From positions 1-38,724 of the forward strand of contig JASGUU010000056.1 in NCBI GenBank assembly GCA_030057555.1: a stretch of DNA of 38,724 bases, in the 5' to 3' direction. This document shows positions 1 through 38,724 of the stretch, piece by piece. The stretch is from Bacillota bacterium (lineage in GTDB: Bacteria; Bacillota; Clostridia; Saccharofermentanales; Fastidiosipilaceae). The position numbers and the translations under genes were made by a program. The notes under the pieces were generated by a model. That model searched no databases. It was not told where the DNA came from and saw only the letters and a list, made by a program, of their open reading frames with translations. The number at the start of each line of letters is the position of its first letter. Position 1 is the stretch's first letter.

Positions 1-28
1 TGTGTCGCAAATGAAGTTTAGACGAAAT

Positions 29-589
29 TCAAAGGTTCAAAATGCTCTGGCTGAGTGGCTCCAAAAGGCCGAGCAGGTGGCTCCGTTTGCTCCGAGCAGG
101 TGGTTCTAAAACGCCGCGTTTTCCACTCTTCGCTATATCGGCATACGTATCCGAGTACGCATAACGAAGCATAAAGATAACGCGGTTTTCCGCAGTCATG
201 GTTTCCAGGAAATCTTCAATGATACGGGCTAATTCTCGTACTTCGATTTCGTCCTCAACGGTATTCGGCGATGGAAGGCGTTCTTCCATTTCTGACATTG
301 CAATCTCGTATGCACTGCTTCTCTTTGCTGCTTCTCGTTTGTAATAGAGATTCAAAGAGATGTTCCGAACAATTTTGCAAATATAGGCTTGCAGGGGATT
401 CGGCTTCGCCGGAGGGATTGCGTTCCAGGCGCCAAGATATGCGTCATTCACACATTCTTCTGCATCGAAATGATTGCCAAGTATATTGTATGCGAGCTTA
501 TGACACAGTTTGCCATATTTAATATCAAGCTCTTTTATGGCCTGCTCTGAGCGCTCAAAGAACATTTCAATGATTTTTTCGTCATCCAC
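29..589 (-). pseudogene. ECF-type RNA polymerase sigma factor, region 4 truncated
   Basis: The first ~150 of 186 residues read as a clostridial sigma-70 family (ECF-like) factor. Region 2 includes the motif ECVNDAYLGAWNAIPP and the stretch LQAYICKIVRNISLNLYYKRE; region 4 begins with ENRVIFMLRYAYSDTYADIAK. In intact relatives ADIAK is followed by the helix-turn-helix that reads the -35 box (a 'VKVRLxRxRKxL'-like stretch). Here the frame instead runs into low-complexity repeat sequence and ends about where a normal protein would. The start is GTG at 589 behind AAGGAAG. Without region 4 it should not recognise promoters normally, so I call it a broken gene. A sequencing or assembly join at the repeat is the alternative explanation. 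No anti-sigma gene is visible nearby. Confidence 0.75.
30..113. repeat. Degenerate 22-23 bp tandem repeats ending the sigma factor gene
   Basis: Read on the minus strand, three to four imperfect units follow each other, each with a core like GGAGCCACCTGCTCGG followed by a short T- or A-rich joint (AGC AAAC, CC TTTT, AGC ATTTT). The block starts exactly where the sigma factor reading frame stops matching its family and supplies its last ~35 codons. The GGAGCCAC word recurs in the repeats near 7858 and 15841, which suggests a relation between these intergenic elements, but this is only a by-eye comparison. Confidence 0.6.
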
Positions 590-904
590 TGAAAATACTT
601 CCTTTCACCTATATACTACGGTTTCAGGCGAAATCACTACATGATAGCCGGAGATTTTTTGAATTGATCATAGATAGCGGGCATTATATTTGAGAGCAGT
701 TTCCGTTCTCCTAAAAGTGGCGGTGGAACATGGGAATCTAACAGAAGAATACACATGGTCCTGGTACCTTGCCCGTTTGGATAGAGGGCAATGGAAACTT
801 ATGACCTGGGGATATCAGGCTGCTTTGAATTGAAGCTTCAAACATCTGCAGCACGACGGCAAAAGAAAAAACCGCAGTGTAATAGCTTCACTCCACTTGT
901 GTAA
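590..904. other. Gene-free stretch upstream of the sigma factor remnant
   Basis: No reading frame in this AT-richer stretch resembles a protein I recognise. The only useful signal is the AAGGAAG ribosome binding site at about 597-603 on the minus strand for the sigma factor remnant. The rest is probably decayed sequence, like the fragments that follow it. Confidence 0.4.
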
Positions 905-1078
905 TCAGACGATAGATTATCAGATGACGCCGCCGATCAAGCCGCCCTCAATGTAGTTCAGGGCGACGATACCCACCGTTCCGGCTATGTCGTACCCATG
1001 CGGAATGAGCCACACAAACATACGGCGTATTCCGAAGGGAATACCGTAGCACAGCCGCACATGATGTTCTGTTATTTG
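905..1078 (-). pseudogene. C-terminal scrap of a small membrane protein
   Basis: One minus-strand frame reads, before a stop, a hydrophobic tail containing YGIPFGIRRMFVWLIPHG and then IAGTVGIVALNYIEGG followed by LIGGVI. This looks like the end of a multi-pass membrane protein with two helices. There is no start codon with a ribosome binding site and the upstream part is missing, so it is a fragment. I do not recognise the family securely. It lies directly downstream of another fragment in a different frame, so this area is gene debris. Confidence 0.45.
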
Positions 1079-1099
1079 AACAGCATTTCATGAACATCG

Positions 1100-1315
1100 T
1101 CAATTTCCGTCACCGTTCAAGTCACAGAAGTACACACCCCAAATCGGCATACCAGTGTACAGAGTAATTGTTTCCTTGTCGGTGACAGCTTCGAACTTGC
1201 CGTAGTCACGGTGGAATGTGACACCGGGATATTCGTCAAGATTGATTTCACATTCGCCGTCCGTCATGATTTCATCCCCGTTAAAGCCGTCAAACCATTT
1301 TGTTGCTGCCGCAAC
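1100..1315 (-). pseudogene. C-terminal fragment of a BlaR1/M56-type sensor protein
   Basis: The minus strand reads about 70 residues with the order NLDEYPGVTFHRD, KFEAVTDKETITLYTG and MPIWGVYFCDLNGDG, then a stop. This resembles the extracellular C-terminal domain found on some clostridial M56/BlaR1-like membrane peptidases, where GMPIWxVYFCDLTGDG is followed by another ~60 residues. Here the protein stops after GDGN and has no N-terminus, so neither the membrane peptidase half nor the last strands remain. The family assignment rests on memory of the motif and is moderate; that it is a fragment is much surer. Confidence 0.5.
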
Positions 1316-1497
1316 TTCTCAGTCTGGCGAATGAGCGCAATGCCTGCCAGCAACATGTTTCAGCCGTATCATGTGCCATAATCCGAAAAGTCGCTGCCAG
1401 CACCATGAATCGCTGATCTTCATGTGTTCGTTGCGTCACCCATCGAACCCGGCGTGCCAGACCTCCTTCCCCCGACAGGTTACCAGGCCGGGCTTTG

Positions 1498-2370
1498 TCA
1501 GGTAAACAGGAACTTCTTCCACGCAGCCATCTGCTCCGCGGCGAGACGATAGCCGTCGCGGTAGCTCTCCTCCAGTCTGACGCGGTCGGCGGTCGTGCTG
1601 TGGATCTGCATCCGCACAGGACGAACGACAATGGCCCTGCCCCGGGCCTCCAGCCGCTCTATCTCCTCCATCTGCTCGTTGTAGCGTTCCCAGCGCCGGC
1701 GGAGCTTCTCGATCAGCAGAGGCTCGTCCCGGAATTTGCGCTCCAGCAGCCCCTGAATTTTCATCGGCTTTTTCCGATATCCCTTTGCGCGCGTCAGGAC
1801 GATGAAAAACCTGTCAAAGCCGTCGCGCCGGGCGACGTCGAGAGGCACACCCGCCTCGATGCCGCCGTCGATGTAGGTCCTGCCGCGAAACTCTGTCCGC
1901 GGCATCAGCAGAGGGATGGTCGACGAACAGCGCACCATGCGCAGAAGATCATTGACCGTATCGATGTCCCCGCGCTTCCAGTAAACGGTCTCACCGGTCT
2001 CGCAGTCGAACGCGCCGATGCGCAGTTCGGCGGGATTGGCCTGAAAGCGGGCAAAGTCGAGAGGCAGAGGGCCACCGGGCAGCGACGCTGCTCCATAAAG
2101 ATATTCGGCGGCGAAATAGCCTTCTCCCCTGAGCCAGTGGCGCATGCCAATCACGCCCTCCATGTCGGCGAGGTCGACAAAGCTGCGTTTCGCGCGCTCT
2201 CTGTCGCGAGAGAGATAGTTGACCGCGTTGCTCGAGCCGGCGGAGACGGCGCTGACATAGTTGAAAAAGAGTTCGTGCTCGAGCATGGCGTTGATGACAC
2301 CCGCCGAGTGCGCGACGCGCATGCCGCCGCCTTCAAAAACAAGAGCCGTATCAAAAATGTTGTTTTTCAA
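1498..2370 (-). CDS. Patatin-like phospholipase
   Basis: A 290-residue protein of the patatin family (YjjU-like bacterial branch), expected to hydrolyse lipid acyl esters with a Ser-Asp dyad. The glycine-rich oxyanion loop EGGGMR is at residues 13-18. The nucleophile is Ser43 in AVSAG, where Ala replaces the first Gly of the usual GxSxG. The catalytic Asp168 lies in YIDGGIEAG. There is no signal peptide or membrane segment, so it is probably cytoplasmic. The likely start is TTG at 2370, preceded by GAGG with a five-base gap. It lies 68 bp downstream of, and in the same direction as, the nucleotidyltransferase-domain gene, so the two may be cotranscribed. Physiological substrate unknown. Confidence 0.85.
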   Translation of the reverse strand: MKNNIFDTALVFEGGGMRVAHSAGVINAMLEHELFFNYVSAVSAGSSNAVNYLSRDRERAKRSFVDLADMEGVIGMRHWLRGEGYFAAEYLYGAASLPGGPLPLDFARFQANPAELRIGAFDCETGETVYWKRGDIDTVNDLLRMVRCSSTIPLLMPRTEFRGRTYIDGGIEAGVPLDVARRDGFDRFFIVLTRAKGYRKKPMKIQGLLERKFRDEPLLIEKLRRRWERYNEQMEEIERLEARGRAIVVRPVRMQIHSTTADRVRLEESYRDGYRLAAEQMAAWKKFLFT

Positions 2371-2438
2371 AAGCGCCTCGTTTCTGCTTCAGCCAGTTGA
2401 TTTGAGTGAGCCGTACCTGCAGCACGGGAACGTGCCGG

Positions 2439-3512
2439 TCAGACAGAGCCCTGTTCCGTCTCAAAATCTGCCCAGCTGTCATATTCTTTGATCGTACCAC
2501 CATGCGTCACGATAAAACGCCGCAGATCCGCCTCGATCTGCTCCGCCCTGTCCGCCAGACGATCGAGCGCCTCGTAGTGAAAACCCTCCAGCAGCCCATA
2601 GGCGGGAGCACCGAGCGCAGTCGCTTCGTCCAGCACATCCTGCAGACAGACAGCACTGAGAAAAGCCAGAATGTGATTACGAGCGGCACAGCTGCGCCGG
2701 ACCTTGATAAAGGTCGATGATATCTCCTCATAGAGGCCGGCGAGAGCGGCCGCGTTGACATCTCCCACATTGGAGCCTTTGCTCTCTGCCGCTTCCTGCA
2801 CGGTGCAGGAGAGCCCGAGATGGATGCGGACCTCCTCGAGCAGACGGGCAGCCGTCTGGGCCGCTGCCTCGGGGCCCGCGGCCTCCACCACGGCGCGGTA
2901 GCCGTCCGGAATCGCCGGGGGCAGACCGGGGATGCGACCGAGATCCTCGTACTGCCGCTTCAGCCCCGAGTGGAAGTAGCCCTGATGGCTGACCGCCACA
3001 GCCTCCGCCAGGATCATGATAACGAGACCGACCCGCCTCCATATTTCAGCAGCAGGCATGCCTGGACCCAGCCCGGCCGCGACCCTGGCCGCTTCCTGCC
3101 ACATGTTCCGGGCAGCCTGCTGCACCAGGTCTGTGTCGGCGAGGGAGTCGTTCAGGGTCTGCCGCAGAGAGCGAAAGCGTTCTGCTGCGGCATCATCCCG
3201 GGCGTACAGCACCCGGGCATCACCGACCAGCGGCTGCATGATGCCCTGCAGCCGGGCGATCGCTTCGAGGTTCTCCCAGGACCGGGGATAGATGTCGTAG
3301 CCGACGCCGGCGAGGATGAAGGTTCGGGAGAAGTCATGACCACGCGGGGTTCGCGGGACGAAATAACAGTCCACATCCGACTGCGGGTTCGCCGTGCCGT
3401 CGAGATAGGATCCGTAAATAATGACGAGGTCGATGTCGTCGCGGTACTCGCACGCGACGGTCTCCCGAATCCACTCGACCAGCCGGTCGTTGATGGTCTG
3501 GCGTTCGTTCAT
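2439..3512 (-). CDS. Nucleotidyltransferase-domain protein
   Basis: A 357-residue soluble protein. Near the N-terminus it carries the polymerase-beta-type nucleotidyltransferase signature: IIYGSYLDGTANPQSDVDCY at about residues 30-49, with the GS motif and a DxD metal-binding pair. The remaining ~300 residues are alpha-helical and resemble the substrate-binding parts of aminoglycoside adenylyltransferase-like or minimal nucleotidyltransferase proteins, but I cannot name the substrate. The start is ATG at 3512 behind GGGAGAGAAGC. It is divergent from the ROK-SIS operon across a 102-bp gap that must hold both promoters, and it is followed by the patatin gene. An antibiotic-modifying or nucleotidylating toxin-like role is possible but not shown. 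Confidence 0.7.
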   Translation of the reverse strand: MNERQTINDRLVEWIRETVACEYRDDIDLVIIYGSYLDGTANPQSDVDCYFVPRTPRGHDFSRTFILAGVGYDIYPRSWENLEAIARLQGIMQPLVGDARVLYARDDAAAERFRSLRQTLNDSLADTDLVQQAARNMWQEAARVAAGLGPGMPAAEIWRRVGLVIMILAEAVAVSHQGYFHSGLKRQYEDLGRIPGLPPAIPDGYRAVVEAAGPEAAAQTAARLLEEVRIHLGLSCTVQEAAESKGSNVGDVNAAALAGLYEEISSTFIKVRRSCAARNHILAFLSAVCLQDVLDEATALGAPAYGLLEGFHYEALDRLADRAEQIEADLRRFIVTHGGTIKEYDSWADFETEQGSV

Positions 3513-3614
3513 GCTTCTCTCCCTCCCGTTCCCGCGGCAGCGCCCGCCGCTTCAGGCTGCATTCTATCCCTGTTCTTCCCTCCGGGCCGGGCGGCGATGC
3601 TAAACTGAGGCAAC

Positions 3615-5270
3615 TTGTCTGACGAAGCGAGGTACATGCCCATGCCCGAACGCCTGATCCTGGGACTGGACATCGGCGGCACGAAAACGGCTGTCTCTCT
3701 CTCGGCCTGCGACCGCTACCGCGAGCCGCGGGTCCAAATTCTCGGCCGGACGCCCTTTGCCACCGAGCCCAAGGCCGGCTTCACCGCCGCCTGGAAACGA
3801 ATCACGGCCGCGGCGGAGGAGCTGCTCGCCGCGCAGGGCTGCCGCCGTGGCGGACGCTGGCCGGAGGCGGTCGGCATCGCCTGCGGCGGTCCGCTCAATT
3901 CCGCGGAGGGCGTCATCCTCAATCCGCCCCACCTCCCCGGCTGGGTCGACATCCCGCTGGTGCGGCTGGCTGAAGAGGCCTTCGGTATCCCGGCCTTCCT
4001 CGAGAATGACGCCAAGGCCGGCGCCCTCGTCGAATGGAAGCTCGGCGCCGGTGTCGGCTGCCGCTCGCTGATCTTTGCCACGATGGGCACGGGCTTTGGC
4101 TCAGGGCTCATTCTGGATGGCCGCCTGCTGCAGGGGCCGACCTTCACGGCCGGCGAAATCGGCCATGTCCGTCTCCACGATGACGGCCCCACAGGCTTCG
4201 GGAAGGCCGGCTCGGTCGAGGGTTTCATCTCCGGCTCCGGCATCGCGAAACTGCGTGCCCTCCGTGAAATCGAGTGGCAGGAAGCGGGCGATCCGCCTGC
4301 CTGGCTGGCCGCAGGCGAAGCCCCCGATGCCGGCCGCCTCGCCGCCCTGGCCCGGACCGGCGACCCCCACGCCCGCCGCCTCTACAGCGAAGTCGGCCGG
4401 CACCTCGGCCAGTGCCTCGCGAACCTCATCGACCTCCTGAACCCCGAGTGCATCGTCCTCGGCAGCATCTTCGTCCGTGCCGAAGACCTGCTGCGCCCCT
4501 CCATGGAGGCCGCCATCGCCGCCGAAGCCCTGCCCGCAGCCCGCGCCGCCTGCCGCATCGTCCCCGCCGCCAGCGGCGAGGCGATCGGCGACCTCGCCGC
4601 CTGCCTGACCGCGGCCACCGCCCTCGGCATCGAGCTCGCCCCCCTGCCGGCTGCGGACGAGGCCCCGGTTCTGGCCCATCTCGACCGCCTCACGGCACGC
4701 CACCCCGCCCTCGTCCCCTGCCGTAGCGACATCCTCGCCGTCTACCGCACGGTTCTGGATACGTACCTCGGTGGCGGGAAGCTGCTTACGGCCGGCAACG
4801 GCGGCTCGGCAGCCGACGCCGAACACATCGTCGGCGAGCTGATGAAGTCCTTTTGCCTCCCGCGCCCGGTCGCCGGCGAGGAGAAACTTCAGGGGGCCCT
4901 GCCGGCCCTCTCGCTGACCGGCCATCCGGCTCTGGCCACTGCCTGGCAGAATGATGTAGACGGAGAATGGACCTTTGCACAGATGGTGCATGGTCTGGGC
5001 AAAGCCGGCGACAGCCTCCTGCTGCTGTCCACCTCCGGCAATTCCGGGAACCTCGTCCAGGCCGCCCGCACGGCGCGGCGCCGCGGCATCCGCGTGCTCG
5101 GGCTGCTGGGCCAGGGCGGCGGCCGTCTCGCCCCGCTCTCTGACGCCGCCATCATCGCCCCCGGCACCAACACGGACGAGATCCAGGAATATCACCTGCC
5201 CGTCTACCACTGTCTCTGCGCGATGCTGGAGACCAGGATTTTCGACTCCAAAGTGCAGGCCGGGCCGTGA
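3615..5270 (+). CDS. ROK-family sugar kinase fused to a GmhA-type SIS isomerase domain
   Basis: A 551-residue two-domain protein. The first ~330 residues are a ROK kinase: phosphate loop LGLDIGGTKT near residue 15, LENDAKAGALVEW with the catalytic Asp, and GTGFGSGL. The zinc site normally formed by CGCGxxGC is gone (GFGKAGSVE), although the preceding GH remains. From about residue 340 to the end it is a sugar-isomerase (SIS) domain most like phosphoheptose isomerase GmhA, with GNGGSAADAEHI, LSTSGNSGN and TDEIQEYH. The combination suggests a phosphosugar is both made and isomerised by one polypeptide in the cytoplasm. The start may be TTG 3615, but ATG 3642 has a better GAGG spacing (9 bases) and begins MPERLILGLDIGG. 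The next gene overlaps its stop by four bases. Confidence 0.88.
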   Translation: MSDEARYMPMPERLILGLDIGGTKTAVSLSACDRYREPRVQILGRTPFATEPKAGFTAAWKRITAAAEELLAAQGCRRGGRWPEAVGIACGGPLNSAEGVILNPPHLPGWVDIPLVRLAEEAFGIPAFLENDAKAGALVEWKLGAGVGCRSLIFATMGTGFGSGLILDGRLLQGPTFTAGEIGHVRLHDDGPTGFGKAGSVEGFISGSGIAKLRALREIEWQEAGDPPAWLAAGEAPDAGRLAALARTGDPHARRLYSEVGRHLGQCLANLIDLLNPECIVLGSIFVRAEDLLRPSMEAAIAAEALPAARAACRIVPAASGEAIGDLAACLTAATALGIELAPLPAADEAPVLAHLDRLTARHPALVPCRSDILAVYRTVLDTYLGGGKLLTAGNGGSAADAEHIVGELMKSFCLPRPVAGEEKLQGALPALSLTGHPALATAWQNDVDGEWTFAQMVHGLGKAGDSLLLLSTSGNSGNLVQAARTARRRGIRVLGLLGQGGGRLAPLSDAAIIAPGTNTDEIQEYHLPVYHCLCAMLETRIFDSKVQAGP

Positions 5271-6610
5271 CGCGCCGCATTCTCTTCGTCGTCCCCGCCA
5301 TCGGGAAGAAGCCCGGAGAGCGCTACATCGCCACCTGGAAGATGGAGCCGCTCGCCATCGCCGTGCTGGCTGCGTTGACGCGGGCGCACGGGGGCTGGGA
5401 GGCCGCCCTCGCCGATGACCGCCTCGAGCTCGTGCCCGAGGCTCCCGATGTCGACCTCGTCGCCATCGCGGTCGAGACCTATACCGCGAAGCGCAGCTAC
5501 CAGCTGGCCGACCGCTTCCGCGCCCGGGGGCTGCCGGTCGTCCTCGGGGGCTATCACCCGACCCTGCTGCCGGACGAGGCCGCCCTGCACGCCGACGCCC
5601 TCGTCATCGGGAATGCCGAGGCGGTCTGGAGCCGTCTGCTGGACGATGCCGCCCGCGGCTGTCTCGCCCCCCGCTATGAGGGCGGGAGCGGCGTACTACC
5701 GGTCAGGCCTGACCGCAGCATCTATGCCGGCAAGCGCTATGTGCCCGTCGGCCTCGAGGAAACCGGGCGCGGCTGCCCGCATCACTGTGACTTCTGCGCC
5801 ATCGCCTCCTACTACGGCTCGCACTACCACCCCCGTCCGGTCGAGGATGTCATCCGCGACCTCCATGACTCGGGACGGCGCCTGCACTTTCTGGTCGACG
5901 ACAATCTGGTGGCGAACCGACGCTACCTCGGAGAGCTGCTGGGGGCTTTGCGTAAAGAGAAGTTCAAGTGGGCCGGACAGGGAACGCTCTCGATGGCCCG
6001 CGATCCGGAGCTGCTCGCGGCCCTGCGGGCGGCCGGCTGCGAGTTCATCCTGATCGGCTTCGAGAGTCTCGAGAGCGAGAATCTGCGCCAGATGAAGAAG
6101 GAGGTCAACCTCCTGCCCGACGAGCGCGACCAGTTGGTGCGGCATATTCATGAGGCGGGGCTCGGGATCTATGCGACCTTTGTCTTCGGCTATGACCACG
6201 ACGACGAGGCGAGTGTCGCCCGCACCCTCGACTTCGCCCGCCGCCACCGCTTCTACACCGCCGCCTTCAACCACCTGCTGCCCTGGCCGGGAACGCCGCT
6301 ATACCAGCGCCTCGAGGCCGAAGGGCGGCTGCGCTACGAGCGCTGGTGGCTGGCAGACGACTACCGCTACGGCGATTTCGCCTTCGAGCCGAAACGAATC
6401 TCAGCGGAAAAGCTCAGCGCACTCTGCCTCGAGGCCAGGCGGGCCTTCGGGCGGCCGGGGATCTTCTGGCAGCGGGCCTGGGCGGCGCTCCGGCGCGGCA
6501 CGCCGGGGCTCTGGTATCTCTTCTGGGCCATGAACCTCAATATCGGCGGTGAGGTGACGCAGAAGTACGCGATCCCGCTGGGTGTGAATCTCGACGAGCT
6601 GCCGAAATGA
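5267..6610 (+). CDS. B12-binding-like radical SAM protein
   Basis: A 447-residue protein. Residues 1-130 have the Rossmann-like layout of cobalamin-binding domains (RILFVVPAIG..., LVAIAVETYTAKR, VVLGGYHPTLLPDEA, ADALVIGNAE), but no DxHxxG cobalamin ligand is visible. The radical SAM cluster motif is Cys170, Cys174 and Cys177 in GRGCPHHCDFC. After the radical SAM barrel (LVDDNLVANRRYL, FILIGFESLESENL, YATFVFGYDHDD), a ~100-residue tail contains FNHLLPWPGTPLYQRLE. It should cleave S-adenosylmethionine to make a radical for modifying an unknown substrate. The GTG start overlaps the ROK-SIS stop (GTGA), so the two are translationally coupled. The next gene starts immediately after its stop. Confidence 0.88.
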   Translation: MTRRILFVVPAIGKKPGERYIATWKMEPLAIAVLAALTRAHGGWEAALADDRLELVPEAPDVDLVAIAVETYTAKRSYQLADRFRARGLPVVLGGYHPTLLPDEAALHADALVIGNAEAVWSRLLDDAARGCLAPRYEGGSGVLPVRPDRSIYAGKRYVPVGLEETGRGCPHHCDFCAIASYYGSHYHPRPVEDVIRDLHDSGRRLHFLVDDNLVANRRYLGELLGALRKEKFKWAGQGTLSMARDPELLAALRAAGCEFILIGFESLESENLRQMKKEVNLLPDERDQLVRHIHEAGLGIYATFVFGYDHDDEASVARTLDFARRHRFYTAAFNHLLPWPGTPLYQRLEAEGRLRYERWWLADDYRYGDFAFEPKRISAEKLSALCLEARRAFGRPGIFWQRAWAALRRGTPGLWYLFWAMNLNIGGEVTQKYAIPLGVNLDELPK

Positions 6611-7732
6611 GTGTGGATGATGATTGATGCAAAGCGCTTCGACCAGGACCGCTTTACCGTCCGTGTTCTCGATGAAACGGCGGACGGGCGCGCCCTCGCC
6701 CCGCTCTTTCATGCCGAGGCCTTCCCGGGCCAGATCGAGCTCGCCTATCTGCGCGACCCCGACCCCATCCGCTCCTGGGCGGCGGAGGGCGTGGCGCTGC
6801 GGGTCTTCGTGCTGTCGGAGACGGCGAGCCCCGAACATGTGCTCGGCTGCGGCACCTGCGTCGTGCGCGAGGTCTGGGTCGGGGGCGAGCGGCGGCGGGT
6901 CGGCTATCTCGCCGGCCTGAAGCTGCTGCCGGAGTGGCGCGGCAGGATCCGCTTCATCGCCGCCCTCTACCGCTGGATGATCGAGACGACCCGCCCTCTG
7001 GTCGACCTCTGGTACACCACAATCCTGAGCGAGAACGAGGCGGCCCTGCGCCTCCTCGCCCGCCCGCGCCCGAGCATCCCGCTCTATGTGCACCAGGGGC
7101 GCTACCGTGTCCACCTGCTGCCGGCCGGGGCAGGGCGCCGCCTGCTGCCGGGGCGGCGGTCGGAGCTGCCTGCCGGCTGGACGCTCGTCACGAGGAACGA
7201 AGCCTGTGTTGCCGCGGCCGCCCTGGCCGCCGGGCGCGACCTCGCCGATGTCGCGTTCCCGCCCGGGGGGCTCTTCGCGCTCATGGATGCCCCGGGGAGG
7301 CCCGCCGCCTGTCTCCATGTCGTCGACCAGCGCGCCCTCAAGCAGTACCGGGTTCTGCGCTACAACGGCGCGGCGGCCTGGCTGCAGAATGTACCCGCAC
7401 CGCTTATGCGCGGCCTCGGACTGCCGCCCTTCCCTGAGCCTGGCAGCACCGTGCCCCTGCTCAGCGGCGCCCTTCTTCTGGACCGAAACACTGTGCTGCA
7501 CGCAGATGTCGCGAATGCCATCCTCACCCGGCTGCTCGAGGCGGCCTCCAACTTCGCCGCCGGCTGCGGCGCCACCATGCTGGGCATCGGCGCAATGGAG
7601 GATTCGCCCGAAGACCGCCTCCTCGCCGGCCGCCGTGGCATCCGCTATACGAGCGAGCTCTTCCTCGTCGACCCGGAGCGCGACGCCGGCCGCCTGCTCC
7701 AGGATCCATGGCTCCACGTCGCCTGGCTCTAG
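6611..7732 (+). CDS. GNAT-like acyltransferase domain protein
   Basis: A 373-residue protein that starts one base after the radical SAM stop (GTG at 6611; ATG 6617 and 6620 are alternatives). The first ~160 residues resemble a GCN5-related acetyltransferase: YLAGLKLLPEWRGR is the core strand plus acyl-CoA loop, followed by FIAALYRWM and LSENEAALRLLARP. The C-terminal ~200 residues also look like a degenerate acetyltransferase fold (YTSELFLVDPE near the end) and may be a second GNAT-like half. Its place in the operon suggests it acylates the product made by the ROK-SIS and radical SAM proteins. That link is inference from gene order. No terminator is evident after it; repeat elements begin within 25 bases. 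Confidence 0.7.
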   Translation: MWMMIDAKRFDQDRFTVRVLDETADGRALAPLFHAEAFPGQIELAYLRDPDPIRSWAAEGVALRVFVLSETASPEHVLGCGTCVVREVWVGGERRRVGYLAGLKLLPEWRGRIRFIAALYRWMIETTRPLVDLWYTTILSENEAALRLLARPRPSIPLYVHQGRYRVHLLPAGAGRRLLPGRRSELPAGWTLVTRNEACVAAAALAAGRDLADVAFPPGGLFALMDAPGRPAACLHVVDQRALKQYRVLRYNGAAAWLQNVPAPLMRGLGLPPFPEPGSTVPLLSGALLLDRNTVLHADVANAILTRLLEAASNFAAGCGATMLGIGAMEDSPEDRLLAGRRGIRYTSELFLVDPERDAGRLLQDPWLHVAWL

Positions 7733-7754
7733 CATGGCTCTCCGGGCTGGCACA

Positions 7755-7890
7755 TGTTCCTGTCACAACTCGCATTTTTGACATTTCCGGAGCCGCGTTT
7801 GCCAACTTTTCTAGTTGTGGCACTTGTTCCTGCCACAACCCGCATTTTTGACATTTCCGGAGCCACAGTACCCAGATCGAAAAATGCCAC
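7755..7890. repeat. Two 40-bp direct repeats spaced 70 bp, with hairpin
   Basis: Positions 7755-7794 and 7825-7864 are identical except for two bases and share the core GCATTTTTGACATTTCCGG. Between them lies a hairpin-capable stretch TGCCAACTTTTCTAGTTGTGGCA. The core closely matches the core of the 60-bp array at 15.5 kb (CATTTTTGACCACTTTCCGG), so both probably belong to one repeat family. The 7733-8080 gap between the end of the GNAT gene and the end of gatB holds nothing else I can identify. Confidence 0.75.
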
Positions 7891-8080
7891 TTCACCGGGC
7901 CCAGGCAGATCTCCAGGAAGCGGGCGGCATAAGCACTGCTTGAATGACGACCCGGCAGACCATTAGGGATTCAGGTTTTCATCACATTGCCGAGCTTCGC
8001 CATGCTGGAGCGGCCATGTTTGCGCGCAACCGGAAAAGGGCAGCACTGGACTGCAGGCTATATGTGTTTCTGTTAACAAC

Positions 8081-9544
8081 TCAGTTTTCAGCTCTTACAC
8101 ACACCGGCCCCATCGGCCAGCCGATCTTCTCCCTTAGCAGGTCGATGGTCAGCTGGGGATTGGCCCTGCCTCGGGTTTGTCCCATCACCTGTCCGATGAT
8201 GGCCTGCAGGGCCTTTTCCTTCCCGGCCTGGTATTCCCTGACGGCCTTTGCACTCCTGGCCAGGACCTCGTCAATGATGGGCGACAGAAGCTCCCTGTCA
8301 TTGATCTGTTCCAGATTCTCTTCCACGACGATGTTTTCAGGAGTCCTGGCAGGATTCGCAAACATGATTTCCAGGACTTTCCTGGCACTGCCGAGGTTGA
8401 TTCTGCCGGTATCCACCATCTCGATGATCTTCGCCAGGTCCTCCGGCGCCATGTCCACCTGAAATTCCTCGGCACCTGTCAGTCTGAACAGATCGGTGAT
8501 GATGAGATTCGCCGCCGCCTTGGGATCCGCTCCCGCACTCACGGCTGCCTCAAAAAAGGTGGCCAGTTCGATAGAAGAGATCAGCTGCTCGGCATCGTAG
8601 TGGCCCAGGCCGTACTCTTCTATATACCTGTCCTTTCTGGCATCCGGCAGCTCGGGCAGGCCGTCCGTCAGCTCCCTGATTTTCTCTTCCGTTATGACAA
8701 TGGGCATCAGATCCGGTTCGGGCATAAACCTGTAGTCGGCCGCGTCTTCCTTTGTCCTCATGGAATAGGTCTTCCCGCTGTCCTGAGAAAAGCCTCTGGT
8801 TTCCTGGAACAGTTCCCCCCCTTCCTCGACAGTTCTTATCTGGCGCGCGGCCTCATACTCGATTGCCCTCTGAATGGAGCGGAAGGAATTGAGGTTCTTC
8901 ATCTCGACACGGGTACCGAAACGTTCTTCACCCGCTTCTCTGATGGACAGGTTGACATCACATCGGAAGGAACCTTCGTTCATCCTGGCATCCGAAACAC
9001 CCGTATAGGTCAGAATGGCCCGCAGCTTATGCAGATAGGCCAGGACCTCTTCCGCCGACCTCAGGTCCGCCTCGGACACGATCTCGACCAGGGGCACCCC
9101 GGCTCTGTTATTGTCAACCAGGCTGCCGAGTCCCTCTTCATGGACCAGCTTACCGGCATCCTCCTCAATATGTATCCTGTTGATGCGTATTCGCTTTTTG
9201 CCCTCGGCGGTCTCTATGTCCAGATAGCCGCCGTAGCAGATGGGGCCATCGCCCTGGGAGGTTTGAAAGCCCTTGGCCAGATCGGGATAGAAGTAGTTCT
9301 TCCGGTCCTGCCTGCCCACTCTGCGTATCTGGCAATTGGTGGCCAGGCCCGCCGTTACGGCCAGGTCCAGAGCCTTTTCGTTCAGGACCGGTGTGGCACC
9401 CGGAAGGCCCAGACAGACAGGGCAGGTGTGTTCGTTCGGTTTCCCGCCGAAAGCCGTGGAGCAGTTGCAGAACATCTTGGTGTTTGTCTTCAGTTCTACG
9501 TGAACTTCCAAACCCATGACCGTTTCATAGTTCTTTGCCATCAT
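8081..9544 (-). CDS. gatB: Aspartyl/glutamyl-tRNA amidotransferase subunit B
   Basis: A 487-residue, full-length GatB. This is the kinase/transamidase subunit that activates Asp or Glu on mischarged tRNA with ATP and replaces it with Asn or Gln using ammonia delivered by GatA. Diagnostic stretches are VMGLEVHVELKT at the N-terminus, CPVCLGLPG with the zinc-site cysteines, HIEEDAGKLVHE, LVDNNRAGVPLVEIV, and MNEGSFRCDVNLSI. A C-terminal YqeY-like tail ends near INDRELLSPIIDEVLARS and the final helices. It looks fully intact. The start codon ATG 9544 overlaps the TGA of the gatA-like gene (ATGA), so translation is coupled. It is the last gene of the T-box operon. Confidence 0.96.
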   Translation of the reverse strand: MMAKNYETVMGLEVHVELKTNTKMFCNCSTAFGGKPNEHTCPVCLGLPGATPVLNEKALDLAVTAGLATNCQIRRVGRQDRKNYFYPDLAKGFQTSQGDGPICYGGYLDIETAEGKKRIRINRIHIEEDAGKLVHEEGLGSLVDNNRAGVPLVEIVSEADLRSAEEVLAYLHKLRAILTYTGVSDARMNEGSFRCDVNLSIREAGEERFGTRVEMKNLNSFRSIQRAIEYEAARQIRTVEEGGELFQETRGFSQDSGKTYSMRTKEDAADYRFMPEPDLMPIVITEEKIRELTDGLPELPDARKDRYIEEYGLGHYDAEQLISSIELATFFEAAVSAGADPKAAANLIITDLFRLTGAEEFQVDMAPEDLAKIIEMVDTGRINLGSARKVLEIMFANPARTPENIVVEENLEQINDRELLSPIIDEVLARSAKAVREYQAGKEKALQAIIGQVMGQTRGRANPQLTIDLLREKIGWPMGPVCVRAEN

Positions 9545-10707
9545 TCTTCACTTTCCAGTCGGGAAACGATCTGCCAGGCAAACGCCAGCAGCCGCCTGTC
9601 GTTAAAGGCTCTGCTGGTAATCAGCAGACCCACTTCTCCAAAGGGCATTGATATGACGGGCAGCCCGGCCAGATACAGGGCGGCCGTATAACGCAGATCT
9701 ACCGGAGCAAGCAAAAATTCATGGCTCTCGAGCCGCTTTTCGATTTCTTCCTTGACCATGGTTCTGGCCTTCATGGCCTGGACATAGTAAGGTTCGTATT
9801 TCCCTTCACTTAAACAAAAGTTGCCGCTGATGATTTTTTTCTGAACCTCCCGGCCCAGTCCTGCGGTCCTGGATTTTTTATACAACTCCTCAACACTGTC
9901 ATACTCCCCGGCGCGGTAACCGAAACCGATACCGTCATATCTCTCCATATTGGTCGCAAATTCACCACTGGAAAGAATTTCGTGGGCTGGCAGGGCATAT
10001 GGCAGAGACTCCAGCAGGACCTCAGCCATGGGCAGGTTCAGTCGTTCGGAGAATCCTGCCGTCCCGTTGATAACGGCGGGTCTGACGCTCTGTAAATCCA
10101 TATCCTCCAGCGTTTGAAAATCCGCATCACCGGGAAACGTCGTGCCGTCTCTCTCATCCTGGCCGGCCACCATGTCCATGGCTACGGGAATCTTGGCAAA
10201 GCTTCCTGCCAGGATACCCACCCGATCCATGGATGAGGCCACGGGAATGACCCCGTATCTTGAAACGATGCCGTAGCTGGGCGAATAGGCAAAAAGTCCG
10301 TATTCCCGGGCGCCTGCATGGATATCGCCCCGGTGATCGGCTGCAAAGCCCAGGATGCCTTCGCCGTGGGCTACCGCGGCACAGGTGCCGTATGGATTCT
10401 CGGTCTCACCCACACCAAATTCTCTGGTTATGGTCTTTCCCAGTATGACTCCCCCGGCCTTCCTGACCCTTTCGACAACAGTAGCGTCAAACGGAGGAAT
10501 ATAGTTATCCAGCATCCTGGAATTCGCCGTAGTTCTGATGCCTCTGGTGGAAATCAGATCGGAAAAAACGACGGGAAACGGAGATTTGTTATCCACCAGC
10601 GCTTCCAGGGCCTGCTCCCGGCTTATGGTTCTGTAGGCTTTGATTTCGGCATTGTCTTTTTCTATCCTGTCGAAATACGCCGCGTATTTCTGTCTGGCAG
10701 CCATCAT
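9541..10707 (-). CDS. GatA homologue lacking the amidase catalytic triad
   Basis: 388 residues starting at ATG 10707 (GGGAGG ribosome binding site), 13 bases after the aspS-gatC stop. It is clearly GatA-derived: TRGIRTTANSRMLDNYIPPF, DATVVERVRKAGGVILGKT, SYGIVSRYGVIPVASSMDRVG and MVAGQDERDGTTFPG all align with GatA. GatA is usually about 485 residues and hydrolyses glutamine with a Lys / cis-Ser / Ser triad. Here the triad Lys position (AIKDN in GatA) reads VFSDL with Ser49. The PGGSSGGS loop is deleted (ENPYG joins directly to TCAAVAHG). The DTGGS nucleophile position reads DHRGD (124-128). About 100 residues are also missing overall. It cannot be a normal glutaminase, yet its frame is intact and it is coupled to gatB, so it is probably a structural or altered subunit rather than a pseudogene. 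Confidence 0.85.
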   Translation of the reverse strand: MMAARQKYAAYFDRIEKDNAEIKAYRTISREQALEALVDNKSPFPVVFSDLISTRGIRTTANSRMLDNYIPPFDATVVERVRKAGGVILGKTITREFGVGETENPYGTCAAVAHGEGILGFAADHRGDIHAGAREYGLFAYSPSYGIVSRYGVIPVASSMDRVGILAGSFAKIPVAMDMVAGQDERDGTTFPGDADFQTLEDMDLQSVRPAVINGTAGFSERLNLPMAEVLLESLPYALPAHEILSSGEFATNMERYDGIGFGYRAGEYDSVEELYKKSRTAGLGREVQKKIISGNFCLSEGKYEPYYVQAMKARTMVKEEIEKRLESHEFLLAPVDLRYTAALYLAGLPVISMPFGEVGLLITSRAFNDRRLLAFAWQIVSRLESEE

Positions 10708-10720
10708 GCTTTCCTCCCTT

Positions 10721-12826
10721 CTACTCTTCTTCCATGATTCCAGGCACGAGTATGTAGCCCTCTTCCGTCCTGTCGGTACCTGCGAACAGCTCTTCCGCCG
10801 TAAACTCCACCCTGACTTCATCTCTTCTGGTGGCATTCATTCTGGGCCGGACATTTACCGTGGGCTGGTATTGACCGAGGTCGAGAGCCCTCAGGTCTGC
10901 TGTCAGATCCATGAAATGATCCAGGTGCTTCTGAAAACTCGAGCGCGAACGATCGTCCAGATACAGCATGGACATCTCGGCATACGTCTCGAGCTCTCGA
11001 GTCTCTTCCTGCTCGACCTGTGCAGCAGGCACCGCGCCCTTTATACTTCCGTCCGCCAGAGCCACGGCAATGCCCAGGTCCTGCAGCTGCCGGTCATCCA
11101 CCGGGCTTGGTGCATTGGTCAGGAGACACTCGGCCTCCTTGTTCTTCGGAAAGGCAATCACCTCCCGGATGCTGTCCTCCTGGGCCATCAGCATGATCAG
11201 GCGGTCGAGACCGAAGGCAAAGCCCCCGTGCGGCGGCGTCCCATACTGGAAGGCCTGAATAATATGGCCGAAGCGGCTGTCAATCTCTTCTTCGCTGATG
11301 CCCAGCAGCCTGAACATCCTTTCCTGGATATCCGGACGATAGATTCTCAGAGAGCCGGAACCCAGCTCGACACCGTTCAGGACCACATCATAGGATTCGG
11401 CCTTGACACTCAGAGGGTCGGACTCCATCTTTTCCAGGTCTTCGGCCAGCGGCATGGTAAAGGGATGGTGCATGGCGACATACCTGTTTTCCTCTGCCGA
11501 ATATTCAAACTGCGGGAAGTCCACCACCATCAGGAACTTGAAGTCATCCTTTTTGCGCAGGCCGAGCATGTCTCCGATATCGAGCCGCAGCGAACCCAGC
11601 GTCCTGCAGATGACGTCCAGCCTGTCGGCACAGAAGATCAGAAAATCCCCCGGCTCCACGGCCATTTTCCGGAGCAGGGCCTCCATGTCTTCCCCGGAAA
11701 AATACTTGGTCAGGATGGTTCTCAGATTCCTGTCTGCATCGATGCCTATCCAGGCCATGCCCCTGGCCCCATAGGAAATGGCCTTTTCCGTCAGCTCATC
11801 TATTTCGGTTCTGCTCAGGGCATTGCCGCCCTTGATGTTGATGGAACGTACCGCACCGCCGGACTTGATGGCATCGGCAAAGACCTTGAAACGGGAATGT
11901 CTGACTTCTTCTGTCACATCCACAATCTTCATGCCGAAACGCATATCCGGCTTGTCAGTGCCGTAGGAATCCATGGCCTCCTGATATGTCATTCTGGGGA
12001 AGGGCTCCCGGAATTCGATGCCCAGGGCTTCCTTGAAGATCGTTTTGAACATGTCTTCCAGCAGGTCCAGTATTTCTTCCTTGCTCAAAAAGGAAGTCTC
12101 CATGTCGACCTGCGTGAATTCCGGCTGTCTGTCCGCCCGCAGATCTTCATCCCTGAAGCATCTGGCAATCTGATAGTAGCGGTCGAATCCCCCCACCATA
12201 AGCAGCTGCTTAAACACCTGAGGCGACTGGGGCAGGGCATAAAACTCACCCGGATGTATGCGGCTGGGTACCAGATAGTCCCTGGCGCCTTCCGGTGTGC
12301 TTTTGGTCAGAATCGGAGTTTCCACCTCCATAAATTCGTGGTCTTCCAGATAGTTGCGGATGCTTTTTACGGTTTTGTTTCTCAGGAGAAAATTCTGATA
12401 CATTTTCGGACGCCTTAAATCCAGGTATCGGAATTTGATCCGCAAATCTTCTCTTACACTGACATGATCATCGATCGGAAACGGCAGGGCTCTGGCCTCG
12501 GAATAGACGGCGAATTCTTCGGCCTTCAGCTCCACGGTTCCCGTGGGAATCTTCGGGTTGTATGTCTCCTCGTCCCTCTCTCTCACCGTGCCTCTGACGG
12601 CTATCACATACTCGGAGCGCAGGCGTTCGACGGAGCGAAACTGCTCTTCCGTGAAATATCGAAGGTCAAAGACAACCTGCAGGACTCCTGTCCTGTCTCT
12701 CAGGTCGATAAAAATCACGCCGCCCATATCCCTGCTGGTCTGTACCCAGCCCATGACGGTAGCCCTGTTATTGATGTCGGCTTCCCTGACTCTTCCGCAA
12801 TAGTGGCTTCTGGAAAAGTCCCTCAT
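10721..12826 (-). CDS. aspS: Aspartyl-tRNA synthetase fused to GatC
   Basis: 701 residues. Residues 1 to ~590 are a bacterial-type AspRS: anticodon-binding OB fold at the N-terminus (MGWVQTSRDMGGVIFIDLRD), class II motif 2 in CFRDEDLRADRQPEFTQVD, the bacterial insertion domain, and motif 3 in GFAFGLDRLIML. The last ~95 residues match GatC, the small linker subunit of GatCAB: EMSMLYLDDRSRSSFQKHL, LRALDLGQYQPTVNVRP and EEGYILVPGIME. Fusion would tether the charging enzyme to the amidotransferase that converts Asp-tRNA(Asn) to Asn-tRNA(Asn). At the site of E. coli Leu30, often His in non-discriminating enzymes, it has Met34, which is not decisive. ATG 12826 is preceded by AGGAG. The GC content of this operon is visibly lower than that of the flanking genes. 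Confidence 0.93.
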   Translation of the reverse strand: MRDFSRSHYCGRVREADINNRATVMGWVQTSRDMGGVIFIDLRDRTGVLQVVFDLRYFTEEQFRSVERLRSEYVIAVRGTVRERDEETYNPKIPTGTVELKAEEFAVYSEARALPFPIDDHVSVREDLRIKFRYLDLRRPKMYQNFLLRNKTVKSIRNYLEDHEFMEVETPILTKSTPEGARDYLVPSRIHPGEFYALPQSPQVFKQLLMVGGFDRYYQIARCFRDEDLRADRQPEFTQVDMETSFLSKEEILDLLEDMFKTIFKEALGIEFREPFPRMTYQEAMDSYGTDKPDMRFGMKIVDVTEEVRHSRFKVFADAIKSGGAVRSINIKGGNALSRTEIDELTEKAISYGARGMAWIGIDADRNLRTILTKYFSGEDMEALLRKMAVEPGDFLIFCADRLDVICRTLGSLRLDIGDMLGLRKKDDFKFLMVVDFPQFEYSAEENRYVAMHHPFTMPLAEDLEKMESDPLSVKAESYDVVLNGVELGSGSLRIYRPDIQERMFRLLGISEEEIDSRFGHIIQAFQYGTPPHGGFAFGLDRLIMLMAQEDSIREVIAFPKNKEAECLLTNAPSPVDDRQLQDLGIAVALADGSIKGAVPAAQVEQEETRELETYAEMSMLYLDDRSRSSFQKHLDHFMDLTADLRALDLGQYQPTVNVRPRMNATRRDEVRVEFTAEELFAGTDRTEEGYILVPGIMEEE

Positions 12827-12840
12827 TCCATTTCACTCCT

Positions 12841-13150
12841 TCAAATAAAAAAACCTTCGCTCCCCAAGGGACGAAGGTTCAAGTTCGCGGTACCACCCAA
12901 ATTGACAGATCCTCGAAGGATCTGCCCACTCTTTCATGCCTTAAAGCGGCAACAACTTCCAGGCCTACCGGCATGGCTCATGGCTTTCGAAACCCCTCGA
13001 CAGCATGCGTCAGCTTTCGGTTGGAGACTCCCGGATGTTCTTCAGCTGCTCTTCCGTGTCGAACTCCCACCATCATCGACTCGCTGAACCGTCCAAACCG
13101 CCTACTCTTCCGTTCACAGTCTTTATCTTGGATTATGTGATTCAAAAAAT
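12841..13150 (-). promoter_or_regulatory. T-box riboswitch controlling aspS-gatC, gatA-like and gatB
   Basis: The leader shows the hallmark T-box sequence GGGTGGTACCGCG (12898-12886), which holds the antiterminator bulge that pairs with an uncharged tRNA acceptor end. It is followed by a terminator stem AACCTTCG / CGAAGGTT (12879-12852) and a run of seven U. Upstream, stem I has the expected GGAAGAGTA and AGCGA elements. The probable specifier region reads GAAGAACATCC: AAC (13039-13037) would select tRNA(Asn), and the overlapping GAA would select tRNA(Glu). Either fits an operon for tRNA-dependent amidation. Uncharged tRNA should prevent termination and switch the operon on. T-box identity is very sure; the codon assignment is moderate. 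Confidence 0.93.
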
Positions 13151-13158
13151 CATTCCTG

Positions 13159-13187
13159 ACAATACGTTATCGCCTGCCGGCTGTCAA
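13159..13187 (-). promoter_or_regulatory. Sigma-A-type promoter of the T-box operon
   Basis: On the minus strand a perfect -35 box TTGACA (13187-13182) is followed 17 bases later by TATTGT (13164-13159). Transcription would start near 13152, just ahead of the T-box stem I, which is the expected arrangement. Confidence 0.7.
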
Positions 13188-13214
13188 GCAGTTCGGACCG
13201 CAGGATGGCGGTTT

Positions 13215-13248
13215 GAGCGGGCGTACCGCGTGAAACGCGAACCCGCTC
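13215..13248 (-). other. Hairpin overlapping the end of the oxidoreductase gene
   Basis: A perfect 7-bp outer stem GAGCGGG / CCCGCTC encloses a second GCG/CGC stem. It spans the stop codon of the Gfo/Idh/MocA gene and sits just upstream of the T-box promoter. No U-run follows, so it is not a classic intrinsic terminator. It may still protect the mRNA end or separate the two transcription units. Confidence 0.4.
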
Positions 13249-14128
13249 AGCGCTCCAGCGCCTCCGCCCGCCCGGATGCGAGCGAGCGCAGGATGGCCTC
13301 GATCAGGGCGATGGAGGTCAGCTGGGTGTCATAGCTCTGGGCCATCTCGCCGGTTTCCAGCAGCGTCAGAAACTTCCGCGCCTCGACCTCATAGATCATC
13401 GAGAGGTCGATCGTCCGTGTGATGATGCGCTCACTGGAGACCAGCGTGCCGAAGTACTCACTGCTGCCGGCGGTGAAGAGCAGCGCCGCAACGAGGTCGT
13501 CGTAGACCACGCTGACGACGATGGCGGGGCCGGAACGGCTCGCCTGCACGGTGCGGATGTCGGGGCCGAGGATGGTGAGCAGCATCTCGACGAGGTGCGG
13601 CGAGTAGAAGAAGAAGCCATCATAGGGGCTCTCGAAGTCAGCCGCAAAGCCCAGAGCGGCCGAGAGCAGCTTCCCTGCAGCCCGCAGCTTCTTTGCCTCG
13701 CGCGCCAGAATCTCGACATCCCAGGCATACTTGACGCCCGAACCGGAGTTGATCGGGCTGCCCGTTGCCTGAGCGAGCGCCAGCAGCTCCCGCGCCTCGC
13801 CGTAGTCGCTCGTCAGGGGCTTGTCGATAAAGGCCGGCAGGCCGCGCTCGATAAAAGGGCGGGCGGCGGCGGCGTGTTTCGAGCCGGCGCGGCAGGTCAC
13901 CATGACGGCGTCGATCTCGTCCAGCATGTCCTCGACCGCGGGGACGGCGCGGATGCCCGCCACCTGCTCCACCAGCTTCTCGGCCGTCGTCGGGTCCTCG
14001 CCGTGGACCAGCGTCACCCGCCAGTCGGGATCGAGAGGCGCCCGTTCGCCGTCGCCGTTAAAGAGGCGCGCAAATGCGAGTGCGTGCGAGTTCTCCGTGC
14101 CGATGATGCCGATACGCTTGTGTTTCAT
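13247..14128 (-). CDS. Gfo/Idh/MocA-family oxidoreductase
   Basis: A 293-residue NAD(P)-dependent sugar or cyclitol dehydrogenase-like protein. The N-terminal Rossmann fold begins KRIGIIGTENSHALAF. The family lysine is in FIDKPLTSDYGEA (usually EKP), and the conserved C-terminal-domain histidine is in YSPHLVEMLLTILGP. It is shorter than most members (330-400 residues) but complete in frame. The nucleotide-binding glycines read GTENSH rather than GxGxxG, as in a branch that includes many uncharacterised MocA-like proteins. ATG 14128 has a strong AGGAGGTG ribosome binding site. The SRPBCC gene lies 112 bp upstream in the same direction. Substrate cannot be inferred. Confidence 0.85.
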   Translation of the reverse strand: MKHKRIGIIGTENSHALAFARLFNGDGERAPLDPDWRVTLVHGEDPTTAEKLVEQVAGIRAVPAVEDMLDEIDAVMVTCRAGSKHAAAARPFIERGLPAFIDKPLTSDYGEARELLALAQATGSPINSGSGVKYAWDVEILAREAKKLRAAGKLLSAALGFAADFESPYDGFFFYSPHLVEMLLTILGPDIRTVQASRSGPAIVVSVVYDDLVAALLFTAGSSEYFGTLVSSERIITRTIDLSMIYEVEARKFLTLLETGEMAQSYDTQLTSIALIEAILRSLASGRAEALER

Positions 14129-14240
14129 CTCTGTTCACCTCCTGGCGGACTGCCGCTCCGGCCGCTCCATTATCGCGGAGGATGGGGCGTTGTGCGCGTG
14201 CAAACGGACAAACGGCCCGGCTGCGGCGGCATCCTGATGA

Positions 14241-14693
14241 CTACTGCTGCCGCCTGAGCAGTTTCTGCCAGCGGCGCTGGCGGTGGGCATAAAACAGCCT
14301 GGCCCACAGGGCGATCAGGGCTGTCTTCCAGCCCGCAGAGATCGTGACCACATCCGTGTAGCGACAGCTGTCGGCATCGATCTCCTCCAGCCGTATCCAG
14401 TGTTCCCAGTTCTGTACCAGGCGGTTGTGCTCACGGCTGTGAATGCCCCCGTCCTCGCTGAGGGACAGAATGTGAATGTGATGGATGCCGACGGGCAACA
14501 GCATAAAGATGCGCAGACGAAACCGGTAGGATTTCCCCGCGACCCATTCCCCGGGCTGACCGGCAGCGACGGGAGTGAAACTCGCGAGAGGAGCGGCGAC
14601 CGTCTGCAGCAGCTCAAGTCTCAGCAGCTGGCGAAAGACCCGCTCCCTGCCGGCGGGGAATATGGAGCTGCGGACGATGCGTTTCTCTTTCAT
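14241..14693 (-). CDS. SRPBCC-fold protein (START/cyclase-like)
   Basis: 150 residues with the layout of the SRPBCC hydrophobic-ligand-binding superfamily: an opening strand RIVRSSIFPAGRERVFRQL, helix LELLQTVAAPLASFTP, central strands FRLRIFMLLPVGIHHIHIL, and the closing region YTDVVTISAG followed by a long C-terminal helix with FYAHRQRRWQKLL. The function is unknown; relatives bind lipids or act with methyltransferases and cyclases. Its ATG at 14693 shares one base with the stop codon of the decayed methyltransferase gene (TGATG) and has GAGG eight bases upstream. The two were therefore once a coupled pair. It is itself intact. Confidence 0.7.
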   Translation of the reverse strand: MKEKRIVRSSIFPAGRERVFRQLLRLELLQTVAAPLASFTPVAAGQPGEWVAGKSYRFRLRIFMLLPVGIHHIHILSLSEDGGIHSREHNRLVQNWEHWIRLEEIDADSCRYTDVVTISAGWKTALIALWARLFYAHRQRRWQKLLRRQQ

Positions 14694-15180
14694 CAGTCAA
14701 GCCTCGCAGTGCTATGTCGGCTGTGCTTTGTTTCCTGTGCTTCGCCTGCAATGCTGGAATCATCTCCCATGATGTCGGCTTTCTTCGCTTCCACATACAT
14801 TACAGGAATTATGGCCGGCAACGGTTCACTGGACTCGATCACAAAGCCCTGTTGTTCCAGAAAGCCGAGATACTCTCCGCCTCTCCAGAAGCGATCGAAG
14901 TCGATCCCTGTCCCTGGTAAAGCACACAGCGCAGCTTCGCCGCAGACTTGGGCTTTCCTGAATATAGTTCGAGGCAATGAGGAGACCGTCATCCTTCAGT
15001 ACGCGCCGGATCTCCTGCAGCGCTAGCCCGGCATCCGGCATCACATGCAGCGTATCGGCGATATCGCCATACAATCCGCGGCTCGAGCGCAGCGCCCGTT
15101 CATAGACAAAGCCGTAACGATTCCAGACCCGCTTCCCTCTCTCCTCCAGGATCGCCCGTCGCTCCTGTATGCACTGCCTT
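14693..15180 (-). pseudogene. SAM-dependent methyltransferase with core deleted and frameshifted
   Basis: Three pieces of one class I methyltransferase lie in order. First comes ERRAILEERGKRVWNRYGFV then YERALRSSRGLYGDI, the N-terminal helices. These run directly into ADTLHVMPDAGLALQEIRR and VLKDDGLLIASNYIQESPSL, the post-motif III region. After a frame change, FRKAQVCGEAALCAL, EYLGFLEQQGFVIESSE and VMYVEAKK form the C-terminus. The SAM-binding glycine loop and about 60-80 residues between RGLYGDI and ADTLHV are absent, and at least one frameshift separates the second and third pieces near 14960. It cannot be functional. The last part is still coupled to the SRPBCC gene through TGATG. Confidence 0.8.
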
Positions 15181-15494
15181 CACAGCCTGTGGCAGAAGGC
15201 CTGCCCCCTGTAGTGTCAACTGGTTATCCTCCGCTAACAAAATTAGCAGATTGCTTTTCCCTGGGCAATACCACTCTAATGGAAAATTGCAGCTCAAATA
15301 CCAGGAGATTGGAGCTGGACACAGCACCCGAGAGCAGCCTGACCGCGTCTGTGGAAAAGCGCAGTTCTGTCCAGGTTTCGGAGCACCACTGCAAGTGCTG
15401 TCCGTACAGCTGGCTGCCTCCTGTCAATGCCGCTATTTAGTGATCACAAAGAGATGGCGGCGGCACAGACTGCCAGTTGGCGACAAAGGGAGTG
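15181..15494. other. Gene-free stretch before the 60-bp array
   Basis: I see no protein family in any frame here. The stretch separates the methyltransferase remnant from the tandem array and probably contains decayed copies of intergenic repeat sequence, but I could not align them convincingly. Confidence 0.3.
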
Positions 15495-15840
15495 GCCAAA
15501 TTTTCCGCTCCTGCCCCGATTTGGGGCACCAGCGTCATTTTTGACCACTTTCCGGCCAAATTTTCCGCTCCTGCCCCGATTTGGGGCACCAGCGTCATTT
15601 TTGACCACTTTCCGGCCAGATTTTCCGCTCCTGCCCCGATTTGGGGCACCAGCGTCATTTTTGACCACTTTCCGGCCAGATTTTCCGTTCCTGCCCCGAT
15701 TTGGGGCACCAGCGTCGTTTTTGGCCACTTTCCGGCCAGATTTTCCGTTCCTGCCCCGATTTGGGGCACCAGCGTCATTTTGGGCCACCCTCCGCTCAAA
15801 AATCACAGTTATGTCACGATTCGTGGCACACTTCTGTTTC
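15495..15840. repeat. 60-bp tandem repeat array (five units plus a degenerate sixth)
   Basis: Five head-to-tail units of exactly 60 bp run from about 15495 to 15794 with only a few substitutions. A clearly diverged sixth unit follows at 15781-15840, and a trace of a seventh begins with GGAGCCACC. Each unit has a hairpin TGCCCC-GATTT-GGGGCA followed by CAGCGTCATTTTTGACCA and CTTTCCGGCC. Because 60 is divisible by three, several frames stay open across the array and give repetitive false proteins. Divergence rises toward the right end, as if the array expanded from the left. Confidence 0.95.
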
Positions 15841-16016
15841 GGAGCCACCCTGCAGTCATATTCTCAGTCACATTCCACCGCCCAGCTCGGCAACCAGGTC
15901 AGTGTATCGCTGCGAGTCAAAGTCATGGCGTTCAGAGGCAAAGCCCGGCATAATGACCGCAGAAGCCGCAGACAGCGACCGCCACCCGCCGCTCACCATC
16001 CGCAGAAGAGGTTCCC

Positions 16017-17087
16017 ATGACAGCGAAACTTACGAGCCGCGAACGCTTCCGGCGCATGTACGAGCACCGCGACGCCGACCGCGTCCCGATCATCGACTCC
16101 CCCTGGGAGGGCACGCTGCTGCGCTGGCGCTCCGAAGGTCTCGGTGGGCGCGACTGGGTCGAATACTTCGACATCGACCGCGTCGCCCACATCGGCGTCG
16201 ACTCCTCCCCCCGCTACCCGGCGGCCACCGTCTCCCTCGACGAGCGCTTCCACACCTACACCACCCCCTACGGCGTCACGCTCAAGCAGCTGCGCGTCCC
16301 CGACTCCACGCCCGAATATGTCGCCTTCACCGTCACCGACCCCGACAGCTGGCGCGCCGCCAAAGTCCGCATGACCCCTACCTCCGACCGCATCGACTGG
16401 GCCCGCCTCGAGCGCCTCTATCCTGTCTGGGAACGGGAAGGCCACTGGATCACGGGCGACTTCTGGTTCGGCTTCGATGTCACCCACTCCTGGTTCGTCG
16501 GCACCGAAACCCTGCTCATCGCCCTCGCCGAGGAGCCCGACTGGTGCCGCGAGATGTTCGAGCATTTCCTCGACATGAACATTGCCCTCTTCGAACAGAT
16601 CCTCGCGGCCGGCTACTGCCTCGACGAGATCAACTGGCCTGATGACATGGGCTACAAGCAGAACCAGTTCTTTTCCCGGCGCATGTATCAGGACCTCCTG
16701 CTGCCGGTTCAGAAGCGCGCCATCGACTGGGCGCACAGCCACGGCATCCGGGCGCGCCTGCACTCCTGCGGCGACATCCGCCCCTTCGTCCCCCTCCTCG
16801 TCGCTGCCGGACTCGACGCCCTCAACCCCCTCGAGGTGAAAGCCGGCATGGACCCCCATGCACTTAAGGCCCAATACGGCGACCGCCTCGTCCTTCACGG
16901 CGGCCTCAACGCCGTGCTCTTCGCGGATACGGAGGCCACCATCGCCGAAATCCGGCGGCTGCTGCCCGTCATGAAGCAGAACGGCGGCTATATCTTCAGC
17001 TCCGACCACTCGGTGCCGAACACCGTCAGCCTCGAGGAAATGGCGGCCATCATCCGGACGGCGAAGGAATACGGCAGCTACAGCTGA
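16017..17087 (+). CDS. Uroporphyrinogen decarboxylase-family (MtaA/MtbA-like) protein
   Basis: 356 residues with the UroD/cobalamin-dependent methyltransferase barrel fold: SRERFRRMYEHRDADRVPI at the N-terminus, RLHSCGDIRPFVPLLVAAGL with the zinc-type His-x-Cys, LNPLEVKAGMDPHALKA, LVLHGGLNAVLFAD and FSSDHSVPNTVSLEE at the end. Such proteins outside haem synthesis usually move methyl groups from methylated compounds to a corrinoid protein or coenzyme. No corrinoid protein or activase lies beside it and there are no other haem genes, so haem synthesis is unlikely. ATG 16017 has GAGG six bases upstream. It stands alone, facing the GH9 gene across a repeat-bearing gap. Confidence 0.82.
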   Translation: MTAKLTSRERFRRMYEHRDADRVPIIDSPWEGTLLRWRSEGLGGRDWVEYFDIDRVAHIGVDSSPRYPAATVSLDERFHTYTTPYGVTLKQLRVPDSTPEYVAFTVTDPDSWRAAKVRMTPTSDRIDWARLERLYPVWEREGHWITGDFWFGFDVTHSWFVGTETLLIALAEEPDWCREMFEHFLDMNIALFEQILAAGYCLDEINWPDDMGYKQNQFFSRRMYQDLLLPVQKRAIDWAHSHGIRARLHSCGDIRPFVPLLVAAGLDALNPLEVKAGMDPHALKAQYGDRLVLHGGLNAVLFADTEATIAEIRRLLPVMKQNGGYIFSSDHSVPNTVSLEEMAAIIRTAKEYGSYS

Positions 17088-17171
17088 CCCGGCGGCAAAG
17101 ACCTCACATGAAGCAGCCGGCGAACTTCCTGCCCGGCGGTGACAGGGCCTGCCGGGCGCGCGCGTTCCCGG

Positions 17172-17332
17172 TTGCATAAGAGGGTCGTGAGCACGAATTC
17201 AACTTCTACACACTTTTGCGTGTATATCTCGGGTTTTTGAGCGCAAAACCACCACTCGCACCATATTTTGTTCAAAATCTCGACTTCTGCGCACCCCAAG
17301 TCGAATTCCTGTGCACTGCATAATGTACCCAG
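17172..17332 (+). repeat. Dispersed intergenic repeat, copy A
   Basis: About 160 bp that match the element at 28047-28217. Shared words in the same order are GGGTCGTGAGC, TTCAA, a hairpin around GTGTATA, TTGAGC, AAACCACCACTCGCA, TGCGCA, TCGAAT, TGCACTGCATA (copy B TGCACATTGCATACT) and TGTACCCAG. It lies between the convergent ends of the UroD-family and GH9 genes. Confidence 0.8.
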
Positions 17333-17420
17333 GCCAAAGAGCGCCGCTTTCCCTGCCCAACGAGGTCCGGAGGGCTTCCGAAGCCAGGGGCGCGGGGCCG
17401 GCAAAAGGAGCGGACGGGCA

Positions 17421-17453
17421 GAAAAGAAGCAGGCGGCATGAAAAACTGCCTGC
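17421..17453 (-). terminator. Probable intrinsic terminator of the GH9 gene
   Basis: On the minus strand GCAGGC (17453 side) pairs with GCCTGC around a loop containing AGTTTTTCATGCC, followed by TTCTTTTC. It sits about 115 bases after the GH9 stop codon. The U-run is interrupted by C, so strength is uncertain. Confidence 0.45.
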
Positions 17454-17567
17454 TCCTTAGCCAGAGAGGGCGCCGAGAATTGAGCTCTACGCCCCATGGA
17501 AGACGGCCAAAGCACACATATCTCAGTTACTGCGGCCGTCTCAGCGTTTCCGGCCCGGAACGTCCCG

Positions 17568-20060
17568 TCAGCCCTTCGCCAGCAGCTGCCCGGCCGCCAG
17601 CGCCAGGAACATGAAGTGCGACGAACCTCCGCCCAGAACGTACTCGACCTGCTGCCAGAGATAGGGGAAGACCAGCAGCTCCGGGAAGTCGGGGCGGATC
17701 AGGGCGGTGCCTGAAATGACGCCGCCGGGGATATAGGACCAGTCGGCGCGGTTCAGGCCGTAGCCGACCGTGGCCGAGCTGGTACCGATGCCGGATGCGA
17801 AGGACATCGTATTTGAGCCCGGATGGCAGCCGAGCACAAAGTTCAGCGCATTAAACAGCAGCTCAGCATCAAACACATCCGGGTAGGCCCGATGCAGGAA
17901 GTAGTACTCGAAGCCCAGGCGCTGTATGCCCCAGCCGGCGCCCCAGATGTAGGGCTCGTAGGGGATGCCGTAGGGCGTGGCTGCACTCTGTCTGGCCAGC
18001 GTTGCCTTCAGGGCCGGCAGTCCCGCCCGCACCGCCGCCGTGAATCCGGGATCCCCGAGCTTCGACTCCACCCGCGCAACAAACCAGCCGACCTTCTCGA
18101 GCGCGCCGGCGACGTAGTCCGTCTCCGCCAGCAGCTGCTCCCGATAGAGCGCCGCCTCCGTCGTCAGGAAGAGCTCGGAGGCCGCGAAGAGCCTGGCCCG
18201 CCGCGCCGCTTCGCTCTCGACCGCCGTCATGCGGAAGAGCTCCTCGGCCGCCGCCAGCGCCTCCGCCGCCAGCTCATCGTTGAAGCCCGCGAGCGCCCGG
18301 GCCGCCGCTGCCAGCTGACCGGCCGTCACGAGCTCCCGGGGCGGGTTGTCCTCGGTGAAGACCCAGCGATCGTCCCCGTCGCCGGCAATCCCCGCCGTCA
18401 TGGCGGCGCTGTCGCCGAGCAGCACATAGTCGCGCAGCCGACCCGTGATGATGCCGCGGTAGAGGCGGCCGAGCGCCTTCCAGCCGCCGACCACCGTGAG
18501 CACGCCGTGCTCGATCTGCTGCAGGATGTCGTTCTTCCCGTCCGGCTGATGGATCTCGACCAGCCGCCGCTTCTGGTCGATCGTCGTCACATCATAGTCG
18601 ACCCCGAAGGCCTCATAGGCCAGCGTCAGGATATAGGCCTCGCCCGCCTGCGACTCGACCCGCAGATCGAAGTCGCCGGCATCGTGCCAGCCGCCGACAT
18701 TGAGCCCCGGCACCGGATCGCCCGGCTGATACGGGCACAGCGTCGAGGGCCCCTGCACGTAGCCGTCGATGTGGTTGAAGTCCACCGGCGCCATGCGGGC
18801 GTCATCGAGATGGCAGGCACCGTGCCAGACGCGGTACTTCTCGTTCACACGCATGTGGCACATCTGCACCGGCAGGAAGTATTCGAGCACCGGCTGCCAG
18901 ACGCCGCGCTCATAGACATCGGACGCGATCCGGAACCAGGCCGAGCGCGACGCCCCATAGCGCAGCTGATAGAGCCCGGGCTCCGTCACCTGCGTGAAGT
19001 CAACGTGTAGATAGCGATAGCGCAGGAAGTCGCCCCACTCCCGGGCCGCCGCCCGCAGCACAACGGTCTCGCCCGCCTCATCCAGGCGCACCAGCTCCGG
19101 CTCCGGCCGCGCCTCATCGCGCGCGTCGAGCTCAATCACCGCCCGCTTCGTCTGCCCCGGATGGTAGCCCACCTGCGAGACCTGAATGACCGGTGCATGG
19201 AGCCAGTCCGGAATCACGGTCGGGGTGATGGTCCAGCGCACAGCCCCCTCCGTAGCTCCCGCCGGCACCTCACTGCTGAGCACGAACCAGCCGTTGTTGT
19301 GGTTCATGCGGCCGTCATAGAGCTTGAGCTCTGTACCATGGCTTTCTACGGCAAAGCGCCGCGACGCCTCGTCCGGACGGCAGACGAAGCGCCGGCCCGT
19401 CGCATATGGCACGGCGATCTGGTCATCCGCGATGATCGGGCTGTAGCCGCGGCCGCCGTCCGCCAGAATCCCGCGGTCAGCCCGCGCATCCGGCCTGGCA
19501 AAGTCCCCCGTGTGCTCGTAGTTAGTCGGCAGCGTCAGCACCGGCCCGTTCGGCTGCTCCGGAAAGAAACCCTGCTGTTCATCCATCAGCCACGGCGTAC
19601 CAACGAGAGCGCCCGGGAAGAGCTCGAGATTGAACGAGAGCTTCCCCAGCAGGAAGTCCGGCACCTCCCGGTCGAGATCCACCGTCACCTGAACCGCATC
19701 TCCGTCCGCCTCGACCCGCACCTGATATTCACACTCGAAGTCGGGATAGATCATCGGGTTGAAGCCGCGCAGATGGCGATCGCGGTCGGGCCAGGCGAGC
19801 CGCGTCGTGATCCGGCCGGCCTCGAGATCCAGTCTGCGCTCGAGCTGCTTCGGCACCGGCTGCCACTGCCCCGGCGTCTGCTCCAGGCGGATGTCGCCGT
19901 TTGTCGCCACACGATGCCCGTGCATGATGATGCTCACCCCGGACTGATGTCCCTCAGGATAGATGTCGTCGAAGGCCATGATATCGACGCCGCGGTTCTG
20001 GAAGTAGCCCCGTTCCGGCAGCAGCCGGAAGCCTGTTGTCATGTTTTCTTTGTCCACCAC
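17568..20060 (-). CDS. Glycoside hydrolase family 9 protein, no signal peptide
   Basis: 830 residues. The first ~285 form a beta-rich domain of unknown type. Then comes the Ig-like domain typical of GH9 (VIQVSQVGYHPGQTKRAVIEL), followed by the (alpha/alpha)6 catalytic domain. The catalytic-base motif GGWHDAGDFDLRV is near residue 455-462. VLGCHPGSNTMSFASGIG is near residue 760. The probable acid Glu is in QQVEYVLGGGSSHFMFLAL near residue 806. GH9 enzymes are inverting beta-glucanases or exo-glucosidases. The lack of a signal sequence suggests action on imported oligosaccharides in the cytoplasm. The start is GTG 20060 behind AAGGGGG. The large MalT-like regulator lies 116 bp upstream on the same strand. 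Confidence 0.85.
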   Translation of the reverse strand: MVDKENMTTGFRLLPERGYFQNRGVDIMAFDDIYPEGHQSGVSIIMHGHRVATNGDIRLEQTPGQWQPVPKQLERRLDLEAGRITTRLAWPDRDRHLRGFNPMIYPDFECEYQVRVEADGDAVQVTVDLDREVPDFLLGKLSFNLELFPGALVGTPWLMDEQQGFFPEQPNGPVLTLPTNYEHTGDFARPDARADRGILADGGRGYSPIIADDQIAVPYATGRRFVCRPDEASRRFAVESHGTELKLYDGRMNHNNGWFVLSSEVPAGATEGAVRWTITPTVIPDWLHAPVIQVSQVGYHPGQTKRAVIELDARDEARPEPELVRLDEAGETVVLRAAAREWGDFLRYRYLHVDFTQVTEPGLYQLRYGASRSAWFRIASDVYERGVWQPVLEYFLPVQMCHMRVNEKYRVWHGACHLDDARMAPVDFNHIDGYVQGPSTLCPYQPGDPVPGLNVGGWHDAGDFDLRVESQAGEAYILTLAYEAFGVDYDVTTIDQKRRLVEIHQPDGKNDILQQIEHGVLTVVGGWKALGRLYRGIITGRLRDYVLLGDSAAMTAGIAGDGDDRWVFTEDNPPRELVTAGQLAAAARALAGFNDELAAEALAAAEELFRMTAVESEAARRARLFAASELFLTTEAALYREQLLAETDYVAGALEKVGWFVARVESKLGDPGFTAAVRAGLPALKATLARQSAATPYGIPYEPYIWGAGWGIQRLGFEYYFLHRAYPDVFDAELLFNALNFVLGCHPGSNTMSFASGIGTSSATVGYGLNRADWSYIPGGVISGTALIRPDFPELLVFPYLWQQVEYVLGGGSSHFMFLALAAGQLLAKG

Positions 20061-20176
20061 AATTACAAAACCCCCTTAAAGAAGTGGTTTCATACTAGCA
20101 CGATACGGCGGGCAATCCGAGTGGCAAAGAAGAACAGCTGCTGAGCCTGCAGCTGCGGCACCCTCCCGCAGGGCGG

Positions 20177-23100
20177 CTAGATGCTGCTGTCAAAGCCCAT
20201 CTCGCGTCGGAAGCGCTTCCGGAACTGGCGCCGCACGACGGCGGCGCGATCCTGTTCTCCGCCGCGCTCGTAGAGGGCAAGCAGGTGGCGGCAGCAGACC
20301 TCGTCAAGCGGGTCGATAACGAGGCCGCGAAGCAGATCGTCCACCACCCCGAGATCGCCATCCGCGACCGCCAGATCACCCAGAGCATGCAGTGCTTCAC
20401 TGTAGATGCCGCCGTAATATTCGCGCTGAATCGTGATCCAGTCGTCATAGTCGCCGTCTTCGAGCAGAGGACCATGGTACAGCCGGCAGATCTCGAGCAG
20501 CAGCCGCCGCTCCCCGGCCCTGTCGCCGCGCCGCCATTCATCATAGAGGCTGTCCATCCGCCGCACATCGAACTGCAGCCTCTGGCCGGAGCAGACGGAA
20601 AAGCCCTCCTTGTTCTCCTGCAGCAGGGCCGATTCGCCGTCGAAGCCGATGCCGAGTTCCGTGAGCAGCTTGCGCAGCTCATACAGGGCGACGCGCAGCG
20701 AGGTCCCGGCCGATTTGCGGTCGGACTCGGGCCAGAAGATGCCGGCGAGACGTTCACGGGTGAGCGGCCGGTCACGCAGCAGGATGTATTTCAGCAGGCC
20801 GCTGACCTTGCGCGTCTTGAAATCGGCCTCTGTTACCGTCCGTGAACCGACGCGCAGAGTGAAGGGGCCGAAGAACTGCACCTCGAGATCGGGCTCTCTC
20901 TCATGCCGCTGCTCGTTCTCCTCGAAATATTCTCTGAGCGTCTGGCAGTAGGGATCCTGAGACAGTTCGGGCACCGTTTCGTTCAGCACCCGCTCCAGAG
21001 CCTGCCGGCTGAAGGGCACTCCATAGCGATAGGCATAGTCCCGGCCCAGCCGCAGCCACTTCTCCGCATAGCGGCGTGCGCTGTCGGCATCCCCGCTCCG
21101 GGCATGGCAGTCGGCCAGCAGCAGACAAAGCGCGTAGACGGCCTGTCTGGCACCCTTGCGCCGGGACACGCGCAGGCTCGCGACGAGTTCCCGTCTGGCC
21201 TCGTCCGTCTCGCCGGCGCGCAGGAGCAGAATGCCGAGTGTGGCCCGGGCCAGCTCGGAGAGTCCGTGGCCCGGATCCTCTTTCCGCAGGCGGGCGGCAA
21301 TCCTGCGGACACGCTCGATCTGCTCCGGCCCGCTCTCCCCCGACATGAACAGGGCGAAGCATTCGGCCTCCATCTGCAAAACATGGCTGCCGTAAGCCGC
21401 ATAGGACTCTTGCGCGTTCTCCATGGCCGCCTGCGCCGCGGCGAAGTCGCCACGGAGATGATGGTAGAAGCCGCGCAGGTAGTCGGCATAGCCCTGAGCG
21501 AAGTCGGACTGCAGGCGCTCGGCGACGAGCGAAAACTCGTGGACAAAGAACTCTATCAGCGGCAGATCGCCCTGCAGGAACGGGACGTTGCAGCAGGACA
21601 CGAGTCCGATGGTGCGCCACTGGTCGTCGGCCTGCATAACCGGATGGTTCAGAATGCGTTCGAGATTGATGCGGCTCGCGGTCAGGTCACCGCGGCGATA
21701 GTGGTAGATGCCCCGGATCATCAGATAGCTGAACTGCCACAGTTCCGAGCGGATGAGGCGGCGGTCCAGATAGGCGGACAGGAGACCGGCCAGGCGCAGC
21801 CGGTCGCGCCCCACGAGGGAGATAAAGATGCTGATGATCAGGTGGGTCCGGGCCTGGCCGCCACGCAGCAGAATCCCGATGGCCGGCAGGCGTTTGGCGG
21901 CGGCGAGAAGCGCGACGAAGTCGTTGTGCTGGTAGGACACGACAAGCAGCATGCCGAAGCAGTTCATGACAAACAGATCGTCGCGCCGCTGCCGGAAGCC
22001 CTCCAGTGCCTGGGCGAAGGCATTCTGCGCCTGCAGGCGGTCGAGATTCAGGGCACGCATGCCGCTCATCAGCTGCAGGTAGGGGCTGTCTGCAACCGTC
22101 TGAGCATCAAACAGCGCCAGAACCGGGAAAAAGCTCTCCGGCACGCCGGCGTTGAAGGCTTCCCGTGCGAGCTCCTCGCCCAGAGCGATGGCGCCGGCCA
22201 GATCACGGCCCCGGAGACAGTAGGCGATGGCCTTCCGGGGATCCTGCGTGCGGTAGTAGGCGGCGATATGGCCATAGAGCCGCTCCTGCTCCTCGCGGCT
22301 GTGGGTGCTCCGGTACAGGCGGCCCAGCTCATCGCGCAGCAGCGTGTGCAGGTAATAGCGTGGCGGCTCCTCCCCTTCCATCCGGTAGCAGAGCTGGTTC
22401 GAGGCGAGCCACTGCAGAAACGCCGACGGGTCGGGCTGCTCAAAGAGCCGGCTGAGCTCGTCCACACTGAAGTCATCGAGCAGGGCGAGCTGCAGCAGCT
22501 GTTCGCGGCGTCCAGCATCAACGCCCAGCAGGTACTCCTGAAAAAAGAGCGCAAAGAGCGACTCCACCTCGGGAAACGGCAGGCTGTCGCGGCGGGCCGG
22601 GATCTGGTTTTCGAGTGCATGGCAGAGCACATAGATGCCGGCCACCCAGCCCTGGCAGCGTTCTATGACGAGAGTAAACTGCTCCTCCGTCAGCTGGAGC
22701 CGGTAGACCTCCTCTACCAGCTGGCGGGTTTCCTGCGGGGTGAAGAGCAGATCCTGCGCGGTGTACTGGCGACAGCGGTGGTCGAGATACAGTCTCCCGG
22801 TGAGCAGCTCGGGATCCTGACGGGTGGTGATGACAATGCGGATGACCGGCGGCAGATTGCGGATGAAATAGGTCAGAATCCTCTGAAACTCCGGACGTCC
22901 GGCGAGCCACTGATAGTCGTCAAAAACCAGAAAGCGGGGCTGCCGGTCACGCTCGTAGAGATGCGAGAGTTCCTGGCAGATCTGGGCGCCGAGGATGGCA
23001 TGCTCCTCCTCGAGATTTTTCAGGCTGCGCAGAGTTCTGTGCTGCTCTGCGGCGGTTTCGGGCGAATCCCGGAAGAGGCTGTCGATCAGGCGGCGATAAA

Positions 23101-23326
23101 AGACATGGAGAAAGGTATCTTCCTCCTCAACGCGATACCACCATGTCCGTTCACGATACTTCTGCAGCGACAGCAGAACGGCCGTGGTTTTTCCGAAGCC
23201 GGCCGGCGCCACCAGAATGGACAGCCGGTTCGCGGCGATCTCGAGCTGACGAATGCGCTCGCTAAAGAGGCTCTTGGCCGGAATGGCCGGGAGCTGGATC
23301 TGACTCCTGATGCTGGTTCGATCCAT
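20177..23326 (-). CDS. MalT-like STAND ATPase with TPRs and C-terminal BTAD DNA-binding domain
   Basis: 1049 residues. The N-terminal STAND-type ATPase has Walker A VAPAGFGKTT (39-48) and Walker B FLVFDDYQW (132-140), followed by the MalT-like arm with LLQLALLDDFSVDELSRLF. A long alpha-helical TPR stretch runs from about 340 to 790. Instead of a LuxR helix-turn-helix, the C-terminus from about 800 carries an OmpR-like winged helix plus bacterial transcriptional activator (BTAD) domain: EVQFFGPFTLRV, LLKYILLRDRPLTRERLAGI, FWPESDRKSAGTSLRVALYE. It should be a ligand- and ATP-dependent activator. The GH9 gene directly downstream is the most natural target, but this is inferred only from position. 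Confidence 0.92.
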   Translation of the reverse strand: MDRTSIRSQIQLPAIPAKSLFSERIRQLEIAANRLSILVAPAGFGKTTAVLLSLQKYRERTWWYRVEEEDTFLHVFYRRLIDSLFRDSPETAAEQHRTLRSLKNLEEEHAILGAQICQELSHLYERDRQPRFLVFDDYQWLAGRPEFQRILTYFIRNLPPVIRIVITTRQDPELLTGRLYLDHRCRQYTAQDLLFTPQETRQLVEEVYRLQLTEEQFTLVIERCQGWVAGIYVLCHALENQIPARRDSLPFPEVESLFALFFQEYLLGVDAGRREQLLQLALLDDFSVDELSRLFEQPDPSAFLQWLASNQLCYRMEGEEPPRYYLHTLLRDELGRLYRSTHSREEQERLYGHIAAYYRTQDPRKAIAYCLRGRDLAGAIALGEELAREAFNAGVPESFFPVLALFDAQTVADSPYLQLMSGMRALNLDRLQAQNAFAQALEGFRQRRDDLFVMNCFGMLLVVSYQHNDFVALLAAAKRLPAIGILLRGGQARTHLIISIFISLVGRDRLRLAGLLSAYLDRRLIRSELWQFSYLMIRGIYHYRRGDLTASRINLERILNHPVMQADDQWRTIGLVSCCNVPFLQGDLPLIEFFVHEFSLVAERLQSDFAQGYADYLRGFYHHLRGDFAAAQAAMENAQESYAAYGSHVLQMEAECFALFMSGESGPEQIERVRRIAARLRKEDPGHGLSELARATLGILLLRAGETDEARRELVASLRVSRRKGARQAVYALCLLLADCHARSGDADSARRYAEKWLRLGRDYAYRYGVPFSRQALERVLNETVPELSQDPYCQTLREYFEENEQRHEREPDLEVQFFGPFTLRVGSRTVTEADFKTRKVSGLLKYILLRDRPLTRERLAGIFWPESDRKSAGTSLRVALYELRKLLTELGIGFDGESALLQENKEGFSVCSGQRLQFDVRRMDSLYDEWRRGDRAGERRLLLEICRLYHGPLLEDGDYDDWITIQREYYGGIYSEALHALGDLAVADGDLGVVDDLLRGLVIDPLDEVCCRHLLALYERGGEQDRAAVVRRQFRKRFRREMGFDSSI

Positions 23327-23402
23327 CGCGCGTCACCCCGTTTCGCGCATCATGACGGCAGAGCCTCAGCCGCACTCCGAATCATAGTACTGAAATATCG
23401 GG

Positions 23403-24542
23403 TCAGGACTCATCATACGGGTTTTCCGGCAAAAGCGTAACCCTCATACCGGTCGTCCTGCCGTCATCCCGGGTTTCCTCCGCTGCGGAACCGGCCGGCC
23501 CGGACAGCAGCTTGAGGCCCGGAATGGTGGCGGGAATGCCGCTGCGGGGCGAGAGACTGGACAGAACAACCACGGCCCTCCCGCGTTCGGGGCTGAAGGC
23601 CAGATAGCTGTTGCAGCTCCCCGTCGCGCCCCTATGCCAGATCACACCGTGTTCGAGATCGTGAATCCAGACCATGCCAATTTCATCCATGCGAATGCCC
23701 AGCAGCTCATAATCTTCACGAAAAGCGTCCATTTTCTGCAGGCTCCCATGACAGGCTGTAAACAGTTCGTGCCCGTCCAGCTGTATCGCGGCGCAGGAAA
23801 GCATATCCTCCTTGTTGAAGCTGAGAGCGCCCGCCAGTCCCGGGCATGTTCGAGCCCACTGTCCTTTGGGGAAGGCTCCGTGTCCGTGAGGCCCAGATCG
23901 TGATGGACGAAATCCCGCAGCAGATCGGTATTGTCACAGCCATGGACCGCCTCCAGCACCAGACCCGGAACCGCGTAGCCGAAGTTGGAGTAGTTGAATG
24001 CATGGTCTTCGCGCTGCAGTTTCAGGCGGCCGAGCCTGTCCGGCACCAGCTCGCTCGAGATGCCGCAAAAGACGTTTCTGCCGCCCAGGAAGCTGACGAT
24101 CATGGGACTTTCAAAACAGCAGCCCTTATAGCCTGACGTATGTGTCAGAAGCTCTGCCATCGTCGGGTAGCACCTGTGCGCCAGCAGCTCCAGATACCTG
24201 TCTATCGTCTGGTCGAGGCCCAGTTTCCCATCCCGGACGGCCCGCTGGACCAGGGCGGCGTTGAAGGTTTTGCCTGTCGAGCCGATCTCATAGCGGTACA
24301 GTCCGGCGTCCGGCTCCCGACCGTTTTCACTGCAGACCTTCCAGGAGCTCCGCCCGTCTTCGCTCACCCCCACGCTGATCCTGACATCGGCCCTGTCCCG
24401 TGTTGTTTGGACGAGCGCTTCACGGAAGCCGAGTCCGGGCAGCTGCCGCGGCTGATGCCGGCCATACGGGTAGAGAACGCCGGGCACCAGAGAGAAGCAG
24501 GAGCGCAACGATGACCGGCAGGACGACCCGGACTTTTCTCAT
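23403..24542 (-). pseudogene. Class C beta-lactamase-family serine hydrolase, frameshifted
   Basis: The pieces together match a ~380-residue exported serine hydrolase. Original start: ATG 24542 with a signal-like segment RKVRVVLPVIVALLLLSG. A frame change near 24490-24510 leads to the main domain with the nucleophile motif IGSTGKTF (SxxK) and FNYSNFGYAVPG (YxN). A second frame change near 23838-23850 leads to LAGALSFNKEDMLSCAAIQL and the HRG motif in IWHRGATGSCNSYLAF. Each motif is still recognisable, so the decay is recent or caused by sequence errors. As written, no single frame encodes all three active-site motifs. The alpha/beta hydrolase gene ends 15 bases upstream, suggesting an old two-hydrolase operon. 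Confidence 0.8.
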
Positions 24543-24557
24543 CTCCGCCACCGGGCT

Positions 24558-25631
24558 TCAGGGCCGCGAAGCCGCCTGGTCGAAGAAAGCCTCGATCTGC
24601 CCGAAAAGCTCCCCGTTCACCTGGTTGACCAGGTCCAGATCGACGCCGCGGATGTAGTTCTCGCGCACAGCGGACGGCAGCGGCCCGTCGTACCCGCTGC
24701 AGAGAGCGGCGTACTCGCGGTTTTTGCGGGCGATGTATGACAGTGCCTCCGTCGGCCGAAAAATGGTATTGTGGCCGTTCTGACCCTCGCGGTCGAGAAT
24801 CAGGATCTCGACATTCGGGTTGGTCAGCTCGTCCCGGTGCGCCACAATGGCGCTGCTGTCCGCGGGAATCATCTCGTCATCGCTGCCATGAATCAGGAGG
24901 ATCGGCGTAGTCGAGCGGTTGATGCTGTCAACGGCGTTGCGCCGGTAGTTCTGCGGGCCGAAGCTCAGCAGCTGGCTCGTGTCAAAGAAAAAGCCCAGGC
25001 ACGACAGATCCAGCCCCAGCATCTCCGAAGCCTGCTCGCTCAGCAGTTCGCCGGGATAGGCGTAGCCGGCGATGGACGCGACGGCGACCAGATCATCACG
25101 ACAGCCTGCCGCCTCGGCGACGGCGAAGGCGCCCCAGCTGTGGCCCATGAGATATTTGGGCAGCCGCCCGAGCTCGGGCAGTGTATCGATAAAGGCGAGC
25201 GCCGTCTCCAGATCGATGGCGGACTGCAGCAGGCCCCTGACGGAATCGCCCCCGCTCGTCCCGGAACCCGTCCCGTCATGGGCGAAGACGGCGTAGCCTC
25301 TGTCCACCATGTGAATGATTTCATTCAGATATTCTTCATGTCCCGAGCCCATGCCATGGCAGAAGACGAGCAGGCGCTCCGCCTCCCCGCCGCCGTAGAG
25401 ATAGGCGCGAAGCTCGTTCTTTCCGACGGAAAACGAGAGTTCTTCGCGCGGATAGGCGTCGCGGTAGTGCTCGTAGCCGTATTTCGTGGTTGCGTAGTCC
25501 TTATAGTCGCCCCGCTTGAAATAGCCTGTCACGCTGAGGTGCACGATGACGACGAGGGCGGCGGGAAGCAGAGCCAGGCCGGCGAGAAGCGTGATGCCAA
25601 GCCGTTTCAGAATCTTCCTTTTCCCTGTCAT
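24558..25631 (-). CDS. Membrane-anchored alpha/beta hydrolase
   Basis: 357 residues from ATG 25631, which has a GGAGAGG ribosome binding site. The open frame continues further upstream to 25907, but that part reads through the remnant of another gene and is not homologous. An N-terminal membrane helix (LGITLLAGLALLPAALVVIV) is followed by an alpha/beta hydrolase fold: oxyanion region VFCHGMGSGHEEYL, nucleophile in MGHSWGAFA, acid in LLIHGSDDEMIP, and His in GQNGHNTIF. It probably faces the outside of the membrane as an esterase or peptidase-like enzyme. It is the first gene of a pair with the broken serine hydrolase. Substrate unknown. Confidence 0.85.
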   Translation of the reverse strand: MTGKRKILKRLGITLLAGLALLPAALVVIVHLSVTGYFKRGDYKDYATTKYGYEHYRDAYPREELSFSVGKNELRAYLYGGGEAERLLVFCHGMGSGHEEYLNEIIHMVDRGYAVFAHDGTGSGTSGGDSVRGLLQSAIDLETALAFIDTLPELGRLPKYLMGHSWGAFAVAEAAGCRDDLVAVASIAGYAYPGELLSEQASEMLGLDLSCLGFFFDTSQLLSFGPQNYRRNAVDSINRSTTPILLIHGSDDEMIPADSSAIVAHRDELTNPNVEILILDREGQNGHNTIFRPTEALSYIARKNREYAALCSGYDGPLPSAVRENYIRGVDLDLVNQVNGELFGQIEAFFDQAASRP

Positions 25632-25705
25632 CGCCTCTCCTCTCTGTTCCGCAGCCGGACGGAGCCGGCTGGCCCGCGTGATGCACCGGATGTTCCGCCT
25701 GCAGT

Positions 25706-25985
25706 TTAAAACATCTCGCCGTTGCTGACATGGAGATTGACACCATGCAGAAAGTTGGCGGCGTCGGACATTAGAAAGTGAAGGGCGGGCACGATGTCGG
25801 AGGCGGCACCGGTAATGAGGGTGGACTTTGCGGATCGTCGCGAGGATCCCCGGCTGCCTGACGGCATCGTGTTTTTCCTTCACCACACCATGAACGCGCA
25901 CCTGCATGCCGGGCAGCGCGGGACGGTGGAAGCGGGTGTCGAGCGCATGCAGGATGCAGTAGTGGCCGGGCAGGCAGACACAGTA
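25706..25985 (-). pseudogene. MaoC-like hotdog / SDR fusion gene with large internal deletion
   Basis: Three parts of one former gene remain. A hotdog-domain stretch LPGHYCILHALDTRFHRPAL then PGMQVRVHGVVKEKHD resembles MaoC-type dehydratases. About 25 codons later and in a shifted frame comes KSTLITGAASDI, the start of a short-chain dehydrogenase Rossmann fold. It is joined directly to VPALHFLMSDAANFLHG and VNLHVSNGEMF with a stop at 25706, the usual C-terminus of such dehydrogenases. About 200 residues, including the catalytic Tyr-x3-Lys, are missing. Intact fusions of this kind occur in surface-polysaccharide or lipid loci of Bacillota as far as I recall; here nothing functional is left. 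Confidence 0.75.
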
Positions 25986-25990
25986 TGTGG

Positions 25991-26350
25991 CCCTTTACGA
26001 AAACGCAGTGCATAAACAATGAAATAACATAATGCTTGATGATAAATATAATAGCCCTGCTGCGGCTCTCTATTGTTTTGCCGTTTCACATGCCACTTGC
26101 CGCATCATGAAACGCAATTGTTATCTGGCGATTATTTCCGGACGAAACTTTCACGCTCCCCATCGCCCCGTTCCAGCGGCCGGGTAGAGCAGGCGGAGCT
26201 CCGGAAGCGCTGCTGGCAGACTCGGATTTCGCGATGATGAAGTCTGGTGAAGAAACTGTGACAGGCGGCTTAAATTACATGCGGGTCCGCCTGCCGGCAG
26301 TCAGAAAAGTGTAAGGTGACAGGGAAGCATTCATCCAACCATGCGAACAA
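25991..26350. other. Upstream region of the 5'-nucleotidase gene
   Basis: An AT-rich patch around 26010-26060, followed by GC-rich sequence, holds no gene I recognise. The promoter of the 5'-nucleotidase should lie here, but I could not assign a convincing -35/-10 pair. GGGAGG at 26351-26356 is the ribosome binding site. Confidence 0.35.
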
Positions 26351-26363
26351 GGGAGGTACTCTC

Positions 26364-27941
26364 ATGCGCAAACATCTGACCCGCGTTCTGGGCTTCATCC
26401 TGGCACTCGGACTCTTCTGTGGTCTGATCCCGACCGCGGTGATCCTGGCGGCGGACGAGCCGGACATCAAGCAGATCTACATTCTGCACACGAATGACAT
26501 GCACGGCCGCGCCATCGGCGACAACGGTCCGGGCAAGGACGGTCTGCCGGTCACGAACGGCTCCATCGGCTACTCCCGTTACAAGACCCTGATCGAGACC
26601 CTGCGCGAAGTCAATGAGGACCGTGTCCTCGTGCTGGATGCGGGCGATACGACGCACGGGACGAACTTTGCCTCGCTCTCCAAAGGACAGAGCATCATCC
26701 GTCTGATGAACGATCTCGGCGTGTCGGCGATGGCGCTCGGCAACCACGAGTTCAACTATGGCCAGAAGGGCATCGAGGACCTGGCCAACGAGGCCGACTT
26801 CCCCTTCCTGGCGGCGAACATCGTGCGCACGGAGGATGGCAAGTGCCCCTATGACGAGCAGCTGATCCTCGAAGTGGACGGCATCAAGATCGGCATCTTC
26901 GGCGTCTCGACGCCGGAAACCAAGGTCAAGGCCAGCCCGAAGCATACCGAGGGGCTCGACTTTATCGATCCCGCCATCACCGCCGCCGAGCAGGTTGCGG
27001 CCCTCGAGGAGGAGACGGATGCCATCGTCATGCTCGCACATCTGGGTATGGATGCCGAATCCGAATACACTTCCACCTATGTGGTCGACCAGGTCGACGG
27101 CATCGATGTCATCATCGACGGCCACAGCCACCACAGCCTGCCCGAGGGCGAGCTCCACAGCGAGACCCTGATCTGCCAGACCGGCAACTACCTCGAGAAT
27201 GTCGGGCTCGTAACGCTGACCTTCACCGACGGTGAGCTGACGGAGACCACGGCCCGCCTGATCAGCTTCCTCGAAGCCCAGCAGTACGCTCCGGACGAGG
27301 ATGTCGACGCGGCGATCGCAGCGATCGAAGAAGAGAACCAGCGCATCACCTCGGTCGAGGTGGGCGAGCTGGCGACCAAACTGGACGGCGAGCGCGAGGA
27401 TGTCAGAACGCGTGAGACAAACCTCGGCGACCTGATCACAGACGCCATGCTCGCCGCGACCGGTGCGGACGTGGTCATCACCAACGGCGGCGGCATCCGC
27501 GCTTCGATCGAGGCCGGCACGATCACGATGGGCGACCTGCTGACGGTCCTGCCCTTCGGCAACATGGTCACCGTGATCGAGGTCACGGGCGCTGATATCC
27601 GGGCGGCCCTGGAGTTCGGTACGGACAGCTACCCCGAGACGGCGGGCAAGTTCCCCCACGTCGCCGGCATGAGCTATGAACTGCATAAGGCCGATGACGG
27701 CTACACCGTCGAGAACATCAAGGTCGGCGATGCCGATCTCGACGATGCGGCAACCTATAAGCTCGCCACCAACGACTTCATGGCCGAGGGCGGCGACGGC
27801 TACGAGATGTTCGCCCAGAAGCCTCTGCTGCTGCTCGAAGGTCTGATGGTCGACATTCTCCGCGACTATGTCGTGGAGCTGATTGCGGAAGGCGGCGCAC
27901 TGGATGTCGCCGTGGACGGCCGCATCACCGTCGTCGAGTAG
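26364..27941 (+). CDS. Secreted 5'-nucleotidase / 2',3'-cyclic phosphodiesterase family
   Basis: 525 residues from ATG 26364, with GGGAGG seven bases upstream. A Sec signal peptide covers residues 1-30 (basic RKH, hydrophobic FILALGLFCGLIPTAVIL, then AADE). The two-domain UshA/YfkN-like fold follows. The metallophosphatase domain has metal ligands in HTNDMHGR (Asp45, His47), LDAGDTTHG (Asp92), GNHEFNYG (Asn127, His128), LAHLGMD and DGHSHH. The C-terminal substrate domain contains NGGGIRASIE and PFGNMVTVIEVTG. It would dephosphorylate extracellular nucleotides for purine and phosphate salvage. No sortase motif or membrane anchor is visible at the C-terminus, so it is probably released. It is a single-gene unit followed by a strong terminator. 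Confidence 0.93.
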   Translation: MRKHLTRVLGFILALGLFCGLIPTAVILAADEPDIKQIYILHTNDMHGRAIGDNGPGKDGLPVTNGSIGYSRYKTLIETLREVNEDRVLVLDAGDTTHGTNFASLSKGQSIIRLMNDLGVSAMALGNHEFNYGQKGIEDLANEADFPFLAANIVRTEDGKCPYDEQLILEVDGIKIGIFGVSTPETKVKASPKHTEGLDFIDPAITAAEQVAALEEETDAIVMLAHLGMDAESEYTSTYVVDQVDGIDVIIDGHSHHSLPEGELHSETLICQTGNYLENVGLVTLTFTDGELTETTARLISFLEAQQYAPDEDVDAAIAAIEEENQRITSVEVGELATKLDGEREDVRTRETNLGDLITDAMLAATGADVVITNGGGIRASIEAGTITMGDLLTVLPFGNMVTVIEVTGADIRAALEFGTDSYPETAGKFPHVAGMSYELHKADDGYTVENIKVGDADLDDAATYKLATNDFMAEGGDGYEMFAQKPLLLLEGLMVDILRDYVVELIAEGGALDVAVDGRITVVE

Positions 27942-27971
27942 GCTTCCAGGAAGCGTCCAGCCTTCAACCAC

Positions 27972-28004
27972 GACGAGGCGACCCCGCGGGGCCGCCTCGT
28001 TTTT
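27972..28004 (+). terminator. Intrinsic terminator after the 5'-nucleotidase gene
   Basis: CGAGGCG-A-CCCC pairs with GGGG-C-CGCCTCG around a tiny loop, directly followed by TTTTT. It begins about 30 bases after the stop codon. Confidence 0.82.
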
Positions 28005-28046
28005 GGTGTGCCGGCCAGCCCGGGCGACTGAGCGCTTTGCCTGCTG

Positions 28047-28217
28047 CATGGAGGGGTCGTGAGCGATCATTCAATTTATGCACGGGCACTCGCGTATAAA
28101 TCGAATAATTGAGCCCCAAACCACCACTCGCAGCGAATTATGTCCCAGTAATTCGAGTTGCGCACGCTGATGCATGTACTACTCGAATACCTGCACATTG
28201 CATACTGTACCCAGTCT
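28047..28217 (+). repeat. Dispersed intergenic repeat, copy B
   Basis: About 170 bp homologous over its whole length to the copy at 17172-17332: GGGTCGTGAGC, TTTATGC...GCGTATAAA (hairpin arms), TTGAGC, AAACCACCACTCGCAGC, TTGCGCA, CTCGAATACCTGCAC and ACTGTACCCAG. It follows the terminator of the 5'-nucleotidase gene by about 45 bases. Confidence 0.8.
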
Positions 28218-28556
28218 AAAACACGCTGTGGCCTGTCATTTGATTCCCCCGGTTTTCCGTCATCAGGCAGCCCATATGCCTTCTTTACACCGGAAACAAA
28301 GTCCTCATCCATATTCTCATAGAGCATTTACATTGTTATGCTGGCTTGCCTGGCAGACATATGCTATTCATCGCATTGACAGACAGCTGCAGGCTCTGCG
28401 AACTCAGCTGTACACGCGGCGTGACTTGGATCGGAGATCTAAGCCGGCCACATGGGCGGATTTTCACCGTTCATCTGCATTTCAGCCCGGCGAAGCTTGA
28501 AATGACAGCTGTATTGACAAGCGATTTTCATGGCGACAGAAAGGAAGGCTTCGTTT
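28218..28556. other. Gene-free stretch before the small membrane protein
   Basis: Nothing recognisable as a protein in six frames. A TTGACA at 28514 could serve as a -35 box for the small membrane gene, but no matching -10 follows at the right distance. Confidence 0.3.
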
Positions 28557-28736
28557 ATGGATCAGAATAAAAAAGATGTCCTGTTGTCACTCATTACCTT
28601 TGTTCTGGTTTTTTTGAACTTCCTCTTCAGCCTCGGTGACGATCGTCTGCTGGGCAAAATTCTGCTGGGCGCAGCCTCGTGTTTCGCTCTCATCGTTCTT
28701 CTTCGCGATCTTCGGGCGAAGAGCAAAACAGGCTGA
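28557..28736 (+). CDS. Small two-helix membrane protein
   Basis: 59 residues from ATG 28557, preceded by AAGGAAGG with an eight-base gap. The charged N-terminus MDQNKKD is followed by helix VLLSLITFVLVFLNFLFSL, a short loop GDDRLLGK, helix ILLGAASCFALIVLL and a basic tail RDLRAKSKTG. This helix-loop-helix layout with a good ribosome binding site supports a real gene of unknown function. No partner gene is adjacent; the next feature is a reverse copy of the dispersed repeat. Confidence 0.6.
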   Translation: MDQNKKDVLLSLITFVLVFLNFLFSLGDDRLLGKILLGAASCFALIVLLRDLRAKSKTG

Positions 28737-28760
28737 TCTGCCGCTCTGATGTTCTGACCG

Positions 28761-28854
28761 GCGAGTGGTGATTTTTCGCTTCAAATAACCGACATATACA
28801 CAGCTTTCCGTGGATAAGTCGATTTTTCGCTCCTGATCCCTTTATGCATCAGGC
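28761..28854 (-). repeat. Dispersed intergenic repeat, partial copy C in reverse orientation
   Basis: The plus strand here reads GCGAGTGGTGATTTTTCGCT, then CCGACATATACAC, GATAAGTCGATTTTTCGCTC and TTATGCATC. This is the complement of the first half of copies A and B (compare GAGTGGTGGTTTTGCGCTC and ATATACAC in the complement of 17181-17258). It is more diverged and lacks the other half. It lies between the convergent small membrane gene and the SixA gene. Confidence 0.65.
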
Positions 28855-28997
28855 TACACACGCCGCCGGCTGCACTTCGTGACAGCTGACCTGTTTTCGC
28901 GAAAGAGTGCGGAGCAGCTCAGACACCTGCCGGAGTGGCGATTCCCGGTATCTGCCGGAGCGAAAAAGCAGACAAGCTGCACATTTCACCACAGATT

Positions 28998-29447
28998 TCA
29001 CGTATCTTCAGGTCTGGTAAAGAGCTCCAGGCACTCCTTTTCCATGTCAATCACCGCGAGCTGGCAGGTTGGCATGATCAGAACCTGTCCGGCCAGAACA
29101 CCGGCCAGAGTCTCCATCTCCGGATTATGGCCAATCAGAAGCAGAGTGTCGGATTTCGCCCGCCGGATCAGATTCTGGAGAATGGACACGGACGACTCAT
29201 AGAGCTCATCCCTGTACTCTATTTCTCCCTGGTAGTCATAAAATTCCAGTATCAGCTCCAGAGTCTGTCTGGTTCGCTGAGCGCCGGAGCACAGTATGAG
29301 ATCAATCTCGAAGCCCTGTTCCTGGAAGAAGCGACCCATGGCTCTGGCCTGTCTCTTTCCGCGCTTATTGAGGGGCCTGTTATAGTCTCCAAGGTCAGGG
29401 TTGTCCCAGCTGCTCTTGGCGTGCCTCAGCAGGTATAGTTTTTTCAT
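28998..29447 (-). CDS. SixA-like histidine phosphatase
   Basis: 149 residues of the histidine phosphatase superfamily, SixA branch. The phospho-accepting His9 is in LYLLRHAKSSWD. NRPLNKRGKRQARAMGRF carries the second arginine patch. LILCSGAQRTRQTLEL and LLLIGHNPEMETLAG hold the remaining active-site Arg and His. SixA removes phosphate from histidine-phosphorylated proteins of phosphorelay or PTS type; the target here is unknown. ATG 29447 has GGAG about ten bases upstream. It lies 55 bases downstream of the inositol monophosphatase gene on the same strand, so the two are probably cotranscribed. Confidence 0.9.
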   Translation of the reverse strand: MKKLYLLRHAKSSWDNPDLGDYNRPLNKRGKRQARAMGRFFQEQGFEIDLILCSGAQRTRQTLELILEFYDYQGEIEYRDELYESSVSILQNLIRRAKSDTLLLIGHNPEMETLAGVLAGQVLIMPTCQLAVIDMEKECLELFTRPEDT

Positions 29448-29502
29448 TGATGGCTCTCCTCCAGAATGCCAGTTTACCAGCTGTTGCTTCCTCTGGCGAT
29501 GT

Positions 29503-30381
29503 TCATCTGGACGACTGCTCCGAAATGCGAACCGCCTCGTCGATGCCCAGTTCCCGTATCACCTTGATGGCAGCGGGCTGTACCAGCGGGTTGCCGGCGA
29601 TGATGGAGCTCGCGTGCGGCAGGACGGGACTGCCTCCGAAGGCGTCGGTAACGACGGCACCGGCTTCGCGGCAGATCAGCAGACCGGCGGCGTAGTCCCA
29701 GGCCTGCAGGCGCAGTTCAAAGAAAAGGTCGCCGCGGCCGGAGGCAATGTAGCATAAATCAAGGGCGGCCGAACCGCTGCGGCGCATGTCACGGCCCTGC
29801 AGGTGCAGGGTCTGGAGCAGGCGGTAGCCGGGGACGATCAGGTCGCGGTAGTATGGGGTTGAGCCGTAGAGGATGATGGCGCGGTCGAGCGGAACGCTGC
29901 TCGGACGGCAGGGGCGGGTGCCGACGCGGTCTCGGCAGAAGGAACCCTGACCCCGTGCCGCCGCAAAGGTTTCTGAAAGCCAGGGGTTATACACGACAGC
30001 CAGAACGGGTTCGCCCCCGCGGATGAGGGCGACGGACACGGAGCTGTGCTTATAACCGTAGACGAAGTTCGAGGTGCCGTCGATGGGGTCGACAATGAAG
30101 AGGCCAGCGGTGCCGTCCATCGCCTGACGGATGGCGGCGGGGGCGTTCTTTACACCCTCTTCCCCGAGAAAAGAGGCGGCCGGGAAGGCTGCGGACAGAG
30201 CCGCTTCGAGCTGCCGCTGCATCTCGAGGTCGTGGCTGGTTACGAAGTCGGCGACACCCGACTTCTCGTGCAGGCCCTGATGCGGGGCGCTGACCCCGGG
30301 CAGCCAGGCGGCAGTGGTTTCGACAATCTCGATAAGGGTCGTCAGTTCCTGTTTGAGTTCTGTATTGGTATCTGGAGTCAT
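29503..30381 (-). CDS. Inositol monophosphatase-family phosphatase
   Basis: 292 residues of the Li-sensitive, Mg-dependent phosphatase family (SuhB/CysQ). Metal ligands are in FLGEEGVKN (Glu), IVDPIDGTSNFVYG (DPIDGT, the family signature) and LQAWDYAAGLLICREAGA (WDxAAG). Substrate may be inositol-1-phosphate, 3'-phosphoadenosine 5'-phosphate or a related sugar phosphate; motifs alone do not decide. Length and domain order are normal. ATG 30381 has only a weak GAGAAG site. It heads a two-gene unit with the SixA-like gene. Confidence 0.9.
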   Translation of the reverse strand: MTPDTNTELKQELTTLIEIVETTAAWLPGVSAPHQGLHEKSGVADFVTSHDLEMQRQLEAALSAAFPAASFLGEEGVKNAPAAIRQAMDGTAGLFIVDPIDGTSNFVYGYKHSSVSVALIRGGEPVLAVVYNPWLSETFAAARGQGSFCRDRVGTRPCRPSSVPLDRAIILYGSTPYYRDLIVPGYRLLQTLHLQGRDMRRSGSAALDLCYIASGRGDLFFELRLQAWDYAAGLLICREAGAVVTDAFGGSPVLPHASSIIAGNPLVQPAAIKVIRELGIDEAVRISEQSSR

Positions 30382-30536
30382 GGTCTTCTCATTTCTGCAG
30401 TGCTCATATCATCATAGCGCTGTCGGCATGATTTTGGGCCCGCTTCGCCGTCGCCACCGGGCAGAGCCTGATGGCTGTGGCTGACAGGCTGCGCCTTCAG
30501 CGTTCCGATGGACAGGAGCAGCAGCTGAACGACCGC

Positions 30537-33278
30537 TTAGTTGTTCTCTGCGAGAATGGCAGTGACGGAGTAGCCAGCATCCGTGATCGCGATTTTGAGA
30601 TCATTTTCGCTGATGCCGTCTGCGGCTTTGAGTCTGGCGCTGCCGCTGACATGGTCGACTACAACGTCCACGGTTCCGGAAACGGCCTCAAGAGCCAGCC
30701 GGACGGCGCGTTCGCAGTGCGGGCAGCTCATCCCGGTAATGTGGATGGTATACGTTTTCATGCTGACTGCCTCCTTTGTCTGGCTATTGGCTGGTGCCTG
30801 TGTTGCAGTGATATCGGGTCGGTGGAGATCCGGCCGCGCGTCTGCCTCGAGTGACTGGTGGCGTAGCCGCGCGTCTACCTCGAGTGACTGGTGGCGTAGC
30901 CGCGCGTCTACCTCGAGTGACTGATGGCGTAGCCGCGCGTCTACCTCGAGTGACTGATGGCGTAGCCGCGCGTCTACCTCGAGTGACTGATGGCGTAGCC
31001 GCAGGGCATTGGTGACGACGAAGATGGAGCTCAGGCTCATCGCGGCCGCAGCGATCATCGGGTTCAGCTGCCAGCCAAAGGCGGGATAGAAGACACCTGC
31101 GGCCAGCGGGATGCCGAGGCTGTTATAGAAAAAAGCCCAGAACAGGTTCTGGCGAATGTTGCGTAAAGTGGCCTGGCTGAGGCGGATGGCGCGGGCGATG
31201 TCCCGGGGATCCGAACGCATCAGTATGACATCGGCAGCTTCAATCGCTATGTCGGTGCCGGCACCAATCGCGATGCCGACATCGGCACGCATGAGGGCAG
31301 GAGCATCGTTGATGCCATCGCCGACCATGGCGACACGGCGGCCGCTGTTCTGGAGGCGGCGGATTTCGGCTTCCTTGTCGCCGGGCAGTACGTCGGCGAT
31401 GTAATGCTCGATGCCGGCAGAGGCAGCGATAGCACGGGCGGTCGGGGCATGGTCGCCGGTCAGCATCACAACTTCGCGGCCGAGGGCTTTCAGTTCCTGA
31501 ACGGCGGTGGGGGATTCCGGGCGCAGCTGGTCGGCGAGGGCGATGAGAAGGACTGTCTGGCCGGCGCGGGTGAAGTAGGCGATGGTCTGGCCGGCGGAGG
31601 AGAGCTGTCGGCTTTGCGTGGCGAGATGGGCGATGTTGATGCCCTGTTCTTCCAGAAAGCGGGCATTGCCGGCGAGCCAGAGACTGCCGTCGATATGGCC
31701 GGAGACGCCGAGACCAGCAAGGGCGGTGAATCGGGTGACATCGGGGCGCCTGGTGTCGGGGACTTCGCGGTCGGCATAGCGGACAATGGCGGCGGCAAGG
31801 AGATGCTCGGAGCCGGATTCGAGGGCGGCCGCGGCAGCGAGAAGGCTGGCGGGGTCATCGTCGCTCAGAGGGTGGATTTGAGTAACTTCGATATCGCCGC
31901 TGGTGAGGGTGCCGGTTTTGTCGAGGACGATCGTGTTGACGCCGGCGAGGCTTTCCAGGGCTTCGCCGGAGCGGATCAGGATGCCGTGGCCGGCGCCGCG
32001 GCCCGTGCCGGCCATGATGGCGACCGGGGTGGCGAGGCCGAGAGCGCAGGGGCAGGAAATGACCAGGACGCTGATCGCCATCTGGAGGGCAAAGCCGGGG
32101 CCGGCGCCGCTCGCGAGCCAGGCGAGGAGGGTGACGAGGGCTATCGCGAGGACGATGGGGACGAAGATGCCGGAGATGCGGTCGGCGAGGCGGGCGATGG
32201 GGGCACGGCTCGAGCCGGCCTCCTCCATCAGGCGGAGGATACCGGCGAGGGTGCTGTCTTCGCCGAGGCGGGTAACGCGGACACGGAGCTGACCGTGGGT
32301 GTTCATGGTGCCGCCGATGACGGTATCGCCGGGGAGCTTGTCGACGGGCAGGCTTTCGCCGGTGATGGCGGATTCGTCGACGCCGCTGTCGCCGGAGACG
32401 ACGATGCCGTCGGCGGGGATGGCCGAGCCGGGGCGGACCTGGACGATGTCGCCGAGTTCAAGGGCTGCGCTGGGAATTTCATCGCAGCCGCCGTCCGGGC
32501 GTTCGCGCAGGGCGGTGCGCGGGGTCAGGTCGAGGAGCTTTTGCATCGCCTGGCCGGTGCCGGCTTTCGAGCGGGCTTCGAGCCACTTGCCGAGGGTGAT
32601 CAGGGTGAGGATCATGGCGGAGCTTTCGAAGTAGAGCTGGTGACGGATCTGGCCTGCGGTGGCGAGGTCGCCCGCGCCGAGGGCATGGCTGGCCTGGAAG
32701 AGGAGCCAGATGCCGTAGAGGAGGGCGGCGGTGGAGCCGATCGCGATCAGGGAGTCCATGTTGGGGCCGCGATGCCAGAGGGCGCGGTAGCCGTTTATGA
32801 AGAAGCTGCGATTGAGGTAGAGGACGGGGAGGGCAAGGAGGAACTGGGCCAGGGCATAGCTGACGCTGTTGGCGGGGCCGTCGAGGGCGGCGGGCAGGGG
32901 GAGGCCGAGCATCGGGCCCATCGCGAGGCAGGCCAGCGGCAGCATGAAGATGAGGGAGAGGAAGAAGCGGCGCCTGAGGGCGTTGGCGGCTTCGTGGACA
33001 GCGCTGAGCGGATCTTTTGGTTTCGTCTGTGGGCTTTGTGCTGAAGACGTGGTGTTTTCCGCGGGAGTGCGCAGCGTGCCCGTATAGCCGGCTTTTTCAA
33101 CTGCGGCGATGACCGCCTCCGGTGCTGCGCTGCCGCTGACGAGCATGCGCCCGGTCAGCAGATTGATGCTGACTTCATCGACGCCTTCGAGGCTGCGAAC
33201 CGCGCGGTCGACGCGCGCCTGACAGGCAGAACAGGTCATGCCACCGACGTCATAGTGATTCTGAATACAGGCGTCCAA
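30537..33278 (-). CDS. copA: Copper-exporting P1B-ATPase fused to a CopZ chaperone domain
   Basis: 913 residues. An N-terminal heavy-metal domain (GGMTCSACQARV) is followed by eight membrane helices. The ion-path motif CPC is near residue 409 (ISCPCALGLATP), the phosphorylated Asp near 452 (VLDKTGTLTSG), and the hinge in VGDGINDAPAL. The normal CopA end SIFVVTNALRLRHQS then runs into five copies of RLRHQSLEVDA (about 757-812), a short linker, and at 840 a complete 74-residue CopZ-like metallochaperone starting MKTYTIHITGMSCPHC. It exports Cu(I) from the cytoplasm. The start is TTG 33278 behind GGGAGG. Fusion of pump and chaperone through a tandem repeat is unusual; the internal CopZ start keeps a strong ribosome binding site. 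Confidence 0.93.
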   Translation of the reverse strand: MDACIQNHYDVGGMTCSACQARVDRAVRSLEGVDEVSINLLTGRMLVSGSAAPEAVIAAVEKAGYTGTLRTPAENTTSSAQSPQTKPKDPLSAVHEAANALRRRFFLSLIFMLPLACLAMGPMLGLPLPAALDGPANSVSYALAQFLLALPVLYLNRSFFINGYRALWHRGPNMDSLIAIGSTAALLYGIWLLFQASHALGAGDLATAGQIRHQLYFESSAMILTLITLGKWLEARSKAGTGQAMQKLLDLTPRTALRERPDGGCDEIPSAALELGDIVQVRPGSAIPADGIVVSGDSGVDESAITGESLPVDKLPGDTVIGGTMNTHGQLRVRVTRLGEDSTLAGILRLMEEAGSSRAPIARLADRISGIFVPIVLAIALVTLLAWLASGAGPGFALQMAISVLVISCPCALGLATPVAIMAGTGRGAGHGILIRSGEALESLAGVNTIVLDKTGTLTSGDIEVTQIHPLSDDDPASLLAAAAALESGSEHLLAAAIVRYADREVPDTRRPDVTRFTALAGLGVSGHIDGSLWLAGNARFLEEQGINIAHLATQSRQLSSAGQTIAYFTRAGQTVLLIALADQLRPESPTAVQELKALGREVVMLTGDHAPTARAIAASAGIEHYIADVLPGDKEAEIRRLQNSGRRVAMVGDGINDAPALMRADVGIAIGAGTDIAIEAADVILMRSDPRDIARAIRLSQATLRNIRQNLFWAFFYNSLGIPLAAGVFYPAFGWQLNPMIAAAAMSLSSIFVVTNALRLRHQSLEVDARLRHQSLEVDARLRHQSLEVDARLRHQSLEVDARLRHQSLEADARPDLHRPDITATQAPANSQTKEAVSMKTYTIHITGMSCPHCERAVRLALEAVSGTVDVVVDHVSGSARLKAADGISENDLKIAITDAGYSVTAILAENN
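30762..30778 (-). promoter_or_regulatory. copZ: Internal ribosome binding site for CopZ alone
   Basis: Inside the copA frame, CAAAGGAGG (30778-30770) lies eight bases before ATG 30761, which begins the complete CopZ domain (30537-30761, 74 residues). This is as good a Shine-Dalgarno as any in the window. It indicates that copZ was once a separate downstream gene and can probably still be translated by itself. Confidence 0.75.
30838..31010. repeat. 33-bp in-frame tandem repeat in copA
   Basis: Five units of 33 bp encode RLRHQSLEVDA (the last unit has LEADA). The units differ by synonymous changes such as CAC/CAT in the His codon. The first residues RLRHQS coincide with the natural C-terminus of CopA, so the array arose by repeated duplication of the gene's 3' end. 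Confidence 0.95.
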
Positions 33279-33321
33279 CTTTTTCCTCCCTCAACCCTGT
33301 GAAAACGGTAAAGCACCGTTG

Positions 33322-33343
33322 GTTAGCACAGGCTAACATTATA
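33322..33343 (-). promoter_or_regulatory. copA promoter -10 box and overlapping palindrome
   Basis: On the minus strand a perfect TATAAT (33343-33338) is followed at once by the palindrome GTTAGC-CTGT-GCTAAC (33337-33322), which covers the expected start of transcription. The position fits a repressor site. The half-sites recall DtxR-type GGTTAG/CTAACC boxes more than known CopY or CsoR sites. A second small inverted repeat CCCT-TTTT-AGGG sits just upstream of the -10. No strong -35 is seen. Confidence 0.55.
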
Positions 33344-33470
33344 TCCCTAAAAAGGGTGAGGCCAGAGTCCCAGTGAAGAGATTGCGTCTGGAGCGTTCAT
33401 CAGGCTGGACAATTTTACCGCTGCTGCTCGATTTGCGGGGCAGAAACAGGTTTTTCGGCCAGCTGTGCTC

Positions 33471-33518
33471 CCACAGAGAAGCCCCTGTCCAGACTACGGG
33501 ACAGGAGCTTCTCTGTGG
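33471..33518. other. Long near-perfect hairpin between purA and copA
   Basis: CCACAGAGAAGC-C-CCTGTCC pairs with GGGACAGG-A-GCTTCTCTGTGG around a short loop: roughly 20 base pairs with one mismatch. Neither strand has a U-run after it. It follows the purA stop codon by about 40 bases and may stabilise or process the purA mRNA end or act as a factor-assisted terminator. Confidence 0.65.
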
Positions 33519-33559
33519 TACCGGGCTGGGGATCGCCAGCGCCGGGCCCGCGCCCGCGT

Positions 33560-34849
33560 CTAGAGACGGCTCGTGCGCGGGATCAGCTGTTCGCGGCCGG
33601 GGCCGTTGCCCACCAGCGTGATCGGCACGCCGAGTTCCTGCTCGATGAAGTCAACATAGTTCCGGCAGGCCTCGGGCAGATCCTCGTAGCGCCGGATGCT
33701 GCGGATGTCACAGCGCCAGCCGGGGAAATTCTGCAGGACGGGTTTCGCGCGCTCGAGGCGGGTGGTGACGGGGAAGTTGCGGACAATCTCGCCATCGATC
33801 TCATAGGCAACACAGACCGGTATCTCATCGAGGTAGCCGAGGGCGTCGACAATGGTCAACACGACATCGGTGGCACCCTGGATACGGCAGCCATAGCGTG
33901 ACGCGACGCAGTCGAACCAGCCCATGCGGCGTGGGCGCCCGGTGGTGGCGCCGAACTCACCGGCATCCCCGCCACGACGGCGCAGCTCGTCCGCTTCCTC
34001 GCCGAAGATTTCGGAGACGAAGGCGCCGGCACCGACGGCTGAGGAGTAGGCCTTGACCACAGCGGTGATCTGCTGGATGGCGTAGGGCGGCAGGCCGGCA
34101 CCGATGGCGCCGAAGGCCGCCAGCGTGGAGGACGAGGTGACCATCGGGTAGATGCCGTGGTCGGGATCCTTCAGGGCGCCGAGCTGGCCCTCCAGGAGGA
34201 TTTCCTGGCCGTCGCGCCAGGCACGGTCGAGGAAGACCCCGACGTCCGTGACATGGGGGGCGATCTGGTCGCGCCAGTCCATCAGGGTGTCGAAGATGGT
34301 GTCGGGGTCGATGGGGTCTTTGCCATAGAGATGCTTGAGAATAATGTTCTTCTCCTCCAGCACCGTCTCGAGGCGGGCACGGAGCTTCTCTTCGGGCAGG
34401 AAGAGCTCGGAGACCTGAAAACCCTTCTTCGCATACTTGTCGGCATAGAAGGGCGAGATGCCGGACTTCGTCGAACCATAGCTGCGGCCACCCAGGTGCT
34501 CCTCCTGATAGCGGTCCAGGTCGATGTGATAGGGCATGACCATCTGGGCGCGGTCGGATACCAGAATGTGGGGCAGGACAACGTCCTGTGCCCGCACCGC
34601 GGCGAGCTCGGCCATGAATTTGGGGATGTCGAGGGCGACACCGGGACCGATGATGTTGGTGACATCGGGGTGGAAAATGCCGCTCGGCAGGGTGTGGAGG
34701 GCAAACTTGCCAAATTCGTTGATGATGGTGTGACCGGCATTGGCGCCGCCCTGATAGCGGACGACGACGTCGGCGGTGGCAGCCAGGGCGTCGGTCAGCT
34801 TCCCCTTCCCTTCATCGCCCCAGTTGGCTCCTACAATGGCTCTGACCAT
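33560..34849 (-). CDS. purA: Adenylosuccinate synthase
   Basis: 429 residues, normal length. It joins IMP and aspartate using GTP to give adenylosuccinate, the first committed step to AMP. The GTP/catalytic loop is GANWGDEGKGK (residues 7-17; Asp12 is the catalytic base), with His41 in NAGHTI. KSGISPFYADK and TTGRPRRMGWFD are further family signatures. ATG 34849 has AAGGAG seven bases upstream. It is the last gene of the aldo/keto reductase-purB-purA run and begins 63 bases after the purB stop. Confidence 0.97.
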   Translation of the reverse strand: MVRAIVGANWGDEGKGKLTDALAATADVVVRYQGGANAGHTIINEFGKFALHTLPSGIFHPDVTNIIGPGVALDIPKFMAELAAVRAQDVVLPHILVSDRAQMVMPYHIDLDRYQEEHLGGRSYGSTKSGISPFYADKYAKKGFQVSELFLPEEKLRARLETVLEEKNIILKHLYGKDPIDPDTIFDTLMDWRDQIAPHVTDVGVFLDRAWRDGQEILLEGQLGALKDPDHGIYPMVTSSSTLAAFGAIGAGLPPYAIQQITAVVKAYSSAVGAGAFVSEIFGEEADELRRRGGDAGEFGATTGRPRRMGWFDCVASRYGCRIQGATDVVLTIVDALGYLDEIPVCVAYEIDGEIVRNFPVTTRLERAKPVLQNFPGWRCDIRSIRRYEDLPEACRNYVDFIEQELGVPITLVGNGPGREQLIPRTSRL

Positions 34850-34912
34850 GCTTTTTCTCCTTAGTTTCGCTTGCTTGTATTTGTGGCTGGCGGGCGCTGT
34901 CTGCTGCGGCCG

Positions 34913-36343
34913 CTAGATTGTGATATCGGAGGACCCGATGTCGGCCGGGCCGGCTGCGTCGAGCAGGGGCCGGACCACCCGGGCCAGGTAGTCACGGGTC
35001 TGCTGCGGGGCGAGACCGACGAAACGCTGCGGGTCGAGAGCGGCAGCGAGTCCTGTGGCCGTCATCGGGAAGTCGGGATCCGCCTCCAGCCGTTCCAGGA
35101 GATCGTTCGTGCCGTCGCCCGTGCGGACGCGCCCGGCCGCCGCCATCGAGTGGACGCGGATGCGCTCGTGCAGCAGCTGGCGGTCGCCGCCGGCGCGCAC
35201 GCCGTCCATCAGCAGGGCCTCGGTCGCCATGAATGGCAGCTCGGCGTCGAGGTTGCGGCGGATCACCTGCTCGTGGACGACGAGGCCCCCGGCGACGTTG
35301 ATAACAAGGTCCAGAACGGCGTCGGTGGCGAGGCAGCCCTCGGGAATTGTCACGCGGCGGTTCGAGGAATCGTCAAGTGTGCGCTCGAACCACTGCCCGG
35401 CAACCGTCAGGGCCGCGTTCTGGGGCAGCGACATGACATAGCGGGCGATGCCGGCGATGCGCTCGGAGCGCATGGGATTACGCTTGTAGGCCATCGCCGA
35501 AGAACCGACCTGCTGCCGGCCGAAGGGCTCCTCGACCTCGTGCAGATGCTGCAGCAGGCGGATGTCATTCGAAAACTTCGCCGCCGACTGGGCAATGCCG
35601 GAGAGCAGATCGAGCAGGCGGCTGTCGATCTTCCGCGTATAGGTCTGGCCGCTGACATCGATGACGCGGGGGAAGCCCATGCGCCTGGCGATCTGGCGGT
35701 CGAGCTCGAGCACACGTTCGGCGTCACCGTCAAAGAGTTCGAGGAAGGAGGCCTGAGTGCCGGTGGTGCCCTTCGAACCGAGCAGCGGCAGCCAGTCCCT
35801 GAAGCGCCGGAGCTCCTCGTAGTCGAGGATGAAGTCCTGCAGCCAGAGCGTCGCGCGCTTGCCAACCGTCGTCGGCTGGGCCGCCTGGAAGTGGGTGTAG
35901 CCGAGGCAGGCGAGATCGCTGTATGTTTCTGCAAAGTCTGCCAGCACCCCGATGATCCGCAGCAGTTTGGCCCCGAGCAGATCGAGGGCGTCGCGCATCA
36001 GGATGAGTTCGGTGTTGTCACCGACATAGCAGGAGGTGGCGCCGAGGTGCAGAATCGGGCCGGCGAGCGGGCACTGGTCGGCCCAGGCGCGGATGTGGGC
36101 CATGACATCATGGCGCAGTTCGCGTTCATAGGCCTCTGCGACCTCGAGATTGAGATCGTCGACATGGGCGTGCAGCTCGTCCAGCTGTGCTTCGCTGATT
36201 TCGAGGCCAAGCTCGGCCTGGGCCTCAGCCAGGGCCAGCCAGAGACGGCGCCAGGTGGTGAAGCGGTTTCGCGGCGAGAAGATCTGCTGCATCTCCCGGG
36301 AGCCATAACGGCTGCCAAAGGGGCTCTGATATCGATCCGACAT
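34913..36343 (-). CDS. purB: Adenylosuccinate lyase
   Basis: 476 residues from ATG 36343. It removes fumarate from adenylosuccinate (to AMP) and from SAICAR in purine synthesis. It begins SDRYQSPFGSRYGSREMQQI, has the catalytic His region GYTHFQAAQPTTVGKR and the signature loop GSSAMAYKRNPMRSERI, and the length is closer to the long ADSL form than to the ~430-residue short form. The open frame extends upstream into the reductase gene, but the homology starts at MSDRY. The start lies only four bases after the reductase stop and has a weak ribosome binding site, so translation is probably coupled. PurA follows. Confidence 0.95.
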   Translation of the reverse strand: MSDRYQSPFGSRYGSREMQQIFSPRNRFTTWRRLWLALAEAQAELGLEISEAQLDELHAHVDDLNLEVAEAYERELRHDVMAHIRAWADQCPLAGPILHLGATSCYVGDNTELILMRDALDLLGAKLLRIIGVLADFAETYSDLACLGYTHFQAAQPTTVGKRATLWLQDFILDYEELRRFRDWLPLLGSKGTTGTQASFLELFDGDAERVLELDRQIARRMGFPRVIDVSGQTYTRKIDSRLLDLLSGIAQSAAKFSNDIRLLQHLHEVEEPFGRQQVGSSAMAYKRNPMRSERIAGIARYVMSLPQNAALTVAGQWFERTLDDSSNRRVTIPEGCLATDAVLDLVINVAGGLVVHEQVIRRNLDAELPFMATEALLMDGVRAGGDRQLLHERIRVHSMAAAGRVRTGDGTNDLLERLEADPDFPMTATGLAAALDPQRFVGLAPQQTRDYLARVVRPLLDAAGPADIGSSDITI

Positions 36344-36347
36344 GGTT

Positions 36348-37409
36348 CTAGCGACTGCGGCTGGTCGCCGCGCTCTGGAAGTAGTCGATGTTGGGCCCGA
36401 TGGCATCCAGCACGGGTTTCGAGGCACAGTCGAGGCGCTCCATTGCAGCGGCCGGGATGACGAGGTCGGCCGCGGCGGCGTTGGCCTCGATCTGGGCCAG
36501 ACTGCTGGCACCAACGAGGGTCGAGGCTACGACTTCATTCTGCATGGACCAGGCGATGGCGAGCTGAGCCATCGTGACGCCGAGCTCGCCCGCGAGTTCA
36601 CGCAGCGTGCCGAGGACGACATAGACCTCGTCTTCGGCGCCGGGGCCGCCATGGGTGACCAGATCGTTGCCGCTGCCTGAGGCGTACTGGCGGGTGCGGC
36701 GCCGCTGCGGCGGCAGATCCTCGATGCGCTTGAGACGATCGCTGAAGAGGCCCTGCATCAGGGACATGTAGCTGATGATCCGGATGCCGTGCTCGCGGCA
36801 CCAGGGCATAACATCGATCTCAGCCCCGCGGGTGACGAGGCTGTACGCGACCTGATTGACACTGGGCGTGAAGCCGAGGGCGTCCAGTTCCCGCAGCTGC
36901 TCGATGCCGAAGTTTGACACGCCCCAGGTGCGGATGAGACCTTCCTGGCGGGCGTTTTCGAGCTCCGTGCAGACCTCCTCGAGGGTCCGCAGTTCGCCGG
37001 CGGCAGTCCGGCGCCTCGCCTCCTCGCCCCGTGGCCCGTTCCACATCGCCGTCAACGGCCAGTGCAGCATGTAGACATCGATGTAGTCGGTCTCGAGGCG
37101 CCTGAGGCTGGCCTCGAGCGAGGCCCGGGTGCGTCCCTCCTCGGCGTTCCCCGGCTGCACCTTCGAGCCGATGAGTACCTCATGGCGGCGGCCGGCGAGG
37201 GCACGGGCGAGCGAAACCTCGCTGGCCCCGTCATTGTAGGCCTCGGCTGTGTCGAAGAAATTGACGCCAAGTTCAATGGCGCGGGCGATGATGCGGTCGG
37301 TATCGGCCTGTTCACGCGGTCCCCAGTATGCGGAACCGCCCAGAGGCCAGCAGCCGTGACCGAGAACACTGAGTCCCGTGTCCAGATGGCGTATCGCTCT
37401 TTGTTTCAT
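36348..37409 (-). CDS. Aldo/keto reductase
   Basis: 353 residues of the AKR superfamily, closest in layout to the voltage-gated channel beta-subunit-like / YghZ group. The catalytic tetrad is visible: Asp in NFFDTAEAYNDG, Tyr in the same motif, Lys in VLIGSKV and His in VYMLHWPLT. The NADP-binding part appears late (STLVGASSLAQIEANA). ATG 37409 has GAGGAG upstream. It heads the operon with purB and purA. A metabolic link to purine synthesis is not obvious, and the reductase may simply share the promoter. Confidence 0.92.
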   Translation of the reverse strand: MKQRAIRHLDTGLSVLGHGCWPLGGSAYWGPREQADTDRIIARAIELGVNFFDTAEAYNDGASEVSLARALAGRRHEVLIGSKVQPGNAEEGRTRASLEASLRRLETDYIDVYMLHWPLTAMWNGPRGEEARRRTAAGELRTLEEVCTELENARQEGLIRTWGVSNFGIEQLRELDALGFTPSVNQVAYSLVTRGAEIDVMPWCREHGIRIISYMSLMQGLFSDRLKRIEDLPPQRRRTRQYASGSGNDLVTHGGPGAEDEVYVVLGTLRELAGELGVTMAQLAIAWSMQNEVVASTLVGASSLAQIEANAAAADLVIPAAAMERLDCASKPVLDAIGPNIDYFQSAATSRSR

Positions 37410-37610
37410 ACTTCTCCTCTTTCCGTCGGGGCGGCTGCGAGCGGCACACGATCGCGAAAGCGCCCTCGAACCACTTCATCATAGCAGAGAAAGGCCGCCA
37501 TTCCGGTGCCGCTGCTGCCTGGAGGATGCACGTCAGAAATGTCGGGAAGCCGGTTAGCATGCCAGGAGAACGGCTGGCAAGGGGAAAATAGCAACTTGCG
37601 TACTTCTGGT

Positions 37611-37806
37611 GGTCAAAACGAAGAGTAATCCAAAAAAAGATTTGGATTACTCGCCATCTTGACCATGAAGGGGGCGTTTCTGGTCAAAACGAAGAGTAAT
37701 CCAAAAAAAGATTTGGATTACTCGCTGTCTTGACCAAAAAAGGGCCATTTCTGGTCAAAACGAAGAGTAATCCAAAAAAAGATTTGGAAAAGTCCCCATC
37801 TTGACC
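37611..37806. repeat. Three 54-bp nested-hairpin units spaced by 17 bp
   Basis: Units at 37611-37664, 37682-37735 and 37753-37806 (period 71 bp). Each has outer arms GGTCAA/TTGACC and an inner perfect stem GAGTAATCCAAA / TTTGGATTACTC. The third unit has lost the right inner arm (GGAAAAGTCCCC) but keeps the outer arms. The 17-bp spacers resemble each other and end in TTTCT. It lies between the divergent reductase and ABC transporter genes. Unit and spacer sizes do not fit CRISPR. Confidence 0.95.
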
Positions 37807-38540
37807 ACAAAGAAGGGCGCGCCGCGGCACGGCGCGCTGCTTATCGGGATCCCCTTTATCACACGGCATCAGGGAAACAGAACCTGGATCGCTTCGCAAT
37901 CTCCTGGCACGTGCCAGGTCGTGCCTGTCAGTCTCGCTGCCAGCTATCCTATCGCATGCCAATCACATTCCGGCAGTTTGTGAACTGGCCGTTACACTGG
38001 CAAATGGAGAAGGGATCTTCCATATACCTGCATGCCAGCTACGCTTAAACTTCGGTGTTTCAGGTCTTTGAGGAACGGCTGGGAAAAAGGCTGTGCTCGT
38101 CCCGACAAATAAGACGTGCACTAAAATGCGGCTGTCCGGCTGTCTGGCTTCCCGTAACATCTGCCCTCTGGTGCTGCCGGCCGCGGCGTGCTATCCTCTT
38201 CGCGGTATGTCCAGGGCCACCTGGATACAGATTCCAGACAAGCGACTGACGATTCGTTTCAGAAGACGGAGGGGAGCCCATGAGCCTTAGACGGAGACTG
38301 CGTATTACGCGCATGAACTGAAGCCGGCGATGTCCGGTGCCGGTCCGATTTACCGCACCGCCGCCTGATCCCCCTGCCCGTCGCCGCTTCTGCTTCATCT
38401 TCATTCTCATACCAGCCTGCTGCCGGCCGCCCCAAATCCAGGCGGTGCCTGTCGCTGTGGCGCCATTCAAACGTGGCCCACTGTGCCTGCACGGGACAGA
38501 CTTATCCCGCCGGACGGCTTCAGTTTGAAAGTAGTCTTTT
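37807..38540. other. Gene-free stretch upstream of the ABC transporter
   Basis: More than 700 bases with no frame I can assign to a protein family and no tRNA or convincing promoter. Short open frames overlap on both strands without ribosome binding sites. It may contain further decayed gene or repeat material. Confidence 0.35.
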
Positions 38541-38724
38541 ATGCGTGAACTCTACCGCCGCATGCGCTGGTTTCTGCTGGAATACCGCGCCCCCTATACC
38601 ATCTCCATCCTCTTCATGCTGGCGAACGCCGCCCTCGGCGTCATCCCGGCCTGGGCGGTCGGCTACCTCGCTGACCGCATCATCCACGGCGACATCGAAC
38701 TCGGGCGCTTCCTGCTCTACGTCG
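38541..38724 (+). CDS. ABC exporter, N-terminal fragment cut by the window edge
   Basis: 61 residues visible from ATG 38541: a basic start RELYRRMRWFLLEYRAPY, then membrane helix TISILFMLANAALGVIPAWA and VGYLADRIIHGDIELGRFLL. This is the typical first transmembrane helix and loop of MdlA/MdlB-type half-transporters (type 1 ABC exporters). The ATPase half lies outside the window. No strong ribosome binding site is seen just before the ATG. Confidence 0.75.
   Translation, partial: MRELYRRMRWFLLEYRAPYTISILFMLANAALGVIPAWAVGYLADRIIHGDIELGRFLLYV

Follow-up and report, generated by a model that had tools for sequence, protein, structure and literature searches.

An apparently undescribed family of palindrome-rich repeats between the genes of an uncultured Bacillota lineage

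Short palindrome-rich repeats that lie between genes in an uncultured Bacillota lineage apparently form an undescribed family, of which no earlier description was found in the literature searched. We put the probability that they are genus-specific, non-autonomous interspersed palindromic repeats of a MITE/BIME-like kind at roughly two in three. Past mobility of the family is indicated by two observations, namely that similar copies match in the repeat unit and not in their flanks, and that orthologous gaps between genes are filled in one species only.

Copies of the repeat and architecture of the unit

The window analysed here is a stretch of 38,724 nucleotides from contig JASGUU010000056.1, part of a 2.9-Mb Bacillota assembly in 90 contigs that is 96% complete (G000). 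The initial annotation had described an intergenic element present in it three times and in two orientations, and a profile HMM of the family, trained on 34 copies and 178 positions long, recovered all three with nhmmer, at 17171-17338 (+, 143 bits), 28043-28219 (+, 145 bits) and 28759-28849 (-, 60 bits), the last covering model positions 2-91 of 178 only. The dispersal claimed for the element extends well beyond the window. Used as a blastn query against its own genome, copy 1 gave 43 matches with E≤1 (30 with E below 1e-6), and matches of a covariance model reached E 1e-44, in a listing of 143 that includes reverse-strand duplicates and unrelated palindromes. At a threshold of 40 bits, which applies also to the count in the relative given below and to the gene-context table, the HMM found at least 73 copies after removal of duplicates, counted on 1.1 Mb of sequence made up of stretches picked around whole-genome matches. 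Identity among 54 full copies has a median of 65% and a maximum of 97%.

Full units are discrete and about 215 bp long. They consist of a 5' cap with TGCATA, usually two 56-nt palindromic modules round a centre carrying AAACCACCACTCGC, and a 3' cap with TGCATACTSTACCCAG; units hold one to three modules, and one-module forms, three-module forms and internal deletions were all found. In alignment A1, from which four half copies (L018, L030, L049 and L055) were omitted, the two caps are unlike each other and an A-run and a T-run border each hairpin. The pattern AAANCACCACTCGC occurs in the genome at 18 places without mismatch and at 35 with at most one, compared with 2 for a reversed-pattern control. 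Around the core of copy 1, conservation continues for about 20 bp upstream and 20-25 bp downstream, and copy 3 also falls within a covariance-model match at 28644-28850 (-). The features of the three copies are as follows.

17150..17355, +: copy 1, whole unit (model core 17171-17338; nhmmer 143 bits)
17173-17178, +: copy 1, TGCATA of the 5' cap (sequence)
17188..17243, +: copy 1, module 1, 56 nt, TGAGCA...hairpin 1...TTGAGCGC (sequence, alignment A1)
17269..17315, +: copy 1, module 2, about 9 nt shorter round the hairpin loop (sequence, gap columns of A1)
17316..17355, +: copy 1, 3' cap, CTGCATAATGTACCCAGGCC... (nearly invariant A1 columns, downstream conservation)
28022..28240, +: copy 2, whole unit (model core 28043-28219; nhmmer 145 bits; sequence)
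28045-28050, +: copy 2, TGCATG (sequence)
28060..28115, +: copy 2, module 1, 56 nt (sequence, alignment A1)
28116..28140, +: copy 2, centre with the conserved word AAACCACCACTCGC (pattern search)
28141..28197, +: copy 2, module 2 (sequence, alignment A1)
28759..28872, -: copy 3, left half only, with 5' cap, module 1 and centre, reversed (nhmmer 60 bits, model positions 2-91)

One relative of the same genus (G001) carries 15 copies, while of 186 further genomes from the order, 184 gave no match and two matched over the modules only. Covariance-model matches in G021, G026 and G004 span model positions about 17-156, with one weak full-length match in G026 (E 0.001); at these loci, which were preselected and often matched on both strands, a sequence-only HMM gave E values from 5e-7 upward. 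The modules of these three genomes have the same design and are candidate relatives of unproven homology, and judged from sequence the family is genus-specific. No match was found for copy 1 among plasmids, for copy 2 among phages, or for the pattern among viral contigs, and a mobile vector as carrier was rejected on these grounds.

Gene context and signs of past mobility

All 85 scored copies are intergenic. Occupancy among sampled gaps with both neighbours present is 33/109 for convergent, 20/590 for codirectional and 7/116 for divergent gaps, giving an odds ratio of 10.9 (p 7e-16) for convergent gaps versus the rest (33/109 vs 27/706). Beside codirectional genes the copies have no orientation preference (10 ++ vs 9 --). 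The window copies had been placed at the 3' ends of genes, and this is where they lie: copy 1 is flanked by the convergent genes 16017-17087 (+) and 17568-20060 (-), and copies 2 and 3 share another convergent gap, 27942-28997. A separate GC-rich hairpin with a T-run, kept in G001, stands right at the gene end between the gene and copy 2. Copies 2 and 3 are inverted and enclose a 540-bp segment of 49% GC with a 59-codon ORF; we rejected a composite transposon here, as the segment is single-copy in the sequence searched and its ORF has no Pfam match. That the element is dispersed in many more copies and tied to no gene, as first proposed, is supported, and the repeats are probably without a gene-specific role.

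Copies also crowd the ends of contigs (15 of 79 lie within 350 bp of one, compared with 1.7 expected), which indicates that the repeats break the assembly. Ends of an IS66-like element fall inside repeat copies in 11 of 17 cases. The repeats now also act as landing sites for other ISs.

Evidence for mobility comes from pairs of similar copies. C20_94096 matches C64_59608 at 86.8% over 205 bp, the likeness running 11 bp to the left and 17 bp to the right of the model, and matches C28_10156 at 86.0% over 215 bp; C64_59608 and C70_48481 are 84.5% identical over 194 bp. In such pairs homology stops at the edges of the unit (about 205-215 bp) and the flanks are unrelated. C64_54731, C64_59608 and C69_4055, among the copies most alike, have 50-170 bp more flank in common, and hence not all copies spread by the 215-bp unit alone. 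Comparison of 100 conserved adjacent gene pairs between G000 and G001 gave three gaps with the element in G000 only, one in G001 only, three in both and 93 in neither. Copy 1 of the window is among the three G000-only cases, its gap measuring 480 bp in G000 versus 80 bp in G001; in the three gaps filled in both genomes, the G001 matches score only 28-36 bits. The empty orthologous gaps could also be explained as losses.

MITEs are small, discrete, non-coding, dispersed and polymorphic between relatives. The MITE-like nature suggested by the initial annotation agrees with the size and behaviour of the repeat, a small discrete non-coding unit in unrelated flanks that differs between relatives, but the label is unproven. 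No target-site duplication was read in nine similar copies, the unit ends being fuzzy at the single-base level, and terminal inverted repeats are absent (left TGCATAAAGG.., right reversed GGGTACAGTATGCA..). The sole likeness between the ends is a subterminal GTGAGCA/TGCTCA, which pairs no better than swapped arms. Neither a gene-bearing parent with the same ends nor widely spaced end-only matches occurred among the BLAST and covariance-model matches in the repeat's own genome, as covered by its 96% complete assembly.

Pairing, half-sites and rival readings

Both arms of both hairpins carry one 9-mer, TTRTRCRCR, giving four half-sites per copy across the 54 full copies; T2, T4, C6 and C8 are nearly fixed and purines are free at positions 3, 5, 7 and 9. 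The arms had been said to differ between copies and still roughly pair. They do so, with covariation behind the pairing restricted to part of hairpin 1. In an arm-swap test on 63 copies (of at least 45 bits and spanning model positions 5-165), the outer six pairs of hairpin 1 covary, with 84.4% pairing in own arms vs 78.4% in swapped arms (z 6.0, 0/1000), and cross-hairpin controls gave z values of 0.6 and 1.4. Together with the position of copies at 3' ends and the A-runs and T-runs, this is what speaks for a structured RNA element, with selection acting on the hairpins in transcribed form, as in a small RNA, a bidirectional terminator or a stabiliser of 3' UTRs. Against it, the inner seven pairs of hairpin 1 (z -0.6), hairpin 2 (z 0.4) and the closing stem (z 0.0) show no such signal; the structure as a whole is 80.2% paired versus 79.4% after shuffling, a level reached by 17 of 500 shuffles; the RNAalifold consensus amounts to only -1.55 kcal/mol; and one copy that was folded gave z -1.1. 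None of the proposed pairs appears in the top 25 column pairs of a mutual-information scan. Copies 2 and 3 have no Rfam match even at E≤1, and cmscan of the window returned no match at gathering scores except a T-box. Copies show no strand preference beside codirectional genes, and copy 2 sits past the separate hairpin at the gene end. RNAalifold, pair counting, arm swapping and Rfam therefore leave just the outer part of hairpin 1, and the structured noncoding RNA envisaged earlier is unsupported beyond those six base pairs; we consider this reading unlikely. A DNA element is favoured because the four half-sites vary independently and covariation is restricted to the outer pairs of hairpin 1, two properties that separate a DNA-site constraint from a pairing constraint within one repeat.

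The shared 9-mer, the independent drift of the arms, as expected of DNA half-sites, and the strong bias to convergent gaps, where positive supercoils meet, are also consistent with selected, dispersed sites bound by a protein that organises or replicates the chromosome, either gyrase/NAP-like, as proposed for BIMEs, or DnaA-like. The 9-mer resembles the DnaA box, TTWTNCACA, but its positions 7 and 9 are G in many copies. Within 12 kb round dnaA, TTWTNCACA occurs once, too few to calibrate the host's own DnaA boxes; with free purines at both positions and no box cluster near dnaA, the DnaA-box reading was rejected. Moreover, copies decay, truncate and take up ISs, which a selected site would resist, and those in the sister species are fewer and more divergent. 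A selected protein site is in our view improbable.

REP, BIME and REPIN sequences are described as high-copy extragenic palindromes, often paired and mostly between convergent or unidirectional genes (PMC3733652, PMC3116915, PMC8266576), and REP elements as targets of ISs (PMC8450116). The present repeats resemble them in high copy number, paired palindromes, extragenic location, 3'-end bias and IS targeting (PMC3733652, PMC3116915, PMC8450116), and a Y1 transposase remnant, riddled with stops, is present in G001, as might be expected of a REP-type REPIN/BIME that had lost its RAYT transposase. However, the REP tags GTAG and CGTC are missing: of 63 copies, three have GTAG at most 20 nt from a hairpin, on one side only, and none has CGTC. 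The modules are 56 nt rather than 20-40 nt long and stand in capped units of ~215 bp, and codirectional gaps are rarely used. Y1_Tnp is absent from G000, G021, G026, G016 and G024, G004 alone among the six genomes searched having a match (30 bits), and the remnant in G001 is adjoined, by eye, by other palindrome families with no recognisable copy of the repeat. A search for PF01797 in the genus and related genomes, with 0 matches in G000, led us to reject the RAYT reading, and descent from a REP system appears very unlikely. The family thus has REP-like habits without a REP transposase, and since this usual suspect is absent, what moves such repeats can be asked here.

For the non-autonomous MITE/BIME-like repeat that we favour, we propose that units would have spread at the DNA level through an enzyme that moved or copied them and whose gene lies elsewhere. 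Such an enzyme would read the caps and/or the module, i.e., the TTRTRCRCR half-sites, the TGAGCA words and hairpin 1. Copies would persist where no promoter or gene is interrupted, that is, between 3' ends, and module number may shift through recombination at the TGAGC/TGTGC words bounding each module.

Integron attC sites, like the modules, are palindromes of two stems in which the internal loop is asymmetric and the primary sequence is poorly conserved. GTTRRRY was not seen at modules, judged by eye only, and no cassettes lie between copies. In the Bacillus cereus group, the bcr1/BCR repeats are 100-400 bp long and number tens per genome (bcr1 average 39), with a reported TTTAT recombination-like motif (PMC6542083). 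Compared by description only, they share with our family the Bacillota host, size, copy number, restriction to a group and mobile-like behaviour without a known transposase.

Other palindromic families in the window

Two further palindromic families lie in the window.

37610..37807, +: second palindromic family, three 56-nt TGGTCA..TGACCA units, period 71
15494..15830, -: third palindromic tandem family, 60-bp period, inner hairpin TGCCCC/GGGGCA

The second family has the design of the main repeat and a sequence that is not alike. Its inner stems beat swapped arms across both genomes pooled (z 3.8) and gave z values of -1.5 and 1.7 within each; as pairing within genomes is not clearly above that of swapped arms, this family does nothing to restore the RNA reading. 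Rfam returns mostly miRNA models for it, with scores far under their cut-offs. The third family has many copies in G001.

A more speculative and, we think, doubtful extension is an order-wide superfamily of 55-58-nt two-stem modules in capped arrays (period 60, 71 or 82 nt), in which coexisting families would all be mobilised by one hypothetical non-Y1 enzyme reading geometry more than sequence. The module as proposed has an outer TGNNCA stem, an asymmetric A/T-rich internal loop and an inner hairpin. Several families with unrelated stems would occur side by side in one genome, in arrays of one to several modules.

Copies and anatomy of the repeat unit

G000, the source genome of the window (2.9 Mb in 90 contigs), was searched with three window stretches as queries:

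17171-17338, + strand: copy 1
28043-28219, + strand: copy 2
28759-28849, - strand: copy 3, left half of the unit

Copy 1 gave 43 matches in this genome (blastn, E<=1), and the core word AAANCACCACTCGC occurred 18 times exactly in a pattern search and 35 times at up to one mismatch, versus 2 for the reversed-pattern control. The covariance model R1, built from 34 aligned copies, returned 143 matches at E<=1 in this genome; since the element is roughly palindromic, many of these are second hits to one copy on its opposite strand, and others are unrelated tandem hairpins. With a sequence-only HMM and a floor of 40 bits, the fetched part of G000 yielded 73 overlap-free copies, and that of G001, a relative within the same genus (MAG JASGUW01, Bacillota bacterium MAG87_KBP), yielded 15. 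This count, together with the blastn matches, confirmed the initial annotation of a dispersed element present in several copies.

The unit consists of a 5' cap, module 1, the centre CnGAAAACCACCACTCGCAGCGnATTT, module 2 and the 3' cap CTGCATACTGTACCCAGGTCGAAAAATGCTGTTTTC. The 5' cap comprises ~20 weakly conserved bases with GCCTGn at their end, TGCATAnnGG... coming next; beyond the core, conservation is lost ~20 bp upstream and 20-25 bp downstream. In A1, an alignment of 34 intact copies (187 columns, mean column identity 74%), module 1 reads TGAGCAnAAATTC, hairpin 1, nATTTTTGAGC and module 2 reads TGTGCAAnAATTC, hairpin 2, nATTTTTGCTCA, each module being 56 nt long in the most frequent length class. 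Single-hairpin copies of about 95 bp (e.g., on G001 contigs C96, C165 and C169) and copies with at least three hairpins (e.g., G000 C13:19442) also exist. The window copies have a GC content of 45-49% versus 61% for the window.

Pairing and sequence constraint in the hairpin arms

Arms that differ between copies and nevertheless pair had been proposed from the window alone, and we examined this by alignment and covariation. In A1, the four-stem structure was 80.2% paired versus 79.4% after shuffling (reached by 17 of 500 shuffles). Pairing was 84.8 versus 81.8 for hairpin 1 alone (1 of 500) and 70.7 versus 71.8 for hairpin 2 alone (449 of 500). We then exchanged whole arms between 63 copies from both genomes 1000 times. 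The outer six pairs of hairpin 1 were 84.4% paired with their own arms versus 78.4% with swapped ones (z 6.0), while no excess over swapped arms was detected among these copies for its inner seven pairs (z -0.6), hairpin 2 (z 0.4) or the closing stem (z 0.0). Controls matching a hairpin 1 arm with a hairpin 2 arm of the same copy gave z values of 0.6 and 1.4, thus the signal in hairpin 1 is not a product of kinship among the copies. The proposal of roughly pairing arms holds, with covariation confined to the outer six pairs of hairpin 1, whose arms are under joint constraint or correction; elsewhere, column composition suffices to account for the complementarity. Paired arm changes could also arise without selection, through intramolecular template switching.

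All four inner arms, each read 5' to 3' on its own strand, have the 9-mer TTRTRCRCR in common, with positions 2, 4, 6 and 8 nearly fixed and purine exchange at 3, 5, 7 and 9 (54 G000 copies), a pattern that would be expected of four independent half-sites for a putative DNA-binding protein.

Genomic position and probable mobility

With a simple codon-usage gene caller, all 85 copies (70 in G000, 15 in G001) lie between genes. Where both neighbours were called in G000, 31 copies lie in convergent gaps, 10 and 9 in codirectional gaps and 7 in divergent gaps. In fetched G000 sequence, copies occupy 33 of 109 convergent gaps, 20 of 590 codirectional gaps (a class that takes in short intra-operon gaps) and 7 of 116 divergent gaps, rates that are inflated because the stretches were picked around copies; the contrast between convergent and remaining gaps (odds ratio 10.9, p 7e-16) should suffer less. 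Copy 1 is flanked by genes for a URO-D/MtaA-like methyltransferase and a family 9 glycosyl hydrolase, and copies 2 and 3 share the gap separating the genes for a 5'-nucleotidase and a histidine phosphatase. Between these two copies is a membrane-protein-like 59-codon ORF (28557-28733, + strand) with no family assigned, in a segment of 49% GC with no close match in fetched G001 sequence. Elsewhere in the window, a T-box leader (12864-13126, - strand; Rfam RF00230, 105.5 bits) precedes an aspS gene with gatC fused.

Genes of G001 are 75-91% identical to those of the window at the DNA level. The gap holding copy 1 measures 480 bp in the window versus 80 bp, element-free, in G001, and the gap beside a MalT-like gene contains the element in G001 and none in the window. 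Among 100 adjacent gene pairs conserved in both genomes, the element is present in G000 only at 3, in G001 only at 1, in both at 3 and in neither at 93. At the three shared gaps G001 has short copies with low scores (36, 28 and 30 bits), and no clear caps are present in the 28-bit copy. Some copies were inherited in place with their surroundings (G000 C69:113705 versus G001 C41:6640, 91.6% over 916 bp). Within G000, C20_94096 and C64_59608 (contig and position) have 205 bp in common and nothing outside it; C64_54731, C64_59608 and C69_4055 have longer flanks in common. Target-site duplications, a sign of a MITE-like element, were looked for and not found in nine similar copies, whose ends are blurred at single-base resolution.

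The repeats also receive insertion sequences. One with ends GTAAGCGCTCAAARA, which we take to be IS66-like from these ends and its 8-bp duplications, has 17 ends in the genome, 11 of them with a match to the element inside the adjoining 230 bp. Five insertions could be paired through 8-bp duplications within the element (TCTGCATA, CCGAAAAT, CCTTTTTT, AAAAAACC, GTACAAAT), and the eleventh end is a few bases away from a copy.

G000 contig ends, e.g., loci L261, L262, L265 and L269: IS66-like ends in or beside the element

Two more IS types have ends in copies. REPs are known targets of ISs (PMC8450116).

Classification and other palindromic families

For this repeat, our preferred reading is a non-autonomous interspersed palindromic element, which would have spread as DNA and would persist in 3'-end gaps. 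It works like REP, BIME and MITE elements but departs from them in tag, RAYT and terminal inverted repeats, and is therefore filed as a variant rather than a member, apparently an undescribed one; the earlier MITE-like label fits its mode of working and not its termini. No RAYT/Y1 (REP-type) transposase was found in the G000 assembly (96% complete).

At E<=1e-5, R1 matched 4 of 188 genomes of the order: G000, G001, and G021 and G026 from another family than the window's, where matches cover the modules only. Searches of plasmids, phages and viral contigs gave no matches. Tandem palindromes of like design occur in G021, G026 and G004 (loci L092, L093, L096, L094 and L098), which represent other genera of the order, G004 being from the window's taxonomic family; those of G021 and G026 have 56-nt units with TGCTCA/TGAGCA outer arms, a period of 82 and spacers like GAAACCGATGGCTCAAGCGTGAAAT. 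These palindromes may be either homologous to the element or convergent.

A wider search for outer TGNNCA arms enclosing an inner stem of 9 or more pairs returned 103 units (43 in G000, 60 in G001). They are mostly of 55-58 nt, and 102 of them lie outside called genes; the same search gave 0 after block-shuffling the first 40 loci (755 kb). As other sequence families account for most of these units, the element is one among several palindromic repeat families of the genus with a common module size and design. Two other palindromic families are in the window:

37610-37807: second palindrome family, arrays of 1-5 units (56 nt, TGGTCA..TGACCA) with a 71-nt period
15494-15830: 60-bp tandem palindromes with a TGCCCCGATTTGGGGCA core; dozens of G001 relatives, several at contig ends

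The second family, whose members are 75-90% identical, has conserved flanks, and window positions 37500-37900, holding three TGGTCA units, gave 106 BLAST matches in G000, with scores above 160 bits for about 55. In G001, a broken Y1 transposase remnant (C163:17297-17530, locus L248) adjoins arrays of two further palindrome families, GTTGTGTCA.. and TGGACA...

Follow-up and report, generated by a model that had tools for sequence, protein, structure and literature searches.

A copA gene fused to copZ keeps a conserved internal start and probably encodes both a tethered and a free copper chaperone in Clostridia

In a Bacillota bacterium of the Fastidiosipilaceae (Clostridia, Saccharofermentanales), copA and copZ form a single open reading frame (ORF), in which the CopZ part retains a ribosome binding site and a start codon of its own. 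Conservation of this internal start across the Clostridia weighs far more as evidence than a single window could, and the locus is very probably a conserved one-gene, two-product locus, giving a tethered CopA-CopZ and, by internal initiation, a free CopZ of ~7.8 kDa. The original prediction, that one mRNA could provide both tethered and free CopZ, is thus supported as probable.

Results

The window analysed is a stretch of 38,724 nucleotides (assembly GCA_030057555.1, contig JASGUU010000056.1, positions 1 to 38,724). Its reverse strand carries, at 30537..33278 (-), a fused copA-copZ ORF that is open over 913 aa from a TTG start codon (33278-33276), in agreement with the CopA-repeats-CopZ arrangement that had been proposed as a single frame. 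The TTG is preceded by the Shine-Dalgarno (SD) sequence AGGGAGG (33285..33291 (-); duplex -11.8 kcal/mol), and the product is laid out as CopA, five 11-residue repeats, a short linker and CopZ. Two HMA domains (Pfam PF00403) flank the E1-E2 ATPase/HAD core: the N-terminal one of CopA (GMTCSAC, aa 9-66, 33081..33254 (-)) and the C-terminal one, which is the CopZ part (GMSCPHC, aa about 843-905, 30570..30749 (-)). The translation contains GMTCSAC, SCPCALG, DKTGT and GDGINDAP, and hence what characterises a P1B-1 Cu(I) ATPase, i.e. an N-terminal HMA with GMxCxxC, DKTGT, GDGIND and a CPC in a membrane helix; it also scores 609 bits with the curated CopA model (TIGR01511, copper P-type ATPase, cut-off 397). 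On its sequence, the window CopA is a standard P1B-1 copper ATPase.

Within this frame, an ATG at 30759..30761 (-) opens a nested copZ ORF of 74 aa (7,772 Da; 30537..30761 (-)), which has its frame and stop in common with the fusion. The SD sequence AAAGGAGG (30770..30777 (-)), which is kept in fusions, lies 8 nt 5' of this ATG, and its duplex energy of -11.8 kcal/mol equals that of the SD of the copA TTG. An intact internal CopZ start with a good ribosome binding site, as originally described, is therefore present. The CopZ part has the features of a CopZ domain: an HMA with CxxC (PF00403, 33.6 bits, cut-off 24.8), a length of ~70 aa and its own start signal. With the curated CopZ models, the window gene remains below cut-off (NF047957, 51.4 bits for a cut-off of 85; NF033795, 43.3 for 91), and it is therefore CopZ-like by domain and motif rather than a certified CopZ equivalog.

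Relatives were searched for copA loci in the order and the class of the window. Among the 258 loci read, mostly from Clostridia, 210 are fused, 45 unfused and 3 truncated, proportions that give no unbiased prevalence since the loci sampled are the best matches to a fused query. Named loci belong, in Clostridia, to Lachnospiraceae, Oscillospiraceae, Acetobacterium, Gemmiger, Christensenella and others and, beyond Clostridia, to five Negativicutes, one Erysipelotrichia and one Tissierellia; no clear annotated fused record was found in a plasmid collection. As read from these sequences, the CopA-CopZ fusion is old. In 20 of the unfused loci, the copA stop is immediately followed by an HMA ORF of its own, whose motif is 29-233 nt away; this suggests a route by which fusions arise. 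On the tree, the fused or unfused state switches at least 14 times; fusion may thus have occurred repeatedly, and part of the retention of the SD could stem from such repeated fusions.

The conservation of the internal start was assessed in a representative set of 139 fusions with less than 75% identity in the CopA core. An in-frame ATG is found 7-20 codons before the C-terminal HMA CxxC in 129/139 of them (93%). The mean anti-SD energy at these internal ATGs is -9.1 kcal/mol, versus -2.5 at 4,104 other in-frame ATGs of the same genes, and energies of -8 or lower are reached by 81% of the internal sites versus 1.9% of the other ATGs. An ATG with an SD of -5.8 or lower is present at the CopZ site in 90.6% of cases, compared to 5.0% of same-size windows elsewhere, and 129/139 fusions have a start with such an SD when TTG and GTG are also counted. 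In 100 of 129 genes, no other SD-ATG pair within the ORF is as strong as that of the CopZ start. Synonymous codon choice alone would give a weaker mean SD energy of -5.7 (Wilcoxon p about 1e-21), in a test that is weak for each gene taken singly (p=0.05 for the window gene). The RNA around the internal site is almost unfolded, with an MFE of -2.1 versus -10.6 at other ATGs.

What is kept is the base sequence rather than the amino-acid sequence, because the SD core spans all three codon phases (83/32/8). When linkers are anchored on the ATG, identity is at the level of chance (27-29%) at positions -90..-31 versus 47-56% at -18..-7. Amino-acid conservation is ruled out as the cause of the SD by the use of three codon phases and by the lack of linker conservation, and AT-richness is ruled out because GC-rich genomes show the site equally: it is present at every GC level, including 11/11 fusions with a GC content over 60%. 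In a phylum-wide sample, 9/9 fused loci have an ATG at the site, most with a clear SD. At three loci (L115, L150 and L225), TTG or GTG replaces the ATG while a strong SD is kept, and in a fusion with two C-terminal HMA domains (L206, genome G491), the internal SD and ATG precede the second domain only. In a control made of tandem N-terminal HMA domains, an ATG precedes the second HMA in 2/10, a small sample of ten cases. About 7 of the 139 fusions are devoid of the site, e.g., L013, from the same family as the window, L039, L112, L182 and L191; free CopZ is therefore not indispensable.

The fused frame itself also seems to be maintained. The linkers of the fusions, 13 to 88 aa long, have no conserved sequence, and their other frames mostly contain stops. 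As a search for stop-free linkers among already fused genes alone would be circular, fused loci were compared to those where the HMA has an ORF of its own next to copA: the genome-search sample contains 131 of the former and 20 of the latter, while only ~12% of shuffled linkers are stop-free, which indicates that the common frame is maintained. On these sequence comparisons, the fusion and the separate start thus both appear to be retained by selection.

The genome of the window, which is 96% complete, contains exactly two HMA domains, both in the fused gene, and has no other copZ. Among 66 relatives surveyed, a separate HMA ORF of at least 50 bits, the threshold for a good one, was found in 21/26 unfused versus 9/40 fused genomes (p=3.8e-6). 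Most simply, the free chaperone would come from the nested start. In one large genus, small HMA ORFs are often located near other metal ATPases.

The linker of the window gene begins with a 33-bp tandem array of five copies encoding RLRHQSLEVDA units (30833..31002 (-)), for which TRF gives 33 bp x 5.2 copies with a 98% match; the exact copy number is uncertain in this draft assembly of 90 contigs. The array starts at the conserved NALRLR end of CopA, and its product is made of four RLRHQSLEVDA followed by RLRHQSLEADA, the last copy being deviant. The rest of the linker up to the internal start (30762..30832 (-); ending in RPDLHRPDITATQAPANSQTKEAVS) holds the internal SD and is predicted to be disordered. 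The 33-bp unit is absent elsewhere in the genome of the window and from three other genomes of the family (0/3), and is present in a sister species, as two exact units and a partial one, i.e., 2-3 versus 5. Uniqueness in the genome and occurrence in the sister species indicate that the array is real and exclude chance, and its presence there in a separate assembly argues against an assembly artefact. The homogenised version of the unit differs between the two species (RLRHQ versus RLRNQ), and no match to a repeat of the RLRHQSLEVDA type was found in any other fusion linker read; the array is hence young and the linker around it old. Among the loci examined, the sequences identify the array as a genus-specific expansion of the linker.

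It had been proposed that the copA stop was lost by repeated duplication of the 3' end of the gene, and that a flexible linker was created in this way. The former is not borne out: almost none of the 210 fused loci has repeats, and these repeat-free fusions in many relatives rule out repeat duplication as the origin of the fusion and show the array to have been added to a pre-existing linker. Relatives that lack the array and have separate genes, which were expected to speak against the prediction, do exist, but most array-less relatives are nevertheless fused. As to flexibility, the AlphaFold2 model, obtained with 42 fused relatives, is confident for the pump and for the HMA domains at both ends, shows a single long helix over the repeats (aa 770-808, pLDDT ~55-73), then leaves aa 808-837 disordered, before a confident HMA fold with the beta-alpha-beta-beta-alpha-beta order. 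Flexibility is thus doubtful for the repeats themselves, while the segment beyond them is disordered. An 11-residue period fits a regular helix, and according to the model the array may form a rigid spacer.

Short tandem repeats are also found in the linkers of L261, L149 and L005, with periods of 24, 6 and 4 residues, and repeat-driven linker growth seems to have occurred more than once. The genome of the window is generally rich in tandem arrays (TRF lists 60 rows for a 337-kb sample). The window contains two further ones, at 37610-37818 (71 bp x 2.9) and 15494-15788 (60 bp x 4.9), near-copies of which are arranged head-to-tail on several other contigs of this genome (L293, L296, L298, L299, L302, L305 and L311). 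The 71-bp unit holds the dyad TGGTCA...TTGACCA, and both arrays look like a dispersed tandem-hairpin family.

Discussion

In the mechanism that we propose, ribosomes starting at the TTG would make the CopA pump with a CopZ domain tethered to its C-terminus, while others, starting at the internal SD and ATG, would make a free CopZ of 74 aa. The latter would be a soluble Cu(I) chaperone, taking up cytosolic copper and delivering it to the pump, and tethered CopZ would probably feed the pump in cis or act as a regulatory metal-binding domain (MBD), like other MBDs of CopA. Ancestral, adjacent copA and copZ would have merged into one frame, with selection keeping the CopZ start, and the arrangement would have been inherited; in the genus of the window, the linker would have been lengthened later by the 33-bp minisatellite. 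Use of the internal start in cells, the ratio of the two products, copper transfer, the role of the tether and the division of labour all belong to this model, which we infer from sequence, and a strong SD is no guarantee of use where elongating ribosomes already cross the region. A more elaborate version is tentative, with chances somewhat short of even: in Clostridia as a whole, some Negativicutes and other Bacillota, this nested copper-export gene would give tethered and free CopZ distinct jobs, the tethered form feeding the pump in cis and the free form scavenging copper in the cytosol, and linker length, including minisatellite growth in some genera, would tune the tether.

The internal SD and ATG could alternatively be a relic, passively left by a recent fusion of copA and copZ, with only the fused pump made in meaningful amounts. 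Fusion by stop loss would be easy in those unfused relatives where an HMA ORF lies directly past the copA stop, and the number of switches required by the tree is in agreement with this possibility. Between fusions below 75% CopA identity, however, the linker is randomised while the SD and ATG remain; the SD is moreover found in differing codon phases and with TTG or GTG starts, and fused genomes are mostly without another good CopZ. A relic is therefore unlikely. Conversely, the internally started CopZ might be the main chaperone and the fusion tail a functionless by-product of the lost gene boundary, as the variable length and unconserved sequence of the linkers could suggest; given the excess of fused over adjacent-separate loci and the rarity of stop-free random linkers, the fusion itself seems kept, and we consider this explanation a little less probable still. 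It is finally very improbable that the repeats caused the fusion in this lineage by duplication of the copA 3' end, or that the array arose during assembly: the first repeat does overlap the conserved NALRLR end of CopA, but repeat-free fusions are found all over Clostridia as well as in some Negativicutes, and the array of the sister species stands in an assembly of its own.

The locus with a tethered and a free CopZ can be compared to several known systems. In E. coli, one gene gives two proteins, CopA and CopA(Z), by frameshifting (PMC5009743; Meydan 2017 and Drees 2017, as cited in PMC7558416). Like here, a single copA serves for the pump and for a free HMA chaperone of ~70 aa (predicted in our case), without a separate copZ. 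The N-terminal part is, however, the one freed in E. coli, through a -1 frameshift followed by an early stop, whereas the candidate free product is here the C-terminal HMA, predicted to arise in frame by internal initiation; it is thus not of the E. coli CopA(Z) type, and the view that this is a different solution from that of E. coli holds. Separate copA-copZ operons of Bacillota have the same two proteins and gene order, but here the stop is gone and both are in one frame. In type III secretion, an in-frame internal start of SctQ/YscQ gives the C-terminal domain beside the full-length protein (PMC4295842). The family is unrelated and its role structural, whereas CopZ carries metal; the internal start is nevertheless common to both, as a prediction here, and, as for SctQ, an in-frame SD start is conserved beyond coding need. 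Archaeoglobus fulgidus CopA is also described as having a C-terminal MBD (Agarwal 2010, as cited in PMC7558416), but this organism additionally has a separate CopZ (PMC7558416), unlike the genome of the window. No report of a CopA-CopZ fusion or of an internal copA start was found in the open-access literature, the only literature covered.

If the proposed mechanism is true, it would be a second, independent bacterial way to obtain a pump and a chaperone from one copper gene, and its widespread, conserved internal start would have been missed by annotation on the basis of one protein per ORF. It would also explain how many gut Clostridia do without a visible copZ gene. The fused locus would offer a clean test bed for the functions of tethered versus free chaperone and, finally, it suggests that intragenic SD sites can be retained by selection as real starts.
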